A DNA stretch of 64,000 bases from an uncultured Cocleimonas sp. (lineage in GTDB: Bacteria; Pseudomonadota; Gammaproteobacteria; Thiotrichales; Thiotrichaceae), in the NCBI RefSeq assembly GCF_947495625.1, contig NZ_CANLZW010000016.1, positions 1-64,000 of the forward strand, given 5' to 3'. The notes under the pieces are model-generated. The model searched no databases, was not told the origin of the DNA, and saw only the letters and a list, made by a program, of their open reading frames with translations. This document shows, in pieces, positions 1 through 64,000 of the stretch (position 1 is its first letter; every line of letters begins with the position of its first letter). The translations under genes were made by a program, and so were the position numbers.

Positions 1-63
1 TTAAAGCCGCTTGGAATGATAACTTTCGGTTCAAAACGCTGTTTAACTTATGATTATAATGCG

Positions 64-85
64 TTTGCCCTGGGGGGGGGTACAC
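64..85 (+). repeat. Possible degenerate copy of the G-run repeat, left of the IS
   Basis: A nine-G run preceded by TTTGCCCT and followed by TACAC lies just before the insertion sequence. GCCCT plus a long G run plus TAC fits the dispersed repeat family described below, but the central AAGTA is missing. It is either a damaged copy or chance similarity. Confidence 0.3.
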
Positions 86-1281
86 ACTAGTGTCCCGTTA
101 ACTATAAATAACAAGAGCCTGATTCCAATTTTTGATAAAATTGCTTTACCACAAGTGATTGAATCAAAAAGAGGAACCAGGCATGGCACATCATAATACA
201 GTCTTCTCACAAATTCTAAAACTCGTTCCGAGACATGAATTTGAAACCCTAGCAAAAGCCCATCACCATGGACGTGCTTTTAGAACCGCTTCTAGATGGT
301 CACAGTTTGTTTGTCTCTCAATGGCACAACTGACAGGACGCAACAGCTTAAGAGACATGGTTGAAAATATTTCTGCTCAAACGCATCGTTTGTATCACTT
401 AGGTAGCGCCAAACTCTTAAAACGATGTCAAGGGCATGTACCAGGACATCAATTTACCTTTAAAAATACCTTATATTCAATGGATGCCTCAACCATTGAT
501 CTATGCTTAAACATATTTCCATGGGCAAAATTTAAATTAACCAAGAGTGCTATCAAGTTACACGTAGGGTTAAACCACGAAGGATATCTTCCTGAGTTTG
601 TCACGATTACTGAGGGTAACGTAGCGGATATAACCGAAGGTAGAAAATTTACTTTTCCCAAACACAGTATTATTGTTATTGATCGTGGTTATGTCGATCA
701 TCTTTGGTATAAGCGACTGACTCAAAAAGAAATATTCTTTGTGACACGGCTTAAAGTCAGTGCAAAGTATAAAGTCATTGAACGACATATCATCGATAAA
801 ACAAAGGGTGTGACCTCAGATCAAACGATTCAATTTGTCAGTAAAGATAAGCCCTACAAATGTCCAATTCCTTTACGTCGTGTTGGCTATCGCGACCCTA
901 AAACCGGGAAACACTATTCGTTCTTAACGAATAACTTTGAGTTATCAGCAAAGACCGTTGCCGATATTTACAAGTCACGTTGGCAGGTTGAATTATTCTT
1001 TAAGTGGGTTAAACAAAATCTTAAAATCAAATCATTTATAGGTACAAGTAAAAATGCAGTGATGACTCAAATTTGGGTCGCACTGTGCATGTATTTGTTA
1101 CTTGCCTATCTTAAATTTCAATCGAAGTTAAGAAAAAGCATGCAACAAATGTTACGTTTATTGCAGCTTAATCTATTCGAGAAAAGAGATCTCATGGCTT
1201 TATTGAGGGGTGATCCGCCAATAATAAAAAACACGAATATTCATCAATTGGGGCTGATATGAAAGTTAACGGGACACTAGT
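86..1281 (+). mobile_element. IS4-family insertion sequence, apparently complete
   Basis: The element carries one transposase gene and perfect 18-bp inverted ends (86-103 and 1264-1281, starting ACTAGTGTCCCGTTAAC). The outermost six bases, ACTAGT, are themselves a palindrome, so there are two readings. Either the terminal repeats are 18 bp with no visible target duplication, or the element runs 91-1276 with 13-bp ends (TGTCCCGTTAACT) flanked by a 4-bp CTAG duplication at 87-90 and 1277-1280. It sits immediately upstream of dsrN and therefore probably inside the dsr operon. Intact ends and an intact gene suggest a recent insertion. Confidence 0.9.
183..1262 (+). CDS. IS4-family transposase (DDE, DUF4372 N-terminus)
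   Basis: This is the transposase of the surrounding insertion sequence, which cuts and pastes the element by DDE chemistry. The N-terminal part (about residues 1-75, with FSQILKLVPRHEFE) matches the DUF4372 region found ahead of DDE_Tnp_1 domains. Catalytic acidic residues are visible in SMDAST and VIDRGY, and the IS4 signature Y-x2-R-x3-E-x6-K is present as YKSRWQVELFFKWVK. The frame is open from a TTG at 159, but I place the start at ATG 183 because a good ribosome binding site (AAAGAGGA) sits 7 bases before it. The gene is full length at 359 residues. Confidence 0.9.
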   Translation: MAHHNTVFSQILKLVPRHEFETLAKAHHHGRAFRTASRWSQFVCLSMAQLTGRNSLRDMVENISAQTHRLYHLGSAKLLKRCQGHVPGHQFTFKNTLYSMDASTIDLCLNIFPWAKFKLTKSAIKLHVGLNHEGYLPEFVTITEGNVADITEGRKFTFPKHSIIVIDRGYVDHLWYKRLTQKEIFFVTRLKVSAKYKVIERHIIDKTKGVTSDQTIQFVSKDKPYKCPIPLRRVGYRDPKTGKHYSFLTNNFELSAKTVADIYKSRWQVELFFKWVKQNLKIKSFIGTSKNAVMTQIWVALCMYLLLAYLKFQSKLRKSMQQMLRLLQLNLFEKRDLMALLRGDPPIIKNTNIHQLGLI

Positions 1282-1285
1282 GGGT

Positions 1286-1301
1286 TGTACAGGGGTGTCT
1301 T
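1286..1301 (+). repeat. Possible degenerate copy of the G-run repeat, right of the IS
   Basis: GTACAGGGGTGTCTTT follows the IS right end and resembles the end of the dispersed repeat (GTACGGGGGTGTC in the radC copy). With the G run on the left side of the IS, it suggests that the element landed next to, or inside, one or two old repeat copies. Weak by itself. Confidence 0.3.
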
Positions 1302-1393
1302 TATTCTTAATAGTATATGCAGTGTCTTCAATAACCCTAGTAAATGAAGTATTTACTTCTATATTAGCGAATACTAATGTACTATAGAGGGAT

Positions 1394-2923
1394 ATGTCCA
1401 GAATCTATATTTCAGCAGCTCATAAGTCATCGGGTAAAACCACGATATCGATTGGTTTGTGCGCTGCACTTTCAAAAAAAGGGTTAAAAATTCAACCGTT
1501 TAAGAAAGGCCCAGACTATATTGATCCGCTTTGGTTGGCGCGTGCGAGTGGCCTATCTGGAAGTATTGCTGAAAATTTAGATGCTCAAGGTGATATAGAG
1601 GGTTGTTATAATTTAGATTTCAATACTCAGTCTAAACAAGAGATATTACAAACGCTCTTTAAGCATAGCCATAACGCTGATATTAGCCTTATCGAAGGCA
1701 ATAAAGGTTTATACGATGGTGTTGCTTTAGATGGCAGTGACAGCAATGCAGCGGTAGCAAAACTTACGCAAAGTCCTGTAATTTTAGTTATAGATAGCCG
1801 TGGAATTACCCGTGGTGTTGCACCACTTTTATCTGGTTATAGACACTTTGATCCTGATGTAAATATTGCAGGCGTCATATTCAATCTCACGGGCGGTCCT
1901 CGTCACGAACAAAAATTGAGAGCCATAACTGAAGAATATACTGATATTCCTGTTTTAGGCATGGTTCGAAAGAATAGTGGAATGGAGCTTGATGAAAGGC
2001 ATTTAGGATTAATGCCTAGCAATGAAGATCAACATGCTAGTCAGAAAATTGCTGATATTGCACAAATGGTGGGTGATTCGGTTGATCTTGATAAATTGAT
2101 CGAAATTGCAAATTCTGCTCCTGAGCTAACACCGGTCTTATCTATTAACAAAAAAGAAGCTTCTAGTATCGCTAACGTGTCTCAAAGTAAAACAAGAGTG
2201 CGAATAGGTATTTGCGAAGATGCCGCGTTTGGCTTTTATTATACTGATGACAAACAAGCGTTAATTGATGCGGGTGCGGAATTGGTCAGTATTGATACGC
2301 TACATGATCATGGTTTGCCTGATGATCTTGATGGTTTATTTATTGGTGGTGGTTTTCCTGAAACACATATGCAGCAGCTATCAGATAATGAATCCATGCG
2401 AATCAGTATTCGTGATGCCATTGAAGCGGATCTGCCGACCTACGCGGAATGCGGCGGCTTGATGTATCTGACTCGCAGTTTGGAGTGGAATGATCAAAAA
2501 GCAGACATGGTCGGGGTAATTCCAGCTGATACCCTAATGCATAAAAAACCTCAGGGAAGAGGGTATGTGGAATTAGAAGCAACGTCAGAAATGCCGTGGG
2601 GTAAGTCTAGTAATGAATCTAGTGAAGTTAGTGCAGCTAAAATAAATGATAGTAAATATACGCCCATAATCAATGCGCATGAATTTCACTATTCGCGGTT
2701 GGTAAATATCTCTGGTGAAGGAAAATTTGCCTATAATGTACATAGAGGGGTGGGTATAACCGGTGACAAAGATGGCTGGATATACAAGAATTTACTCGCT
2801 AACTATTCTCATTTAAGAAATACAGAGAAATTCGAATGGGCAAAACAATTTGTTGGTTTTGTGCGGGAGAAAGCTAGATTCAAAGAACATAGTTTGAAAG
2901 ATAACGTAAATAGAAGTTTATAA
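1394..2923 (+). CDS. dsrN: DsrN: siroheme amidase / cobyrinate a,c-diamide synthase-like
   Basis: ATP-dependent amidase of the CobB/CbiA family. The family transfers glutamine nitrogen to corrinoid or siroheme side-chain carboxylates. In sulfur oxidisers DsrN is thought to make siro(heme)amide for the reverse-acting sulfite reductase DsrAB. The N-terminal half is a P-loop domain (AHKSSGKTT, residues 9-17, then FKKGPDYIDP). The C-terminal half is a class III glutamine amidotransferase with nucleophile C353 in AECGGLMYL and histidines H429/H432 in NAHEFHYS. The length of 509 residues is normal. The ATG has a strong GAGGG site. The call DsrN rather than cobalamin CobB rests on the next gene being a DsrR homologue, as in Allochromatium vinosum (dsrN-dsrR); no other cobalamin gene is present. 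The IS just upstream may separate it from the rest of dsr. Confidence 0.8.
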   Translation: MSRIYISAAHKSSGKTTISIGLCAALSKKGLKIQPFKKGPDYIDPLWLARASGLSGSIAENLDAQGDIEGCYNLDFNTQSKQEILQTLFKHSHNADISLIEGNKGLYDGVALDGSDSNAAVAKLTQSPVILVIDSRGITRGVAPLLSGYRHFDPDVNIAGVIFNLTGGPRHEQKLRAITEEYTDIPVLGMVRKNSGMELDERHLGLMPSNEDQHASQKIADIAQMVGDSVDLDKLIEIANSAPELTPVLSINKKEASSIANVSQSKTRVRIGICEDAAFGFYYTDDKQALIDAGAELVSIDTLHDHGLPDDLDGLFIGGGFPETHMQQLSDNESMRISIRDAIEADLPTYAECGGLMYLTRSLEWNDQKADMVGVIPADTLMHKKPQGRGYVELEATSEMPWGKSSNESSEVSAAKINDSKYTPIINAHEFHYSRLVNISGEGKFAYNVHRGVGITGDKDGWIYKNLLANYSHLRNTEKFEWAKQFVGFVREKARFKEHSLKDNVNRSL

Positions 2924-2982
2924 GAAATTTAAAAAAGTTAAGAAGATCGTATTAAAAAGTAAAGATAAAGTAGGGAGATAAA

Positions 2983-3294
2983 ATGATCAAAGTTTCAGAT
3001 AATGCAGCAAAGCAAGTGATGATTTCATTGGAGCAAATGGGTGCGGATGTTTTGCCACTCAGAATCGCCATTAAAGTACAGGAAGACGGTTCTTTTCATT
3101 ACAATATGGGATTTGACGACAATAAGCACGAGGGTGATAAGAGTTTTGTCGAGAAAGATATCGGGTTTGTTGTTGATGCTGCCACCATGCCACTTATAGG
3201 TGGTATGACGATGGATTATGTTGAAATAGATGGAAAGCATGAGATTGTTTTTCTTAATCCAAATGATCCTCATTTCAAGCCTCCTACCGAGTAA
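2983..3294 (+). CDS. dsrR: DsrR: cysteine-free IscA/HesB-like protein
   Basis: Small (103 residues) A-type-carrier-fold protein with the family landmarks LRIAIKVQEDGSFHYNMGFDD and IVFLNPNDPHF. It contains no cysteine at all, so it cannot hold an Fe-S cluster in the normal IscA way. Cysteine-free IscA homologues are known as DsrR in A. vinosum, where the protein affects expression of the stored-sulfur oxidation genes. It lies 59 bases after dsrN with an AGGGAGA site before the ATG and 10 bases before the kinase gene, so the three genes are probably co-transcribed. The alternative is an unrelated HesB-like protein, but the dsrN neighbour argues for DsrR. Confidence 0.8.
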   Translation: MIKVSDNAAKQVMISLEQMGADVLPLRIAIKVQEDGSFHYNMGFDDNKHEGDKSFVEKDIGFVVDAATMPLIGGMTMDYVEIDGKHEIVFLNPNDPHFKPPTE

Positions 3295-3304
3295 AATGAT
3301 TTAA

Positions 3305-5011
3305 ATGCCTCAACCAAATACCATTCAAATTCCAGTTAAAGTTGTTGAAAAGACAAGTGTTGAGAGTGAAAGCCAAAACGAGACCTTTACAGAAGAAGAT
3401 TCTGTATCTCAAACCAGAGAAGATGATTACAAGGTATCGAAAGATCTAATTAAATTACCCTTGTTGGCACGCACTGCTTTTACTGTGTTATTTATATTTT
3501 TCGTCATTATAGGCGCAACTTATTTTTGGGCCGTTGGCAATGATAATGTTCCGACATGGATCGCGCCATTAATGACTTTTTTATGGGTGGCTTCAGGTGT
3601 CGGTGTGCTTGGACTATTGCTATTAATGTGGCGACAGTTCAGTTTGTTTTGTACAGATCTAACGGATTGGGCCGATAAATTATTACAGGGTGATTTGTCT
3701 TCCCGAATGTTAATTCGATCTTCAACGTGCCCCTCTGAAGGCATCAGAATGCATGTGAACAAAATTTCTGAAGATTACGAGGCACTCGCCAAGTTTGAGC
3801 AACAACGTTTCGAGCGACAAGCAGAACGTATTGAACAAAAAAAATATTATCTTGGTGTTTTATACGATGTTTCATCAACCATCAATAAGTCGAATAATTT
3901 AGAAGATCTGTTACAGCGTTTTTTACATACATTAACCCATGTTGTTAAAGCTGAGGCTGCAACTGTGAGATTGCTCGATAAGGATAATCAAATGCGGTTG
4001 GTGGCAAGCATTGGTTTAAGTGATGAAATTATAGCTTTGGAAGATACATTACCTGCACCTAATTGCTTATGTGGTAAAGCTTTGAGCGAAGCAAGCGTGA
4101 TGGTAACAGACGCCAGGCAGTGTGGCATTACGGTTGGTAAAAACTTTTTTGAAAGTGATGAAGACATAGAAATGCTGGCAATACCGTTGCAATATCGCGG
4201 TAAAACACTAGGCGTATATAATTTATTTGTTCCCCGTAAAGAGCACGATTTCCTGGAAGGTGAGCACGAGCTATTAGTGAGTATTGGTCAGCATCTTGGT
4301 ATGGCAATAGAGCAGGCAGGTGTCGAAGAAGATGCGAGAATGCTGTCTATTATCGAGGAAAGAACGCGCATGGCGCATGAGTTGCATGATTCGCTAGCGC
4401 AAACCCTGGCTTCCTTAAGATTTAAAGTTCGTTTGCTGGATGATTCTTTAAACCAAGGTGATGAAGAAGTTATCTGGCATGAATTAGAAGGGTTAGAAAA
4501 TACTATCGATGAAGCCTATTCGGAGCTTAGAAGTTTAATTACTCACTTCAGAGCACCTATTGATGGTAAAGGCGTTGTACGAGCAGTAGAAAGAGTGGTT
4601 AATCGCTTTAAGTTAGAAACAGGAGCGGATGTATTTTTCTATCACAATTGGAATCTGAAATGTCTTACTCGAGATACTGAAGTTGAAGTGATTAGAATAG
4701 TGCAGGAAGCATTGGCAAATATTAAAAAGCATGCCAATGCGAAAAATGTGCGTATTTTAATGACAAGTACCGAAGAAGGTCACTGTAGTGTTCTGGTAGA
4801 AGATGATGGTGTTGGTTTAAATAAAGACCGTTCTGAACAGAATAATGAAACAGGAGATCACATAGGCCTTTCCATTATGAATGAAAGAGCAGAAAGAATT
4901 AATGGTGAAATTCAATTCGAAAGTGATGAAGGTGAAGGTACTTTGTTGCAACTGAACTTTGACGTAGCTGTAGGTGGCAATCCAGTGACATTAAATACAT
5001 TTAAGAAGTAA
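3305..5011 (+). CDS. NarX-like sensor histidine kinase (HAMP-GAF-HisKA_3)
   Basis: Membrane histidine kinase of the NarX/UhpB type. There is a 50-residue cytoplasmic N-terminus, then two membrane helices at about 55-76 and 86-108, a HAMP-like region, a coiled segment (155-180), a GAF domain (about 185-340), a HisKA_3 dimerisation domain with the phospho-accepting H361 in MAHELHDSLAQT, and an HATPase domain (VQEALANIKKHANA, VEDDGVGL, GLSIMNERAE). Only about ten residues separate the helices, so the large periplasmic nitrate-binding domain of true NarX is absent and sensing must be through the GAF domain (cysteines C254, C256, C273) or the membrane. It is followed by its response regulator. The position after dsrN-dsrR suggests control of sulfur or nitrogen respiration, which is inference. 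Confidence 0.85.
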   Translation: MPQPNTIQIPVKVVEKTSVESESQNETFTEEDSVSQTREDDYKVSKDLIKLPLLARTAFTVLFIFFVIIGATYFWAVGNDNVPTWIAPLMTFLWVASGVGVLGLLLLMWRQFSLFCTDLTDWADKLLQGDLSSRMLIRSSTCPSEGIRMHVNKISEDYEALAKFEQQRFERQAERIEQKKYYLGVLYDVSSTINKSNNLEDLLQRFLHTLTHVVKAEAATVRLLDKDNQMRLVASIGLSDEIIALEDTLPAPNCLCGKALSEASVMVTDARQCGITVGKNFFESDEDIEMLAIPLQYRGKTLGVYNLFVPRKEHDFLEGEHELLVSIGQHLGMAIEQAGVEEDARMLSIIEERTRMAHELHDSLAQTLASLRFKVRLLDDSLNQGDEEVIWHELEGLENTIDEAYSELRSLITHFRAPIDGKGVVRAVERVVNRFKLETGADVFFYHNWNLKCLTRDTEVEVIRIVQEALANIKKHANAKNVRILMTSTEEGHCSVLVEDDGVGLNKDRSEQNNETGDHIGLSIMNERAERINGEIQFESDEGEGTLLQLNFDVAVGGNPVTLNTFKK

Positions 5012-5103
5012 TTTTATTTTTGAGATTTTAACGTATAAATTCTGAGCATAAATTTGAATGCAGAATTAGTGCATAAACAAGTACAACTTGAGTACAAATA
5101 GAT

Positions 5104-5784
5104 ATGAACGAAAGAATACTTTTAATAGATGACCACACTTTATTTCGTGCAGGATTGCGTGATTTGTTAACACGAAGAAAAATCGAAGTCGTTGCGGATG
5201 TTGGTAACGGTTCTGAAGGCGTGAAAATAATTGATGATGAGCAATTGGATATCGTATTGCTAGACATGCGTATGCCAGAGATGGATGGCATTAGTGTGCT
5301 CAAAGTCATCAAAGCTGCGCATCCTGATTTGCCTGTGGCAATGCTCACCACCAGTAGTGACGAAAGCGATCTGGTTGGTGCGTTAAGAAATGGTGCTCAA
5401 GGTTATTTGCTAAAAGACATGGAGCCTGATGATTTAGTGGTAGCTCTTCGAGATATCATTTCGGGTAAAACAGTGGTTGCACCAGATTTGGCTCCGGTAT
5501 TAGCAAGCGCAGTGCAGGGTGATAATCAGGAAAAAGCTGAGAAAGAAGATCCATTTGCCGTTTTGACGCCACGTGAATTTGAAATTTTAACCTTACTCGC
5601 AGAAGGCCAAAGTAATAAAGTTATCGCAAGGAATCTTGGTATTTCTGATGGAACAGTTAAGTTACATGTGAAAGCGATTTTAAGAAAATTAAATATAAGT
5701 TCGAGAATTACTGCGGCAGTCATGGCAGTAGAGCATGGCGTGAAGAAGTCACCTATAACAATGCCTCCTAAGAGGGTTTTATAA
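5104..5784 (+). CDS. NarL/FixJ-family response regulator
   Basis: DNA-binding partner of the upstream kinase. The receiver domain (residues 1-120) has the acidic pair D10/D11... with phospho-acceptor D54 in LLDMRMPEMDG, T/S at LTTSS and K in YLLKDM. The C-terminal LuxR-type helix-turn-helix (about 150-215) reads LTPREFEILTLLAEGQSNKVIARNLGISDGTVKLH and is intact. The length (226) is typical of NarL. It lies 92 bases after the kinase gene and is followed by a strong terminator, so the dsrN-dsrR-kinase-regulator unit ends here. Target genes cannot be told from this sequence. Confidence 0.88.
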   Translation: MNERILLIDDHTLFRAGLRDLLTRRKIEVVADVGNGSEGVKIIDDEQLDIVLLDMRMPEMDGISVLKVIKAAHPDLPVAMLTTSSDESDLVGALRNGAQGYLLKDMEPDDLVVALRDIISGKTVVAPDLAPVLASAVQGDNQEKAEKEDPFAVLTPREFEILTLLAEGQSNKVIARNLGISDGTVKLHVKAILRKLNISSRITAAVMAVEHGVKKSPITMPPKRVL

Positions 5785-5813
5785 AACTATAGCGATTTAC
5801 CTTAATTACAAAC

Positions 5814-5843
5814 AAAAAAAGCGAGCCGAAGCTCGCTTTTTTT
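5814..5843 (+). terminator. Rho-independent terminator after narL-like gene
   Basis: Perfect 6-bp stem GCGAGC / GCTCGC (5821-5836) with a CGAA tetraloop. A run of A precedes it and seven T follow. It ends the dsrN-narL transcript and, because of the A-tract, could act from the other strand too. Confidence 0.92.
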
Positions 5844-5855
5844 GGGTTATTAGTT

Positions 5856-6000
5856 ATACCCCCGTAAGACCAATAACCGTCATCGTGTTAGCCCAGCAAA
5901 CCAGCTCCCCAATATTTGGCCGATTTTCGGAACGGTGACTTTGTTCAGCTGTCGTTGGGAGATTCCTTAATTCGGTTGTATTTGAATACAAGCCTTTTTT
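5856..6000 (+). ncRNA. Candidate small structured RNA, unassigned
   Basis: Non-coding stretch between the narL terminator and the M23 gene. It ends in a second terminator-like hairpin: TTGTAT / ATACAA around a TTGA loop at 5976-5991, then GCC and six T to 6000. Upstream lie a bulged helix CTCCCCAA / TTGGGAG enclosing about 50 bases, a small CCGA-TTT-TCGG hairpin, and a GGTTATT / AATAACC pair at its 5' edge. A second terminator with no gene before it implies an untranslated transcript. It matches no RNA family I know (not tmRNA, SRP RNA, RNase P, 6S, or an obvious Rsm RNA). The 5' end is a guess. Confidence 0.35.
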
Positions 6001-6036
6001 ATTATTTTTAGGAGTCTAGGTTTCCCCCGTCAACAA

Positions 6037-6071
6037 AAGTCACACCACAAACCCCTTTGAAAAGTGACTTC
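6037..6071. repeat. Inverted repeat AAGTCAC / GTGACTT
   Basis: Seven-base arms separated by 21 bases in the gap between the candidate RNA and the M23 peptidase gene. It could be a weak hairpin or an operator. The rest of 6001-6221 shows nothing recognisable. Confidence 0.3.
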
Positions 6072-6221
6072 TTGCTGAAGTTGTATATAGAATACCTTTA
6101 TAAGGCTGAATCGAAGCTGAATGAGATTAAAAACTGTCAATTAAAAGCAGATAAATTGTAAAAAGCAATATATATCAATAGTTTACATGTAGTAAAAATT
6201 GACAAATAATGAGGTTTTTTA

Positions 6222-7070
6222 TTATTTAGCAACGAATAGAGCAGGGTCTACAGCATTTCCGTTCAGGTAAACAGTCCAGTGTAAATGTGCTCCGGTAACA
6301 CGGCCCGTTTTGCCCACTTTGCCAATTATCTCACCGCGTTTTACTTGCTGCCCCTTTTTTACATTCATTTTACTCAGGTGTGCATAAAGGCTTAAAAGTC
6401 CATTGCCATGGTCTACATAGATCACGTTTCCAGAGAAGAATAGGTTGCCTACCCAAAGCACTGTGCCGGATTCTGCAGCTTTAACCGATCTACCTTCTGG
6501 GGCAGCGATATCCATTCCGCTATGTGGGTTTCTTTTTTGTTTATTTAAAATACGACGTAAACCATATCTTCCACTATCTCGTCCTGCTACCGGACGAATA
6601 AAATTGAGTTTTGGTGATGAATTTGAGAAAGTTGCTTTCAGCTTTTTCTTCATCACAAATTCACTTTCAATCCTTTTCATGGATTTATTATTTGGATTAA
6701 CTTTGTTTTTATTCTTTATAGTTAGGTACTGGGTTTTATATTTATGTGGTTTAACCGTAAATTTCTGTACGCTCTTTTTACCCGATGATTCCGTTATATT
6801 AATTTCATGTTGTCCCGTTTTTGCATCTAACGATATACCGATAACGGCAAGCCAGTTTTGTTGTCCTTTAACCAATGCAACAGGTTTAGAGTTATAGCTG
6901 ACAAATGGTTTGGCATTTTGCGAAGGGGTGATACTCAAAACTGCAACGCCACCCGGTCGTAAACTATTGCTGGGAAAGGCATAAGCAGTAGAAGCTGTAA
7001 TTGTGAATCCTATAATTGTCAGTAAGAAAGCGACAATGCTTTGATTTAACAAGGAGAGTGTTTTTGTCAT
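6222..7070 (-). CDS. Secreted M23-family peptidoglycan endopeptidase
   Basis: Predicted exported murein hydrolase or hydrolase activator. A signal peptide (hydrophobic stretch about residues 12-31, ending AYA-FPS) is followed by an N-terminal beta-rich domain. The C-terminal LytM/M23 domain (about 160-280) has zinc-ligand motifs NPHSGMDIAAPEG and GAHLHWTV, the usual Hx3D and HxH, so it should be catalytic rather than a degenerate NlpD/EnvC-type activator. There is no LysM domain, so it is not a typical NlpD although it lies next to rpoS. It is divergent from rpoS, and the two share a 461-base gap. Confidence 0.85.
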   Translation of the reverse strand: MTKTLSLLNQSIVAFLLTIIGFTITASTAYAFPSNSLRPGGVAVLSITPSQNAKPFVSYNSKPVALVKGQQNWLAVIGISLDAKTGQHEINITESSGKKSVQKFTVKPHKYKTQYLTIKNKNKVNPNNKSMKRIESEFVMKKKLKATFSNSSPKLNFIRPVAGRDSGRYGLRRILNKQKRNPHSGMDIAAPEGRSVKAAESGTVLWVGNLFFSGNVIYVDHGNGLLSLYAHLSKMNVKKGQQVKRGEIIGKVGKTGRVTGAHLHWTVYLNGNAVDPALFVAK

Positions 7071-7531
7071 GGTTTAGTCTGCTATTGATATGATTTTTGT
7101 TGAGGGCATTATAATCCAGATAGCAATTTCTGGTGAAACATATTGTGTAACTTGGAAAAACTTATCGTATAAATAGAACAGAAAAATAAGCTCAATTAAT
7201 AGCAGTGTTGATTCACTCAATAATTAGTAAAAATATCCCATTGGGTTTTTAATAGTGTGTACTAATATACCTAAAGGGGTAGAATCAATGTTAATTATTA
7301 TGTTATCTTCGTGTGAATGCTACAGCAGCTTAGAAACTTAAGTTGATGAAAATAGCGATAAAAAAATAGAGCTAAATTATCAGCCCCTGTAAAAGACTAT
7401 TGTCTTTTTTGATAATTTGGATTTTATGGTAGCAATACTATTACCCCAAGAAAATAAATAATGTTCCCTACTATTTGTACTCATAATTTTGTACTCATTA
7501 TTATTTTCACCAAAGGATTGGAGTGTGATCT
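7071..7531. other. Divergent M23 / rpoS regulatory gap with a GC-poor hairpin
   Basis: A 461-base AT-rich gap that must hold the promoters of both flanking genes. The only structure I can point to is AAAAGAC-TATT-GTCTTTT at 7391-7410, a 7-bp stem followed by more T, about 120 bases before rpoS. It may be a leader hairpin or weak terminator affecting rpoS expression. No promoter could be assigned with confidence. Confidence 0.4.
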
Positions 7532-8584
7532 ATGCAAACTGGACATTCGGCCCCTGATGTTCTTTTCGAGAGTGTTTCTACAAAAAAAACTAAAACAATT
7601 AATACTAAGTCACCCAAGAAAAGTGATGATATAACTAGTCTTATTGAAGCGAAGAAACAAAAAATATCCAAACAAGCAGATCTTGATAAGTTATCGGATA
7701 ATCTGACTGCGGAAAAACCAAAGGCTGCTGTTAAAATTCCGCGTAAGGAGCTTGATGCGATTCAGCTTTATCTAAAAGAAATTGAGTTCTCTCCCTTATT
7801 AACTCCAGATGAAGAAATAAAGTATGGGCGTTTAGCGAGAGAGGGTGATGCCCTTGGTCGTAAAAAAATGATCGTATGCAATTTACGATTGGTGGTTAAA
7901 ATATCTCGGCGTTATATGAACCGTGGTTTACCACTACCTGATCTAATAGAAGAAGGTAACCTTGGTTTAATTCACGCGGTTGAAAAATTTGATCCTGAAC
8001 GTGGTTTCCGTTTTTCTACTTATGCAACCTGGTGGATACGACAGAACATAGAACGTGCACTGATGAATCAATCTCGCACTATTCGACTTCCTATTCATAT
8101 CAATAAAGAAATCAATCAATATTATCGTAAGTTCCAACAGTTGACGCAAAAGAGTGGTGAAGAGCCTACTATTGCTGAAGTCGCAGAAGCGTTGGGTAAA
8201 CCTGTCGAAAAACTTCAAAAGCTTTTACATTACGGTGAGCGAGTCAGTTCACTGGATATCAATATCGGTAAAGAAGGCAATAATCCATTAGTAGATTTTG
8301 TTTCTGAAGAATCGCAACAGGAACCTTCTGAATCTATCAATGATGAAGCTGTATGTAACTCGGTTGAAAGCTGGTTAACACAACTTGAGCCTAAGCAGCA
8401 GGAAGTGATTGTTAGACGTTTTGGATTGCACGGTCATGATAATTCAACGTTGGCGCAAGTCGGTGAAGAACTTGGGTTAACCAGAGAACGCGTTCGCCAG
8501 ATCCAAATGGAAGCGCTTAGACGTTTACGTCGTATTCTTGAGAATCAGGGATATTCTGGTGATGTGCTACTTGGAAGCGTTTAA
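7532..8584 (+). CDS. rpoS: RNA polymerase sigma factor RpoS
   Basis: Stationary-phase / general stress sigma factor. After a lysine-rich variable N-terminus (1-70) come region 1.2 (DAIQLYLKEIEFSPLL, 75-90), region 2 (NLRLVVKISRRYMNRGLPLPDLIEEGNLGLIHAVEKFDPERGFRFSTYATWWIRQNIERA, about 117-176), region 3, and region 4.2 (TLAQVGEELGLTRERVRQIQMEALRRLR). At 350 residues it is slightly longer than E. coli RpoS. AAGGATTGGAG precedes the ATG. The usual nlpD is missing directly upstream; a divergent M23 gene takes its place. RpoS rather than RpoD is chosen from size and the lack of region 1.1 and the non-conserved insert. Confidence 0.92.
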   Translation: MQTGHSAPDVLFESVSTKKTKTINTKSPKKSDDITSLIEAKKQKISKQADLDKLSDNLTAEKPKAAVKIPRKELDAIQLYLKEIEFSPLLTPDEEIKYGRLAREGDALGRKKMIVCNLRLVVKISRRYMNRGLPLPDLIEEGNLGLIHAVEKFDPERGFRFSTYATWWIRQNIERALMNQSRTIRLPIHINKEINQYYRKFQQLTQKSGEEPTIAEVAEALGKPVEKLQKLLHYGERVSSLDINIGKEGNNPLVDFVSEESQQEPSESINDEAVCNSVESWLTQLEPKQQEVIVRRFGLHGHDNSTLAQVGEELGLTRERVRQIQMEALRRLRRILENQGYSGDVLLGSV

Positions 8585-8607
8585 TACATATTTAAATCAA
8601 ATTATAT

Positions 8608-8636
8608 AAAAACCCCCTTAAAGTAGGGGGGTGACT
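8608..8636 (+). repeat. G-run repeat copy 1 (rpoS / nadB gap)
   Basis: A-tract, ACCCCCTTA, then AAGTAGGGGGGTGACT. The left arm is C-rich here, so CCCCCT / AGGGGG can pair with a 6-base loop. It lies between convergent rpoS and nadB and runs straight into a perfect 20-bp AT palindrome at 8634-8653. Confidence 0.85.
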
Positions 8637-8660
8637 ATTTTTTAAAAAATAGTATAAACA

Positions 8661-8684
8661 AGCCGATTTTCATCGGCTCGTTTT
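8661..8684. terminator. Bidirectional terminator between rpoS and nadB
   Basis: AGCCGAT-TTTC-ATCGGCT (8661-8678) followed by CGTTTT on the plus strand, which serves rpoS. On the minus strand the hairpin overlaps the nadB stop codon and is followed by TTGTTTATAC. The convergent arrangement fits a shared terminator. Confidence 0.75.
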
Positions 8685-10286
8685 CATTGGGTCGAGGATA
8701 CTGTTGACTTGATTTAGTTTAGGATCTAAATCTGGATAATCTAAATTATAATGCAGCCCTCTGCTCTCACTTCTTTGTTGTGCAGATCTAATAATAAGTC
8801 TGGAAACTTCAGCTAGATTTCTTAATTCTACCAAGTCGCTAGTGACACGGAAGTTTGAGTAATATTCATCGATTTCTCTCAGTAGCATCTCAATACGGTT
8901 TCTTGCTCGTTTTAAACGCTTATTGGTTCTCACGATACCTACGTAATCCCACATAAACCGTCTAATTTCATCCCAGTTATGATTGATGACAACACGCTCA
9001 TCTGAGTCTGTAACTCGACTTTCATCCCATTCAGGTATGGTTATATTTTCAAACTCGTTTTTATTTGAAGCAAACCGTTTTGAGATATCTTCTGCTGAAG
9101 ATTGTCCGTAAACAATACATTCTAATAATGAGTTGCTTGCCATACGGTTTGCACCGTGCAAACCGGTAAATGTTGTTTCACCAATGGCATATAAACCTTC
9201 AACATCGGTATGACCGAATTTATCGACCATCAAGCCACCGCAGGTATAATGTGCAGCGGGTACCACTGGTACTGGTTCTTTACTCATGTCATATCCAAAT
9301 TTTTGGCACATGGCGTAAACATTGGGAAAGTGATCCATAATGAAATCTTGGGATTTATGGCTGATATCAAGAAATACGGAGTCAATTCCCAGTCGTTTCA
9401 TTTCATGGTCAATTGTTCTGGCGACAATATCTCTGGGTGCAAGCTCTGCTCTGGGGTCAAATTTGTCCATGAAACGGGAGCCATTCGGCAACAGTAATCG
9501 TCCGCCTTCGCCACGAACGGCTTCGGTAATGAGATTGGATTTAGCATGTGGATGGTATAAACAGGTCGGGTGAAATTGCATGAATTCCATATTTGCTACA
9601 CGGCAGCCGGCGCGCCATCCCATTGCGATACCATCGCCACTCGCACCATCTGGATTGCTGGTGTATAGATATACTTTACTTGCACCACCTGTTGCGAGTA
9701 CGGTGTATTGGGATTTAAATGTGATGACTTCTTCATTTTTAATATCTAAAACATAAGCGCCTATCGATTGATTCAACCTGCTTTTAAGATGTAATTTTCT
9801 TGAGGTGATTAAATCAATGGCGATGTGATGCTCAAAAACTTTTATATTTTTTCTTGCGCGGACCATAGAAACGAGTGTGGTTTCGATTGCCCGTCCACTG
9901 GCGTCAGCTGCGTGAGCAACACGTCGATTCGAATGACCGCCTTCGCGTGTTAAATGCAGGGTATCTACGCCATTCACTTTATTTTCTTCGCGAGTGAATG
10001 GAACACCTGCCTTTATTAACCATTCAATTGATTCAGGCCCTTGTTCAACCACATGGCGAACCACGGATTCAATGCAAAGTCCTGCTCCAGAATCCAGAGT
10101 ATCGGCGATATGCGAATCGAATGAATCATTCTCATCCAGAACTGCTGAGATTCCCCCTTGCGCATACATGGTACTGCCTTCGGTAAGTATTTCTTTACTC
10201 AATACAGCTACATTCATTGATTCTGGAAGGCTCAAGGCCAGTGTTAAGCCAGAAGCTCCGCTGCCTATTATTAAAACATCGTACAT
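8670..10286 (-). CDS. nadB: L-aspartate oxidase NadB
   Basis: FAD enzyme that oxidises L-aspartate to iminoaspartate, the first step of de novo NAD synthesis with quinolinate synthase NadA. The N-terminal dinucleotide-binding motif is [13 protein letters not shown] (residues 6-18). The succinate dehydrogenase/fumarate reductase-type motifs are [21 protein letters not shown] and [18 protein letters not shown], with the helical C-terminal domain intact. The length (538) is normal. The last codons overlap the terminator hairpin. It is divergent from rpoE, the same neighbour as in Pseudomonas. Confidence 0.95.
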
Positions 10287-10435
10287 AGATAAACTCTAAA
10301 TTTCGGATAATTAGTAATTAATAATTTCATTGTAGTACTCAAACAGTCATTCAAAAACAACTATTTATAAAAATGAATGCCTTCTGGTTAATCTGCTTTA
10401 CTAAAGTGATAGATTGATTGAGATATTCCTTATGT

Positions 10436-10464
10436 GAACGTATTAGATTATCATACGCTCAATT
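10436..10464 (+). promoter_or_regulatory. Candidate sigma-E type promoter upstream of rpoE
   Basis: GAACGT, 17 bases, then TCAATT, about 90 bases before the rpoE start. It resembles the extracytoplasmic sigma-E pattern GAACTT...TCTGA/TCAAA, and rpoE genes are often autoregulated. The match is imperfect. Confidence 0.3.
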
Positions 10465-10553
10465 AATAACTTAGAAGTGAAGGCATTTTTGCAAAAAATA
10501 GACCGAGTGATTCCACTTATCTTATCAGCAGCGCCTTATAGGAGAGAGCCCTG

Positions 10554-11135
10554 ATGGGCGCGAATCAAACAGATTTAGAATTGGTGAGAAGGGTACAGTC
10601 AGGGGATAAGTCGGCTTTCGATGTTTTGGTATTAAAATACCAGCAGAAAGTTATTAATCTTGTCACGCGATATGTGCACGACCCCCATATCGCTATGGAT
10701 GTTTCCCAGGAATCCTTCATTAAAGCTTATAAAGGTTTAAAGAACTTTCGAGGAGATAGTGCTTTTTATACCTGGCTTTACAGGATCGCCATCAATACCG
10801 CTAAAAACCACTTAGTATCTAAAAGCCGTCGTATGCCAGACGATGATATAGATGCGCAAGAAGCAGAACAGTACGATGGCGGTGGAAAACTAAGAGATAT
10901 CAGTACACCTGAAAATCAAATGATGACTGATGAAATTAAGAATACCTTAAATAAGGCAATTGAAGCGCTACCCGATGATTTACGCATAGCTATAACGTTA
11001 AGAGAACTTGAAGGTTTGAGCTATGAGGAAATATCTGATGCCATGGATTGCCCCATAGGTACGGTGCGATCACGAATATTTAGAGCACGTGAATCTATAG
11101 AAAGTGAATTAGAACCATTAATAGGAAGTTTTTAA
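10554..11135 (+). CDS. rpoE: ECF sigma factor RpoE (AlgU)
   Basis: Envelope-stress sigma factor of 193 residues, the standard size. Region 2 shows SAFDVLVLKYQQKVINLVTRYVHDPHIAMDVSQESFIKAYKGLKNFRGDSAFYTWLYRIAINTAKN. Region 4 shows LRELEGLSYEEISDAMDCPIGTVRSRIFRARE. AGGAGAG precedes the ATG. It heads rpoE-rseA-rseB-rseC-degP, the order of the Pseudomonas algU-mucABCD locus. RseA should hold the protein at the inner membrane until misfolded outer-membrane proteins trigger its release. Confidence 0.95.
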   Translation: MGANQTDLELVRRVQSGDKSAFDVLVLKYQQKVINLVTRYVHDPHIAMDVSQESFIKAYKGLKNFRGDSAFYTWLYRIAINTAKNHLVSKSRRMPDDDIDAQEAEQYDGGGKLRDISTPENQMMTDEIKNTLNKAIEALPDDLRIAITLRELEGLSYEEISDAMDCPIGTVRSRIFRARESIESELEPLIGSF

Positions 11136-11262
11136 TACGTCTGTCTTTAGTAATTTAACCTTACTTGTAATTCAGCAGAGTTTAAGTCGTAATATTTTAT
11201 AATGACTGCGAACTAAGTGATTAAAGTCTTGTCTATGAACATGAATATTATGGAAGTGACAA

Positions 11263-11967
11263 ATGGAAAATAGCAATAACCCAACTTCAATGCCCGAACA
11301 TCTATCTGCTTTGCTTGATGATGAGGCTGGCTCATTTGAACAAAAACGTGTTCTAGATGAATTAAAATCAAACGATTCGTTGCGCGATAAATTATCCACT
11401 TATGCTTTGATCGGTGAAACCATGCGATCTAGTGATATGGATAAACCCGTGTTGAATTTAGATTCAAACTTCCTCGCCGGTATTCATGCCCAAATTGAGG
11501 AAGAAGAGCAGTATAACGATGTTCAAATCAATCAAGCAGTAAACAGTCAATCAGCTCCTTCTCAATCATGGTTAAAGCCTGTCGGTGGTTTTGCGTTAGC
11601 GGCATCAGTTGCAGCCGTCGCTGTGTTGGGTTTTCAGAATTTTCAACAATCAGGATTGTTAGACCAGTCTACGATCGCTGCCAATAGTTTAAATAGCCAA
11701 ACGATGGTTGCGCAAAAAGCTCAGCTTAGTGAAAGTGAGATGGCTTCTGCGATACCAGTATCAGCTGCTACTTTGGCATCTAACGATTCGGTAGCGAGCA
11801 ATTCCTCAGGTGGCAATGATTCAATGGCTGCCACACAAGAATATGCACAAGCGGATACACAAACTCGTTCTTTATTGAAACGTTATGTAGATTCTCACAT
11901 GCAATATGCCACTACCGCAGCATTCGTTCCTTCAGTTAGAGTCATTGCATACACAGATAATCAATAA
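11263..11967 (+). CDS. rseA: Anti-sigma-E factor RseA (MucA)
   Basis: Inner-membrane anti-sigma factor. The N-terminal sigma-binding domain (MPEHLSALLDDEAGSFEQKRVLDELKSNDSLRDKLSTYALIGETMR, about 10-55) is typical of RseA. One membrane helix at about 107-125 (VGGFALAASVAAVAVLGF) is followed by a periplasmic, Ser/Asn/Gln-rich domain that would bind RseB. At 234 residues it is a little longer than E. coli RseA. It lies 127 bases after rpoE, and its stop codon overlaps the rseB start (TAATG), so the two are translationally coupled. Confidence 0.9.
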   Translation: MENSNNPTSMPEHLSALLDDEAGSFEQKRVLDELKSNDSLRDKLSTYALIGETMRSSDMDKPVLNLDSNFLAGIHAQIEEEEQYNDVQINQAVNSQSAPSQSWLKPVGGFALAASVAAVAVLGFQNFQQSGLLDQSTIAANSLNSQTMVAQKAQLSESEMASAIPVSAATLASNDSVASNSSGGNDSMAATQEYAQADTQTRSLLKRYVDSHMQYATTAAFVPSVRVIAYTDNQ

Positions 11968-13040
11968 TGATAAAACGTTATTTAAAAAATAGTATAAAAG
12001 ATAAAAAAAATACAGCCATGAAGCCTTTTGCCTACTTAATGCTAATTCCTATGCTTTTACCGGTTTCGGCATTTGCCGATAAAGCTGCTGTTGATTTGTT
12101 GAATAGAATGAATCAGGCGCTTCATGAATTAAACTACAAGGGCACCTTAGCTTATCTTCAAGGGAATTCTCTTTCTACGCTTCATATTGATCACTCTGTG
12201 GTTAATGGAGTCGAAGGGGAGCGCGTTGTAAGATTAAACGAAGCAGGTAGTGAAGTTTCAAGAGAGTTGAAGGGTTTTTCATTATCATCAATTCCAAAAA
12301 TTCGCCCTGAAATGGAAAAGGTCTATTCCTTTGATATGGGAAGAGAAAATCGCGTAGCTAACATTCCCTGTAGAATCATTACTGCGAGACCCAAAGATCG
12401 ACAACGCTATTTACAAAAATACTGTATTGATACAGTGTCGGGTATGTTGCTTGATTATATGTTAGTGGGTAAATCACATAAGCCTGTTGAGCAGTTTATG
12501 TTTACGACTATAGAAATCAGGGTGCCAGAAAACGTTTCATCATCTAATAATTCGATATGTGCTGCGGGCGATTGTGCTTTACAGCCCCTGAATTCTGGTG
12601 CGGGTACGACTACAGCAATACTCGATCAATCAGTCACTACCGTAGATCCTATTCAAACGACTGTTGCAAAAAACAATCCTAATGTTATTTCCAAACAGGT
12701 ATTGAGACAGGTTAGCCATACTTCTCTTGAAGATGGCTGGGTGATAGAAACAATCCCTTTGGGGTATGAATTAAAACAGGCTCCTCACTTAAAAGAAAAA
12801 AATAATAACAATGGTGATACAAAGCATTATGTATTATCAGATGGCCTCAGCACAGTGTCTGTATTTGTTACTCCCTATATAAAGAGTACACCAATGGATG
12901 CGGTTGAGATTAATTCTGGCGCATTGAATGTTGTTACTCAGCAAAAGGGCAAGCACAGAATAACTGCTGTTGGAGAAGTGCCAGAAATTACCCTTAAAAA
13001 CCTTGTGAAAAATTTACGTAAGAAAAACCTTAACCAATAA
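11967..13040 (+). CDS. rseB: Periplasmic sigma-E regulator RseB (MucB)
   Basis: Secreted MucB/RseB-family protein that binds the periplasmic part of RseA and protects it from proteolysis while sensing lipoproteins and LPS. The N-terminal lipid-binding-like domain starts at AVDLLNRMNQALHELNYKGTLAYLQG. A C-terminal MucB/RseB domain follows a low-complexity linker (about 190-245). The signal peptide is clear: PFAYLMLIPMLLPVSAFA. I give the start that overlaps the rseA stop; an inner ATG at 12018 (MKPFAYLM) would give a more usual signal peptide, and neither has a good ribosome site. Confidence 0.9.
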   Translation: MIKRYLKNSIKDKKNTAMKPFAYLMLIPMLLPVSAFADKAAVDLLNRMNQALHELNYKGTLAYLQGNSLSTLHIDHSVVNGVEGERVVRLNEAGSEVSRELKGFSLSSIPKIRPEMEKVYSFDMGRENRVANIPCRIITARPKDRQRYLQKYCIDTVSGMLLDYMLVGKSHKPVEQFMFTTIEIRVPENVSSSNNSICAAGDCALQPLNSGAGTTTAILDQSVTTVDPIQTTVAKNNPNVISKQVLRQVSHTSLEDGWVIETIPLGYELKQAPHLKEKNNNNGDTKHYVLSDGLSTVSVFVTPYIKSTPMDAVEINSGALNVVTQQKGKHRITAVGEVPEITLKNLVKNLRKKNLNQ

Positions 13041-13044
13041 GCAA

Positions 13045-13491
13045 ATGCAATTTACACAAGAAGAAGCAGTTGTAGATGACGTTGGCAATGGTTATGTGTA
13101 TCTAAGCACCAACAACGCATCTTGTAAAAGTTGTTCTTCACAGTCCGGTTGTTCTAGCTTTTCTTTCTTCTCAAATACGCCAAGTCGGTCACTCAAAGTA
13201 CTTAATACTTTAAGTCTTGAAAAAGGAGATCGGGTAATGGTGGAACTAAAAACCGAGAAGCTGGTGCTGGGGACTTTACTGGTTTATATACTGCCTTTAG
13301 TGAGCCTTCTAGTTTTTTCTATAATTGGGAAGTTATTGTTGGGGGAGGGCTTTAGTATATTATTCGGGATTGCAGGTTTTGTTCTAAGTTTATTTATTAC
13401 TAAACGTATCATGTCTAATAAGGGTCTTTCTGACCAATTTGAGCCTAAATTACTTAAAAAAATAATATTGATAAATCCTTCTAGTTCATAA
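13045..13491 (+). CDS. rseC: RseC/MucC-family inner-membrane protein
   Basis: SoxR-reducing / RseC family protein of 148 residues with the family pattern: an N-terminal cysteine cluster CKSCSSQSGCSSF (C28, C31, C37), then two adjacent membrane helices (about 73-92 and 98-117) and a short basic tail. E. coli RseC modulates RseA and participates in reduction of SoxR with the Rsx complex. It lies 4 bases after rseB in the sigma-E operon. No ribosome site is obvious, so translation is probably coupled to rseB. Confidence 0.85.
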   Translation: MQFTQEEAVVDDVGNGYVYLSTNNASCKSCSSQSGCSSFSFFSNTPSRSLKVLNTLSLEKGDRVMVELKTEKLVLGTLLVYILPLVSLLVFSIIGKLLLGEGFSILFGIAGFVLSLFITKRIMSNKGLSDQFEPKLLKKIILINPSSS

Positions 13492-13587
13492 TGATTTTGG
13501 ATATATAATCAGATAACCTTAATATGTCTTATATTTAGGTGCAATTGAATTAATAGAAAGTTTAAAGACAATATATTAGATATTAGA

Positions 13588-13620
13588 GACACCCCCCTAC
13601 TTATAGCGGTATTTTTTAGT
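13588..13620 (-). repeat. G-run repeat copy 2 (rseC-degP gap)
   Basis: Read on the minus strand: ACTAAAAAATACCGC, then TATAAGTAGGGGGGTGTC. It lies 34 bases before the degP start with its C-rich strand in the mRNA sense. Ends GTGTC rather than GTGAC. Confidence 0.85.
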
Positions 13621-13654
13621 CAAGTGTGATTAAGGAAATCAAAGAGGCTTACAA

Positions 13655-15076
13655 ATGATAAAATCAATAAAAACAATAATTCCTTTATTCACTATCATTT
13701 TTTTAATGATCACCAAGCCTGTGTTTGCAGAACTTCCTGATTTTACTAAATTAGTTGAAGAGCATAGCGCAGCAGTCGTAAATATAAGTACAAAAAAGAA
13801 TCAGAAGGCTAGTAAGAAATTTTCTCAAGATCTCTTTGGTGAAGGCGAAAGAAATGAAATGCTAGACGAACTCATGAAGCGCTTTCTGGATAAAGATGGA
13901 GGCGGTGGATTCCCTAATGATAACGACACTAGTTCTTTAGGCTCTGGTTTCATCGTCTCTAAAGATGGTTATGTCGTTACTAACTATCATGTTATCGCAG
14001 AAGCCGATGAGATAATTGTCAAGCTCAGTGATCGCAGAGAACTTTCTGCAAAAATAGTCGGCAGTGATAAACGCAGCGATGTAGCTTTACTTAAAATTGA
14101 GGCAGATAATTTGCCTGTACTTGAAACAGGTAGTTCTGAAAATCTAAAAGTAGGAGAATGGGTAATTGCGATTGGTTCTCCATTTGGTTTTGATCATAGT
14201 GTTACCGCTGGAATCGTTAGTGCCAAAGGCAGAAGTCTTCCATCTGAAAACTATGTGCCATTTATTCAAACGGATGTTGCAATTAATCCAGGAAACTCTG
14301 GCGGACCGCTGTTTAATTTAAAAGGTCAGGTTGTAGGCATCAACTCACAAATATTTAGCCGTACTGGTGGTTTTATGGGGGTGTCCTTTGCCATTCCTGT
14401 AGATGTTGCAAAGCGAGTAATAGAGCAGTTAAAGGATAATGGTAAAGTATCTCGAGGGTGGTTAGGGGTATATATTCAGGAAGTAACTCGTGAATTAGCC
14501 TTGTCCTTTGGTTTAAGCAGTCCAAGAGGTGCTTTAATTGTTGAGGTGATAAAAGATGGCCCAGCAATGGGTGTGCTCAAACAAGGCGATATCGTATTGG
14601 AATTTAATGGCAAGAAAATAAAGAATGCATCTGCTTTGCCAGTAATTGTTGGGTCAACAGAACTCAATAAAGACGTAAAAATATCTGTAAGAAGAGGCGG
14701 TAAAACCGAAGTTTTGACGCTTCAGTTGTCTGAATTGCCTTCCGATGATGTCGCTAAAGCGCCCGTTGAAAAAAAGGTTGCTCCTAAAAAAATAGATAAT
14801 TTCATGGGGATGGAGTTGGCAGATATAGATGAAACTGCAAAAGAATCTCTGGATGTTGATAATGGTGTAATGGTTAAGCGCGTGCTTAAAGATCCAGCCA
14901 GAAATGCAGGGGTGGAGCGTGGCGATATCTTACTGATGTTCAATGGTGAAGATATCGATGATCTTGAGCACTTTCATGAATTAACAGAAGATATAGAAGA
15001 AGGTAAAATATATGCTCTGTTAGTTTTAAGATCTGGATCAGCAAGGTTCTTGGCGATTAAAACGGAAAAGAAATAA
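13655..15076 (+). CDS. degP: Periplasmic serine protease DegP/MucD
   Basis: HtrA-family protease-chaperone that degrades misfolded envelope proteins. A signal peptide ends near VFA-ELP (residue 25). The trypsin-like domain has catalytic H112 (TNYHVIAEADE), D142 (KRSDVALLKI) and S215 (NPGNSGGPLF). Two PDZ domains follow (about 265-350 and 380-465). The length of 473 residues is typical of MucD. It is the last gene of the rpoE locus but has a 163-base upstream gap containing a repeat copy, so it may have its own promoter. Confidence 0.93.
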   Translation: MIKSIKTIIPLFTIIFLMITKPVFAELPDFTKLVEEHSAAVVNISTKKNQKASKKFSQDLFGEGERNEMLDELMKRFLDKDGGGGFPNDNDTSSLGSGFIVSKDGYVVTNYHVIAEADEIIVKLSDRRELSAKIVGSDKRSDVALLKIEADNLPVLETGSSENLKVGEWVIAIGSPFGFDHSVTAGIVSAKGRSLPSENYVPFIQTDVAINPGNSGGPLFNLKGQVVGINSQIFSRTGGFMGVSFAIPVDVAKRVIEQLKDNGKVSRGWLGVYIQEVTRELALSFGLSSPRGALIVEVIKDGPAMGVLKQGDIVLEFNGKKIKNASALPVIVGSTELNKDVKISVRRGGKTEVLTLQLSELPSDDVAKAPVEKKVAPKKIDNFMGMELADIDETAKESLDVDNGVMVKRVLKDPARNAGVERGDILLMFNGEDIDDLEHFHELTEDIEEGKIYALLVLRSGSARFLAIKTEKK

Positions 15077-15125
15077 TAACTACTAATAAAAATATAAACT
15101 TAGGTTAAACCTTAAAACATGCTTT

Positions 15126-15413
15126 ATGCATGTAGCTCATATCAAAATGCCCATACTCTCTAAAGAATTAATAGTGTATTATCGCGATGGCTGCCACCTG
15201 TGTGATGTTGTTGTCGAATCTTTAACTCAACTGCAACAAGAGTTAGGGTTTGAAATTAAGCAAATCGATATCGACTGCGATCCTCAAGTAAACGAGCATA
15301 CACGCAAGCAATACAACGCTGATATTCCAGTGGTAACCTACCAAGATGAGGTGATTTTTTATCATTTTTTTGATGAAATTGCCGTACGACAAGCACTAGC
15401 AAAGAATTCATAA
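15126..15413 (+). CDS. Glutaredoxin-like protein (DUF836)
   Basis: Small thioredoxin-fold protein of 95 residues or less with a CxxC redox motif in [10 protein letters not shown] and the cis-proline motif IPVVTY. The DUF836 family is often found between degP/mucD and lepA; its substrate is unknown. The stop codon overlaps the lepA start (TAATG), which implies coupling. The first ATG has no ribosome site; a second at 15147 ([15 protein letters not shown]) starts closer to the conserved domain and is also possible. Confidence 0.8.
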
Positions 15414-17218
15414 TGGCTTTAGCAAATCAGAATATTCGTAACTTTTCCATAATCGCTCATATCGACCATGGTAAATCAACCATCTCAGACCGCTTCATTC
15501 AAGTCTGTGAAGGACTAACTGAGCGTGAAATGGATAATCAGGTTCTTGATTCGATGGATATCGAACGTGAACGTGGCATTACAATAAAAGCACAAAGTGT
15601 TTCATTGGATTTTAAATCTAAAGACGGTGAAACATACCATTTGAATTTTATCGATACGCCAGGTCATGTAGATTTCTCTTATGAAGTTTCACGCTCATTA
15701 TCTGCGTGTGAAGGTGCATTATTAGTCGTCGATGCTTCTCAAGGTGTTGAAGCGCAAAGTGTGGCAAATTGTTACACCGCGATTGATCTTGATTTGGAAG
15801 TGGTCCCCGTTCTAAACAAAATTGATTTACCTGCGGCCGATGTATTTCGTGTTTCTCAGGAAATAGAAGAAATTATTGGTATCGATGCCACGGATGCTAT
15901 TCATGTTAGTGGTAAAACAGGCATTGGTATTGAAGACCTATTAGAACAATTGGTTGAGCGTATTCCACCACCACAAGGTGATCCGGAAGCACCACTTAAA
16001 GCATTAATTATTGATTCCTGGTTTGATAATTATCTGGGTGTTGTTTCATTGGTGAGAGTCATTGATGGCAAGATAGGTAAAAAATCTAAAGTAATGCCAA
16101 TGTCGACCAAGTTTGAGTATCAAGTCGATAATGTAGGTATATTCACTCCAAAGCGTGTTGAAAAAAATGAACTGGTTGCAGGTGAAGTAGGTTATGTGAT
16201 TGCAGGCATCAAGGATATAGAGGCTGCTAAAGTAGGTGACACGTTTACTACGGTTAAAAACCCTGCAGACAAACCGCTGGAAGGTTTCAAAGAAATTCAG
16301 CCCCGTGTTTTTGCTGGTATGTTTCCTGTCAGTGCGGATGATTACGAAAATTTGCGTGATGCTTTGGATAAGTTGCATTTAAATGATGCATCTTTGCACT
16401 ATGAGCCAGAAACTTCACAGGCACTTGGTTTTGGTTTTCGCCTTGGTTTCCTCGGGATGCTGCATATGGAAATCGTTCAAGAACGCCTTGAACGTGAATA
16501 TGATCTGGATTTGATCACTACAGCGCCATCGGTTGTCTACGAAGTAGAAACAACCAAAGGTGAAACAATTAATATCCATAATCCCGCTGAGTTGCCTGCT
16601 GTCAATTATATAGAAGTAATACGTGAGCCAATTATTCGTGGAACAATCATGGTTCCACAGGAATATGTGGGTAATGTGATTTCTCTCTGTATTGAAAAGC
16701 GTGGTATTCAGAAAGAAATGAAGTACTTGGGTAACCAAGTGACTTTAGATTACCTTCTGCCGCTTAGTGAAGTAGTTTTAGATTTCTTTGATCGGCTCAA
16801 ATCTGTGAGTCGTGGTTATGCTTCTTTTGACTATGAGCTGGACCATTTTGAACCTGCACCTTTGGTTAAAGTAGATATTTTGATTAATGGCGAGCCTGTA
16901 GATGCTTTGTCCATTATCGTGCACAAAGATTTTTCTCAGTCTCGTGGTAGAGTTTTGGTTGAAAGAATGCGTGAAGTAATTCAACGTCAAATGTTTGATG
17001 TGGCGATTCAGGCTGCGATAGGCGGTAATATTATTGCGCGTTCTAATGTGAAAGCTTTACGTAAGAATGTAACCGCTAAATGTTATGGTGGTGATGTATC
17101 CCGTAAAAGAAAACTATTAGAAAAACAGAAAGCGGGTAAGAAGCGAATGAAGCAGGTGGGTAACGTAGAGATACCTCAAGAAGCATTTTTAGCCGTACTC
17201 AAAAGAGATGATAATTGA
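15413..17218 (+). CDS. lepA: Elongation factor 4 (LepA)
   Basis: Ribosome-associated GTPase that back-translocates or helps initiation. G motifs: [21 protein letters not shown] and LNKIDLP. The C-terminal LepA-specific domain is intact ([38 protein letters not shown]). It has 601 residues, close to the usual 597-602. Overlaps both neighbours (TAATG with the glutaredoxin gene, TGATG with lepB). Confidence 0.97.
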
Positions 17219-18003
17219 TGGGTGTTCATCTTAATTTAGAAGTGATTTTAGTATGCCTGACCCTATTTACAGGGATAGTGATACTTTATTACTTTCTTAA
17301 GCTTAAAAAAGACGATGAAAGTGGGGAGGTGCCCTTATTACTTGATTACTCAAGGTCATTTTTTCCAATATTATTAATTGTGATTGTCGTACGTTCATTC
17401 GTAGCAGAACCTTTTCGTATACCATCAGGCTCAATGATTCCAACGCTAGAGATAGGTGATTTCATATTGGTACAGAAGTATGCTTATGGAATAAGACTTC
17501 CGATTACCTATAATAAAATCATAAATACTGGAAAGCCAGAGCGCGGAGACGTGGTAGTTTTCCGTTATCCTCCTGATCCCAAAATTAACTATATTAAAAG
17601 GCTTATAGGGTTACCCGGTGACAAGATTCGCTGGACAGCCGATAAAAAATTAATTATCAATGATGTACCTGTTATTTATGAAAATGATGAAAATTATTTA
17701 ACTAAAGATCGACTTGGAAGAGAAATTGAAGTTTCTCAGCTAAAAGAATTTTTACCTGACAGTAATAATGAACATAAACTAATTAATTTCCCAGGCTTTT
17801 CTCAAGCTGGAGAGTGGCAAGTCCCTGAAGGTCATTTCTTTATGATGGGAGATAATAGAGATAATAGTAGTGACAGCAGATTCTGGAAATTTGTTCCTGA
17901 ACAGAATTTAGTGGGTAAAGCATCCTTTGTCTGGATGCATTGGGACTGGTCCGATGGTGGTGATGGATTTAAGGCATCACGCATTGGGACTTCTGTCGAT
18001 TAA
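17218..18003 (+). CDS. lepB: Signal peptidase I
   Basis: Inner-membrane protease that removes signal peptides from exported proteins. Two membrane segments lie near the N-terminus (about 7-27 and 47-62). Catalytic S72 is in PSGSMIPTL and the general base K127 in YIKRLIGLPGD; box E is GDNRDNSSDSR. I use ATG 17218, which overlaps the lepA stop as TGATG; the frame is also open one codon earlier at a TTG. The lepA-lepB order is standard. Confidence 0.95.
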   Translation: MGVHLNLEVILVCLTLFTGIVILYYFLKLKKDDESGEVPLLLDYSRSFFPILLIVIVVRSFVAEPFRIPSGSMIPTLEIGDFILVQKYAYGIRLPITYNKIINTGKPERGDVVVFRYPPDPKINYIKRLIGLPGDKIRWTADKKLIINDVPVIYENDENYLTKDRLGREIEVSQLKEFLPDSNNEHKLINFPGFSQAGEWQVPEGHFFMMGDNRDNSSDSRFWKFVPEQNLVGKASFVWMHWDWSDGGDGFKASRIGTSVD

Positions 18004-18095
18004 ATATAAATCTATATAAGTGGTTAAGCTTAGCTTAACGAATAGTGTGGCATATTTATTGCTGATTAAAGTTGTAATTTTAATGAGATAATAAA

Positions 18096-18539
18096 ATGAA
18101 AATTAATAAAAATAAACAACGTGGCGCAACAATGTTATCTTGGTTGATGGCAGCAGGTGTTGCAATTTTATTGGCTAGTGCGGTTGTTAAAGTAGCTCCT
18201 TACTATGTTGAATTTAACAGTGTAAAAGGGTTGATGAAAAATATAGCTTCAGAGCCAGGTATTAAAAATGCCGATAAAAGAGTCATATATAGTAAGGTTG
18301 AAAAATACTTAAACTTAAATAATCTTAGAAGTCTTGAAGATAGTTATTATGGTAGCAAGGACAAAACTAAAAGAATTAAAAACCCATTTACTGTTACGAA
18401 GCTTAAAAAAGGCAATAAAAGAAAAAAATTAACTGTTGAATATCCAGTAAAAACAAACTGGTTCTATAATCTCAATTTCCTAATTGATTTCAAGCACTCA
18501 GTTGTATTAGGCGAACCTGATAATAAAACAGGTAAGTAA
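18096..18539 (+). CDS. DUF4845 membrane protein
   Basis: Unknown-function protein of 147 residues: a basic N-terminus, one membrane helix (about 13-31, MLSWLMAAGVAILLASAVVKVAPYY), and a lysine-rich soluble domain. DUF4845 genes sit between lepB and rnc in many gammaproteobacteria, and the pseudopilin-like start (RGATMLSWLM) is characteristic. Function is not established. Confidence 0.8.
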   Translation: MKINKNKQRGATMLSWLMAAGVAILLASAVVKVAPYYVEFNSVKGLMKNIASEPGIKNADKRVIYSKVEKYLNLNNLRSLEDSYYGSKDKTKRIKNPFTVTKLKKGNKRKKLTVEYPVKTNWFYNLNFLIDFKHSVVLGEPDNKTGK

Positions 18540-18582
18540 TCTCATGCTAGGTTAAACTTAACAGCTGATTCAAAGACATGGA

Positions 18583-19290
18583 GTGTCTTTACTTTTGAGA
18601 TCGAAACTTACCGAACTATTAGGCCATAAACACATGGCAACCGATTGCTTTGTGCAGTCGTTGACCCATAGAAGCGCTCATAATACTCATAACGAGCGTA
18701 TGGAATTCCTGGGAGATAGCGTTTTAGGCGTGATTGTCACACATGAACTCTATGAACGCATGCCTCGTGCTTCTGAAGGCTATCTTTCTCGTCTTCGTGC
18801 ATCTTTAGTGAATGAAAATACGCTGGCTGAAATCGCTAACGAGTTATCGTTGGGCGATTTTTTGCGTTTGGGTGCTGGGGAATTAAAAAGTGGGGGGTTC
18901 AGACGTAAGTCTATTTTGTCAGATACTCTAGAGGCTGTCATAGCCAGCGTGTTTCTTGAAAAAGGCATGGAAGAAGCAAAACGTTTTGTGCTAAAAATAT
19001 ATACCAACCGTTTTGATGAGCTTCCTTCAGAAGATTCATTGAAAGATCCTAAAAGTCGTCTGCAAGAACTCTTGCAATCCCGTAAATATGAAATTCCTAA
19101 TTACGCTTTAATTGACACAAGTGGTGATGATCACCGCCAAGTGTTTACGGCTGAGTGCATTATAGAAACGCTTAATATCGAAACCAAGGGAATCTCAGGT
19201 TCTAGACGAAAAGCAGAGCAACAAGCTGCACAAAACGCGTATGATATCGTTAGAGAGCTTTTCTCTAAGAAAAAGGAAAAAACCAAGTGA
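18583..19290 (+). CDS. rnc: Ribonuclease III
   Basis: Double-strand-specific endonuclease for rRNA processing. The signature NERMEFLGDSVLG contains the catalytic acidic residues, with a second acidic site near SDTLEAVIASVFLEKG. The dsRNA-binding domain is C-terminal (DPKSRLQELLQ ... GSRRKAEQQAAQNAY). The start is GTG 18583; an ATG five bases earlier leads to an immediate stop. A GGAG is present but very close, so initiation looks weak. The stop overlaps the era start. Confidence 0.94.
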   Translation: MSLLLRSKLTELLGHKHMATDCFVQSLTHRSAHNTHNERMEFLGDSVLGVIVTHELYERMPRASEGYLSRLRASLVNENTLAEIANELSLGDFLRLGAGELKSGGFRRKSILSDTLEAVIASVFLEKGMEEAKRFVLKIYTNRFDELPSEDSLKDPKSRLQELLQSRKYEIPNYALIDTSGDDHRQVFTAECIIETLNIETKGISGSRRKAEQQAAQNAYDIVRELFSKKKEKTK

Positions 19291-20228
19291 GCAGTGAAGT
19301 AATACCTAGCATACAAACCCAGTGTGGGACCGTATCCATTATAGGTCGACCAAATGTAGGTAAATCTACATTATTAAATCATCTAGTAGGATATAAAATT
19401 TCTGCAATAGCTAACAAGCCTCAGACCACGAGAACGAATATTAGGGGTATAGTCACTGAATTAGAAAATGAATCTCACCCAGGTTATCAAATTATCTTTA
19501 CAGATACGCCAGGTATTCACTTAAATTCTAAAAACCTATTGAATAGAACATTGAACAGCGAGGCGGTTGCTGCTGTTGAAGATGTTGATGCGATCATTTT
19601 TATAGTTGAAGCATTGAAATGGACTGATGAAGATGATTTTGTAATAAGTCGCCTAGTACATACTACAAAACCTGTTTTGTTATTAATTAATAAAGTAGAT
19701 CGTATCAAAGAGAAAGAAAGGCTTTTTGAGTTTTTGCAGATGGTTTCTAAAAAAAGAGATTTCGCAGAGTTGATTCCTGTTTCTGCGGCTAAAGGTATAA
19801 ACACAGATATCCTTATTGAGTCTCTTTTAAAAGTATTACCTAAATCAGAATTTATTTATCCGGAAGATTATATTACGGACAAATCTGTACGTTTCATTTG
19901 TAGTGAGTTAATTCGCGAACAACTAGTGCTCAATCTGCATGAAGAACTACCATATACCACCGCTGTTGAAATAGAGAGATATGAAGAAACAGATAGCTTA
20001 GTAACAATAGAAGTGGTTATCTGGACCGATAGAAAAAATCAGAAAGGTATCATAATTGGTAAAAAAGGCGAAACTCTGAAGCGTATTGGTCAAGGAGCTA
20101 GAAGATCACTGGAAGAATTTCTGATGAAAAAAGTTATGCTCAAACAATGGGTTAAAGTCGAAGAAAACTGGCAGAACAATCCGCGACATTTAAATGAATT
20201 AGGTATTATCTCAAATCGTGAATTGTAA
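19287..20228 (+). CDS. era: GTPase Era
   Basis: Essential GTPase that binds 16S rRNA during 30S assembly. Motifs: GRPNVGKST, DTPGIH, NKVD and the C-terminal KH domain GIIIGKKGETLKRIGQGARRSLEEFL. 313 residues. Starts with GTG overlapping the rnc stop (GTGA), so it is coupled to rnc. Confidence 0.95.
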   Translation: MSSEVIPSIQTQCGTVSIIGRPNVGKSTLLNHLVGYKISAIANKPQTTRTNIRGIVTELENESHPGYQIIFTDTPGIHLNSKNLLNRTLNSEAVAAVEDVDAIIFIVEALKWTDEDDFVISRLVHTTKPVLLLINKVDRIKEKERLFEFLQMVSKKRDFAELIPVSAAKGINTDILIESLLKVLPKSEFIYPEDYITDKSVRFICSELIREQLVLNLHEELPYTTAVEIERYEETDSLVTIEVVIWTDRKNQKGIIIGKKGETLKRIGQGARRSLEEFLMKKVMLKQWVKVEENWQNNPRHLNELGIISNREL

Positions 20229-20298
20229 GTTGTCACAATACAAATGTTTTAATATCCAAAAAACGTTAACAATGTTTAGTAATCATTAACAAACTATA

Positions 20299-20988
20299 AT
20301 GTATCAATCCTTTGGTTATATTCTAAATAGGCGACCATTTCGTGATACCAGTTTATTACTAGATATATTTACTGAAGATTTTGGCCGAATTTGCTGTGTT
20401 GCGCGACCGGCTAAAAAACGTGGAAAAGTCGTAAAAGGAAATACCGAACCATTTAGATACCTGCATTTGCAATGGATTGGTAAAGGCGACGTCCAGACAT
20501 TAGTAGAAGCCGATGAAAGGGGAAGGCACCAAATTCCTCCCTCTGAATTGATGATGGGTCTTTATTTGAATGAACTCCTGTTGATGCTGACCCAACAGCA
20601 TGTCTCTCAAAGTGAGCTTTTTTCAGCTTATAAATATACGTTGCATAAACTGGGTGATACTCAGATTAATCGCCAAATTCTGATGCGTTTTGAAGTTTAT
20701 TTACTGCATATATTAGGATTTCCGGTTGATAATGCAGAATTATCTCAGGACGTTATTGATCAGAATATGAAATATCAGTTTACTTCGGAGGAAGGACTGA
20801 CTGAAATAGATATGAATCATCCAGTAAGCTCTCAAACTCCAATTATTGACGCGAAATTGCTCCATGCTATTCAAGATATGCAGTCGATGGATGTTGAATG
20901 CTGGACAGAATTACGACCGTTTTTAGACAAAGTATTTTCTAATTTGACGCCAAGGGTTATCAATACACGTAAATTATTGAACTTGTAG
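20299..20988 (+). CDS. recO: DNA repair protein RecO
   Basis: Recombination mediator that loads RecA together with RecR. The N-terminal OB-fold contains GYILNRRPFRDTSLLLDIFTEDFGRICCVARPAKKRG and a helical C-terminal domain follows. The length (229) is normal. Standard era-recO-pdxJ order; the 70-base gap from era shows no terminator. Confidence 0.9.
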   Translation: MYQSFGYILNRRPFRDTSLLLDIFTEDFGRICCVARPAKKRGKVVKGNTEPFRYLHLQWIGKGDVQTLVEADERGRHQIPPSELMMGLYLNELLLMLTQQHVSQSELFSAYKYTLHKLGDTQINRQILMRFEVYLLHILGFPVDNAELSQDVIDQNMKYQFTSEEGLTEIDMNHPVSSQTPIIDAKLLHAIQDMQSMDVECWTELRPFLDKVFSNLTPRVINTRKLLNL

Positions 20989-21139
20989 CTTCGAATAGGT
21001 GAAAAATCACTTGAATACATTGGCCTACATATTTGAATCGTAAATAGTATCCTAAGATGCTTCGAATACTTTCACCCTTGGAAGAATTTAACCTATAATT
21101 CAAAATAAAATTTACTTAGATATTATATGAAGGTATGCG

Positions 21140-21892
21140 ATGCAGGATAAAGCAGTAAAAGAAGAACTTGAGCTTGGGGTAAATATTGATCATATCGCCA
21201 CTTTAAGACAGGCTCGCGGGACTTCGTATCCTGATTTGTTAGAAGCGGCTTTTTTAGTTGAAGAAGCGGGCGCTCAAGCAATCACTATTCATTTAAGGGA
21301 GGATCGTCGCCACATTCAAGATCAGGATGTTTATGATATCCGTAAGCAAATAAATGTACGGATGAATCTTGAACTCGCAGCGACCGATGAAATGGTGCGT
21401 ATTGCTTGCGATGTTAATCCTGAAGATGCCTGTATCGTTCCTGAAAAACGTGAAGAATTAACAACTGAAGGCGGTTTAGATATCATAGGTCAATTCGATC
21501 GTATTCAAAAATGTACAAAACAATTATCAGAGCAGGGGATTCGAGTTTCCCTCTTTATTGAGCCGGATATCGAACAGATCAAACGTGTTAATGATATTGG
21601 CGCGCCAGTCATCGAACTACACACCGGCACCTATGCTAATGCTCAGGGTGATGCGCAAACACGTGAATTTGATCGTATCCGTGAAGCAACAGCATTTGCT
21701 CATGCACAAGGCATTCATGTGAATGCCGGGCATGGCCTGGATTATTCAAACACTACAGCCATTGCTAAAATCCCAGAAATCATGGAATTAAATATCGGTC
21801 ATTCGATTGTCTCACGCGCTGTGTTCGTGGGTATTAGTCGAGCCACTCGTCAAATGTTACAAATCATGCGCGAAGCAAGAGATTTGGGCTAG
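21140..21892 (+). CDS. pdxJ: Pyridoxine 5'-phosphate synthase PdxJ
   Basis: Condenses 1-deoxyxylulose 5-phosphate with 3-amino-2-oxopropyl phosphate to make pyridoxine phosphate. Motifs: [50 protein letters not shown] and [14 protein letters not shown]. At 250 residues it is full length. The 151-base gap before it is AT-rich and could hold a promoter. Confidence 0.96.
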
Positions 21893-21893
21893 A

Positions 21894-21914
21894 TAGCCTT
21901 TTTATCAGAGGCTA
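21894..21914 (+). other. Hairpin between pdxJ and acpS
   Basis: TAGCCT / AGGCTA with a 9-base loop fills most of the gap. There is no T-run after it, so it is more likely an mRNA-stability or attenuating hairpin than a full terminator. Confidence 0.35.
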
Positions 21915-21922
21915 ATTAGAGT

Positions 21923-22303
21923 ATGGCAATTATAGGTATTGGTACGGATATCGTTCAAACTAAGCGAATCAAACGATTGATAGATAAGTTCCCTGTGGGT
22001 TTTGTCGAGCGTATTCTGCATAAAAACGAACTAGAGATTTATAAGGGTTTTAAGAATCCCGTTTCGTATGTGTCAAGGCGTTTTGCCGCAAAAGAGGCGG
22101 TATCAAAAGCATTGGGGACGGGTATTGCCGGTGGTGTCTCATTTCACGATATCGAAATCAGCAATACCAAAGACGGGCAGCCTGTATTAACACTCTATGG
22201 TGAAACGTTAGCGGTAGCCAATAAGCTTGGTGTGAAAAAAAACCATATTACACTCAGTGATGAGAAAAAATACGCAATAGCCTATGTTATTTTAGAAAAC
22301 TAG
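21923..22303 (+). CDS. acpS: Holo-[acyl-carrier-protein] synthase AcpS
   Basis: Attaches 4'-phosphopantetheine from coenzyme A to acyl carrier protein. Motifs: IIGIGTDIVQTKRIKRL and RRFAAKEAVSKALGTG, with magnesium- and CoA-binding residues present. 126 residues is typical. The pdxJ-acpS order is conserved in gammaproteobacteria. Confidence 0.95.
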   Translation: MAIIGIGTDIVQTKRIKRLIDKFPVGFVERILHKNELEIYKGFKNPVSYVSRRFAAKEAVSKALGTGIAGGVSFHDIEISNTKDGQPVLTLYGETLAVANKLGVKKNHITLSDEKKYAIAYVILEN

Positions 22304-22382
22304 CTAGATTTATATATAGTTTCATTTTTATCTCAATAGGCTTGATACAATTGAATAAAAGCTATTTATAATCATTTTAAAA

Positions 22383-22410
22383 CACACCCCCCCACTTTAA
22401 GGCACTTTTT
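22383..22410 (-). repeat. G-run repeat copy 3 (acpS-cysM gap)
   Basis: Minus strand reads AAAAAGTGCC, TTAAAGTGGGGGGGTGTGT: GTAG is changed to GTGG and the end is GTGTGT, so it is a diverged copy. It lies 45 bases before cysM with its C-rich strand in the mRNA sense. Confidence 0.75.
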
Positions 22411-22455
22411 ATTTATAATGTTAAATCGTAATTTGGGGGATCAGGGAAGAGACGA

Positions 22456-23352
22456 ATGGATTATCCAATCATAGAAAATCTTATCGGCAATACGCCGCTG
22501 GTAAAACTGCAACGTTTACCAGGCGACAGCACAAATACTATTCTGGCTAAATTAGAAGGAAATAACCCAGCTGGCTCCGTTAAAGATCGGGCTGCGTATA
22601 GCATGATTAAACGCGCTGAAGAACGCGGTGATATCAAACCGGGCGATACGCTAATTGAAGCTACTAGTGGCAACACGGGCATAGCTTTAGCTATGGTTGC
22701 TGCCATGCGCGGTTACAAAATGAAACTGTTGATGCCTGCGAGCCTTAGCGCCGAGAGACGTGCATCAATGAAAGCTTATGGCGCAGAACTAAGGTTAGTC
22801 ACTAAAGAAGAAGGTGGCATGGAAGGCGCACGAGATATAGCCATGAAAATGCAACAGGATGGGGAAGGGTTGCTGTTAAATCAATTTGCTAATCAAGATA
22901 ATCCTTTAGCGCATTACGAAACCACAGGACCTGAAATATGGCGAGATACACAAGGCGAAGTAACTCACTTTGTCAGTGCTATGGGAACCACTGGTACTAT
23001 CACAGGTACCGGTCGTTATCTGCACGAACAAAATAAAGATGTCAAAATCGTAGGTGTTCGCCCCAAAACTAATGATGAAGAAATTCCTGGGATTAGACGC
23101 TGGTCTCCAGAATATATACCTGAAATCTTCGATGCTAGCGTGGTTGATATTGAAATTGATATCACTCAGAAAGAATCTGAATCAACCATGCTTAAACTCG
23201 CCACTGAAGAAGGCATCTTTTGTGGCGTATCTTCTGGTGGGGCAGTTGCAGCAGCATTAAAACTCTCAGAACAAGTTACAAACGCCACCATCGTCACGAT
23301 CATCTGTGATAGAGGTGATCGCTATATCTCCACGGGAGTTTTTCCTTCATGA
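22456..23352 (+). CDS. cysM: Cysteine synthase B
   Basis: PLP enzyme making cysteine from O-acetylserine and sulfide or thiosulfate. The PLP lysine lies in NPAGSVKDRAAYSM. The phosphate-binding loop is EATSGNTGIALAM, and GTTGTITGTGRYL is also present. CysM rather than CysK is favoured by size (298), the RRWSPEY region and the neighbours. The stop overlaps the next start (ATGA). Confidence 0.92.
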   Translation: MDYPIIENLIGNTPLVKLQRLPGDSTNTILAKLEGNNPAGSVKDRAAYSMIKRAEERGDIKPGDTLIEATSGNTGIALAMVAAMRGYKMKLLMPASLSAERRASMKAYGAELRLVTKEEGGMEGARDIAMKMQQDGEGLLLNQFANQDNPLAHYETTGPEIWRDTQGEVTHFVSAMGTTGTITGTGRYLHEQNKDVKIVGVRPKTNDEEIPGIRRWSPEYIPEIFDASVVDIEIDITQKESESTMLKLATEEGIFCGVSSGGAVAAALKLSEQVTNATIVTIICDRGDRYISTGVFPS

Positions 23353-24137
23353 ATGTATTAGTGTTTGATATTGAAACAGTACCCGATATCGCTGGAGGTA
23401 AAATCATCTATGACCTTCAAGGCCTAGACGATGAAAGTACTTCAAAAGCACTGTTTCACCTGCAAAAACAAAAAACAGGTAGTGATTTTTTACCGCTTCA
23501 TTTACAAAAAATTGTCGCCATCTCCGTGGTATATCGTGGCATGGGTGATGATATGGGGCACGAAGTCTCGGTCAGAAGTCTAGGTGATGAAAACAGTACT
23601 GAGGCTGAGTTGTTGACTTTGTTTTTTAAGGAAATTGAACAGCGAACGCCAACGATTGTATCGTGGAATGGAACCGGTTTTGATTTGCCCGTAGTTCATT
23701 ATCGCACCTTGAAAAATAAAGTAAGTGCTCCCGGTTATTGGGAGAAAGGCGACAATAATAGTGCCTTTCGCCACGACAATTATTTGAGTCGATATCATGA
23801 ACGTCACACTGATTTAAAAGATGTTCTCGCCAGCTACAATCATAAAGCAGCAGCATCCTTGCAAGATATCTCAATGCTGTTAGGATTTCCCGGTAAAATG
23901 GGCATGGATGGCTCTCAGGTTTGGGATGAATATCAAAATGGTAATCTAAGCGGAATACGGAATTATTGCGAAACCGATGTGCTTAATACTTATCTTATAT
24001 ATCTGCGTTATCAGTTGATGCGTGGAGAATTAGACAACGAAGAATTAGAAACTGAATTTGCGCTGTTACGTGACGTATTGGATCAATCCGGGAAATCACA
24101 TTTAGAAGAATTTTCAAAATCCTGGGCAGTTTCTTGA
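23349..24137 (+). CDS. Predicted 3'-5' exonuclease (PolB-type)
   Basis: DEDD-superfamily exonuclease related to the proofreading domain of PolB polymerases (PF10108-like), without a polymerase domain. Exo motif I is VFDIETVPD, motif II is IVSWNGTGFDLPVVHYR, and motif III is near YCETDVLNTYLIYLRY. 262 residues. It overlaps cysM by 4 bases. Role in the cell is unknown; the fold suggests single-strand DNA or RNA trimming. Confidence 0.85.
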   Translation: MNVLVFDIETVPDIAGGKIIYDLQGLDDESTSKALFHLQKQKTGSDFLPLHLQKIVAISVVYRGMGDDMGHEVSVRSLGDENSTEAELLTLFFKEIEQRTPTIVSWNGTGFDLPVVHYRTLKNKVSAPGYWEKGDNNSAFRHDNYLSRYHERHTDLKDVLASYNHKAAASLQDISMLLGFPGKMGMDGSQVWDEYQNGNLSGIRNYCETDVLNTYLIYLRYQLMRGELDNEELETEFALLRDVLDQSGKSHLEEFSKSWAVS

Positions 24138-24164
24138 TATGAAAAAATCAAATGGTAGTTTTAA

Positions 24165-26510
24165 ATGGTAGATGAAACACAATTAGATCTGTTAAACGCT
24201 GATGCCGAGGATAATGGTGGCAGTGATGATGGTAACGGAAATAATAACGGAGGTTCTGGCAGTGGGGGAGGATCTTTCGACGACGGCATAGAAAGACTTT
24301 CATTAGAAAAGTACACCGAAAAAGCGTATCTGGATTATTCCATGTACGTTATTCTGGATCGTGCTCTTCCAAATATTGGTGATGGTCTAAAACCTGTGCA
24401 ACGACGCATAGTGTATGCGATGTCGGAGCTTGGTTTATCAGCTGCATCAAAGCATAAGAAATCGGCACGTACTGTCGGTGACGTGTTGGGTAAGTTTCAT
24501 CCGCATGGCGATTCAGCCTGCTATGAAGCGATGGTGCTGATGGCGCAACCGTTTTCCTATCGCTATCCTTTGGTTGATGGTCAGGGGAACTGGGGTTCTC
24601 AAGATGATCCAAAGTCTTTCGCCGCGATGCGTTACACCGAATCTCGTTTAACACCCTATGCAAAAGTATTACTGCAAGAGTTGGGTCAGGGAACCGTTGA
24701 TTGGGCTGATAATTTTGACGGCACATTAAAAGAACCTTCCTTACTGCCTGCGCGTTTACCCAATGTATTGTTAAATGGTGGATCGGGAATTGCTGTTGGT
24801 ATGGCTACCGATATTCCACCACATAACTTGCGCGAAGTTGTGAATGCCTGTTTCCAGTTACTAAAAAAGAAGACCTCTACCACTGAAGAATTAAGTGAAT
24901 TCATAAAAGGTCCAGACTATCCTACTGAAGCTGAAATCATCAGTACGCAGGAAGAAATTGCGTCAATGTATGAAACCGGTAAAGGTAGTATTAAACAACG
25001 CGCGGTTTGGGAAAAAGAAAATGGCGATGTGATTGTCACTGCATTACCATTTCAGACTTCAGGCGGTAAAGTACTGGAGCAAATTGCGGCGCAGATGCGT
25101 GCCAAGAAGCTACCGATGGTGGCAGATTTACGCGATGAATCTGATCATGAAAATCCAACACGATTAGTTATTACACCTCGCTCAAATCGCGTCGATATTG
25201 AGCAGTTAATGTCACATCTGTTTGCCAGTACCGATCTCGAACGTAGCTACCGCGTCAATATGAATATGATCGGTATTGACGGTAAGCCACAAGTTAAAAA
25301 CCTGAAGACAGTGTTAACTGAATGGTTAGAATTCCGTCGTGCAACTGTCATAAGACGTATTGAATGGCGCTTAAACAAAGTGCTTGAACGCTTACATATC
25401 CTGGAAGGTTTATTGATTGCGCATCTAAATATAGATGAAGTGATCAGAATTATTCGTGAGAATGATGAGCCTAAGCCGATTCTGATGGAGCACTTCTCTC
25501 TCAGTGATATTCAGGCAGAAGCGGTGCTCAACTTGCGTTTACGCAACCTGGCAAAGCTAGAAGAATTCCAGATTCGTGCAGAACAAGAAGAGCTAATTAA
25601 AGAACGTGATGAGCTACAGGGCTTATTGGATTCTCCTAACAAGCTGACTTCATTAATCAAGAAAGAGCTCAAAGAAGACGCAGAGAAATACGGCGATGAT
25701 CGTCGTTCTCCAATCGTTACGCGAGAAGCCTCACAAGTTCTCGATGAAAATGCATTAATCCCATCTGAGCCAGTAACCGTTGTATTGTCACAAATGGGTT
25801 GGATTCGTGCTGCAAAAGGCCACGATATAGATCCACACACTTTGAGTTATAAACAAGGTGATAAATTCCAGTCTTCAGCACAAGGGCGATCTAATCAACA
25901 AGTCGTGCTCCTCGATAGTACTGGGCGAAGCTATACATTGGCTGCGCATACATTACCATCCGCACGTGGGCAGGGTGATCCAATCAGTGGACGTTTCAAG
26001 CCCGCTGAAGGTGCAACTTTTAATTACTCTTTGATGGGTAAGAATGAAGAGTTTTTCTTATTAGGAAGCAGCTTCGGTTACGGCTTTATCTGTAAATTCG
26101 AAGACATGTTAAGTCGCGCCAAAGCAGGTAAGGCTACGGTGAGTTTGGGTAATGCGGGGGCGAAAATCATCAACCCTTCACCGATCACAGATATCGAAAC
26201 CGACATGATTGCGGCGGTAACTTCTGAAGGTTACTTATTGATTATCAATGCCAGTGAGTTACCTCAATTACCACGCGGTAAAGGTAATAAAATCATCAAT
26301 GTACCGAGCAAGCGTCTTAAAGAGGGTGAAGAAAGTGTGGTTGCAATGATCGCTTTCCCACAAGGGGCTAAGCTCATTATCCATGCGGGTAAAAAGCATA
26401 AGATGATTCAGGGTGCAGAAGTGATCGAATATCAGGCAGAACGTGGTAAACGCGGAAAATTATTACCTCAAGGTTACCGCAATGTCAGTCATCTAGAGAC
26501 CGAATCATAG
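24165..26510 (+). CDS. parC: DNA topoisomerase IV subunit A
   Basis: Decatenates daughter chromosomes with ParE. Catalytic tyrosine Y157 is in AAMRYTESR, and the quinolone-determining region is [13 protein letters not shown] with Ser and Glu in the wild-type positions. The C-terminal beta-pinwheel blades ([13 protein letters not shown] ... [11 protein letters not shown] ... [21 protein letters not shown]) identify ParC rather than GyrA. Odd: residues 15-37 are a Gly/Asn/Ser/Asp-rich low-complexity stretch ahead of the normal N-terminus. 781 residues. No parE nearby. Confidence 0.95.
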
Positions 26511-26558
26511 CGAGAAGAAATGTCGGAGATTGAGGCATTTGAAAGCAATTAATACACT

Positions 26559-26906
26559 ATGAAGATATTACTAGGCTGGATTCTATTTACTTCTCTTTTG
26601 TCGATAGCGATAGTTTTTAAGGCACCAGACTTTTTGCCTGTTGGTGAAAAGTCTTCAGTGATGATAAGTCAGTCATCTCAGATTGAATTACTGGAAGAGC
26701 TGATGAGTCAGGAAACCATCGACCGTAATCTTCTTCAGGAAAAGTATTCTGAGCTAAAGCAAAACGATAAAGGTGATGTCGCTGGCGCCCAGTTAGAGTC
26801 TCTATCAATTACGAGTCTATTATTTGCTTTAGTGGGATTGAATAAACTAAATATTATTTTGATCGCTATTTACTGGTTTGCTACCCGTAACAAGAAAGGT
26901 TTATAA
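26559..26906 (+). CDS. Small protein with two membrane segments, unknown function
   Basis: A 115-residue protein that I do not recognise. A hydrophobic N-terminal segment (about 4-20) may be an anchor or signal. A charged, probably helical middle (Glu/Gln/Leu-rich, about 40-75) follows, then a second membrane segment (about 86-108) and a basic end RNKKGL. The topology suggests a periplasmic coiled segment between two helices. It lies 48 bases after parC on the same strand. No ribosome site is evident. Confidence 0.6.
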   Translation: MKILLGWILFTSLLSIAIVFKAPDFLPVGEKSSVMISQSSQIELLEELMSQETIDRNLLQEKYSELKQNDKGDVAGAQLESLSITSLLFALVGLNKLNIILIAIYWFATRNKKGL

Positions 26907-26935
26907 AAAAACGCCTTTAAGTAGGGGGGTGACTA
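26904..26935 (+). repeat. G-run repeat copy 4
   Basis: A-tract, ACGCCTT, TAAGTAGGGGGGTGACTA. It begins on the stop codon of the small membrane-protein gene and ends before the convergent DUF364 gene, so it fills the whole gap. Confidence 0.88.
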
Positions 26936-26941
26936 AAAACC

Positions 26942-27838
26942 TTAATTATCCTTATTTTTAATCCTTTCTAGTAAGGTTTCAATACTGGGATAATCTTCAC
27001 GAGTTAGCTGGTATTTATTGCCAGAATGTCCCCATGATTCTTGATTATCTAGTGCCTGTTTCAAAGCAGTAATATCTGTAAAGTGGTAACCGCCGACTGC
27101 ATCAACACCGTGTTTAAACAATATATCTGGGAGGCTGCTGCCACTTGGTCCAATTAAACTGAATGACTTGGCTTGTTTGCTGTGGGATAAGACTACATCT
27201 AAGGTGTTATTGATGAGTGTAGAAGCGGTACACAGGATATGATCGCAGTTAGAAAGATCTGCTACATTCTCTGTCAAAGTAACGCCTGTTTGCAATTCAA
27301 CGCGAGCTGGATTTTTCTCCAGCACCAATATTTCAAAACCCTTTTCTAACAACCTCTCGATTAAAGGAGAGAAGAAACCAATCATGCCGATTCGTTCGCC
27401 TTTTTTTGCCTGATCAATGCCGATGCTACTGGTCTTGTTTTTATCTTTTCCAGGCGCTGTAAATCCAGCTTGGTTCATAATGAACTGGCTGACAGCATTG
27501 ATTGCACCCAGCGCTATTGCCCTTTCATGCAGTGTAGTGCTTTTGAAGTTTTTGATGAGGCTTAGGGTATCTGGTTTTTCCCTGTTACCGCTAGAATTAG
27601 AATAGTTGCTTTCAAGGTACGCTTCGAGCTGCTTTAGCGTGTCGTCTAAACTGACATAGAAAGCGCCAGCGCTGCCGTCTTCTAGAATAACAACACCGAA
27701 TTCGTCTTTCTTTTGCTTATCATTACTTTCAGTATTTTCATCAGCTAGATGAGGAAGATAGATACCTTCGACTTCGGGAAAATCAATCTTCTGAGCAATG
27801 TCAGTAAATAGTGCGATATATTCGCTGGAGATATCCAT
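26942..27838 (-). CDS. DUF4213/DUF364 domain protein
   Basis: 298-residue protein of the DUF364 family, a Rossmann-like C-terminal domain sometimes described as heavy-metal chelation related. The C-terminal region reads IGMIGFFSPLIERLLEKGFEILVLEKNPAR ... HILCTASTLINNTLDVVL ... FSLIGPSGSSLPDILFKHGVDAVGGYHFTD. The N-terminal part resembles the DUF4213 cap (GVVILEDGSAGAFYVSLDDTL, LHERAIALGAINAVSQF). No operon partner suggests a substrate. It is convergent with the small membrane protein and has the sirtuin gene upstream on the same strand. Confidence 0.7.
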   Translation of the reverse strand: MDISSEYIALFTDIAQKIDFPEVEGIYLPHLADENTESNDKQKKDEFGVVILEDGSAGAFYVSLDDTLKQLEAYLESNYSNSSGNREKPDTLSLIKNFKSTTLHERAIALGAINAVSQFIMNQAGFTAPGKDKNKTSSIGIDQAKKGERIGMIGFFSPLIERLLEKGFEILVLEKNPARVELQTGVTLTENVADLSNCDHILCTASTLINNTLDVVLSHSKQAKSFSLIGPSGSSLPDILFKHGVDAVGGYHFTDITALKQALDNQESWGHSGNKYQLTREDYPSIETLLERIKNKDN

Positions 27839-27905
27839 AATAACAGAACCTGAAAATGTCTAATGCTGGAAAAAATAAACGAGTTTAACGTTATACATAC
27901 AAAGC

Positions 27906-27934
27906 GAAAAACAGGCTAAAAGTAGGGGGGTGTA
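27906..27934 (+). repeat. G-run repeat copy 5
   Basis: GAAAAACAGGCTAA, AAGTAGGGGGGTGTAC between the minus-strand sirtuin and DUF364 genes, 68 bases before the DUF364 start. Relative to these genes its C-rich strand is the mRNA strand. Confidence 0.85.
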
Positions 27935-27945
27935 CATTATATTAT

Positions 27946-28806
27946 TTAGATCAATTGATTAACCAGCTCAGGAAGTACTTCTTCACAAGATTCAGCTACA
28001 ACCAGATCAAACATGTCTTCGCCGCGCATTTCGCCCTGATTGATGGCGTATAAAGGCAGATTGTTTTGATGCGCCCAGCGAGGAAAACGAAATCCTGAAA
28101 ATACTTTCAACGAGCTACCAATCACCAGTAAACAATCAGCTTCTGCCAGGCTTTTAAAAGCGAGTTCAACACGTTCTTTGGGGACAATGCCGCCAAAAAA
28201 TACAACATCTGGCATTAATCTACCGGCACACTTTTCACAGGGTGGAATGTTGACTGTGTCAGTTTCGTAGTCATCGATATTGGCATCGCCATCTGGCAAA
28301 GCCTTGCTGCTGATTCGTTCAATGTAGGCTTCCAGGTCTTGATTTGATTCGACTAATCTGGGTTGATAATCAGCGCGTCTGCTGATGTCATTGCAATCCA
28401 GGCAAATGATTTGATCAATGCGACCGTGCAAATCGATGACTTCTTTTGCTCCCGCATTACTGTGAAGTCTATCTACATTCTGCGTCACAATTTTTGATAG
28501 CAGACCGTTTTCCTGCAGTTGTGTAATTGATTGGTGTGCAGCATTTGGTTTTGCATGACCGGTTATTATCCAGCCTGCCATGCTACGCGCCCAGTATCGT
28601 TTTCTGAATGACTCTTGAGTAATAAATTCATTATGCTGAATTGGATTTCCCGCCTGCCAGTTACCTTTATTGTCTCGATAGGTCGGGATTCCAGAAGGTG
28701 CACTGATGCCCGCGCCACTAAGCACCCAGATTTTACGTTTGTTTCTTAATGCAGTAACTAGTTGGTCTGCATTTGCATATTGAGTTTTATTTTGTTTTAA
28801 CGACAT
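27946..28806 (-). CDS. Sir2-family NAD-dependent protein deacylase
   Basis: Sirtuin of 286 residues. NAD-binding GAGISAPSGIPTYRD, the catalytic histidine in TQNVDRLHSNAGAKEVIDLHG, a zinc module CLDCN ... CEKCAG, then PDVVFFGG and VIGSSLKV are all present. It should remove acyl groups from lysines using NAD. It is longer than CobB-type sirtuins because of an insert between the two cysteine pairs; this spacing is common in mitochondrial Sirt4-like class II bacterial sirtuins. Confidence 0.9.
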   Translation of the reverse strand: MSLKQNKTQYANADQLVTALRNKRKIWVLSGAGISAPSGIPTYRDNKGNWQAGNPIQHNEFITQESFRKRYWARSMAGWIITGHAKPNAAHQSITQLQENGLLSKIVTQNVDRLHSNAGAKEVIDLHGRIDQIICLDCNDISRRADYQPRLVESNQDLEAYIERISSKALPDGDANIDDYETDTVNIPPCEKCAGRLMPDVVFFGGIVPKERVELAFKSLAEADCLLVIGSSLKVFSGFRFPRWAHQNNLPLYAINQGEMRGEDMFDLVVAESCEEVLPELVNQLI

Positions 28807-28971
28807 ATTTTAAAGGCATATTTTTTAAAGACAGGTTTAAAAAAAGATTTTAAGGAAAAAGATAAAAATGAAAATAATATATTAAAAAATGGAATAAAAA
28901 GCTAAGCGCTACGTCTATAGTATATGAACACGAAATAAAATTTAAAGACATGAGTAATTTATAGAAAATTA

Positions 28972-29553
28972 ATGATACAAATTTCCTTTAAAACCGCTTC
29001 TAAACGTACATTTAAAAAAGCTCTGGAAGCACATCGTCCAGCGCTATACAAGATTGCGTGGTCGTGGTGTCATGATGTCACCCTAGCTGAGGATCTTGTG
29101 CAGGATACTTATGCAAGAGCACTAAAGAATCGATCTCAACTCAAGGATTTAACCAAACTTAAACCGTGGCTCGCTAGAATCCTGGTGAATCTACATGCGG
29201 ACTATTTTCGGGCTAAAAAGGAATATGTCGAACTTGAGAACAAGCATCTGATGTCTGATCTCGATCCCATTACTCTGGCAAGTCGTGAAGAATCTATCCA
29301 GCTGGTTAGATATGCAATATCGCAACTAAATGATAAACAAAGAAAAATAATCAGTTTGATAGATATTGCAGAATTTAGTTATGCCGAAGTGGCTGAAATT
29401 TTAGACATTCCCATGGGAACTGTCATGAGTAGAATAAATCGCGCGAGACAAGCGCTTAAAGAACAACTAGAAAATATTGAACGTCAGCAACTTGAGAAGC
29501 AAATAGAAAAAAAGCTATCCCAAACAACACCTCGCCTAAGAAGGGTTAAATAA
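28972..29553 (+). CDS. ECF-type RNA polymerase sigma factor
   Basis: Second extracytoplasmic-function sigma factor in the window, 193 residues and distinct from RpoE. Region 2 shows RPALYKIAWSWCHDVTLAEDLVQDTYARALKNRSQLKDLTKLKPWLARILVNLHADYFR. Region 4 shows ISLIDIAEFSYAEVAEILDIPMGTVMSRINRARQAL. A lysine/glutamine-rich tail follows. The next gene, 2 bases on, is a membrane anti-sigma factor with a DsrE-like periplasmic domain. The signal and regulon are unknown. No good ribosome site is seen before the ATG. Confidence 0.9.
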   Translation: MIQISFKTASKRTFKKALEAHRPALYKIAWSWCHDVTLAEDLVQDTYARALKNRSQLKDLTKLKPWLARILVNLHADYFRAKKEYVELENKHLMSDLDPITLASREESIQLVRYAISQLNDKQRKIISLIDIAEFSYAEVAEILDIPMGTVMSRINRARQALKEQLENIERQQLEKQIEKKLSQTTPRLRRVK

Positions 29554-29555
29554 AC

Positions 29556-30341
29556 ATGACATTCAAAAAATATAAATCGCTATCAGATGAAACTTTGAAT
29601 GCGCTGGTGGATAACGAATTTCCTGCGGCAGAGCGTTCTGAGTTACTGGCGCATTTGCAGACTGATAAAGTCAGTAAAGAAAGAGCTTGTGAAATCAGTT
29701 ATCTAAAAGACCGAGTAAAAACAGCATACAGTGATATTCCACAACCCACCTCACAAGTAAAAGTCAAAATAGCAAAACGACATTTATATCGAATGGTTTC
29801 GAGTGTGTTTTTTGCACTTGTTGTGGTTGCTCTAGCGGTTGTAGGGTTGAATGGCACATATAATTCAGAAAACAATCGTTCAACAACGCAAACTGCATCA
29901 TCAAATGATTCTCAAAGATTGGTGGTACTTGATCCGGATGGCAGAGCTCAAAACCTGAGCCAGAATAATAGTGAAGAACTGCGTGTGGTTTTTCACGTAT
30001 CGAGCACAACGCGTTTGAGTGCTAACGAATTACTGGATGATATAGAAGGCTTACTCGAACAATCGATTAAAGATAATCAGAAGATCAGAGTTGAAGTGGT
30101 GGCGCATGCAGAAGGTCTTGATTTGTTACGCGAGCGTTTGTCGACCGAAAAACCACGTATTACTGCCTTGTCTAAACAGTATCCTGAACTCACATTTGTC
30201 GCTTGTTTGAATACCATAGATAGAATTAAAAGAGAAAATGGTATCGACGTAAAATTAATCTCAGAAGCAGAATCAACTCAATCTGGTGTTGCCTATGTCG
30301 TTATGAGACTGCAACAAGGTTGGTTATATATTCAGGTTTAA
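29556..30341 (+). CDS. Anti-sigma factor with periplasmic DsrE-like domain
   Basis: 261-residue single-pass membrane protein. The N-terminus (LSDETLNALVDNEFPAAERSELLAHLQTD) is the usual anti-sigma start, which would bind the ECF sigma factor encoded 2 bases upstream. Membrane helix at about 81-99. A Ser/Thr/Asn linker follows, and a C-terminal domain (about 143-261) resembles DsrE/DsrF proteins: VVFHVSS, HAEGLDLL, LTFVACLNT (C217), SGVAYVVMRLQQGWLYIQV. The same motifs in the same order occur in the secreted protein of the next gene. That the domain is a periplasmic sensor, perhaps reading sulfur or thiol state through C217, is inference. Confidence 0.8.
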   Translation: MTFKKYKSLSDETLNALVDNEFPAAERSELLAHLQTDKVSKERACEISYLKDRVKTAYSDIPQPTSQVKVKIAKRHLYRMVSSVFFALVVVALAVVGLNGTYNSENNRSTTQTASSNDSQRLVVLDPDGRAQNLSQNNSEELRVVFHVSSTTRLSANELLDDIEGLLEQSIKDNQKIRVEVVAHAEGLDLLRERLSTEKPRITALSKQYPELTFVACLNTIDRIKRENGIDVKLISEAESTQSGVAYVVMRLQQGWLYIQV

Positions 30342-30462
30342 CCGCGTTCAATATGCTTTTCTGCTCATCGGTAGAAGAGAAAAGCTAGCAATAATAAATA
30401 CCGAATACGTTTTATATTTATGAAATATTAAAAAAACTCATAAAAATGTAATTTAACCCGAT

Positions 30463-30467
30463 AGGAG
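30463..30467 (+). promoter_or_regulatory. Ribosome binding site deciding the DsrE gene start
   Basis: AGGAG lies 4 bases before the first and 7 before the second of two adjacent ATG codons (30472, 30475). Spacing favours the second. Confidence 0.6.
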
Positions 30468-30474
30468 ATCAATG

Positions 30475-30960
30475 ATGAAAAAAATTATTACCAGTATTTT
30501 AGCGTTAGTATTTTTAACGATAGCGAGTATCAGCACAGTCAATGCGGCTGATAATGGTTATGGAAAACAAAAGGTGGTTTACCACATTAACTATGATGAT
30601 CCGAAAAAGCAGAAAGGTGCTTTAGTGAATATTCAAAATCACATTAACGCTGTTGGTGCCGAAAATATGGAGATCAAAGTTGTATTGCACGGAAATGGAT
30701 TAGCATTACTCTTAGAGCCTGATTCATTGGCTAATGTACCAAAATTCAAACATGCAAATGCGACTGATAAAATGACTGTTAGGATTGATGGTCTAAAAGA
30801 TCAGGGTGTTGTGTTTAATGTTTGTAATAATACTGTTAAAGGTAGAAAGGTTAGCGTTGATAATGACTTATATAATGTTGAACAATCAGAGATTGTACCA
30901 AGTGGCGTTGCAGAATTAGCCAAGTTACAAATGCAGGGTTATACCTATATTAAGCCTTGA
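30475..30960 (+). CDS. Secreted DsrE-like protein
   Basis: 161-residue exported protein. A signal peptide MKKIITSILALVFLTIASISTVNA ends near residue 24. The mature part is one DsrE/DsrF-like domain: VVYHINYDDPKKQKGALVNIQNHINAVG, IKVVLHGNGLALLL, GVVFNVCNNTVKGR with its single cysteine C117, and SGVAELAKLQMQGYTYIKP. These segments line up with the periplasmic part of the anti-sigma factor just upstream. Such exported DsrE-like proteins are common in sulfur oxidisers but have no settled function. It could be the ligand or competitor of the anti-sigma sensor domain. A strong terminator follows; a 130-base gap before it may hold its own promoter. Confidence 0.85.
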   Translation: MKKIITSILALVFLTIASISTVNAADNGYGKQKVVYHINYDDPKKQKGALVNIQNHINAVGAENMEIKVVLHGNGLALLLEPDSLANVPKFKHANATDKMTVRIDGLKDQGVVFNVCNNTVKGRKVSVDNDLYNVEQSEIVPSGVAELAKLQMQGYTYIKP

Positions 30961-30992
30961 TAGTTAGACTATTGCGAATTGAGGCAAACTGG

Positions 30993-31025
30993 ACTGGGTA
31001 GCGAGAATTGCTACCCAGTTTTTTT
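30993..31025 (+). terminator. Rho-independent terminator after the DsrE-like gene
   Basis: Perfect 10-bp stem ACTGGGTAGC / GCTACCCAGT (30993-31019) with a 7-base loop and a T run to 31025. It closes the ECF sigma / anti-sigma / DsrE operon. Confidence 0.93.
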
Positions 31026-31041
31026 ATCGTTAAATTAGAAA

Positions 31042-31070
31042 AGTCACCCCCCTACTTATAGGCAGTTTTA
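31042..31070 (-). repeat. G-run repeat copy 6
   Basis: Minus strand reads TAAAACTGCC, TATAAGTAGGGGGGTGACT. It lies in the convergent gap between the DsrE operon terminator and pgm and is close to the family consensus. Confidence 0.88.
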
Positions 31071-31130
31071 TAGGCCTTTTTTTCTAATCATTTAATTTTT
31101 AATCTATTAGATAATTTATAAGGGCGTGTA

Positions 31131-33268
<2,138 letters not shown>

Positions 33269-33371
33269 TACTTTACGTAAAAATAGTTTTTTATTGAAGA
33301 TATAGAGTAAATCCACAAAATTTATTAATTAAAACATCAAATAAATTTGTACAAATGGTGGTTGCTAATAC

Positions 33372-33422
33372 TTGACAAAAACCCTTGGTTGTTTAACAAT
33401 CCTTACTAAATTAGTAGGGTAT
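33372..33422 (+). promoter_or_regulatory. iscR promoter with type-1 IscR operator
   Basis: TTGACA (33372-33377), 17 bases, then AACAAT (33395-33400), overlapped by a 25-base near-palindrome at 33398-33422, with core CCTTACTAAATTAGTAGGGT. It fits the known type-1 IscR site (AT..YYGACTRWWWYAGTCRR..AT) at nearly all positions. In E. coli holo-IscR represses its own promoter through such sites, so autoregulation is expected here. Confidence 0.75.
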
Positions 33423-33491
33423 TAGTGCAGTCTGGATGCATCTGTTGCATCAGTTCTGACGTTAAGGTCCTACACCAACCCGGAGATCGAC

Positions 33492-33974
33492 ATGAAATTA
33501 TCAACAAAAGGGCGTTACGCAGTTACCGCAATGATGGATTTGGCTATCCACGACAGGGATGGCCCTGTGACATTAGCCGACATCTCAAACTGCCAGGGAA
33601 TCTCACTTTCTTATTTAGAGCAACTTTTTGCCAAGCTTCGTCAAACAGGTTTAGTTGAGGGTGTTCGTGGTCCAGGTGGTGGATATCGCTTAGGTAAGCC
33701 TGCTAACCAAATCAGTGTTGCTGATATCGTTGTAGCTGTTGATGAGTCCATAGATAGTACACGTTGCAAAGGCAACCTTGATTGCAATAAAGGCGAGCGT
33801 TGTTTAACGCATCATTTATGGAATGATTTGAGTAATAGACTTTACGATTTTCTAGACGGTATTAGCTTGTCAGAGTTTATTAAAGATCCTGAGGTTCGTA
33901 AGATCTCTCGCAGAATGGATTCTACGGCGAGTCGCATTGCTAATATGTTCCCGCCTGTATCAAAAGCAAGCTAA
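33492..33974 (+). CDS. iscR: Rrf2-family regulator IscR
   Basis: Iron-sulfur sensing transcription factor of 160 residues. The winged helix is N-terminal (MKLSTKGRYAVTAMMDLA ... ISLSYLEQLFAKLRQTGLVEGVRGPGGGYRLG). Cluster ligands C92, C98, C104 and H107 are in RCKGNLDCNKGERCLTH, as in E. coli IscR. A good GGAG site precedes the ATG. Odd: iscS, iscU and the other isc genes do not follow; the gene stands alone before an unknown gene and argB, so its cluster targets must lie elsewhere. Confidence 0.93.
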   Translation: MKLSTKGRYAVTAMMDLAIHDRDGPVTLADISNCQGISLSYLEQLFAKLRQTGLVEGVRGPGGGYRLGKPANQISVADIVVAVDESIDSTRCKGNLDCNKGERCLTHHLWNDLSNRLYDFLDGISLSEFIKDPEVRKISRRMDSTASRIANMFPPVSKAS

Positions 33975-34007
33975 AGACAGCTAATTACGAATTAAAGAAA
34001 ACTTCAA

Positions 34008-34038
34008 ATTACATCACGACCTAGTGTCGTGATGTAAT
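34008..34038. terminator. Strong hairpin after iscR
   Basis: Perfect 13-bp stem ATTACATCACGAC / GTCGTGATGTAAT with loop CTAGT. It lacks a T run on the plus strand but on the minus strand is preceded by T and A runs. It is probably the iscR transcript end or a stabilising hairpin. Confidence 0.55.
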
Positions 34039-34146
34039 CAAAAAATCTATAGCTTGGATATTTTAATAGCGCATGAAAATGGTGTCTTATTAAAATACGC
34101 ATCAAAAAATTCTGAAAATAAATTAATCTGCTTTTATACTAATTGA

Positions 34147-34512
34147 ATGAGCAAAGCGCTTAACGATAAAGAACAAACAGATCTCAAACAAACGTTAGAA
34201 TTAAAACCTAATTCACCGTTATGGAAGCGTGTTCCTACAAAAGATGAGTCTGGAAATTATCTAGGGGATTTCATGATCATGATTCCCAAACTAAAAATTG
34301 CTCCCCCTGAACATCAAAAGCTAACCTTAGATAAACTCAATGCAGTATTACATCGTTATCAGGAAGTGGTGGTTTTTGCAGATTTAAATCTTAAAATGAA
34401 TTTACTCTGGATTTCAGTTCGCCCAGTTAAGGGCGTTATGCTCGATATTATAACTGCGATTATTGAATCTGTGCCAGAAGCCAAGCTGATCTCGGATAGA
34501 CCGCCTCGCTAA
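34147..34512 (+). CDS. Unknown 121-residue protein
   Basis: Not recognised. Soluble, no signal or membrane segment. The core MIMIPKLKIAPPEHQKLTLDKLNAVLHRYQEVVVFADLNLKMNLLWISVRPVKGVMLDIITAIIESVPEAKLISDRPP alternates strands and helices like a small alpha/beta domain. It is convergent with argB, with only 33 bases between. Codon use looks like the neighbours. No ribosome site is apparent before the ATG. Confidence 0.6.
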   Translation: MSKALNDKEQTDLKQTLELKPNSPLWKRVPTKDESGNYLGDFMIMIPKLKIAPPEHQKLTLDKLNAVLHRYQEVVVFADLNLKMNLLWISVRPVKGVMLDIITAIIESVPEAKLISDRPPR

Positions 34513-34545
34513 GTTTGTAAAAGATAAAATATACTACGATCTATC

Positions 34546-35454
<909 letters not shown>

Positions 35455-35524
35455 TTAATTTGTTTCTAATAACTGTTGATTAAATTCCACAGTCATTAGA
35501 TGTGTTTTGTGACGCAGATTATAA

Positions 35525-36946
35525 CTAAAAAGGAAGGTGATGTTTGTAGTCTATAAGTTTAAATACCGCTTTAAATTGTTTTTTTATTTCTAGCAGACGT
35601 TCTTCAGTCGCTCCTTCAAAACGTAAACCAATACTAGAGCTGGTATTTGAGGCGTGAATAAATCCCCAGCCATCATCGTATTCGACTCTGAGTCCATCAA
35701 TTAGATTGAGATCAGCGCCGGGGAAAGACGCATTTTTAATAAACTGGGTTATTAGCTCAACGGATTCATTGTGGCTTGCGAATTTTAGTTTGTATTCTTC
35801 AGTAGCGAAACCATTAGGAATTTCTGAAAATACTTCGGCGGTAGATTGTGTTGTTTTTGATAAAATTTCTAATAATCGTGCAGCAACATAAGGGGCGTCA
35901 TCAAAATCATTCCATCGATCACGTAAAATAATATGGCCACTAAATTCACCCCCCATAATTGCATTTAAACGCTTCATCTCAAGTTTTATTTTTGAGTGGC
36001 CGTTGGCACAAATTGCAGCTTGTCCGCCAGCTTTACGTATTGCTTTGGGAAGTAAATAACTGCATTTGATTTCGTAGGCAATACGACTACCCGGAAAGGA
36101 TTGGAGGATACTTTGTGCCAGTAAAATCATGATTCTATCTGGCCATAAAATATTGCCTAGATTATCTACAGCAATCATACGATCACCATCGCCGTCAAAG
36201 GCGATACCGATATCGAGATTGTTTTCTTTAACGTGTTTAATTAAATAGGTGAGATTTTCAGGCGTCGTAGGATCAGGTGAATGATTGGGAAATGTTCCAT
36301 CTAGTTCACAAAATAGGGGGTAGACTTCACAACCCAGATTATTAAAAAGATCTTCAGAAAATAGTGAGGTAGCACCATTGCTTGAATCAATCCCGATACG
36401 CAGTTTTCTTTGGATTGCTATGTCTTTTATGACAGCTTCTTGATAATGCTGATTGGCAGAATCAAATGCTGTCAGCTTTCCACTTTTAACGATAGGATAA
36501 TCGTTTTTGCTTATATCAAAATATAGCGATTCAATGGCTGAAGTGGATAACGGTTGAGAATCGAAAACAATTTTGATGCCATTATGATCAGATGGACTAT
36601 GACTACCCGTAATCATGATTGCATTAGTCATATTGAGGTACTGTAAAGAAAAATAGACTACAGGTGTCGCTGTTAGGCCTATATCAGTGACGTTACAGCC
36701 GGAGCTTAAAAGTCCTTTAATTAACTGTTGGGAGATGTCCTGACTAGATAGTCTGCCATCGCGCCCAATGATTATATTCGGTGAATGTTGTTCGAGAAGT
36801 TGATTGCCAATCGCTTCTCCAATCAGAAAGGCATCATGAAAATTATTTTCAGAACACCATTCTTTGCCTATTTGACCACGTATGTCATAGGCTTTGAAAA
36901 TGTCTTTATTGATATGTTTATTTTTGACCAGAGTGTCCAAAGCCAC
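35525..36946 (-). CDS. algC: Phosphomannomutase/phosphoglucomutase AlgC
   Basis: Makes mannose and glucose 1-phosphates for LPS and exopolysaccharide. The N-terminal signature is [12 protein letters not shown]. The active-serine loop is [15 protein letters not shown] (usual form GSHNP; here Asn is replaced by Ser). The metal loop is FDGDGDRM, with GGEFSGHI and the C-terminal phosphate loop [12 protein letters not shown]. The start is uncertain: the frame opens at TTG 36979, but no ATG exists before the signature. I choose GTG 36946, preceded by GAGGA; TTG 36940 is also possible. Any of these overlaps the end of dut by tens of bases. Confidence 0.88.
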
Positions 36947-37385
36947 CAGTTCCTCGTTCGCTATCGTCAAAAGACTCAACCAGATTCAGTTTTGCCTGAA
37001 TCACGGGAATTATCACCAACTGTGCAATACGATCTCCGGATTCGATGGTGTATTCGGTATCACCACGATTCCAGCAGGATATAAATAGTTGGCCTTGGTA
37101 GTCAGAATCAATCAGTCCGACTAAATTTCCCAACACGATGCCATGTTTATGGCCCAAACCAGAGCGAGGTAAAATCGTTGCTGCGAGTGTTGGGTCTTCG
37201 ATATGAATGGCTATACCGGTTGGAATTAAATGCGTATCGCCAGGTTTAACCACAAGTGCTTCGTCTATACAGGCTCTTAAATCCATACCTGCAGAACCTA
37301 AAGTCGCGTATGAAGGAAGTGGAATGGTATCTCCGATACGATCATCAAGAATTTTATAATCTACGATATAATTTGGTTCGTGCAT
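36918..37385 (-). CDS. dut: Deoxyuridine triphosphatase
   Basis: Hydrolyses dUTP to dUMP. All five trimeric dUTPase motifs are visible: [48 protein letters not shown] and [10 protein letters not shown]. 155 residues. It lies between coaBC and algC as in Pseudomonas and overlaps algC. Confidence 0.95.
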
Positions 37386-37492
37386 TTTTGTGTTTAGCCC
37401 TTTTGTGCATGTATTTCGACATGTCTGTATTGCTTAGTGTCGAAAATTAAAATTTGGTTTAATAAAACTTTAACGATAGTTAAATAATAAGG

Positions 37493-38722
37493 TTAAGCAT
37501 TTTCAGAAATAATTTTCATGATTTTGAATGCTAATTCTGATTTGTCCATTTCAGGAATTGAGATTTGTTTGTCGTTTTCCCCATCTTTTATAATTATTTC
37601 TACTTGATTGGTGTCTTTGTCGAATGCTTTGTTTGAACCCACTTGATTCGCAACAATCATATCCAGTTTCTTACGCAGCATTTTTGCTTTTGCATGTTCA
37701 ACTAAATGCTCGGTTTCAGCGGCAAATCCTACACTAAATAGGTCTGGGTATTTATGAGATACATCAAATAAAATGTCAGGGTTGTAAGCCAGTTTTAACG
37801 ATAAATCATCTTCAGACTTTTTGATTTTCTGATCGGCTATATTGGCAGGTGAATAATCTGCCACAGCAGCAGTCGCGATAAAAATATCTGCCTTATCTGC
37901 CAGCGATAATGTTTTTGCATGCATTTCTTTGGCAGATTCTACCAAGTGTCTTTCGACACCAAGCGGTGCTTCTAAAGCAACAGGCCCAGACACCAGAATA
38001 ACGTTTGCTCCCATTTGTTTAGCGGCATTAGCAATGGCATATCCCATTTTCCCTGAGCTACGGTTGGTGATATATCGTACAGGGTCGATTGCTTCACGAG
38101 TTGGGCCCGCGGTTAGTAAAACGGTTTTACCAGCAAGGGGCTTTGTCGATGAATCTGTGTTTTGATCGAAAGAGTTTTGTTCTAAAGATAACAGCGCTTC
38201 CGTTAATTCTTGCGGCTCAAGCATTCTACCAGCACCTGTTTCACCACAGGCTTGCTCGCCTTCGGCCGGTCCGTGCAAAGTGATTCCCCGTGACTGCAAA
38301 ATCTGAGCGTTATGTTGAGTTGCTGCATTCGACCACATTAATCGATTCATCGCTGGTGCTAAATGAATCGGCGCATCAGTCGCCAAGCAAATCGTAGAAA
38401 GTAAGTCATTAGCATGACCGTGGGTAATTCGAGCCATGAAATCAGCGCTAGCAGGCGCGACCATAATGAGATCAGCCCAGCGTGCGAGTTCAATATGACC
38501 CATTCCCGCTTCAGCATCGACATCTAATAGATCTGTAGGTACTGGATTCCCGGTGAGTGCTTGCAGTGTGAGTGGCGTGATGAATTCGCAAGCTGCTTTT
38601 GTCATACACACTCTGACATCAGCCCCATTTTTGATTAACTGGCGCGTTAATTCAGCAGTTTTATAAGCAGCAATACCACCGCTTATCCCTATAAGTATTT
38701 GTTTATTCGTTATAAATGACAT
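37493..38722 (-). CDS. coaBC: Bifunctional CoaBC (phosphopantothenoylcysteine synthase/decarboxylase)
   Basis: Two consecutive steps of coenzyme A synthesis. The N-terminal flavoprotein decarboxylase domain has ILIGISGGIAAYK, PAMNRLMW and ACGETGAGRMLEP. The C-terminal CTP-dependent ligase domain has VLLTAGPTREAIDPVRYITNRSSGKMGYAIA and KIKKS. The frame is open 31 codons further upstream, but MSFITNKQILIGISGG is the natural start. A TATAAT lies just 10 bases before this ATG. Confidence 0.94.
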   Translation of the reverse strand: MSFITNKQILIGISGGIAAYKTAELTRQLIKNGADVRVCMTKAACEFITPLTLQALTGNPVPTDLLDVDAEAGMGHIELARWADLIMVAPASADFMARITHGHANDLLSTICLATDAPIHLAPAMNRLMWSNAATQHNAQILQSRGITLHGPAEGEQACGETGAGRMLEPQELTEALLSLEQNSFDQNTDSSTKPLAGKTVLLTAGPTREAIDPVRYITNRSSGKMGYAIANAAKQMGANVILVSGPVALEAPLGVERHLVESAKEMHAKTLSLADKADIFIATAAVADYSPANIADQKIKKSEDDLSLKLAYNPDILFDVSHKYPDLFSVGFAAETEHLVEHAKAKMLRKKLDMIVANQVGSNKAFDKDTNQVEIIIKDGENDKQISIPEMDKSELAFKIMKIISENA

Positions 38723-38732
38723 AATTGCGCTA

Positions 38733-38738
38733 ATTATA
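38733..38738 (-). promoter_or_regulatory. Possible coaBC -10 element
   Basis: A perfect TATAAT preceded by GG on the minus strand, ending 10 bases before the coaBC ATG. If it is used, the mRNA would have almost no leader. The -35 region is poor, so this is tentative. Confidence 0.3.
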
Positions 38739-38823
38739 CCAAATAACCTGAGAATATTGCATGTTACATGACGAGATGAATTGATTTGTTCGTCTTGATT
38801 CATTGTTAAACACAAAGCAATAG

Positions 38824-38845
38824 GACACCCCCGTACTTATGGCAA
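38824..38845 (-). repeat. G-run repeat copy 7, overlapping the radC start codon
   Basis: Minus strand reads TTGCCATAAGTACGGGGGTGTC. On the plus strand it is GACACCCCCGTACTTATGGCAA, so the ATG and second codon of radC are formed by the family segment that is CTTATAGGCA elsewhere. Confidence 0.8.
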
Positions 38846-39510
38846 TAACTGATTGGGCTGTAGAAGATAGACCTCGTGAGAAATTACTCGTTAAAGGAGC
38901 GCAAGCATTAACCGATGCAGAGTTGCTTGCGATTTTTTTACGCACTGGCATAAAAGGCAAAACAGCGGTCGATCTTGCACGAGACTTGCTCGCTGAAAGT
39001 GGTGGTTTAAGTCCATTATTGAGTGCTGATGAAAAAAGTTTTTGTCAGGGTAAAGGTTTAGGTCAGGCGAAGTATGTACAAATGCAGGCGGTGGTCGAGA
39101 TGAGTCGTCGTTACCTCGAAGAAAAGATTCATCGCGGCGATGCGATGAGCAATGTTAGCGATGTTAAAAAGTATTTACAATCTCGTCTTCAGCAATATCC
39201 GTTTGAAGTATTTGCCTGTTTGTTCCTGGACAATAAACATCGAGTCATCGAATACGAAGAGCTTTTTAGAGGCACTATTGATGCAGCTAGTGTTCACCCT
39301 AGAGAAGTGATTAGACGGGTATTGCATCATAATGCCGCTGCAATTGTGCTCGCCCATAATCATCCTTCGGGCGTGGCCGAGCCCAGTCAAAGTGATAATC
39401 TCATTACCCAAAAACTTAAAGATGCGCTCCAGTTGATTGATGTTCGTGTGCTTGACCATTTTATTATTGGCGATGACATTGTTTCATTTGCTGAGCGTGG
39501 ATTGCTTTGA
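38839..39510 (+). CDS. radC: RadC/DUF2466 JAB-domain protein
   Basis: Conserved protein once linked to DNA repair; that role is not supported in E. coli. The N-terminal helix-hairpin-helix part is [27 protein letters not shown]. The C-terminal JAMM metalloprotease-like motif is [16 protein letters not shown]. 223 residues, complete. It is divergent from coaBC as in many gammaproteobacteria. The repeat forms its start codon; the only AGGA is 13 bases upstream, so translation may be weak. Confidence 0.93.
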
Positions 39511-39540
39511 AGTAATATAAATGTAGCGTCGATATAAACT

Positions 39541-39568
39541 AAAAACCCCCTATAAGTAGGGGGTGACC
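39541..39568 (+). repeat. G-run repeat copy 8, perfect hairpin form
   Basis: AAAAACCCCCTATAAGTAGGGGGTGACC: here the left arm is C-rich, giving a 7-bp stem CCCCCTA / TAGGGGG with a TAAG loop. It lies between convergent radC and the DUF1330 gene and could act as a terminator. Confidence 0.88.
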
Positions 39569-39594
39569 ATTTAATTTTTTATCAAGTGATGTGT

Positions 39595-39909
39595 TTAATC
39601 GCGAGGTGGTAACCCCTTAACCATCGTTAAAAATTCCATATTGGTACCCGTACGGCGATGTTCAGAAATTGCCTGATAATCCGCATCTGCGTACCAGTCT
39701 TTGGCAGCTTGTTCTGAGGGAAAAGTGAAAAGAATCATGCGCCCTTCGCGAGGTATAGTGCCTTCTAGCGTTTCTGCAGAATCATCATAGGTTAAAAATT
39801 CTCCGCCATATTTTTTCAGAATAGGGAAAAAACTCTTCTCATATTTTCGGTATTCATCTTTATCGGTAATGTGTAAGTTCACTACCATATATACTGGTAC
39901 ATCTGCCAT
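39595..39909 (-). CDS. DUF1330 protein
   Basis: 104-residue ferredoxin-like (dimeric alpha/beta barrel) protein: PVYMVVNLHITDKDEYRKYEKSFFPILKKYGGEFLTYDD ... EGRMILFTFPSEQAAKDWYADADYQAISEHRRTGTNMEFLTMVKG. The family includes small stress-linked proteins and possible monooxygenase-like folds. The function is unknown. It stands alone between two repeat copies. Confidence 0.8.
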   Translation of the reverse strand: MADVPVYMVVNLHITDKDEYRKYEKSFFPILKKYGGEFLTYDDSAETLEGTIPREGRMILFTFPSEQAAKDWYADADYQAISEHRRTGTNMEFLTMVKGLPPRD

Positions 39910-39982
39910 CTTAAGCCTCTTTGTGATTTTATTTTATTAGGATGATTCTAGTCTAAATTATTGACTTTACTTTCGGATTTTT

Positions 39983-40014
39983 AAAAAAAGTGCCTAAAAC
40001 TAGGGGGGTGACTA
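39983..40014 (+). repeat. G-run repeat copy 9
   Basis: AAAAAAAGTGCCTAAAACTAGGGGGGTGACTA (GTAG changed to CTAG) in the divergent gap between DUF1330 and azlC, 73 bases before the DUF1330 start. Confidence 0.85.
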
Positions 40015-40098
40015 AATTACATTCAGCTGTAACTGTCAGCATCAAAAAAATAAAAAATGTACCTTGTTGATTGATTTACATGCACTACACTTGCGCCT

Positions 40099-40842
40099 AT
40101 GAAAGAAACCACGAAATTATTCTGGCAAGGTACGAGGGATATTATTCCCCTGTTAATTGCTGCCGCTCCTTTTGGTATCGTTTATGGCGCTTTGGCTCAG
40201 GCAAACGGGCTTTCCACATTGGCGACTATTGGAATGTCGCTGTTCGTTTTTGCGGGTTCTTCACAATTTGTGGCAGTGACTTTATTGGGTGTTGGTGCTG
40301 CATTGCCGGTCATTTTACTCACCGTGTTTATTGTCAATCTCAGGCATATGTTGTACTCGATAAGTATGATGCCTCTTGTGAGTGAATTACCGCAAAAGCT
40401 GCGATTAATTATGTCATTTTGGCTGACTGATGAGGCCTACGCTACGTTGAGTAAGCGTTTGCTGGATGAACCTGGAATGCCAAATTTCCAAAGGTATTAT
40501 TTAGGCGCTGCGTTTGCCATGTATTTCAATTGGCAATGTTGTACTTTAATTGGCGTATTTTTAGGGCAGCAAGTACCGGATTTAACCAAATGGGGCTTGG
40601 ATGTTGCGATGGTCGTAGCCTTTGTAGGAATAGTGGTGCCGATTTTACAAAATAAAGCACAATGGGCGTGTGCGGGAACGGCATTTATTTCTGCTCTGTT
40701 AACCTTCAATTGGCCACATCAAACAGGTTTGTTATTTTCTTCTTTATTAGCGATATTGGTTGGCTTGTTTTTATCCCGTGATACCTATGCAAAGAATCAA
40801 ATTGAAGCAGGTGGCAACAAAGTAGGTGACAACAGTGAATGA
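40099..40842 (+). CDS. azlC: AzlC-family branched-chain amino acid exporter subunit
   Basis: Inner-membrane protein (247 residues, several hydrophobic helices) of the AzlC/LIV-E family: AAPFGIVYGALAQANGLS, FAGSSQFVAVTLLG, VNLRHMLYSISMMP and FWLTDEAYATLS. With AzlD it exports valine, leucine and related compounds such as azaleucine. It overlaps azlD. Confidence 0.9.
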   Translation: MKETTKLFWQGTRDIIPLLIAAAPFGIVYGALAQANGLSTLATIGMSLFVFAGSSQFVAVTLLGVGAALPVILLTVFIVNLRHMLYSISMMPLVSELPQKLRLIMSFWLTDEAYATLSKRLLDEPGMPNFQRYYLGAAFAMYFNWQCCTLIGVFLGQQVPDLTKWGLDVAMVVAFVGIVVPILQNKAQWACAGTAFISALLTFNWPHQTGLLFSSLLAILVGLFLSRDTYAKNQIEAGGNKVGDNSE

Positions 40843-41149
40843 ATGGTTATTGATTATCGGGATGATGGCGCTCACTTTCATCCCAAGGTATTTACCCATC
40901 GCTTTGGCGGGCAAATTTAGGATTCCGCCATTATTAGGTCGCGCGTTGGAATTTGTTCCGATTGCTGTGTTAACAGCGATAATCGCGCAAACTAGTTTAG
41001 TGCATGATGGTGAACTCGATATCGCGTTTAGTAACCCTTATTTATATGCGCTTATTGCAGCGGTAATTACAGCCTGGATTACCAAGCATACGTTTAAAAC
41101 GATACTTGTTGGTTTGATTGTTTATGCGATTGCTTTTGTTTTAGTTTAA
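40835..41149 (+). CDS. azlD: AzlD-family exporter subunit
   Basis: Small (about 104 residues) membrane partner of AzlC, with MALTFIPRYLPIALAGKFRIPPLLGRALEFVPIAVLTAIIAQ and two or three more helices. I choose GTG 40835 (MNEWLLIIG), preceded by AGGTGA and overlapping the azlC stop. GTG 40826 in the same frame is the alternative and has no site. Confidence 0.88.
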   Translation: MNEWLLIIGMMALTFIPRYLPIALAGKFRIPPLLGRALEFVPIAVLTAIIAQTSLVHDGELDIAFSNPYLYALIAAVITAWITKHTFKTILVGLIVYAIAFVLV

Positions 41150-41365
41150 TTTTTTGATTAGACCAATTATAAGGTCTGGTAAGGTTTAAATGTATTCAAA
41201 CTCGTGAAATTTAGCTGATCAAGCATTGCTGCTGAACTCTAAGATGGTGATATGGTTTATAGAGGAACAATTGATAAACAAATAAAAATGGAAAACATGA
41301 ATAAAATATAATAAAATCATAATGTTTGTTACTTTCTGAAAAACAATAAGAACCAATAATATTAG

Positions 41366-42193
41366 ATGACATTACCTTTTAAATTAATTGCACTATCTAT
41401 TATATTGGGGGGCTTTCATGCCTTTTTTATATCCTCTGTTGCATATAGCGCGCCAACAAAAAGTGCACCAGTAAAAAATGCACCAGTAAACAGTACGCCA
41501 ATAAAAAATACATCCATTAAAACCATCAAAATGATTACGCCTTCCTGGGATGGGTATACTAATGAGGATGGCACTGGGTTTTATTTCGATTTTTTCAGGA
41601 AAATCTATGAGCCTGAAGGAATACAATTAGAATTTATTATTGCACCATGGAGAAGAGCTACTCACGAGGTAAAGTCGGGTAATTCTGATTTTATGGTGAA
41701 TGCCTATTTAACGCCTGAGAAGCCTTCTTTTATTTATCCTAAGCAACCCATGAACACGAGCTACACGCTTGCTTTATTTGATAAAAGCAAGGTTGACTGG
41801 AATGGCCAAAAATCGATAGAAAACAAAAAAGTTATCTGGATGCATGGTTACGGGTTTCACAAATACCTTGATGTTGATGTCAACTGGAGTGAGATTGGGA
41901 CACTAAAACAAGGTTGGGAACTGTTGAGAGCCGGCAGGGTTGATTATTTTCTCGATGACTCTCTAACGACAGAGAATTATATAAAAGACAATAATCCAGA
42001 TATGAGTAATATAGGAAAAGAAATTGCTTATACTATAGATACATACCCAAGATTCCTCGATTGTGAAAGATCAAACGAGTTAATCAGGATTTACGAAAAA
42101 AGAATGAAAACGCTTATCAAAAGCGGAGAGCTACAAGCGCTTTTTGAGCAATGGAATATCAGACTTCCGCCCTGGATGCCTGCAAAAGTCTAA
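41366..42193 (+). CDS. Periplasmic amino-acid-type solute-binding protein
   Basis: Family 3 extracellular solute-binding fold (SBP_bac_3-like), 275 residues. The signal peptide is about 1-29. Next comes an unusual low-complexity leader of repeated Lys-x-x-Pro units (APTKSAPVKNAPVNSTPIKNTS). The binding domain follows: TGFYFDFFRKIYEPEGIQLEFIIAPWRRATHEVKSGNSDFMV ... KVIWMHGYGFHKYL ... RAGRVDYFLDD ... LIKSGELQALFEQW. No permease or ATPase gene lies nearby, so it may be a stand-alone binding or signalling protein. Confidence 0.8.
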   Translation: MTLPFKLIALSIILGGFHAFFISSVAYSAPTKSAPVKNAPVNSTPIKNTSIKTIKMITPSWDGYTNEDGTGFYFDFFRKIYEPEGIQLEFIIAPWRRATHEVKSGNSDFMVNAYLTPEKPSFIYPKQPMNTSYTLALFDKSKVDWNGQKSIENKKVIWMHGYGFHKYLDVDVNWSEIGTLKQGWELLRAGRVDYFLDDSLTTENYIKDNNPDMSNIGKEIAYTIDTYPRFLDCERSNELIRIYEKRMKTLIKSGELQALFEQWNIRLPPWMPAKV

Positions 42194-42217
42194 TAGAAAG
42201 AAAGTTAACGATTATTC

Positions 42218-42922
42218 CTAAGCGTTTGAATATCCATATTTAAATCCCGAAGGGTTATGAATACGTGCATGGAAAGATACGATTACACGATCTTTTTCTC
42301 CTGAGTAGGGGAATGGCATGTGTTTGATGTGCGGTGGAAAAATCACCAGTTTGCCATCTTCAGGGTACGAATCGAAATGGGTATCCTGCAAATAAACATT
42401 ACCAAATTCCCCATGCCCACCTGCTGAAGCTTCCATATTCGGTCCATAAAAACGGGTTACGCCATTAGGCATTTTACCTTTCTCAACATCCTCGGCTGAC
42501 TTGTCCGCATCACCCGATTGCACATAATAAACCCCAGACCACGCGCAATTTCCATGTACGTGTGTCTCGTGAAAAGTGTGTCCATTAGCAACCTGAAACC
42601 ATAAGCCGGTAATTTCTATATTGATATCTTTGGGTTGTCCCCAGTAAGGCGCGTTGACTTCGCTGCCGATTTCGAAAACGCCATCCATAATAAATTTAAC
42701 CAACTTTTGTAGCGCTGGGTTGTCTTTGTATTGTGCCCACATATCATCGGTGCTGGCGTACATTTCAGATTTTACCGTTTGATGCGCGCTACGATGTTTG
42801 CCAAAAAGTTCGAGTAACTCTTTATTCACTTTTTGGTGTTGGCCAAATTTCTTAATCAGGATGGGTGTTGGCCAGAGTAAATGAAGGTTAGGATTGTTTT
42901 TTTTAGGTGCGCGTTTCTTCAT
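42218..42922 (-). CDS. Putative 2OG-Fe(II) oxygenase (TIGR02466-like)
   Basis: Cupin-like protein with the family motif FHETHVHGNCAWSGVYYVQSGD, whose histidines probably bind iron. NIEITGLWFQVANG, GKLVIFPPHIKHMPFPYSGEKDRVIVSFHARIH and the second histidine region follow. The family is common in marine bacteria and cyanophages; its substrate is unknown. I start at MKKRAPKKNNPNLHLLWPTPILIKKFG; the frame is open another 32 codons to 43018, but that stretch is not domain-like. Confidence 0.75.
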   Translation of the reverse strand: MKKRAPKKNNPNLHLLWPTPILIKKFGQHQKVNKELLELFGKHRSAHQTVKSEMYASTDDMWAQYKDNPALQKLVKFIMDGVFEIGSEVNAPYWGQPKDINIEITGLWFQVANGHTFHETHVHGNCAWSGVYYVQSGDADKSAEDVEKGKMPNGVTRFYGPNMEASAGGHGEFGNVYLQDTHFDSYPEDGKLVIFPPHIKHMPFPYSGEKDRVIVSFHARIHNPSGFKYGYSNA

Positions 42923-43100
42923 TGGATTGTTAGCCTGATATCTCTTTTTAAACGAAGCCTGAGAATAATGGTTAATCAGTGTTAACTCAACGCACTTGTA
43001 TAAAAAAGTCAGTGTCACGACGCGCTAAAGTGAGTGCTGGCGTTTTGTTAGAGTTATAAAGCTAATGTTCTATGGTAAAGATATACACCTGAATAATATG

Positions 43101-43132
43101 AAAAAAAACGGCTATAAGTAGGGGGGTGACTT
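43101..43132 (+). repeat. G-run repeat copy 10
   Basis: AAAAAAAACGGC, TATAAGTAGGGGGGTGACTT in the divergent gap between the 2OG-oxygenase gene and pyrG, followed by a T stretch. Confidence 0.88.
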
Positions 43133-43252
43133 TTCTTATATTAGATATTCATAATTTATTTTAAAAGAAGCTAATTAAGTGCTTGCTAAACCTGTTTACT
43201 GTCAGCGCTGTATGTTACGATTCGCCTCTGATAATTATCTATTTAAATCTAG

Positions 43253-44935
<1,683 letters not shown>

Positions 44936-44975
44936 TTAACACCTTATTCATAAAGAAAGTAAGCTAGGAATATAT

Positions 44976-45809
44976 ATGAAATTATGTAATTTTGAAGTTG
45001 GACCAGATAAGCCTTTCTTCTTGTTGTCAGGCCCTTGTATTGTTGAATCTGAAAAACTAACTCTGGAAATTGCGGCTAGTTTAAAAGAAATCACAGATGA
45101 GCTAGGTATTCCTTATATTTTCAAGGCTTCTTTTGATAAAGCTAATCGCTCATCTATAAACGGTTATCGTGGTCCTGGAATGGAAGAGGGTTTACGAATT
45201 CTCGAAAAAGTAAAAACAGATCTAGGTCTGCCAATAATTACCGATGTTCATGAAGATACGCCTCTAGATGAAGTTGCATCAGTAGTAGATGTGTTACAAA
45301 CGCCGGCATTGCTATGTCGCCAAACAAACTTTATTCAAAATGTGGCAAAACAGGGATTACCTGTAAATATCAAAAAAGGTCAATTTACCGCACCTTGGGA
45401 TATGAAAAATGTCGTGGATAAAGCAAAAGCGACGGGCAACGAACAGATTATGGTATGTGAGCGTGGCTATACCTTTGGTTACAATACCTTAGTGTCTGAT
45501 ATGCGTGGTTTAGCGACGATGCGTGAAACAGGTTGCCCAGTGGTATTTGATGCAACGCATTCTGTACAACAGCCCGGTGGTAAAGGCGATAGATCTGATG
45601 GCGAACGTCAGCATGTGCCTGTGTTAGCAAGAGCTGCGATAGCAGCAGGCGTTTCTGGTGTATTTATGGAGTCACATCCAAATCCAGATGAAGCCTTAAG
45701 TGATGGACCAAACTCATGGCCGACAGGTCGTATGCGTGAACTGCTTGAAATGCTACTCAAGATTGATCAGGCTGTTAAGTCTGCGCCGTTTTTGGAAGAA
45801 ACGCTCTAA
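44976..45809 (+). CDS. kdsA: KDO-8-phosphate synthase
   Basis: Makes 3-deoxy-D-manno-octulosonate 8-phosphate for LPS, so the cell has a Gram-negative envelope. Motifs: [35 protein letters not shown] and [18 protein letters not shown]. 277 residues. It lies 40 bases after pyrG with an AGGAA site. Confidence 0.96.
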
Positions 45810-45854
45810 GTTAAAGTCTTGCAAAAACGAATAAGCCAAATAAGAGAATAAAAA

Positions 45855-45880
45855 GACACCCCCCTACTTATGAATGATAT
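45855..45880 (-). repeat. G-run repeat copy 11 (kdsA-eno gap)
   Basis: Minus strand ends ATAAGTAGGGGGGTGTC, but the usual GCC part is replaced by ATATCATTC. The C-rich strand is in the sense of the flanking genes, about 100 bases before eno. Confidence 0.8.
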
Positions 45881-45964
45881 TACGTTTTTGTCGTATTAAA
45901 ACGTAAATAGAATTTATGCTTTGCGGGGCACTTTTTTTCCATTAATAGAATTCGAATTTAATAA

Positions 45965-47287
<1,323 letters not shown>

Positions 47288-47329
47288 TTTTTATTTAAAT
47301 CGTTAGTTTAAGAACTAAAATCATTAATT

Positions 47330-47359
47330 TACCCCGTGTTTGTTGAAAAAACCGGGGTA
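47330..47359 (+). terminator. Hairpin after eno
   Basis: TACCCCG / CGGGGTA with an inner GTTT / AAAC extension; no T run follows, and TTATACT nearby may be the ftsB -10. A possible terminator or processing hairpin. Confidence 0.5.
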
Positions 47360-47408
47360 GATTATACTGCGTTAAAGTATTACCCAATTTACTATTAGAA
47401 ATCGATCT

Positions 47409-47813
47409 ATGAAGGCCTTGTTAATTATTTTTTCAGTGCTTCTTATGCTGCTATTGGCTGGCTTGTGGGTTGGACCAGGTAGTTTTCCGCATCTGTGGAA
47501 ACTGGAAAACCGTAAAGTAGTGCAAGAGCAATCGAATGCTGAGAAGAAGGAACAGATTCGCAAAATTCAAGCCGAACTAGATGATGTCGCTTCGGGTAAG
47601 GATGCATTGGAAGAACGAGCACGTAGTGAGCTTGGGATGACCAAAAAGGGTGAAACTTTTTTCGAAGTAGTGCTTCAGCCAGAACCTAAGAAAAAGTCTA
47701 AGGCTGTAACTAGTGAAGCAGTAGCAGTAGATGGTGCTAAAAATGAATCTACTGCTGTTAAACCCTCAAAAAAAGACTCTTCTAGTATAGATATCAAAAC
47801 AGGTAATGACTGA
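47409..47813 (+). CDS. ftsB: Cell division protein FtsB
   Basis: Divisome protein: a short cytoplasmic start, one membrane helix (about 4-22), and a periplasmic coiled coil (about 33-68, QEQSNAEKKEQIRKIQAELDDVASGKDALEERARSELGM) ending in the GMTKKGETFFEVV segment typical of FtsB. At 134 residues it is longer than usual because of a Lys/Ser-rich tail (about 87-134). It overlaps ispD by 8 bases. Confidence 0.88.
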   Translation: MKALLIIFSVLLMLLLAGLWVGPGSFPHLWKLENRKVVQEQSNAEKKEQIRKIQAELDDVASGKDALEERARSELGMTKKGETFFEVVLQPEPKKKSKAVTSEAVAVDGAKNESTAVKPSKKDSSSIDIKTGND

Positions 47814-48534
47814 TTCCATTCTCTCATCTGTTTGGGTTGTAATTCCTGCAGCAGGTGTGGGTTCTAGAATGGAGGCTGAGAAACCTAAGCAGTACCTGAA
47901 AATTGCAGATAGAACTATCATCGAGCATACACTTGCGTGTTTTATCAATCATCCTCAAGTCGCGGGTATCATTGTTGCCTTGAGCTCGGATGATCCTTAC
48001 TGGAAACAGCTAAATATAAAACAAAACAAAACCCCAATATTTACTGTTGAAGGTGGCAAGGATAGAAGTGACTCTGTAGAGCAGGCTCTTGTTTATCTAC
48101 GTATGGTAGAAAGAATCGATGATGATAGTTGGGTTATGGTGCACGATGCAGCTAGACCTTGTGTATCGCAGCTTGATATTGATGCTTTGCTAGAAATTCG
48201 CTCTGGTGAAAGTGTTGGCGCTATTTTGGCAACACCTGTTCGCGATACGATGAAGCGGAGCTTTCCAGATCAATTTAGAATCTCACACACAGAATCAAGA
48301 GAAAATCTATGGCATGCATTAACGCCTCAGCTATTTAAGCTAGGTCCTTTAATGAAAGCTTTAGAATTTTGTAAAACTAAATCTATTGCTGTTACTGATG
48401 AGGCGTCGGCTTTTGAAGCGCTTGGTGAACATCCTGAATTAGTAAAAGGGGGTCATGAAAATATAAAAGTAACCTATCCTTCAGATATTCAATACGCCAG
48501 TTTCTTATTAAAGAATAAACAGAAAGATAGCTGA
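47806..48534 (+). CDS. ispD: MEP cytidylyltransferase IspD
   Basis: Third step of the non-mevalonate isoprenoid pathway: joins MEP to CTP. The nucleotide loop is VIPAAGVGSRMEAEKPKQYL, with VMVHDAARPCVS, VRDTMKR and VTDEASAFEALG. 242 residues. It overlaps ftsB (ATGACTGA), so the two are coupled. Confidence 0.95.
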   Translation: MTDSILSSVWVVIPAAGVGSRMEAEKPKQYLKIADRTIIEHTLACFINHPQVAGIIVALSSDDPYWKQLNIKQNKTPIFTVEGGKDRSDSVEQALVYLRMVERIDDDSWVMVHDAARPCVSQLDIDALLEIRSGESVGAILATPVRDTMKRSFPDQFRISHTESRENLWHALTPQLFKLGPLMKALEFCKTKSIAVTDEASAFEALGEHPELVKGGHENIKVTYPSDIQYASFLLKNKQKDS

Positions 48535-48599
48535 TATATAAAGATTCTAAGAATAGAAATCAGATGGATAGAAATACTATAAATTATGGGTAGTGAGTC

Positions 48600-49091
48600 A
48601 TGATGAGAATTGGTAATGGATATGATGTGCATGCTTTCACAGAAGGTGATCATATTGTATTAGGCGGTGTAACAATAGAGCATACACATGGGCTTTTAGC
48701 GCATTCGGATGGTGATGTTCTTATCCATGCTTTGTGTGATGCCTTGCTTGGTGCGTTGGCGTTGGGTGATATCGGGCAACACTTTCCAGATAATGACTCT
48801 GATTTTAAAAATATTGATAGCCGAGTACTGCTCAAGAGTGTGTATAAACTGGTAACTTCAAAATTCTATAAGCTATCAAATTGTGATTGCACGATAGTGG
48901 CTCAGAGCCCAAAGATGGCGCCGAATATATTGACTATGAGACAAGTTATAGCCGAAGACCTTGGTGTGTCGCTTGATAGAATTAGCATTAAAGCAACAAC
49001 TACTGAAGGTTTGGGTTTTGCGGGTAAAGAGGAGGGTATTGCAGTGTATGCCTCTGCTTTATTGCAAAAATTCGAAAGGGATACTAAATAG
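48600..49091 (+). CDS. ispF: MECDP synthase IspF
   Basis: Cyclises CDP-methylerythritol 2-phosphate in the MEP pathway. Zinc ligands D9 and H11 are in GNGYDVHAF, with [33 protein letters not shown] and [18 protein letters not shown]. 163 residues including a second start Met (MMRIG). Lies 65 bases after ispD. Confidence 0.96.
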
Positions 49092-49161
49092 AAAAGTGCG
49101 AGTATGTTGCCAGCATCTATCGAGTATTATTCTGTTCCTGATTAGGGAAAGTCGTATGGGT

Positions 49162-49650
49162 CTATTGTCGTAACTGATAATTAGGTTGGTTCGAAGAATC
49201 TAATAAATTGAATGTTATTAACCATTCAAGAGCATCTTCTGCGTCTTCCACAAACCAGTTTTTTGCGGATCCCAGTCTGAATGTATAGCCCCATTCATCC
49301 ATATCCGCCATCATTTTTAGTCTACCCATTTCTGGTATTTCATCGGCTAACAGTATTTGTAAATAGCATACTGCATTTTCTTCATCATAATCACCTTCTG
49401 CATTGGTATCGAGATTTTCTCGACGCTGTTGGTCCATGCAAATAAAGTGGCAGGCTTCATGAAGGGCTGAATGTAGCGGGGTGTCTTTTCGAACAAATAG
49501 TTGATTATCGATTAAGCCCGCTTCTGAGTCTCCCCAGTAACTACCGGGAATTTCTTCAGACGGGCTTGAGATTTTTAGCGCTAACTTATACTTGGCAAGG
49601 AGGGTTTGGAGTGAGCCGATCTGAATGTCAGCAATTTTTAAAACGTTAAT
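49162..49650 (-). CDS. HExxH protein with no canonical start codon (ATT proposed)
   Basis: An open frame of 162 codons that is clearly coding: INVLKIADIQIGSLQTLLAKYKLALKISSPSEEIPGSYWGDSEAGLIDNQLFVRKDTPLHSALHEACHFICM is split here by function into an N-terminal alpha/beta part and the zinc-like motif HEACH (residues 64-68). It continues through YDEENAVCYLQILLADEIPEMGR and ends WFVEDAEDALEWL. Between the upstream stop (49663-49665) and Met72 there is no ATG, GTG or TTG. Translation from Met72 (49437) would remove HEACH. I propose ATT at 49648-49650, as used by infC. Possible metallopeptidase-like protein; function unknown. Confidence 0.65.
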   Translation of the reverse strand: MNVLKIADIQIGSLQTLLAKYKLALKISSPSEEIPGSYWGDSEAGLIDNQLFVRKDTPLHSALHEACHFICMDQQRRENLDTNAEGDYDEENAVCYLQILLADEIPEMGRLKMMADMDEWGYTFRLGSAKNWFVEDAEDALEWLITFNLLDSSNQPNYQLRQ

Positions 49651-49713
49651 GGTATGCCGCTGTTAATAAAAAGTTAAATGATAATGATTTTAAAAGAGGG
49701 CGAAAACTAAATA

Positions 49714-50790
49714 TTATTGCTCAATTGAGCTATTTTCTAGTTCTAGCTGGTTAATGCTTAAGGTGTTGCCATCTTTTAATAGAGTAATTGTAGCGATACC
49801 TTCTCTGGTGAGCCATCTTTCTTCACCTTTTAAATGATATCTGGAAAGGAATTTCCCTTTACCTTGAACTTCACCAGAAACATTGCTCCAATCAAAATCA
49901 AATAACACCATTTTTCTTTCACTGGTGATTTCAAAAAGAGTTTCTAATTTGTCATTGAGCTGTTGATCAGTTTGATTTTTTATTTCAGGTGTATTCGCAA
50001 GAATCGGTTTAATGATATCCACACGACCTTCTTCATAAGCACTTTCGAGTTTTCTCAGCATTGTCTGAAGGTTAGTGTCAGAAACTTCGACAGTGCTACT
50101 AATTGCTGCTTTTCTTATAGGATTGACTTGTTCCATAGATTCTGGATCTTGTGAAGAGTCATCTATGCTGGTTGTAATTAATTCTGGATTTGCGGGATCA
50201 TAAAAATGTCCAACCATAGCCACTAAGGTAAAAATTGTTATGGCTGAAATGATGGCCATCGCACTTCTGGTATTCGAGATCTGAGTCTCAGTTTTTTGAG
50301 TGGCGCTGTAAAAACTTTTAGGTGGCTTTCGATATTCAGATACGGTTATTAATTCTTCTTGATCAGTACGTTTTTGTTTTAAATGCGTATAGGCACTAGT
50401 AACTAGTGATGAATATTGTGTAGCATTTGGATTTGAATTGAGGTCAGGGTGAAAAATCTTCATTAGCAGTTGATAGTGCAACTTTAATGTTTCTTCAGAT
50501 TCGTTGCGATTGGTAAATGTGGTGTTTGCTAATTTCGTTCCCAGGATTTTTTCATCGCTATTGCCATCAATAACCATCGCTTTTTCTACAAAGTTAAGCA
50601 GGGCATGATGAAGGACGTCGCTTTCCAGGTCATGTACTTTAGCAAATTCTTCTAGTTGTTTTTTAGAAGTACATAAACGAAGTAATTCAGTGGTGCCTTC
50701 AGGTAATTCAGAATCCGGAAAGCAAAGCCATGCCATTTCGTCTGGATATTTGTCTAAGCGGAGGGCTTGATGTATGGCAAGGTTTTTCAT
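49714..50790 (-). CDS. Membrane-anchored J-domain-like protein
   Basis: 358 residues. A helical N-terminal region is followed by a J-domain-like segment with the HPD tripeptide at 114-116 (LKLHYQLLMKIFHPDLNSNPNATQYSSLVTSAYTHLKQ), so it should stimulate an Hsp70. One membrane helix lies at about 177-196. The C-terminal domain (240-358) resembles an NTF2/SnoaL-like fold (LRKLESAYEEGRVDIIKPILA ... MVLFDFDWSNVSGEVQGKGKFLSRYHLKGEERWLTREG). The J-domain is internal rather than N-terminal, which is unusual. No chaperone gene lies nearby. Confidence 0.7.
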   Translation of the reverse strand: MKNLAIHQALRLDKYPDEMAWLCFPDSELPEGTTELLRLCTSKKQLEEFAKVHDLESDVLHHALLNFVEKAMVIDGNSDEKILGTKLANTTFTNRNESEETLKLHYQLLMKIFHPDLNSNPNATQYSSLVTSAYTHLKQKRTDQEELITVSEYRKPPKSFYSATQKTETQISNTRSAMAIISAITIFTLVAMVGHFYDPANPELITTSIDDSSQDPESMEQVNPIRKAAISSTVEVSDTNLQTMLRKLESAYEEGRVDIIKPILANTPEIKNQTDQQLNDKLETLFEITSERKMVLFDFDWSNVSGEVQGKGKFLSRYHLKGEERWLTREGIATITLLKDGNTLSINQLELENSSIEQ

Positions 50791-50999
50791 TATAAGGTTA
50801 TCCTATCAAATATGCTTATAAATGACTATTCGAAATCAATCAATTTCAAAAAATGGGGTCTCAATTCAGTGGTTTTTTTGACAAGAAATGTTCATTTTAA
50901 ATTAATATAAATACATTTTTAATTTAAATGTATTAGAAATTTCTTGTTTGATATATGTCTAAAGTTTAGTAATTAGTACACACTATTTTTTCTTATAGA

Positions 51000-51257
51000 T
51001 TATTTGGTGGTAACTTTTCTTTTTGTTCTCGTTTTTCTGTTTGTTTCAGCCCTAATCGCAAAAGCTCTGCCAATGGGTCCTGATTTATCCTGACCTATTG
51101 CAGATTCCAGCTCATCGATTCTTTGATTTAATTCATCAAGATGAAGCGCACTCGAACGCTTTCCCTTTTCTTTGGCTGCAATAGCTAAAGCTTTGAGTTT
51201 AGGGTCACCTGCGGCAACCAGATTGGTTACCATGGGAATGTTGGGGTGCTTTTTCAT
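51000..51257 (-). CDS. Small basic protein, unknown function
   Basis: 85 residues, lysine- and arginine-rich, ending NRKTRTKRKVTTK, with a central acidic helix (LDELNQRIDELESAIG). Not recognised. It lies 21 bases after holC on the same strand, so it is probably the third gene of pepA-holC-x. The basic tail may bind nucleic acid, which is a guess. Confidence 0.55.
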   Translation of the reverse strand: MKKHPNIPMVTNLVAAGDPKLKALAIAAKEKGKRSSALHLDELNQRIDELESAIGQDKSGPIGRAFAIRAETNRKTRTKRKVTTK

Positions 51258-51278
51258 TAAAAATAGATAGATTGAAAA

Positions 51279-51731
51279 TCACAGCTTATGGTATCCAAGA
51301 GTATATCCGCGATCTCGATAGAAGGAATATCGTTTGCGACCGGCGGTTAGAATTTCATCCTCAGTGTCCAATATTTCAGCAACTTTGGTAAATCTCGAGA
51401 AAAATGAAGGGCGTTCTAGCGACATGTTTATCAAATAATCGCAATTCTCAATAGGCTCAAAATCATGGGAAATACTGACTTTTTCGTATTTACTAGGTTT
51501 GCTAGTGTTTTCATTTTCACGGTCTTCAGCTGAAATGATTGAGTGAGGAATGAAGCTTGAAGCTTCATTCCTCCACAAAAACTCATCTACATTTTTACTC
51601 AGAGTCTCAGAGCCCGTATGTATATGAACACAAAGATTTCTTTTTAAAGCCATGCCGAGCAAACGATAAACAACAGCTAACCTGTTGTCTAAACCTTGTT
51701 CTTTGCTAACGTAAAAATTTATTTCAGTCAT
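51279..51731 (-). CDS. holC: DNA polymerase III chi subunit
   Basis: Clamp-loader accessory subunit that links polymerase III to SSB. 150 residues with the chi pattern INFYVSKEQGLDNRLAVVYRLLGMALKRNLCVHIHTGSETLSKNVDEFLWRNEASSFIPHS ... RFTKVAEILDTEDEILTAGRKRYSFYRDRGYTLGYHKL. pepA-holC is the usual gammaproteobacterial pair; valS, which normally follows, is absent here. Confidence 0.9.
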   Translation of the reverse strand: MTEINFYVSKEQGLDNRLAVVYRLLGMALKRNLCVHIHTGSETLSKNVDEFLWRNEASSFIPHSIISAEDRENENTSKPSKYEKVSISHDFEPIENCDYLINMSLERPSFFSRFTKVAEILDTEDEILTAGRKRYSFYRDRGYTLGYHKL

Positions 51732-51753
51732 GTGTGTTTATCTAACGAGTTTT

Positions 51754-53253
51754 TTAGTTGTAAGCTCGATTGATTAAGTACTGTGATAATAATGGTACTG
51801 GTCTTCCTGTGGAGTCCTTTCCAGACCATGCCGTTCCAGCAATATCGAGATGTGCCCATTTATATTCTTTAGTGAATTCGGCAAGGAAACATGCAGCTGT
51901 AATTGTTCCTGCTGGTGGTCCACCGATATTGCCTAAATCAGCGAAAGAGCTTTTAAGTTGTTTTTTGTAGTCTTCGCCCATCGGTAACTGCCAGGCACGA
52001 TCATTAATGGCATTGCCAGCATCAATGATGTCGCCTGCCAACTCTTCGTCATTAGACAGTACTGCACAGATATGATGACCTAATGCCACAATACAAGCGC
52101 CAGTAAGTGTTGCTGCATCGATAACGACTTCCGGCTTGTATTTGCCAACATAGGTGAGGGCATCACATAAGACCAGTCGACCTTCTGCATCAGTATTCAA
52201 TACTTCGATAGTTTTGCCTGCCATAGAAGTGACTATATCGCCAGGTTTAGATGCTCTGCCACTCGGCATATTCTCAGCAGCGGCTAATACAACTACAACA
52301 TTTAAAGGTAGTTTCATTTCGGCACAAGCTTTGAGTGTTCCCAGCATGCCTGCTGCGCCACACATGTCGAATTTCATTTCATCCATGTTTGCACCAGGTT
52401 TTAGTGAAATACCACCTGTATCAAAGGTTATTCCTTTTCCTACTAAAGCAATTGGTGCCTGCTTTTTATCTTTAGCGCCTTGGTATTCAAGAACAATCAT
52501 TTTACCCGGCTCATCACTGCCTTTGCTGACAGATAAGAATGATCCCATTCCTAGTTTTTCCATGTCAGACTCTTCCAGGATTTCAATTTTAATTGAAGAA
52601 TAGTCTTTAGCGACAGTTTTAGCTTCGTCAGCAATGTAGGTAGGGGTACAAACATTACCAGGGTGGTTTGCAAGATCACGGGATAACTTCATGCCTTTCG
52701 CAATTGAAGATCCGTGCAAAATGCCTTGTTCGGCATTTTCAGTGTCCTTTTTTGATGCTTTAGTAAATGCGATGTTAATAGCATCTAATTTACTTGGGTC
52801 TTTCTTCTCACTTATATAATCAAGTAACTGATATTCATTGTCTGCGTAGGCAATGATCATTTGCGTTACTGCGCTTTGCACTGTCTTTTTGTCAAATGCA
52901 TCAGCTAAATACAGACTTACTGAAGATAATGTCGATGATTTAAGTGCTTTTGCAGCGGCTTTAGTTGCCTTGTTAAGGTTTGCTATATCAAATTTATCTT
53001 CTTCGCCGCAGCCGATTAGCAAAACTCTTGACGCTTTAACGCCGTCAAGATTATAAAAAATATGAGTCTCTTCAAGAGCTCCTTTAAAGTCACCAGTGTC
53101 AATGAACTTACTTATTTTTCCAGAACAGGCTTCATCGACGCTCTTAGCTGCTAGATGAAGTTCAGCGCTCTCATTGGCGCTAAATACAGGTACTACAATA
53201 CAATCATCTTGAATGTTTGCAGGAGAATCAGAATTATTTAGTGTGTATTGCAT
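51754..53253 (-). CDS. pepA: Leucyl aminopeptidase (cytosol aminopeptidase, M17)
   Basis: Zinc/manganese aminopeptidase, also a DNA-binding regulator and Xer cofactor in E. coli. Metal and catalytic motifs: LVGKGITFDTGGISLKPGANMDEMKFDMCGAAGMLG and NTDAEGRLVLCDALTYV, with WAHLDIAGTAW near the end. 499 residues, normal. It heads the pepA-holC transcript. Confidence 0.95.
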   Translation of the reverse strand: MQYTLNNSDSPANIQDDCIVVPVFSANESAELHLAAKSVDEACSGKISKFIDTGDFKGALEETHIFYNLDGVKASRVLLIGCGEEDKFDIANLNKATKAAAKALKSSTLSSVSLYLADAFDKKTVQSAVTQMIIAYADNEYQLLDYISEKKDPSKLDAINIAFTKASKKDTENAEQGILHGSSIAKGMKLSRDLANHPGNVCTPTYIADEAKTVAKDYSSIKIEILEESDMEKLGMGSFLSVSKGSDEPGKMIVLEYQGAKDKKQAPIALVGKGITFDTGGISLKPGANMDEMKFDMCGAAGMLGTLKACAEMKLPLNVVVVLAAAENMPSGRASKPGDIVTSMAGKTIEVLNTDAEGRLVLCDALTYVGKYKPEVVIDAATLTGACIVALGHHICAVLSNDEELAGDIIDAGNAINDRAWQLPMGEDYKKQLKSSFADLGNIGGPPAGTITAACFLAEFTKEYKWAHLDIAGTAWSGKDSTGRPVPLLSQYLINRAYN

Positions 53254-53637
53254 TTTTTATCCATTGAGTTGATGTTAATTAGATGTTAAATCGATCTAAA
53301 TACAAAGATATTAATATCTAAATACGACAATGCTAGATGATTATTTTAGTTGGGAATTCTAATGGAGCTAGGCTGAAGAATAAACTGATTAATGAAGCGA
53401 TTAACAAAGCCATTTTTAAAGTAAGGAACATGGTAGAAAATGATTGTTCTTTTTACTATGTCATAAAGGCGCTTTAATATATAATATCGCGTTTTTTCGA
53501 CTCGCCTATAATTTAGTCCGTTGTTTAGATACAGCTACTAATAATATATGCATATAACAAAGCGTAGTTATTGCTGTTTATTTTTTACACAGCCTGACTA
53601 CAACTTTTAATTAAGAGTAATAACACAGAGTAAAGTC
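53254..53637. other. Divergent pepA / fusA regulatory gap
   Basis: 384 bases, AT-rich, without a gene. Two TATAAT hexamers on the plus strand (53480-53485 and 53507-53512) could be -10 elements for fusA, but no good -35 is spaced correctly. I see no repeat copy or hairpin of note. Confidence 0.4.
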
Positions 53638-55731
53638 ATGTCAGCAGACCTATCAAAATACCGTAATATCGGCATCTTCGCCCACGTGGACGCCGGTAAA
53701 ACGACAACTACAGAGCGTATCCTAAGTCTTACAGGTAAGATTCATAAAATCGGTGAAGTACACGATGGTGAATCTACAACTGACTTCATGGAGCAAGAAG
53801 CAGAGCGTGGTATCACGATCCAGTCAGCAGCAGTAAGTGCATTCTGGAAAGATCACCGCATGAACATTATCGATACCCCGGGTCACGTTGACTTTACGGT
53901 TGAAGTATATCGTTCACTTAAAGTACTAGACGGTGGTGTAGGTGTATTCTGTGCATCTGGTGGTGTTGAGCCTCAGTCAGAAACTAACTGGCGTTATGCG
54001 AACGAATCAGAAGTTGCTCGTATTATCTTTGTAAACAAGTTAGACCGTGTTGGTGCTGATTTCTTCAGAGTTGTTAAGCAAGTTGAAGACGTACTGGGTG
54101 CGCATCCTTTAGTAATGGTTCTTCCTATTGGTGTTGAAGACAACTTTACTGGTGTTGTAGACTTATTAACGCGTAAAGCCTGGGTTTGGGACGGATCTGA
54201 TGATCCACTGAAATATACTATTCAAGATGTACCAGCTGATATGGTTGATCAGGTTGAAGAGTGGCGTGAAAAGCTTATCGAAACTGCAGTTGAGCAAGAC
54301 GATGATGCAATGGAGCAATACCTGGAAGGTAATGAGCCAGATATGGACGTTATCAAAAAGTGTATCCGTAAAGGAACTCGTGACCTGGCATTCTTCCCAA
54401 CTTATACTGGTTCTGCGTTTAAGAACAAAGGTATCCAGCTTATATTGGATGCAGTTGTTGATTACCTACCTGATCCTACTGAAGTAGATCCTCAGCCACT
54501 AACTGATGAAGAAGGTAATGAGACAGGTGAGTACGCGATTGTAAGTACTGATGAGCCATTACGCGCTCTAGCATTTAAAATCATGGATGACCGTTACGGC
54601 GCATTAACTTTCTTACGTGTTTACTCAGGTAAGCTTGAGAAAGGTTCTACTGTATTAAACTCATTCACAGGTAAGACTGAAAGAATTGGTCGTATCGTTG
54701 AAATGTCAGCTGATGATCGTATCGAATTAGAATCTGCGCAAGCAGGTGATATCGTTGCTGTTCTTGGTATGAAGAATGTTCAAACAGGTCACACACTATG
54801 TGATCCTAAGCATCCTTCTACGCTTGAAGCGATGGTTTTCCCTGATCCAGTTATCTCGATCGCAGTATCACCAAAAGATAAAGGTGGTTCGGAGAAGATG
54901 GGTGTTGCGATTGGTAAAATGGTTGCAGAAGATCCTTCTTTCCGTGTTGAAACTGATGAAGATTCAGGTGAGACAATTCTTAGAGGAATGGGTGAGCTTC
55001 ACCTGGATATCAAAATTGATATCCTTAAGCGTACTCACGGTGTTGACGTTGAAGTGGGTAAGCCACAGGTTGCTTACCGCGAAACAATTACACAGCTTGT
55101 AGAAGACAGTTACACACACAAGAAACAGTCTGGTGGTTCTGGTCAGTTCGGTAAGATCGATTATATTCTTGAGCCTGCAGAAGTGGGTGAAGGTTATGTT
55201 TTCGAATCTAAAGTTACTGGTGGTAATGTTCCTCGTGAATACTGGCCAGCTATCGATAAAGCTTTCAAAGGCATGATGGATACTGGTGTACTTGCGGGTT
55301 ATCCTGTTCTTGACTTAAAAGTTACGTTAATGGATGGTGCTTACCATGCGGTTGACTCATCTGCGATGGCATTTGAATTAGCAGCAAAAGGCGCTTTCCG
55401 TCAGACTATGCCTAAAGCGGGTGCTCAGTTAATCGAACCTATCATGAAGATCGATATATTCACTCCAGAAGATCACGTTGGTGATGTAATTGGTGATATG
55501 AATCGTCGTCGCGGCATGATCAAGTCACAAGAGCCAGGCCCAACAGGTGTACGTATCAAAGTTGATGCGCCACTATCTGAAATGTTTGGTTACATCGGTG
55601 ACTTACGTACAATGACATCTGGTCGTGGTCAGTTCTCTATGGAGTTCTCACACTATATGCCTTGTCCGAAGAATGTTGCTGAAGAAGTTATCAAAGAAGC
55701 TAAAGAAAGAGCTGAAGCAAACAAAAAGTAA
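53638..55731 (+). CDS. fusA: Elongation factor G, second (EF-G2) type
   Basis: Translocase GTPase, 697 residues with all domains. G motifs: [31 protein letters not shown] and NKLDR. Domain IV/V includes [40 protein letters not shown] and [54 protein letters not shown]. It stands alone, without rpsL, rpsG or tuf. Features such as [25 protein letters not shown] and [27 protein letters not shown] fit the second EF-G found in Vibrio and Pseudomonas rather than the str-operon copy. Which copy does elongation cannot be told. Confidence 0.93.
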
Positions 55732-55759
55732 TACAGCAATTATATAGTTTGTATTAATA

Positions 55760-55787
55760 AAGCCCCGATTCGTCGGGGCTTTTTTTT
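55760..55787 (+). terminator. Rho-independent terminator after fusA
   Basis: AGCCCCGA / TCGGGGCT (8 bp) closed by a TTCG loop and followed by eight T. Confidence 0.95.
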
Positions 55788-55854
55788 GCTATATTTTTAT
55801 TCACGAAATTTTTTATTCTCGAAAATAATAAACTTTACCTAATAGGATTTTAAA

Positions 55855-56610
55855 ATGAAAAGATGTGCAATAGTTACGGGTGGTGCGAGCGGTATAGGAA
55901 AAGCCTGTGTAGAAGCTTTGATTGGTGAAGGTTACGATGTCGTTATCGCAGATTTAAATGAGGATATGGGGCATCAATTGGCGGCTGATTTAGGTTGTCA
56001 TTTTACCATGACCAATTTAGCCAGTCGCGAGTCCTGCAAAAACCTCATTGATGAAACCTTAAAAACATTTGGTCGTATTGATGTACTAGTAAACAACGGT
56101 GGCTATCAGCATATTTCACCTATTGAAGATTTCCCTGAAGATACCTGGGATGAAATGATTCACATCCTACTGACTGCACCATTTTTATTAACGCGTTATG
56201 CGTGGCCAACCATGCAAAAGCAAAAATGGGGACGTATTATCAATATCGCTTCGGTTCATGGTGAGATTGCCTCACCGTATAAATCAGCGTATGTATCAGC
56301 CAAGCACGGCCTGATCGGTTTAACGCGCACAGCGGCTTTAGAAGGTGGCGAACATGGTATTACCGTTAATGCACTAAGCCCAGCTTACGTCCGTACTCCT
56401 TTGGTCGAAAATCAAATTGCAGATCAGGCGCAAACACGCAACATTACACCAGAAGAAGTGGTTGAAAAAGTTATGCTGGAACCTGCTGCAATCAAACGCT
56501 TGATCGAGCCTAACGAAGTAGCCAATCTGGTACTCGTTATGTGTTCTGATAAAGGCTCATCAATTACCGGATCTAACTGGAAAATCGATTGCGGTTGGAC
56601 GGCTAAATAA
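55855..56610 (+). CDS. hbdH: D-beta-hydroxybutyrate dehydrogenase (SDR)
   Basis: Short-chain dehydrogenase of 251 residues. NAD-binding TGGASGIGKA and NNGGYQH, catalytic S near INIASVHGEIASPYKSAYVSAKHG (Y-x3-K), then GITVNALSPAYVRTPLVENQI, which is characteristic of 3-hydroxybutyrate dehydrogenases. It oxidises D-3-hydroxybutyrate to acetoacetate in polyhydroxybutyrate breakdown, and the thiolase downstream would use the acetoacetyl-CoA. Confidence 0.88.
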   Translation: MKRCAIVTGGASGIGKACVEALIGEGYDVVIADLNEDMGHQLAADLGCHFTMTNLASRESCKNLIDETLKTFGRIDVLVNNGGYQHISPIEDFPEDTWDEMIHILLTAPFLLTRYAWPTMQKQKWGRIINIASVHGEIASPYKSAYVSAKHGLIGLTRTAALEGGEHGITVNALSPAYVRTPLVENQIADQAQTRNITPEEVVEKVMLEPAAIKRLIEPNEVANLVLVMCSDKGSSITGSNWKIDCGWTAK

Positions 56611-56632
56611 TTGCTCGCCTTGTAGTAAATCA

Positions 56633-57004
56633 CTATTCGGGGCTGTGACAAACAGCCTCGATGTTATGCCCATCTGGATCAATCACAAACGCACCATAAT
56701 AATTAGGGTGGTAGATTTCTCTAATTCCTGGCTCGCCGTTGCATGTTGCTCCTGCTGCTATTGCAGCAGTATAAAACTCGTCCACCTGTTGGCGACTATC
56801 AGCTAAAAATGCGATATGCATTGGGTTCTGCGCTTTCTCGTCTGGACCAAACCAGAATTCAGCCTTTTCTTTGTTATTGCCAAATCCCGCTCAACCTTCA
56901 ACTTCCATTACCAAAAAAATATCTAAAGACGCTAAAGTTTTGGTATAAAAAGCTAGGCTTTTATCATAATCTGATATTGCTATACCGATGTGGTCGATGA
57001 TCAT
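56633..57004 (-). pseudogene. VOC/glyoxalase-family protein interrupted by an in-frame TGA
   Basis: A complete 123-codon VOC-family gene runs from ATG 57004 (MIIDHIGIAISDYDKSLAFYTKTLASLDIFLVMEVEG) to the stop at 56633 (DPDGHNIEAVCHSPE), but codon 38 is TGA (56891-56893). Sequence on both sides of this codon is in the same frame and belongs to one domain, followed by AGFGNNKEKAEFWFGPDEKAQNPMHIAFLADSRQQVDEFYTAA. TGA is one base from TGG (Trp). It is a point-mutated pseudogene, a read-through gene or a sequence error. The family binds metal; the substrate is unknown. Confidence 0.8.
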
Positions 57005-57040
57005 AAAATTACCTTTTTTATCTATTGAAATTATTTTAGT

Positions 57041-57071
57041 AAAAAAGTGCCCTAAAGTACGGGGGGGACTT
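57041..57071 (+). repeat. G-run repeat copy 12
   Basis: AAAAAAGTGCCCTAAAGTACGGGGGGGACTT (GTAG changed to GTAC, T lost from GGTGAC). It lies 37 bases before the VOC gene start in the divergent gap with the thiolase gene. Confidence 0.82.
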
Positions 57072-57264
57072 AAAACGAATATTTATTTGTAAATTGTATG
57101 CTAGTGTAAAAAATTATAGACCAGCTCAATGATTAAAAAGAAAACAGTCATTTTATGCTTATCTCTATAATTGCCTAATCAAGCTTCACACCTTACTTTA
57201 TTTTGCTATGGTTAATAGCAAGTAACATTCATAACTAAAACACAAAGGTAGGAGAAGCAAAAAG

Positions 57265-58446
57265 ATGAGTCGTGATGTCGTAGTTTTAAGTGCTGTTCGT
57301 TCAGCTGTAGGTGGTTTTGGTGGTTCATTGAGCCAGATGGAACCACATGAATTAGCCGGACAAGTGATGAAAGAGGCTGTAAGCCGTTCAACTGTTGACC
57401 CTAAAGATATTAATTATGTAACCGTAGGTAACTGTATTCCTACTGATTCTCGTTTTGCTTATGTCGCACGTGTTGCTGCTATTCAAGCAGGTCTGCCGAT
57501 GGAATCAGTTGCCATGGCTGTTAATCGTCTATGTAGTTCTGGGCTTCAGGCAATCGTTTCAACTGCGCAATCAATCATGCTTGATGATTGTGATTATGGT
57601 GTTGGTGGTGGTGTAGAAGTGATGTCACGCGGCGGCTATATGTCTCCTGCGATGCGAACAGGCGCACGTATGGGTGATACGCACCTGGTTGATATGATGA
57701 CTTCAACGCTCACAGATCCTTTCGGTGTTGGGCACATGGGTGTGACTGCAGAAAATCTCGCTGAAAAATGGGGTATTACCCGTGAAGAGCAAGATGCATT
57801 AGCTGTAGAATCGCATCGTCGTGCAACACAAGCCATCGAAGAAGGTCGATTTAAATCACAGATTGTTCCAGTGACCATGAAAACTCGTAAGGGTGAAGTG
57901 ACATTTGATACAGACGAGCATGTAAGACCAGGGACCAGTATGGAATCTCTGGCTAAAATGCGTCCTGCTTTCAAAAAAGATGGCTCGGTAACCGCAGGAA
58001 ATGCATCTGGTATCAATGATGGCGCAGCATTCTTCGTATTGGCAGCAGCCGAAGCGGCAGAAAAAGCGGGTCAGAAACCGATTGCACGAATTGTTTCATA
58101 CGCAGTTGCTGGTGTATCCAATGAAATCATGGGTGAAGGCCCGATTCCAGCGTCTAAATTAGCACTGAAAAAAGCAGGTTTGACGATTCAGGATATGGAT
58201 GTTGTTGAATCGAACGAAGCGTTTGCTGCTCAGGCTATTGCAGTTGCAAGAGGTTTAGAGCTTGATATGGATAAAACAAATCCAAATGGTGGCGCGATTG
58301 CATTAGGTCATCCAGTAGGTTGTTCTGGTGCATTCATCGCAACTAAAGCACTTTATGAGCTTGAGCGTGTCGATGGTCAACATGCATTAGTGACTATGTG
58401 TATTGGTGGTGGTCAGGGAATTGCAGTGGTATTTGAGCGTTTGTAA
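57265..58446 (+). CDS. Acetyl-CoA acetyltransferase / beta-ketothiolase
   Basis: Thiolase of 393 residues. Nucleophile cysteine in VNRLCSSGLQA (C90 region), active histidine in NPNGGAIALGHPVGCSGAF, second cysteine in TMCIGGGQG. It condenses or cleaves acetoacetyl-CoA and related ketoacyl-CoAs. With hbdH nearby a role in polyhydroxybutyrate turnover is likely (phaA/bktB type). GGAG site before the ATG; a terminator follows. Confidence 0.92.
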   Translation: MSRDVVVLSAVRSAVGGFGGSLSQMEPHELAGQVMKEAVSRSTVDPKDINYVTVGNCIPTDSRFAYVARVAAIQAGLPMESVAMAVNRLCSSGLQAIVSTAQSIMLDDCDYGVGGGVEVMSRGGYMSPAMRTGARMGDTHLVDMMTSTLTDPFGVGHMGVTAENLAEKWGITREEQDALAVESHRRATQAIEEGRFKSQIVPVTMKTRKGEVTFDTDEHVRPGTSMESLAKMRPAFKKDGSVTAGNASGINDGAAFFVLAAAEAAEKAGQKPIARIVSYAVAGVSNEIMGEGPIPASKLALKKAGLTIQDMDVVESNEAFAAQAIAVARGLELDMDKTNPNGGAIALGHPVGCSGAFIATKALYELERVDGQHALVTMCIGGGQGIAVVFERL

Positions 58447-58470
58447 AACATTCAATATAGCTGATCATAA

Positions 58471-58499
58471 AAAAGGGCAACATTAAGTTGCCCTTTTTT
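58471..58499 (+). terminator. Rho-independent terminator after the thiolase gene
   Basis: AAAAGGGCAAC / GTTGCCCTTTT (11 bp with A-U ends), loop ATTAA, then T to 58499. Confidence 0.93.
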
Positions 58500-58530
58500 A
58501 TGGCAAATCTTTTATTTTTTAGAGACAGAT

Positions 58531-58561
58531 AAAAAAGTGCTCTAAAGTAGGGGGGTGACTT
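58531..58561 (+). repeat. G-run repeat copy 13
   Basis: AAAAAAGTGCTCTAAAGTAGGGGGGTGACTT, close to consensus, in the convergent gap between the thiolase gene and the HEAMH protein gene. Confidence 0.88.
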
Positions 58562-58609
58562 GCGTCTTCTATAAATAATGCCTTCAAAATAGTCTTGAAC
58601 AAATAAAGT

Positions 58610-59224
58610 CTACCAGATCGCTTCACTCAGATTTTCATCCATCTCCTTCCCCTTAGCGCATTTCTCACTAAAATAAGGATGAAACCTATAAGCTCCATCG
58701 TAATAATCTTGCGCATTTTGTTCAGCGACGTGATGCAGTACGCCTAGCATTCTGGCTGCTCTGACATTTCTTTGGATGGCCTGACAGTCGGTTTTTTGTT
58801 CATTCATTTCGCCGCGCACATGCATAGCCTCATGTGTGAAAACATGGAGGCTGGTGATTTCTCGTGTATTCGCTGTTTCAGGGGCTTCCAGATAATCACG
58901 TAAATCATTGCAGGTAGGATATTGCAATACGATTTCTCCCGTTATTGGATTGCCTGTGCCAGCAAGCCCAAACTTGTCATAGACCGATTGAAATACAGTT
59001 GCGCATTTTACATGTGCGGGTTTGCCATCAGCCAGTAAAGTGGCTTTAGAAGATAATAGACTTTCAAAACGCCAGTGATCGAGAATCGGCTTGCACGAAA
59101 GCACGCCGAGTATGAAAAGCACGGCTATATAACCTTTAGAAAAGGTATCCAGTGCTTGATGACTTTTAATCTCCCGATAAATCATCCAGAAGAAGAACAG
59201 GCTTACTACAAAAAGAATTAGCAT
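58610..59224 (-). CDS. Membrane protein with HExxH motif, unknown function
   Basis: 204 residues. Two membrane segments near the N-terminus (about 2-16 and 31-45), then a cysteine-containing soluble domain with HEAMH at 131-135 (SLHVFTHEAMHVRGEMNEQKTDCQAIQ), a possible zinc protease signature with E142 as a third-ligand candidate, and a tyrosine-rich end. Six cysteines in the soluble part suggest a periplasmic, disulfide-bonded domain. I do not recognise a family. Confidence 0.65.
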   Translation of the reverse strand: MLILFVVSLFFFWMIYREIKSHQALDTFSKGYIAVLFILGVLSCKPILDHWRFESLLSSKATLLADGKPAHVKCATVFQSVYDKFGLAGTGNPITGEIVLQYPTCNDLRDYLEAPETANTREITSLHVFTHEAMHVRGEMNEQKTDCQAIQRNVRAARMLGVLHHVAEQNAQDYYDGAYRFHPYFSEKCAKGKEMDENLSEAIW

Positions 59225-59307
59225 TTTGTTTCTTTGAAATTGTTTAATTAGTATACAAATTAATGTAAGAAGTAATTTAGCAGACTCACTATTTATGCCA
59301 GATGAAT

Positions 59308-59338
59308 GAAAAACCCGCTATAAGTAGGGGGGTGACTA
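59308..59338 (+). repeat. G-run repeat copy 14
   Basis: GAAAAACCCGCTATAAGTAGGGGGGTGACTA in the divergent gap between the HEAMH gene and the LRR-kinase gene, 83 bases before the former. Confidence 0.88.
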
Positions 59339-59441
59339 AATTTATCAATTCTTGAGCTTTCTTATCGTTTTTTTAAGATGTTGTTCTGTTTTCTAGTAAA
59401 CTCACGCCCTTTCGTATCTACCCACTTCTGGATTCATTATT

Positions 59442-60710
59442 TTGCATACTCTTTCCCAATTACAATCTGGTGAACTTTCAGGCATTCAACGTCTATCATT
59501 GTCAGAAAATCTAACGTCATTTCCTATGGAGATTCTATCTCTGGCGGATAGTTTAGAAATCCTTGATTTAACTGACAATAACTTGTCTTCATTACCCGAA
59601 GAGTTGGTGCAGTTGCAGAAGCTTAAAATACTGTTTGTTTCAGATAATGACTTCGAAGAATTACCAGAGGTGCTTGGGCAATGCCTGAATTTGGAAATGA
59701 TTGGTTTTAAATCGAATAAAATAAAGCACGTTCCTGAGAACGCATTACCGCCTAAATTACGTTGGTTGATATTAACGGATAACCAGATTGCTAAAATGCC
59801 TGATTCTTTGGGTGAGCGACCTCGACTCCAAAAATTAGCATTGGCAGGTAATCGATTAACAGAGCTACCGCAAACTTTAGCTAAATCTACTAATTTAGAA
59901 TTAGTCCGAATCTCGGCGAATAAATTGACGGAATGTCCCGATCAATTACTGGGTTTGCCGAAACTTGCGTGGTTTGCATTTTCGGGTAATCCTTTTAGTT
60001 ATTCGGATATCGAGATCAAGTCAGCTCCTGAAATACCTTCAAAAAGTTATGAGTTGCTAGAAGAACTTGGGCGTGGCGCTTCTGGAGTGATTTCCAGAGC
60101 ACGCTGGAATCAGCAGCAATCTGAGTACCATATACAGTTTCAAAACGATATTGCGGTTAAAGTATTTAAAGGCGAAGTCACCAGCGATGGTTATCCAAAA
60201 GATGAATTGAATGCCTGTTTGAAAGTAGGCAATCATCCAAATCTGGTGAAGTCTTTGGCTCAGGTAAATGAAACAGGGTTGAATGGAAAAGGTAATCTCG
60301 CTTTAATCATGAGTTTGATTCCGCCGCATTTTGATAATCTAGGTCAACCACCGAATTTTGAAACGTGTACTCGCGATACCTTTCCTGATGATTTTTTCTT
60401 GTCGATAGCGCAAATTCAGAAAATGGTGGAACAAATGGAAGATGTCTTTAACCATTTGCATTCCAGTCAGGTCTGTCATGGGGACTTGTATGCGCACAAT
60501 GCTTTGTTCGATGAAGAAGCGAATATTATTGTTGGAGACTTTGGTGCTGCGACGATGTATCACATGGTTAATGAAAAACAACAGGCGCAAATTAAGCAGA
60601 TTGAACGTCGCGCCCTAAATTATTTTATTGAGGATTTGTTAAGTGTGTGTCGGGAAGAAGATAAAACCAGCGAAACTTACAAGAATCTTGAGCGAAAGAT
60701 TACTGGTTAA
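59442..60710 (+). CDS. Leucine-rich-repeat / protein-kinase fusion
   Basis: 422 residues. The N-terminal half (about 15-185) has about seven leucine-rich repeats of the SLSENLTSFP / LDLTDNNLSSLPEEL / LALAGNRLTELPQTL type. The C-terminal half (about 203-415) is a Ser/Thr-kinase-like domain: glycine loop LGRGASGVISRA, lysine K240 in IAVKVFK, catalytic loop HGDLYAHN (346-353, with HGD in place of HRD), and DFG at 366-368. The key D, K and N are present, so it may be active. The start is TTG 59442 without a clear ribosome site. Substrate unknown. Confidence 0.82.
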   Translation: MHTLSQLQSGELSGIQRLSLSENLTSFPMEILSLADSLEILDLTDNNLSSLPEELVQLQKLKILFVSDNDFEELPEVLGQCLNLEMIGFKSNKIKHVPENALPPKLRWLILTDNQIAKMPDSLGERPRLQKLALAGNRLTELPQTLAKSTNLELVRISANKLTECPDQLLGLPKLAWFAFSGNPFSYSDIEIKSAPEIPSKSYELLEELGRGASGVISRARWNQQQSEYHIQFQNDIAVKVFKGEVTSDGYPKDELNACLKVGNHPNLVKSLAQVNETGLNGKGNLALIMSLIPPHFDNLGQPPNFETCTRDTFPDDFFLSIAQIQKMVEQMEDVFNHLHSSQVCHGDLYAHNALFDEEANIIVGDFGAATMYHMVNEKQQAQIKQIERRALNYFIEDLLSVCREEDKTSETYKNLERKITG

Positions 60711-60814
60711 TTTAGATTCTTGCTTTATAAGTTATCATTAACAAAACTATTCTGTAAAAAAAGCCTAGCTCTGCATAAACTCTATTTACGTTTTTAAAAA
60801 ACAAAAACGTAATA

Positions 60815-60838
60815 TCCTTCAAAAGTAGGGGGTGGCTT
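60815..60838 (+). repeat. G-run repeat copy 15
   Basis: TCCTTCAAAAGTAGGGGGTGGCTT, a diverged copy (five G, GTGGC end) in the convergent gap between the LRR-kinase and LysR genes. Confidence 0.75.
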
Positions 60839-60842
60839 AGCT

Positions 60843-61730
60843 CTAATTGTCAGGCGTATGTTTTTCCAGTATTTGTATGAATGCTTTTCCTGCATTTGAA
60901 AGGCTTCGGCTGGCATGTTGGACAATCCCGAGCGTTCTTTCAATTTTAAGACCTTTTACTTTTATCTCCGTTAAATCATCGCCGAGCATGGTTTTAGGCA
61001 ACGCACTCCAGCCTAAACCGATGGTGACCATCATTCGGATAGTTTCAAGATAATTGGTTTCCAGTATTACATCTAACGCACCTTGTTTTTGTATCACCGG
61101 TTTTTCGATAACACTTCTGGTGTAAGTGCCCACCGCAGGAAGAATAGCGCTGTGTTTGGCAAGTTCAGAAAGAATAATAGCCTTGTCTTTGGCTATTGCT
61201 ACTAGAGGATGATCGGGAGATACGGCAATCGTTAATGGATCATTCCACAGTGGCGTGATTTTTAAACGTTTTGAATTACTTAATGGGAGGGTCACGACAC
61301 CCAGTTCGAAATGGCCTTTTTCTATTTCGTGGCAGGCGTCTTCAGAATCCATAAAAGCTAAATCTAATCGCACTTGTGGATAGCTTTCGGTAAAATTTTT
61401 CAAAATGTCGGGTAAACGATGCAGGCCGATATGGTGCGAAGTGACTAATGATAATTCACCGCTGACTTGACCATTGAGGTTGTCGATAACACGTTGTGAT
61501 TCTTTCATGTCTTGCAAAATGCGTTCTGCAATCGGTAATAAAGCACGACCTGCTTCATTGAGCATGACGCGTTTGCCAATACGGTCAAACAATTTGCTAC
61601 CGAGTTGTTCTTCTAACAACGCTATGCGTTTACTAACGGCGGGTTGCGTTATATAAAGGTGTTCCGCTGCTTTAGAAAAGGTGCCTAATTCGGCGACTGA
61701 GATGAAGGCTTTGTAGGCTGAAATATCCAT
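60843..61730 (-). CDS. LysR-family transcriptional regulator
   Basis: 295 residues: N-terminal helix-turn-helix (AYKAFISVAELGTFSKAAEHLYITQPAVSKRIALLEEQLGSKLFDRIGKRVMLNEAGR) and a C-terminal co-inducer domain (LSLVTSHHIGLHRLPDILKNFTESYPQVRLDLAF). It is divergent from leuCD, so it probably controls leucine synthesis genes, as LysR proteins often regulate their divergent neighbour. The inducer is unknown. Confidence 0.88.
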   Translation of the reverse strand: MDISAYKAFISVAELGTFSKAAEHLYITQPAVSKRIALLEEQLGSKLFDRIGKRVMLNEAGRALLPIAERILQDMKESQRVIDNLNGQVSGELSLVTSHHIGLHRLPDILKNFTESYPQVRLDLAFMDSEDACHEIEKGHFELGVVTLPLSNSKRLKITPLWNDPLTIAVSPDHPLVAIAKDKAIILSELAKHSAILPAVGTYTRSVIEKPVIQKQGALDVILETNYLETIRMMVTIGLGWSALPKTMLGDDLTEIKVKGLKIERTLGIVQHASRSLSNAGKAFIQILEKHTPDN

Positions 61731-61749
61731 AACGGTTAAGAGTAGATTC

Positions 61750-61801
61750 TATATAACTAATTGGAATGAAAATTATGAAAATATACAATTATAGTTATAT
61801 A
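61750..61801. promoter_or_regulatory. Inverted repeat in the LysR / leuC gap
   Basis: Ten-base arms TATATAACTA and TAGTTATATA, perfectly complementary and 32 bases apart, 19 bases upstream of the LysR start and about 100 before leuC. Placement and spacing fit a LysR-type control region, though AT-rich arms could arise by chance. Confidence 0.45.
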
Positions 61802-61901
61802 AGTATTAAGAGTAAACTCGCCCGAATGATAGATAAGTTGGGCGCTGTTGGTTTTTTAAAAATTTAAATGCCCTACGACTAGTTAATGAAAGGTAAATTT
61901 T

Positions 61902-63332
61902 ATGTCAGGAAAAACACTTTACGACAAGATATTCGATTCGCATGTGGTCCGTGAAGAAGACGGTACTTCATTATTGTATATCGATAGACACCTGGTTCAC
62001 GAGGTTACATCGCCACAGGCCTTCGAAGGTTTAAGATTGGCTAATCGTGATCTATGGCGCACGAATTCAATTGTTGCAGTACCTGATCATAATGTACCAA
62101 CGACTAAAGCCCATCGCGGCAATGGTACGGCGGGTATCTCTGATCCCGTGGCTAAGATTCAGGTTGAAACACTGAATAAGAACTGTGAAGAATACAAAAT
62201 CAATGAATTCTTGATGGATGATATCCGTCAGGGAATCGTACATGTTATCGGCCCAGAGCAGGGTGCGACTTTACCGGGTATGACGGTTGTATGTGGTGAT
62301 TCACATACGTCTACACACGGTGCATTTGGCGCATTAGCACATGGTATCGGCACATCTGAAGTTGAGCACGTAATGGCGACTCAGTGTTTGATTCAAAAGA
62401 AAATGAAAAACATGTTGGTTAGCGTTGAAGGCAAAGTTGGCCCTGGTGTCACCGCTAAAGACATAGTGCTAGCGATTATTGGTGAAATCGGTACAGCGGG
62501 AGGCACTGGTTGTGCGATAGAGTTTGCTGGTGAAGCCATTATGGATCTTTCTATGGAAGGTCGTATGACAGTTTGTAATATGGCTATCGAAGGTGGAGCG
62601 CGTGCGGGCATGATCGCGGTAGACCAAAAAACTATCGATTACGTCAAGGGTCGTCCTTATGCTCCAACTGGTGATACTTGGGATAAAGCGGTTGAAGCAT
62701 GGCAAGACTTAAAATCAGATGATGATGCAGAGTTCGATGAAATCGTACGTATCCATGCGGGTAGTATTGAGCCACAAGTAACGTGGGGAACTTCTCCTGA
62801 AATGGTGCTATCGGTTAATGCGAAAGTACCTGATCCAGCGACAGAAGATGATGCGGTTAAAAGTCAGGGCATTGCTTCGGCACTTAAATATATGGGGCTT
62901 GAAGCAGGGCAATCGATCAATGAAATTGCTGTTGATAAGATTTTTATCGGTTCTTGTACCAATTCACGCATCGAAGATATGCGCGAGGCGGCGTCAGTCG
63001 TTAAAGGTCATAAAGTTGCTGATAACGTAACCTTGGCGATGGTTGTTCCGGGGTCTGGTTTAGTCAAAAAACAAGCTGAAGATGAAGGTTTGGATACTAT
63101 CTTCACTGATGCCGGTTTCGAATGGCGAGAGCCGGGCTGTTCCATGTGTTTGGCGATGAATGCCGATAAGTTGGAGCCAGGTGAGCGTTGTGCGTCGACT
63201 TCAAACCGAAATTTTGAAGGGCGTCAGGGACAAGGCGGAAGAACACATTTGGTAAGTCCTGCCATGGCAGCGGCTGCAGCGATCAAAGGGCACTTCGTTG
63301 ATGTGCGCGACTTAGAAAGAGCGGAGGTGTAG
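61902..63332 (+). CDS. leuC: 3-isopropylmalate dehydratase large subunit
   Basis: Aconitase-family [4Fe-4S] enzyme of leucine synthesis. Cluster cysteines are in [17 protein letters not shown] and [10 protein letters not shown]. Also [33 protein letters not shown] and the C-terminal [30 protein letters not shown]. 476 residues. AAAGG site before the ATG. Two bases separate it from leuD. Confidence 0.97.
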
Positions 63333-63334
63333 TT

Positions 63335-63982
63335 ATGGAAAAGTTTACAGTTCATAAAGGTTTGGTAATCCCATTAGATCGTTCGAATGTGGATACTGAT
63401 GCGATTATTCCTAAACAATATTTAAAGTCGATTAGCCGCACAGGCTTTGGCCCGACATTATTTGACGATTGGCGTTATGAAAAAACAGGCGAGCCAGGAA
63501 TGGATCATTCCAAGCGTGCACTTAAGAAAGACTTTGTTTTGAATCAGCCGCGTTACCAAGGTGGTTCGATTTTATTGGCGCGAGAAAATTTCGGTTGCGG
63601 TTCATCACGTGAGCATGCGGTTTGGGCTCTGGAAGATTTTGGAATACGTGCAGTAATAGCCCCGAGTTTTGCTGATATTTTCTATAATAACTGCTTTAAA
63701 AATGGCATTTTGCCGATTGTTTTATCAGAAGAGAAAGTTGATTCGCTATTTTCAGAAACAGAAATGATGGAAGGCTACAGCCTAACGATTGATCTTGAAA
63801 AACAACAAGTGATCGAGCAAGATGATTTGCATACTGAAGCTACCAGTTTTGAGGTTGATCCGGTGCGCAAACATTGTTTGTTGAATGGTCTGGACGATAT
63901 AGGCTTAACTTTACAACATGCCGATGAAATCAAAGCGTATGAGGAGAAACGTAAACAGACTGCACCTTGGTTGTTTAGTTAA
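63335..63982 (+). CDS. leuD: 3-isopropylmalate dehydratase small subunit
   Basis: Swivel-domain partner of LeuC. Motifs: [37 protein letters not shown] and [20 protein letters not shown]. 215 residues, complete. leuB and leuA are not within the window. Confidence 0.96.
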
Positions 63983-64000
63983 AAAACACTTCAAAAGTAG
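63981..64000 (+). repeat. G-run repeat copy 16, cut by the window edge
   Basis: AAAAAACACTTCAAAAGTAG is the left half of the repeat; the G run would lie just beyond position 64000. It begins on the last bases of leuD. Confidence 0.75.

Follow-up and report, generated by a model that had tools for sequence, protein, structure and literature searches.

The window (the whole stretch of 64,000 nucleotides analyzed here) carries three consecutive genes for an ECF sigma factor, an anti-sigma factor, and a secreted DsrE-like protein (Table 1). The initial annotation had placed three such open reading frames (ORFs) here, and all three were recovered with the same boundaries. Regions 2 and 4 of the sigma factor (PF04542 and PF08281) score above the Pfam cut-offs, and the protein is 24% identical to the sigma factor of a canonical sigma-E cluster that the window also contains (positions 10554 to 15076; rpoE, rseA, rseB, rseC, and a mucD-like gene, assigned by reading). 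The genes had been described as one operon closed by a strong terminator. The terminator was confirmed, and cotranscription of the third gene can be called likely: the 130-bp gap upstream of it contains no copy of the promoter motif described below, so that read-through into the secreted DsrE-like gene is the likely route of its expression. An attenuator between the second and third genes was also considered and rejected, as the hairpin there folds no better than shuffled sequences (z −0.84).

Table 1 Features of the sigma factor locus in the window
Feature	Position	Strand	Evidence or remark
Predicted ECF promoter, GGAATAA-N14-CGTC	28891..28915	+	~57 nt 5' of sigma start codon
ECF sigma factor gene, 193 aa	28972..29553	+	Pfam Sigma70_r2 and r4_2 above cut-off
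Anti-sigma factor gene with DsrE-fold sensor domain (predicted), 261 aa	29556..30341	+	ORF; AlphaFold model
Anti-sigma residues 1-72	29556..29771	+	Helical; putative cytoplasmic sigma-binding role; without zinc motif
Anti-sigma residues 73-98, predicted transmembrane helix	29772..29849	+	Hydrophobic helix in AlphaFold model
Anti-sigma residues 141-261, DsrE-like domain, putatively periplasmic	29976..30338	+	AlphaFold pLDDT ~95, Z scores, profile match
Codon of invariant anti-sigma C217	30204..30206	+	Cys in 45/45 aligned relatives
Secreted DsrE-like protein gene, 162 aa	30472..30960	+	PF02635 above cut-off
Intrinsic terminator	30991..31026	+	Hairpin 30991-31021, then T run; folding z −4.8

Several other features of the window were recorded. 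At positions 1394 to 3294, a cobyrinate-synthase-like gene is followed by an IscA-like gene, an arrangement reminiscent of how dsr operons end (dsrN-dsrR); a narX/narL-like pair comes next, and the dsrA gene of this genome lies on a separate contig. Positions 59442 to 60710 encode, as judged by reading, a protein with leucine-rich repeats and a kinase-like C-terminal part, which is uncommon in bacteria. A radC-like gene recurs no more than 10 kb from the sigma pair both in distant genera (loci L090, L061, L063, and L064) and in the window (positions 36918 to 39510), hinting at an old chromosomal position.

The DsrE-like domain of the anti-sigma factor and its secreted homologue

The full anti-sigma protein has no significant match in Pfam. 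The DsrE family PF02635 leaves the window's protein unmatched at an E value of 1 and matches 19 of 45 relatives weakly (best, 1e-4), and the RseA_N domain gives weak matches in 5 of the 45 (best, 0.033). The AlphaFold model comprises three predicted N-terminal helices, the transmembrane helix, a linker of low confidence, and a DsrE-like domain at about residues 141 to 261. This domain is closest to MTH1491 (1l1s; VIA Z score of 17.6, Foldseek E value of 5.6e-10), followed by YchN (VIA Z score of 12.6) and by TusD (2d1p) and DsrE (2hy5) (VIA Z score of 11.8), to which its sequence is only remotely related (12 to 14% identity). A profile built from the 45 relatives likewise retrieved MTH1491 (E value of 3.3e-19). 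On this model and these profiles, the C-terminal part of the anti-sigma factor is predicted to have a DsrE-family fold, a point that the initial annotation had set beforehand as one of two tests of its proposal and that the high-confidence model bears out. From the model we infer that the protein holds the sigma factor through its helical N-terminus, with putative binding and inhibition. The motif HX3CX2C of zinc-binding (ZAS) anti-sigma factors was found in none of the 95 anti-sigma relatives, and identity with that class was rejected.

The secreted protein matches PF02635 directly (42.5 bits against a cut-off of 22.7), has a Sec-type signal peptide at about residues 1 to 25 (judged by eye), and was modeled by AlphaFold with a pLDDT of 92.4 and a Z score of 18.1 to 1l1s; a profile of 34 free relatives retrieves MTH1491 with an E value of 2.2e-30. 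The relationship between the C-terminal part of the anti-sigma factor and the secreted protein, which had been proposed from shared motifs, was corroborated both by BLASTP (27% identity, E value of 1e-7 in a single comparison) and by a profile-profile comparison of the alignments of the 45 anti-sigma and 34 free relatives (99.8% probability, E value of 2.7e-29 over the DsrE domain).

Each mature domain contains one cysteine at the same place, as first noted; the number given for the secreted protein, C117, becomes C118 if translation starts at the first methionine. Anti-sigma C217 aligns with C118, which in turn aligns with the cysteine of the CSNT motif of MTH1491, and we take its position to correspond to that of C78 in TusD. 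C217, G255, and W256 are invariant in all 45 aligned relatives, and H147, R192, R201, and T220 are each conserved in 41 to 42 of them; a single cysteine within the DsrE-like domain is found at all 95 loci. The free proteins conserve their cysteine in 32 of 34 cases (the exceptions being L057 and L103) and mostly have Y or F in place of W256, which marks the sensor side. By alignment, C217 thus appears to occupy the sulfur-carrier position of the DsrE family, its loading with sulfur being putative.

In a phylogeny of 80 domains, built on 136 columns and poorly supported at many of its inner forks, one branch with support of 99/92 parts the tethered family from the free one. One dividing branch is consistent with a single origin of the fusion of a DsrE-like domain to an anti-sigma factor. 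It also led us to reject a recent local duplication: the shared fold seen in the initial annotation stands, and the tethered and free proteins, which it had called duplicated, instead represent an ancient split of two lineages that are now encoded side by side.

Distribution and gene neighborhood

At each of 95 loci, all from Gammaproteobacteria (in the GTDB sense), the DsrE-type anti-sigma gene is immediately preceded by the sigma gene; genes in the relatives were called by simple ORF selection, with 87 of the 95 adjacencies found by the first call and the remaining 8 after a check of overlapping frames. Within the order, 20 genomes, including that of the window, carry DsrE-type anti-sigma genes, and the exact three-gene order of the window is shared with genome G017 of the same order. 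Contig searches found relatives in Thioalkalivibrio, Thiobacillus, Sulfuritalea, Acidiferrobacter, Parasulfuritortus, Thiohalobacter, and many metagenome-assembled genomes (MAGs), and none on viral contigs. In a sample of 398 genomes of the phylum, full-length anti-sigma matches were confined to Gammaproteobacteria; the matches outside that class cover the DsrE part and the stretch preceding it.

A gene for a free DsrE-like protein lies within 10 kb at 75 of the 95 loci. The arrangement is thus widespread in sulfur oxidizers, and the second test set in the initial annotation, its presence in relatives, also came out in favor of the proposal. In 26 loci this gene directly follows the anti-sigma gene, and otherwise it is mostly divergent and upstream of the sigma gene. 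At the other 20 loci no free DsrE-like gene was found in the examined flanks, which at nine loci extended about 10 kb on both sides, indicating that a locus need not include the free protein. These patterns bear on the possibility that the free protein is the ligand and assembles with the tethered domain into mixed oligomers that hold or release the anti-sigma factor, in the manner of RseB and RseA. Homology of the two domains, their usual side-by-side encoding, and the hetero-oligomeric structures of the solved relatives DsrEFH and TusBCD all speak for such a ligand; we nevertheless consider it rather unlikely, given that the two families are well separated lineages and that some loci have no neighboring free gene.

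Neighboring genes differ between groups. In Acidiferrobacter-type loci (L062, L073, L078, L098, L099, L106, L109, and L133), a gene for a lactonase-like beta-propeller protein lies directly 3' of the anti-sigma gene; in Starkeya novella, a YVTN beta-propeller gene adjoins the SnRpoE1 target (excerpt of PMC6527743). At Thiobacillus-type loci (L101, positions 7352 to 8674, and similar ones), the divergent dsrE-like gene is followed by one that resembles phosphate-selective porin genes and may be a co-target. In several genomes of genus g8, which belongs to the window's family (L040 to L053), the dsrE-like gene lies next to sox-like genes and is flanked by genes for a DUF4395 membrane protein and a secreted protein of metallo-beta-lactamase fold. 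Sox-like genes near the sigma pair occur in this genus and at L072, L081, L084, L089, and L105. The 606-aa neighbor at L046 has a 5'-nucleotidase C-terminal domain and is a putative SoxB by motif reading; the SoxY and SoxZ labels come from similarity and reading.

The promoter motif and the link to sulfur oxidation

A two-block motif 5' of the sigma genes was first noticed by eye. In 1.6 Mb of sequence, the pattern GGAATA[AT]-N13-16-C[GA]TC has 161 matches, where mononucleotide shuffling predicts 5.25 and the pattern written in reverse yields 5; as the pattern was picked after viewing these same sequences, including some of the dsrE-like and soxB copies, the counts are descriptive and do not constitute an independent test. 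Spacing in the CGTC form is narrow, with 15 nucleotides in 102 matches, 14 in 21, and any other tested length in at most 2. The genes 3' of the matches are sigma genes (69), dsrE-like genes (32), soxB (9), SoxY-like genes (4), and others (2); a further 7 matches precede an anti-sigma ORF that was overcalled across the sigma gene, and to 38 the crude gene caller assigned no gene start. After the sigma operon itself, the dsrE-like gene is thus the commonest bearer of the motif, a candidate target that the initial annotation had missed. The window has a single copy of the strict form, upstream of the sigma gene (0.13 expected by chance), which is predicted to be an autoregulatory promoter of the sigma operon. 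No further convincing copy was found in the rest of the genome among the matches examined (about 20 CATC-type matches lie outside that set), the others being inside ORFs or unlike promoters, and the soxB region of this genome has no copy. With the sole convincing copy preceding the sigma operon, the regulon in this genome may consist of just that operon.

The motif matches the ECF26 consensus GGAAT/CGTC (excerpt of PMC6527743). This likeness raises the possibility that the signal is sulfite and that the system is a relative, in Gamma- and Betaproteobacteria, of the ECF26 pairs RpoE4 and SigE and uses another kind of anti-sigma sensor; in that case the free protein would handle sulfite or thiosulfate instead of acting as a regulator. 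The −35 GGAAT and −10 CGTC are identical to the consensus of sorT, sorA, and rpoE4 (excerpt of PMC6527743), and RpoE1 and RpoE4 respond to sulfite-generating compounds (excerpt of PMC3511301). Sulfite-oxidase genes, however, neither adjoin the window's operon nor are prominent among the conserved neighbors examined, and we regard sulfite as a possible, if somewhat doubtful, signal.

The full anti-sigma factor was found in 66 of 369 genomes sampled from the class (match table counted by hand), among which soxB is present in 152 and dsrA in 118. Of the 66, 65 have soxB (Fisher test, 1.7e-28) and 52 have dsrA (3.6e-18), both values ignoring shared ancestry. Broken down by genome type, it occurs in 51 of 105 genomes with soxB and dsrA, 14 of 47 with soxB only, 1 of 13 with dsrA only, and none of 204 with neither. 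This co-occurrence, together with the shared promoter 5' of sox genes in some lineages, strongly supports a predicted tie of the sigma/anti-sigma system to sulfur oxidation. Many ECF systems respond to oxidants, and a single exposed cysteine can react to them; a general envelope-stress or thiol-oxidation switch, its cysteine sensing oxidants rather than sulfur compounds, still seems highly improbable, given that every genome of the class sample with the anti-sigma factor also has soxB or dsrA, the promoter copies 5' of sox genes, and the absence of the zinc motif of redox-sensing anti-sigma factors from all 95 relatives.

Proposed mechanism and known systems

We propose that the locus probably encodes an ECF sigma/anti-sigma switch that controls sulfur oxidation and its own expression, the DsrE fold of the anti-sigma factor serving to sense a sulfur species in the periplasm. 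To the computed architecture, fold, invariant cysteine, gene order, promoter motif, and sox/dsr co-occurrence, the proposal adds a signal, a release step, and a role of the free protein that we infer. The helical N-terminus of the anti-sigma factor would tether the sigma factor to the inner membrane, and the periplasmic domain with its invariant cysteine would meet an oxidizable sulfur compound, either sulfane sulfur or persulfide, or else sulfite or thiosulfate. The anti-sigma factor would then free the sigma factor, directly or via proteolysis, to read promoters of the form GGAATA[A/T]-N14/15-C[G/A]TC at its own operon and the gene for the free DsrE-like protein and, in some lineages, at soxYZ/soxB and the porin operon. 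The free protein would most likely bind the same sulfur species as a carrier or buffer, giving a feedback loop. A more specific version, in which the persulfidated cysteine of the DsrE-fold domain reads periplasmic sulfane sulfur and the induced secreted homologue exchanges sulfur with it in a relay that sets sulfur-oxidation output, is put forward as speculative and, on balance, unlikely. The observation made in the initial annotation was thus confirmed, and its interpretation, in which the free protein carries a sulfur species or competes for a binding site to free the sigma factor, is partly supported.

A literature search, with subscription journals mostly outside its reach, did not turn up any account of an anti-sigma factor of the DsrE type, and the novelty of the arrangement is provisional. 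If the reading is right, a DsrE-family domain gains an apparent use in signaling, and a role is suggested for secreted DsrE-like proteins. The tethered domain and the free one both have their closest counterparts, by structure and by sequence, in MTH1491 (1l1s) and ST0148 (2pd2), archaeal proteins of unknown function that differ in standing alone, without a membrane anchor or a sigma factor. TusD and DsrE share the fold and have a cysteine at what we take to be the position matching C217, but they are cytoplasmic hetero-oligomers that pass sulfur on. The sigma-E/RseA/RseB system, apparently present in the window at positions 10554 to 13040, resembles the operon in its order of ECF sigma factor, membrane-bound anti-sigma factor, and a third, secreted gene product; the fold of RseB is not related to that of DsrE, and no DsrE domain is expected in that system.

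Among ECF sigma factors that act on sox genes, sigma-2 of Arcobacter butzleri (AB1044) activates the sox cluster but belongs to a different phylum and has a broad regulon that includes nap and other genes, and DsrE goes unmentioned in its description (PMC3445524). The closest characterized systems are the ECF26 pairs RpoE4 of Sinorhizobium meliloti and SigE of Starkeya novella, which are sulfite responsive and use a GGAAT/CGTC promoter (excerpts of PMC3511301 and PMC6527743). Like the window's system, they combine an ECF sigma factor and a cotranscribed anti-sigma factor with that promoter and a small regulon tied to inorganic sulfur oxidation; according to the same excerpts, their targets are sulfite dehydrogenases and no DsrE domain is described for them, whereas the window's system has an anti-sigma factor with a predicted DsrE fold and, as its partner, a gene for a secreted DsrE-like protein. 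The release mechanism of sulfite-responsive ECF systems is as yet unknown (excerpt of PMC6527743), and with a predicted sensor domain, its single cysteine, a promoter motif, and candidate targets in hand, the system described here makes the question of release directly testable.
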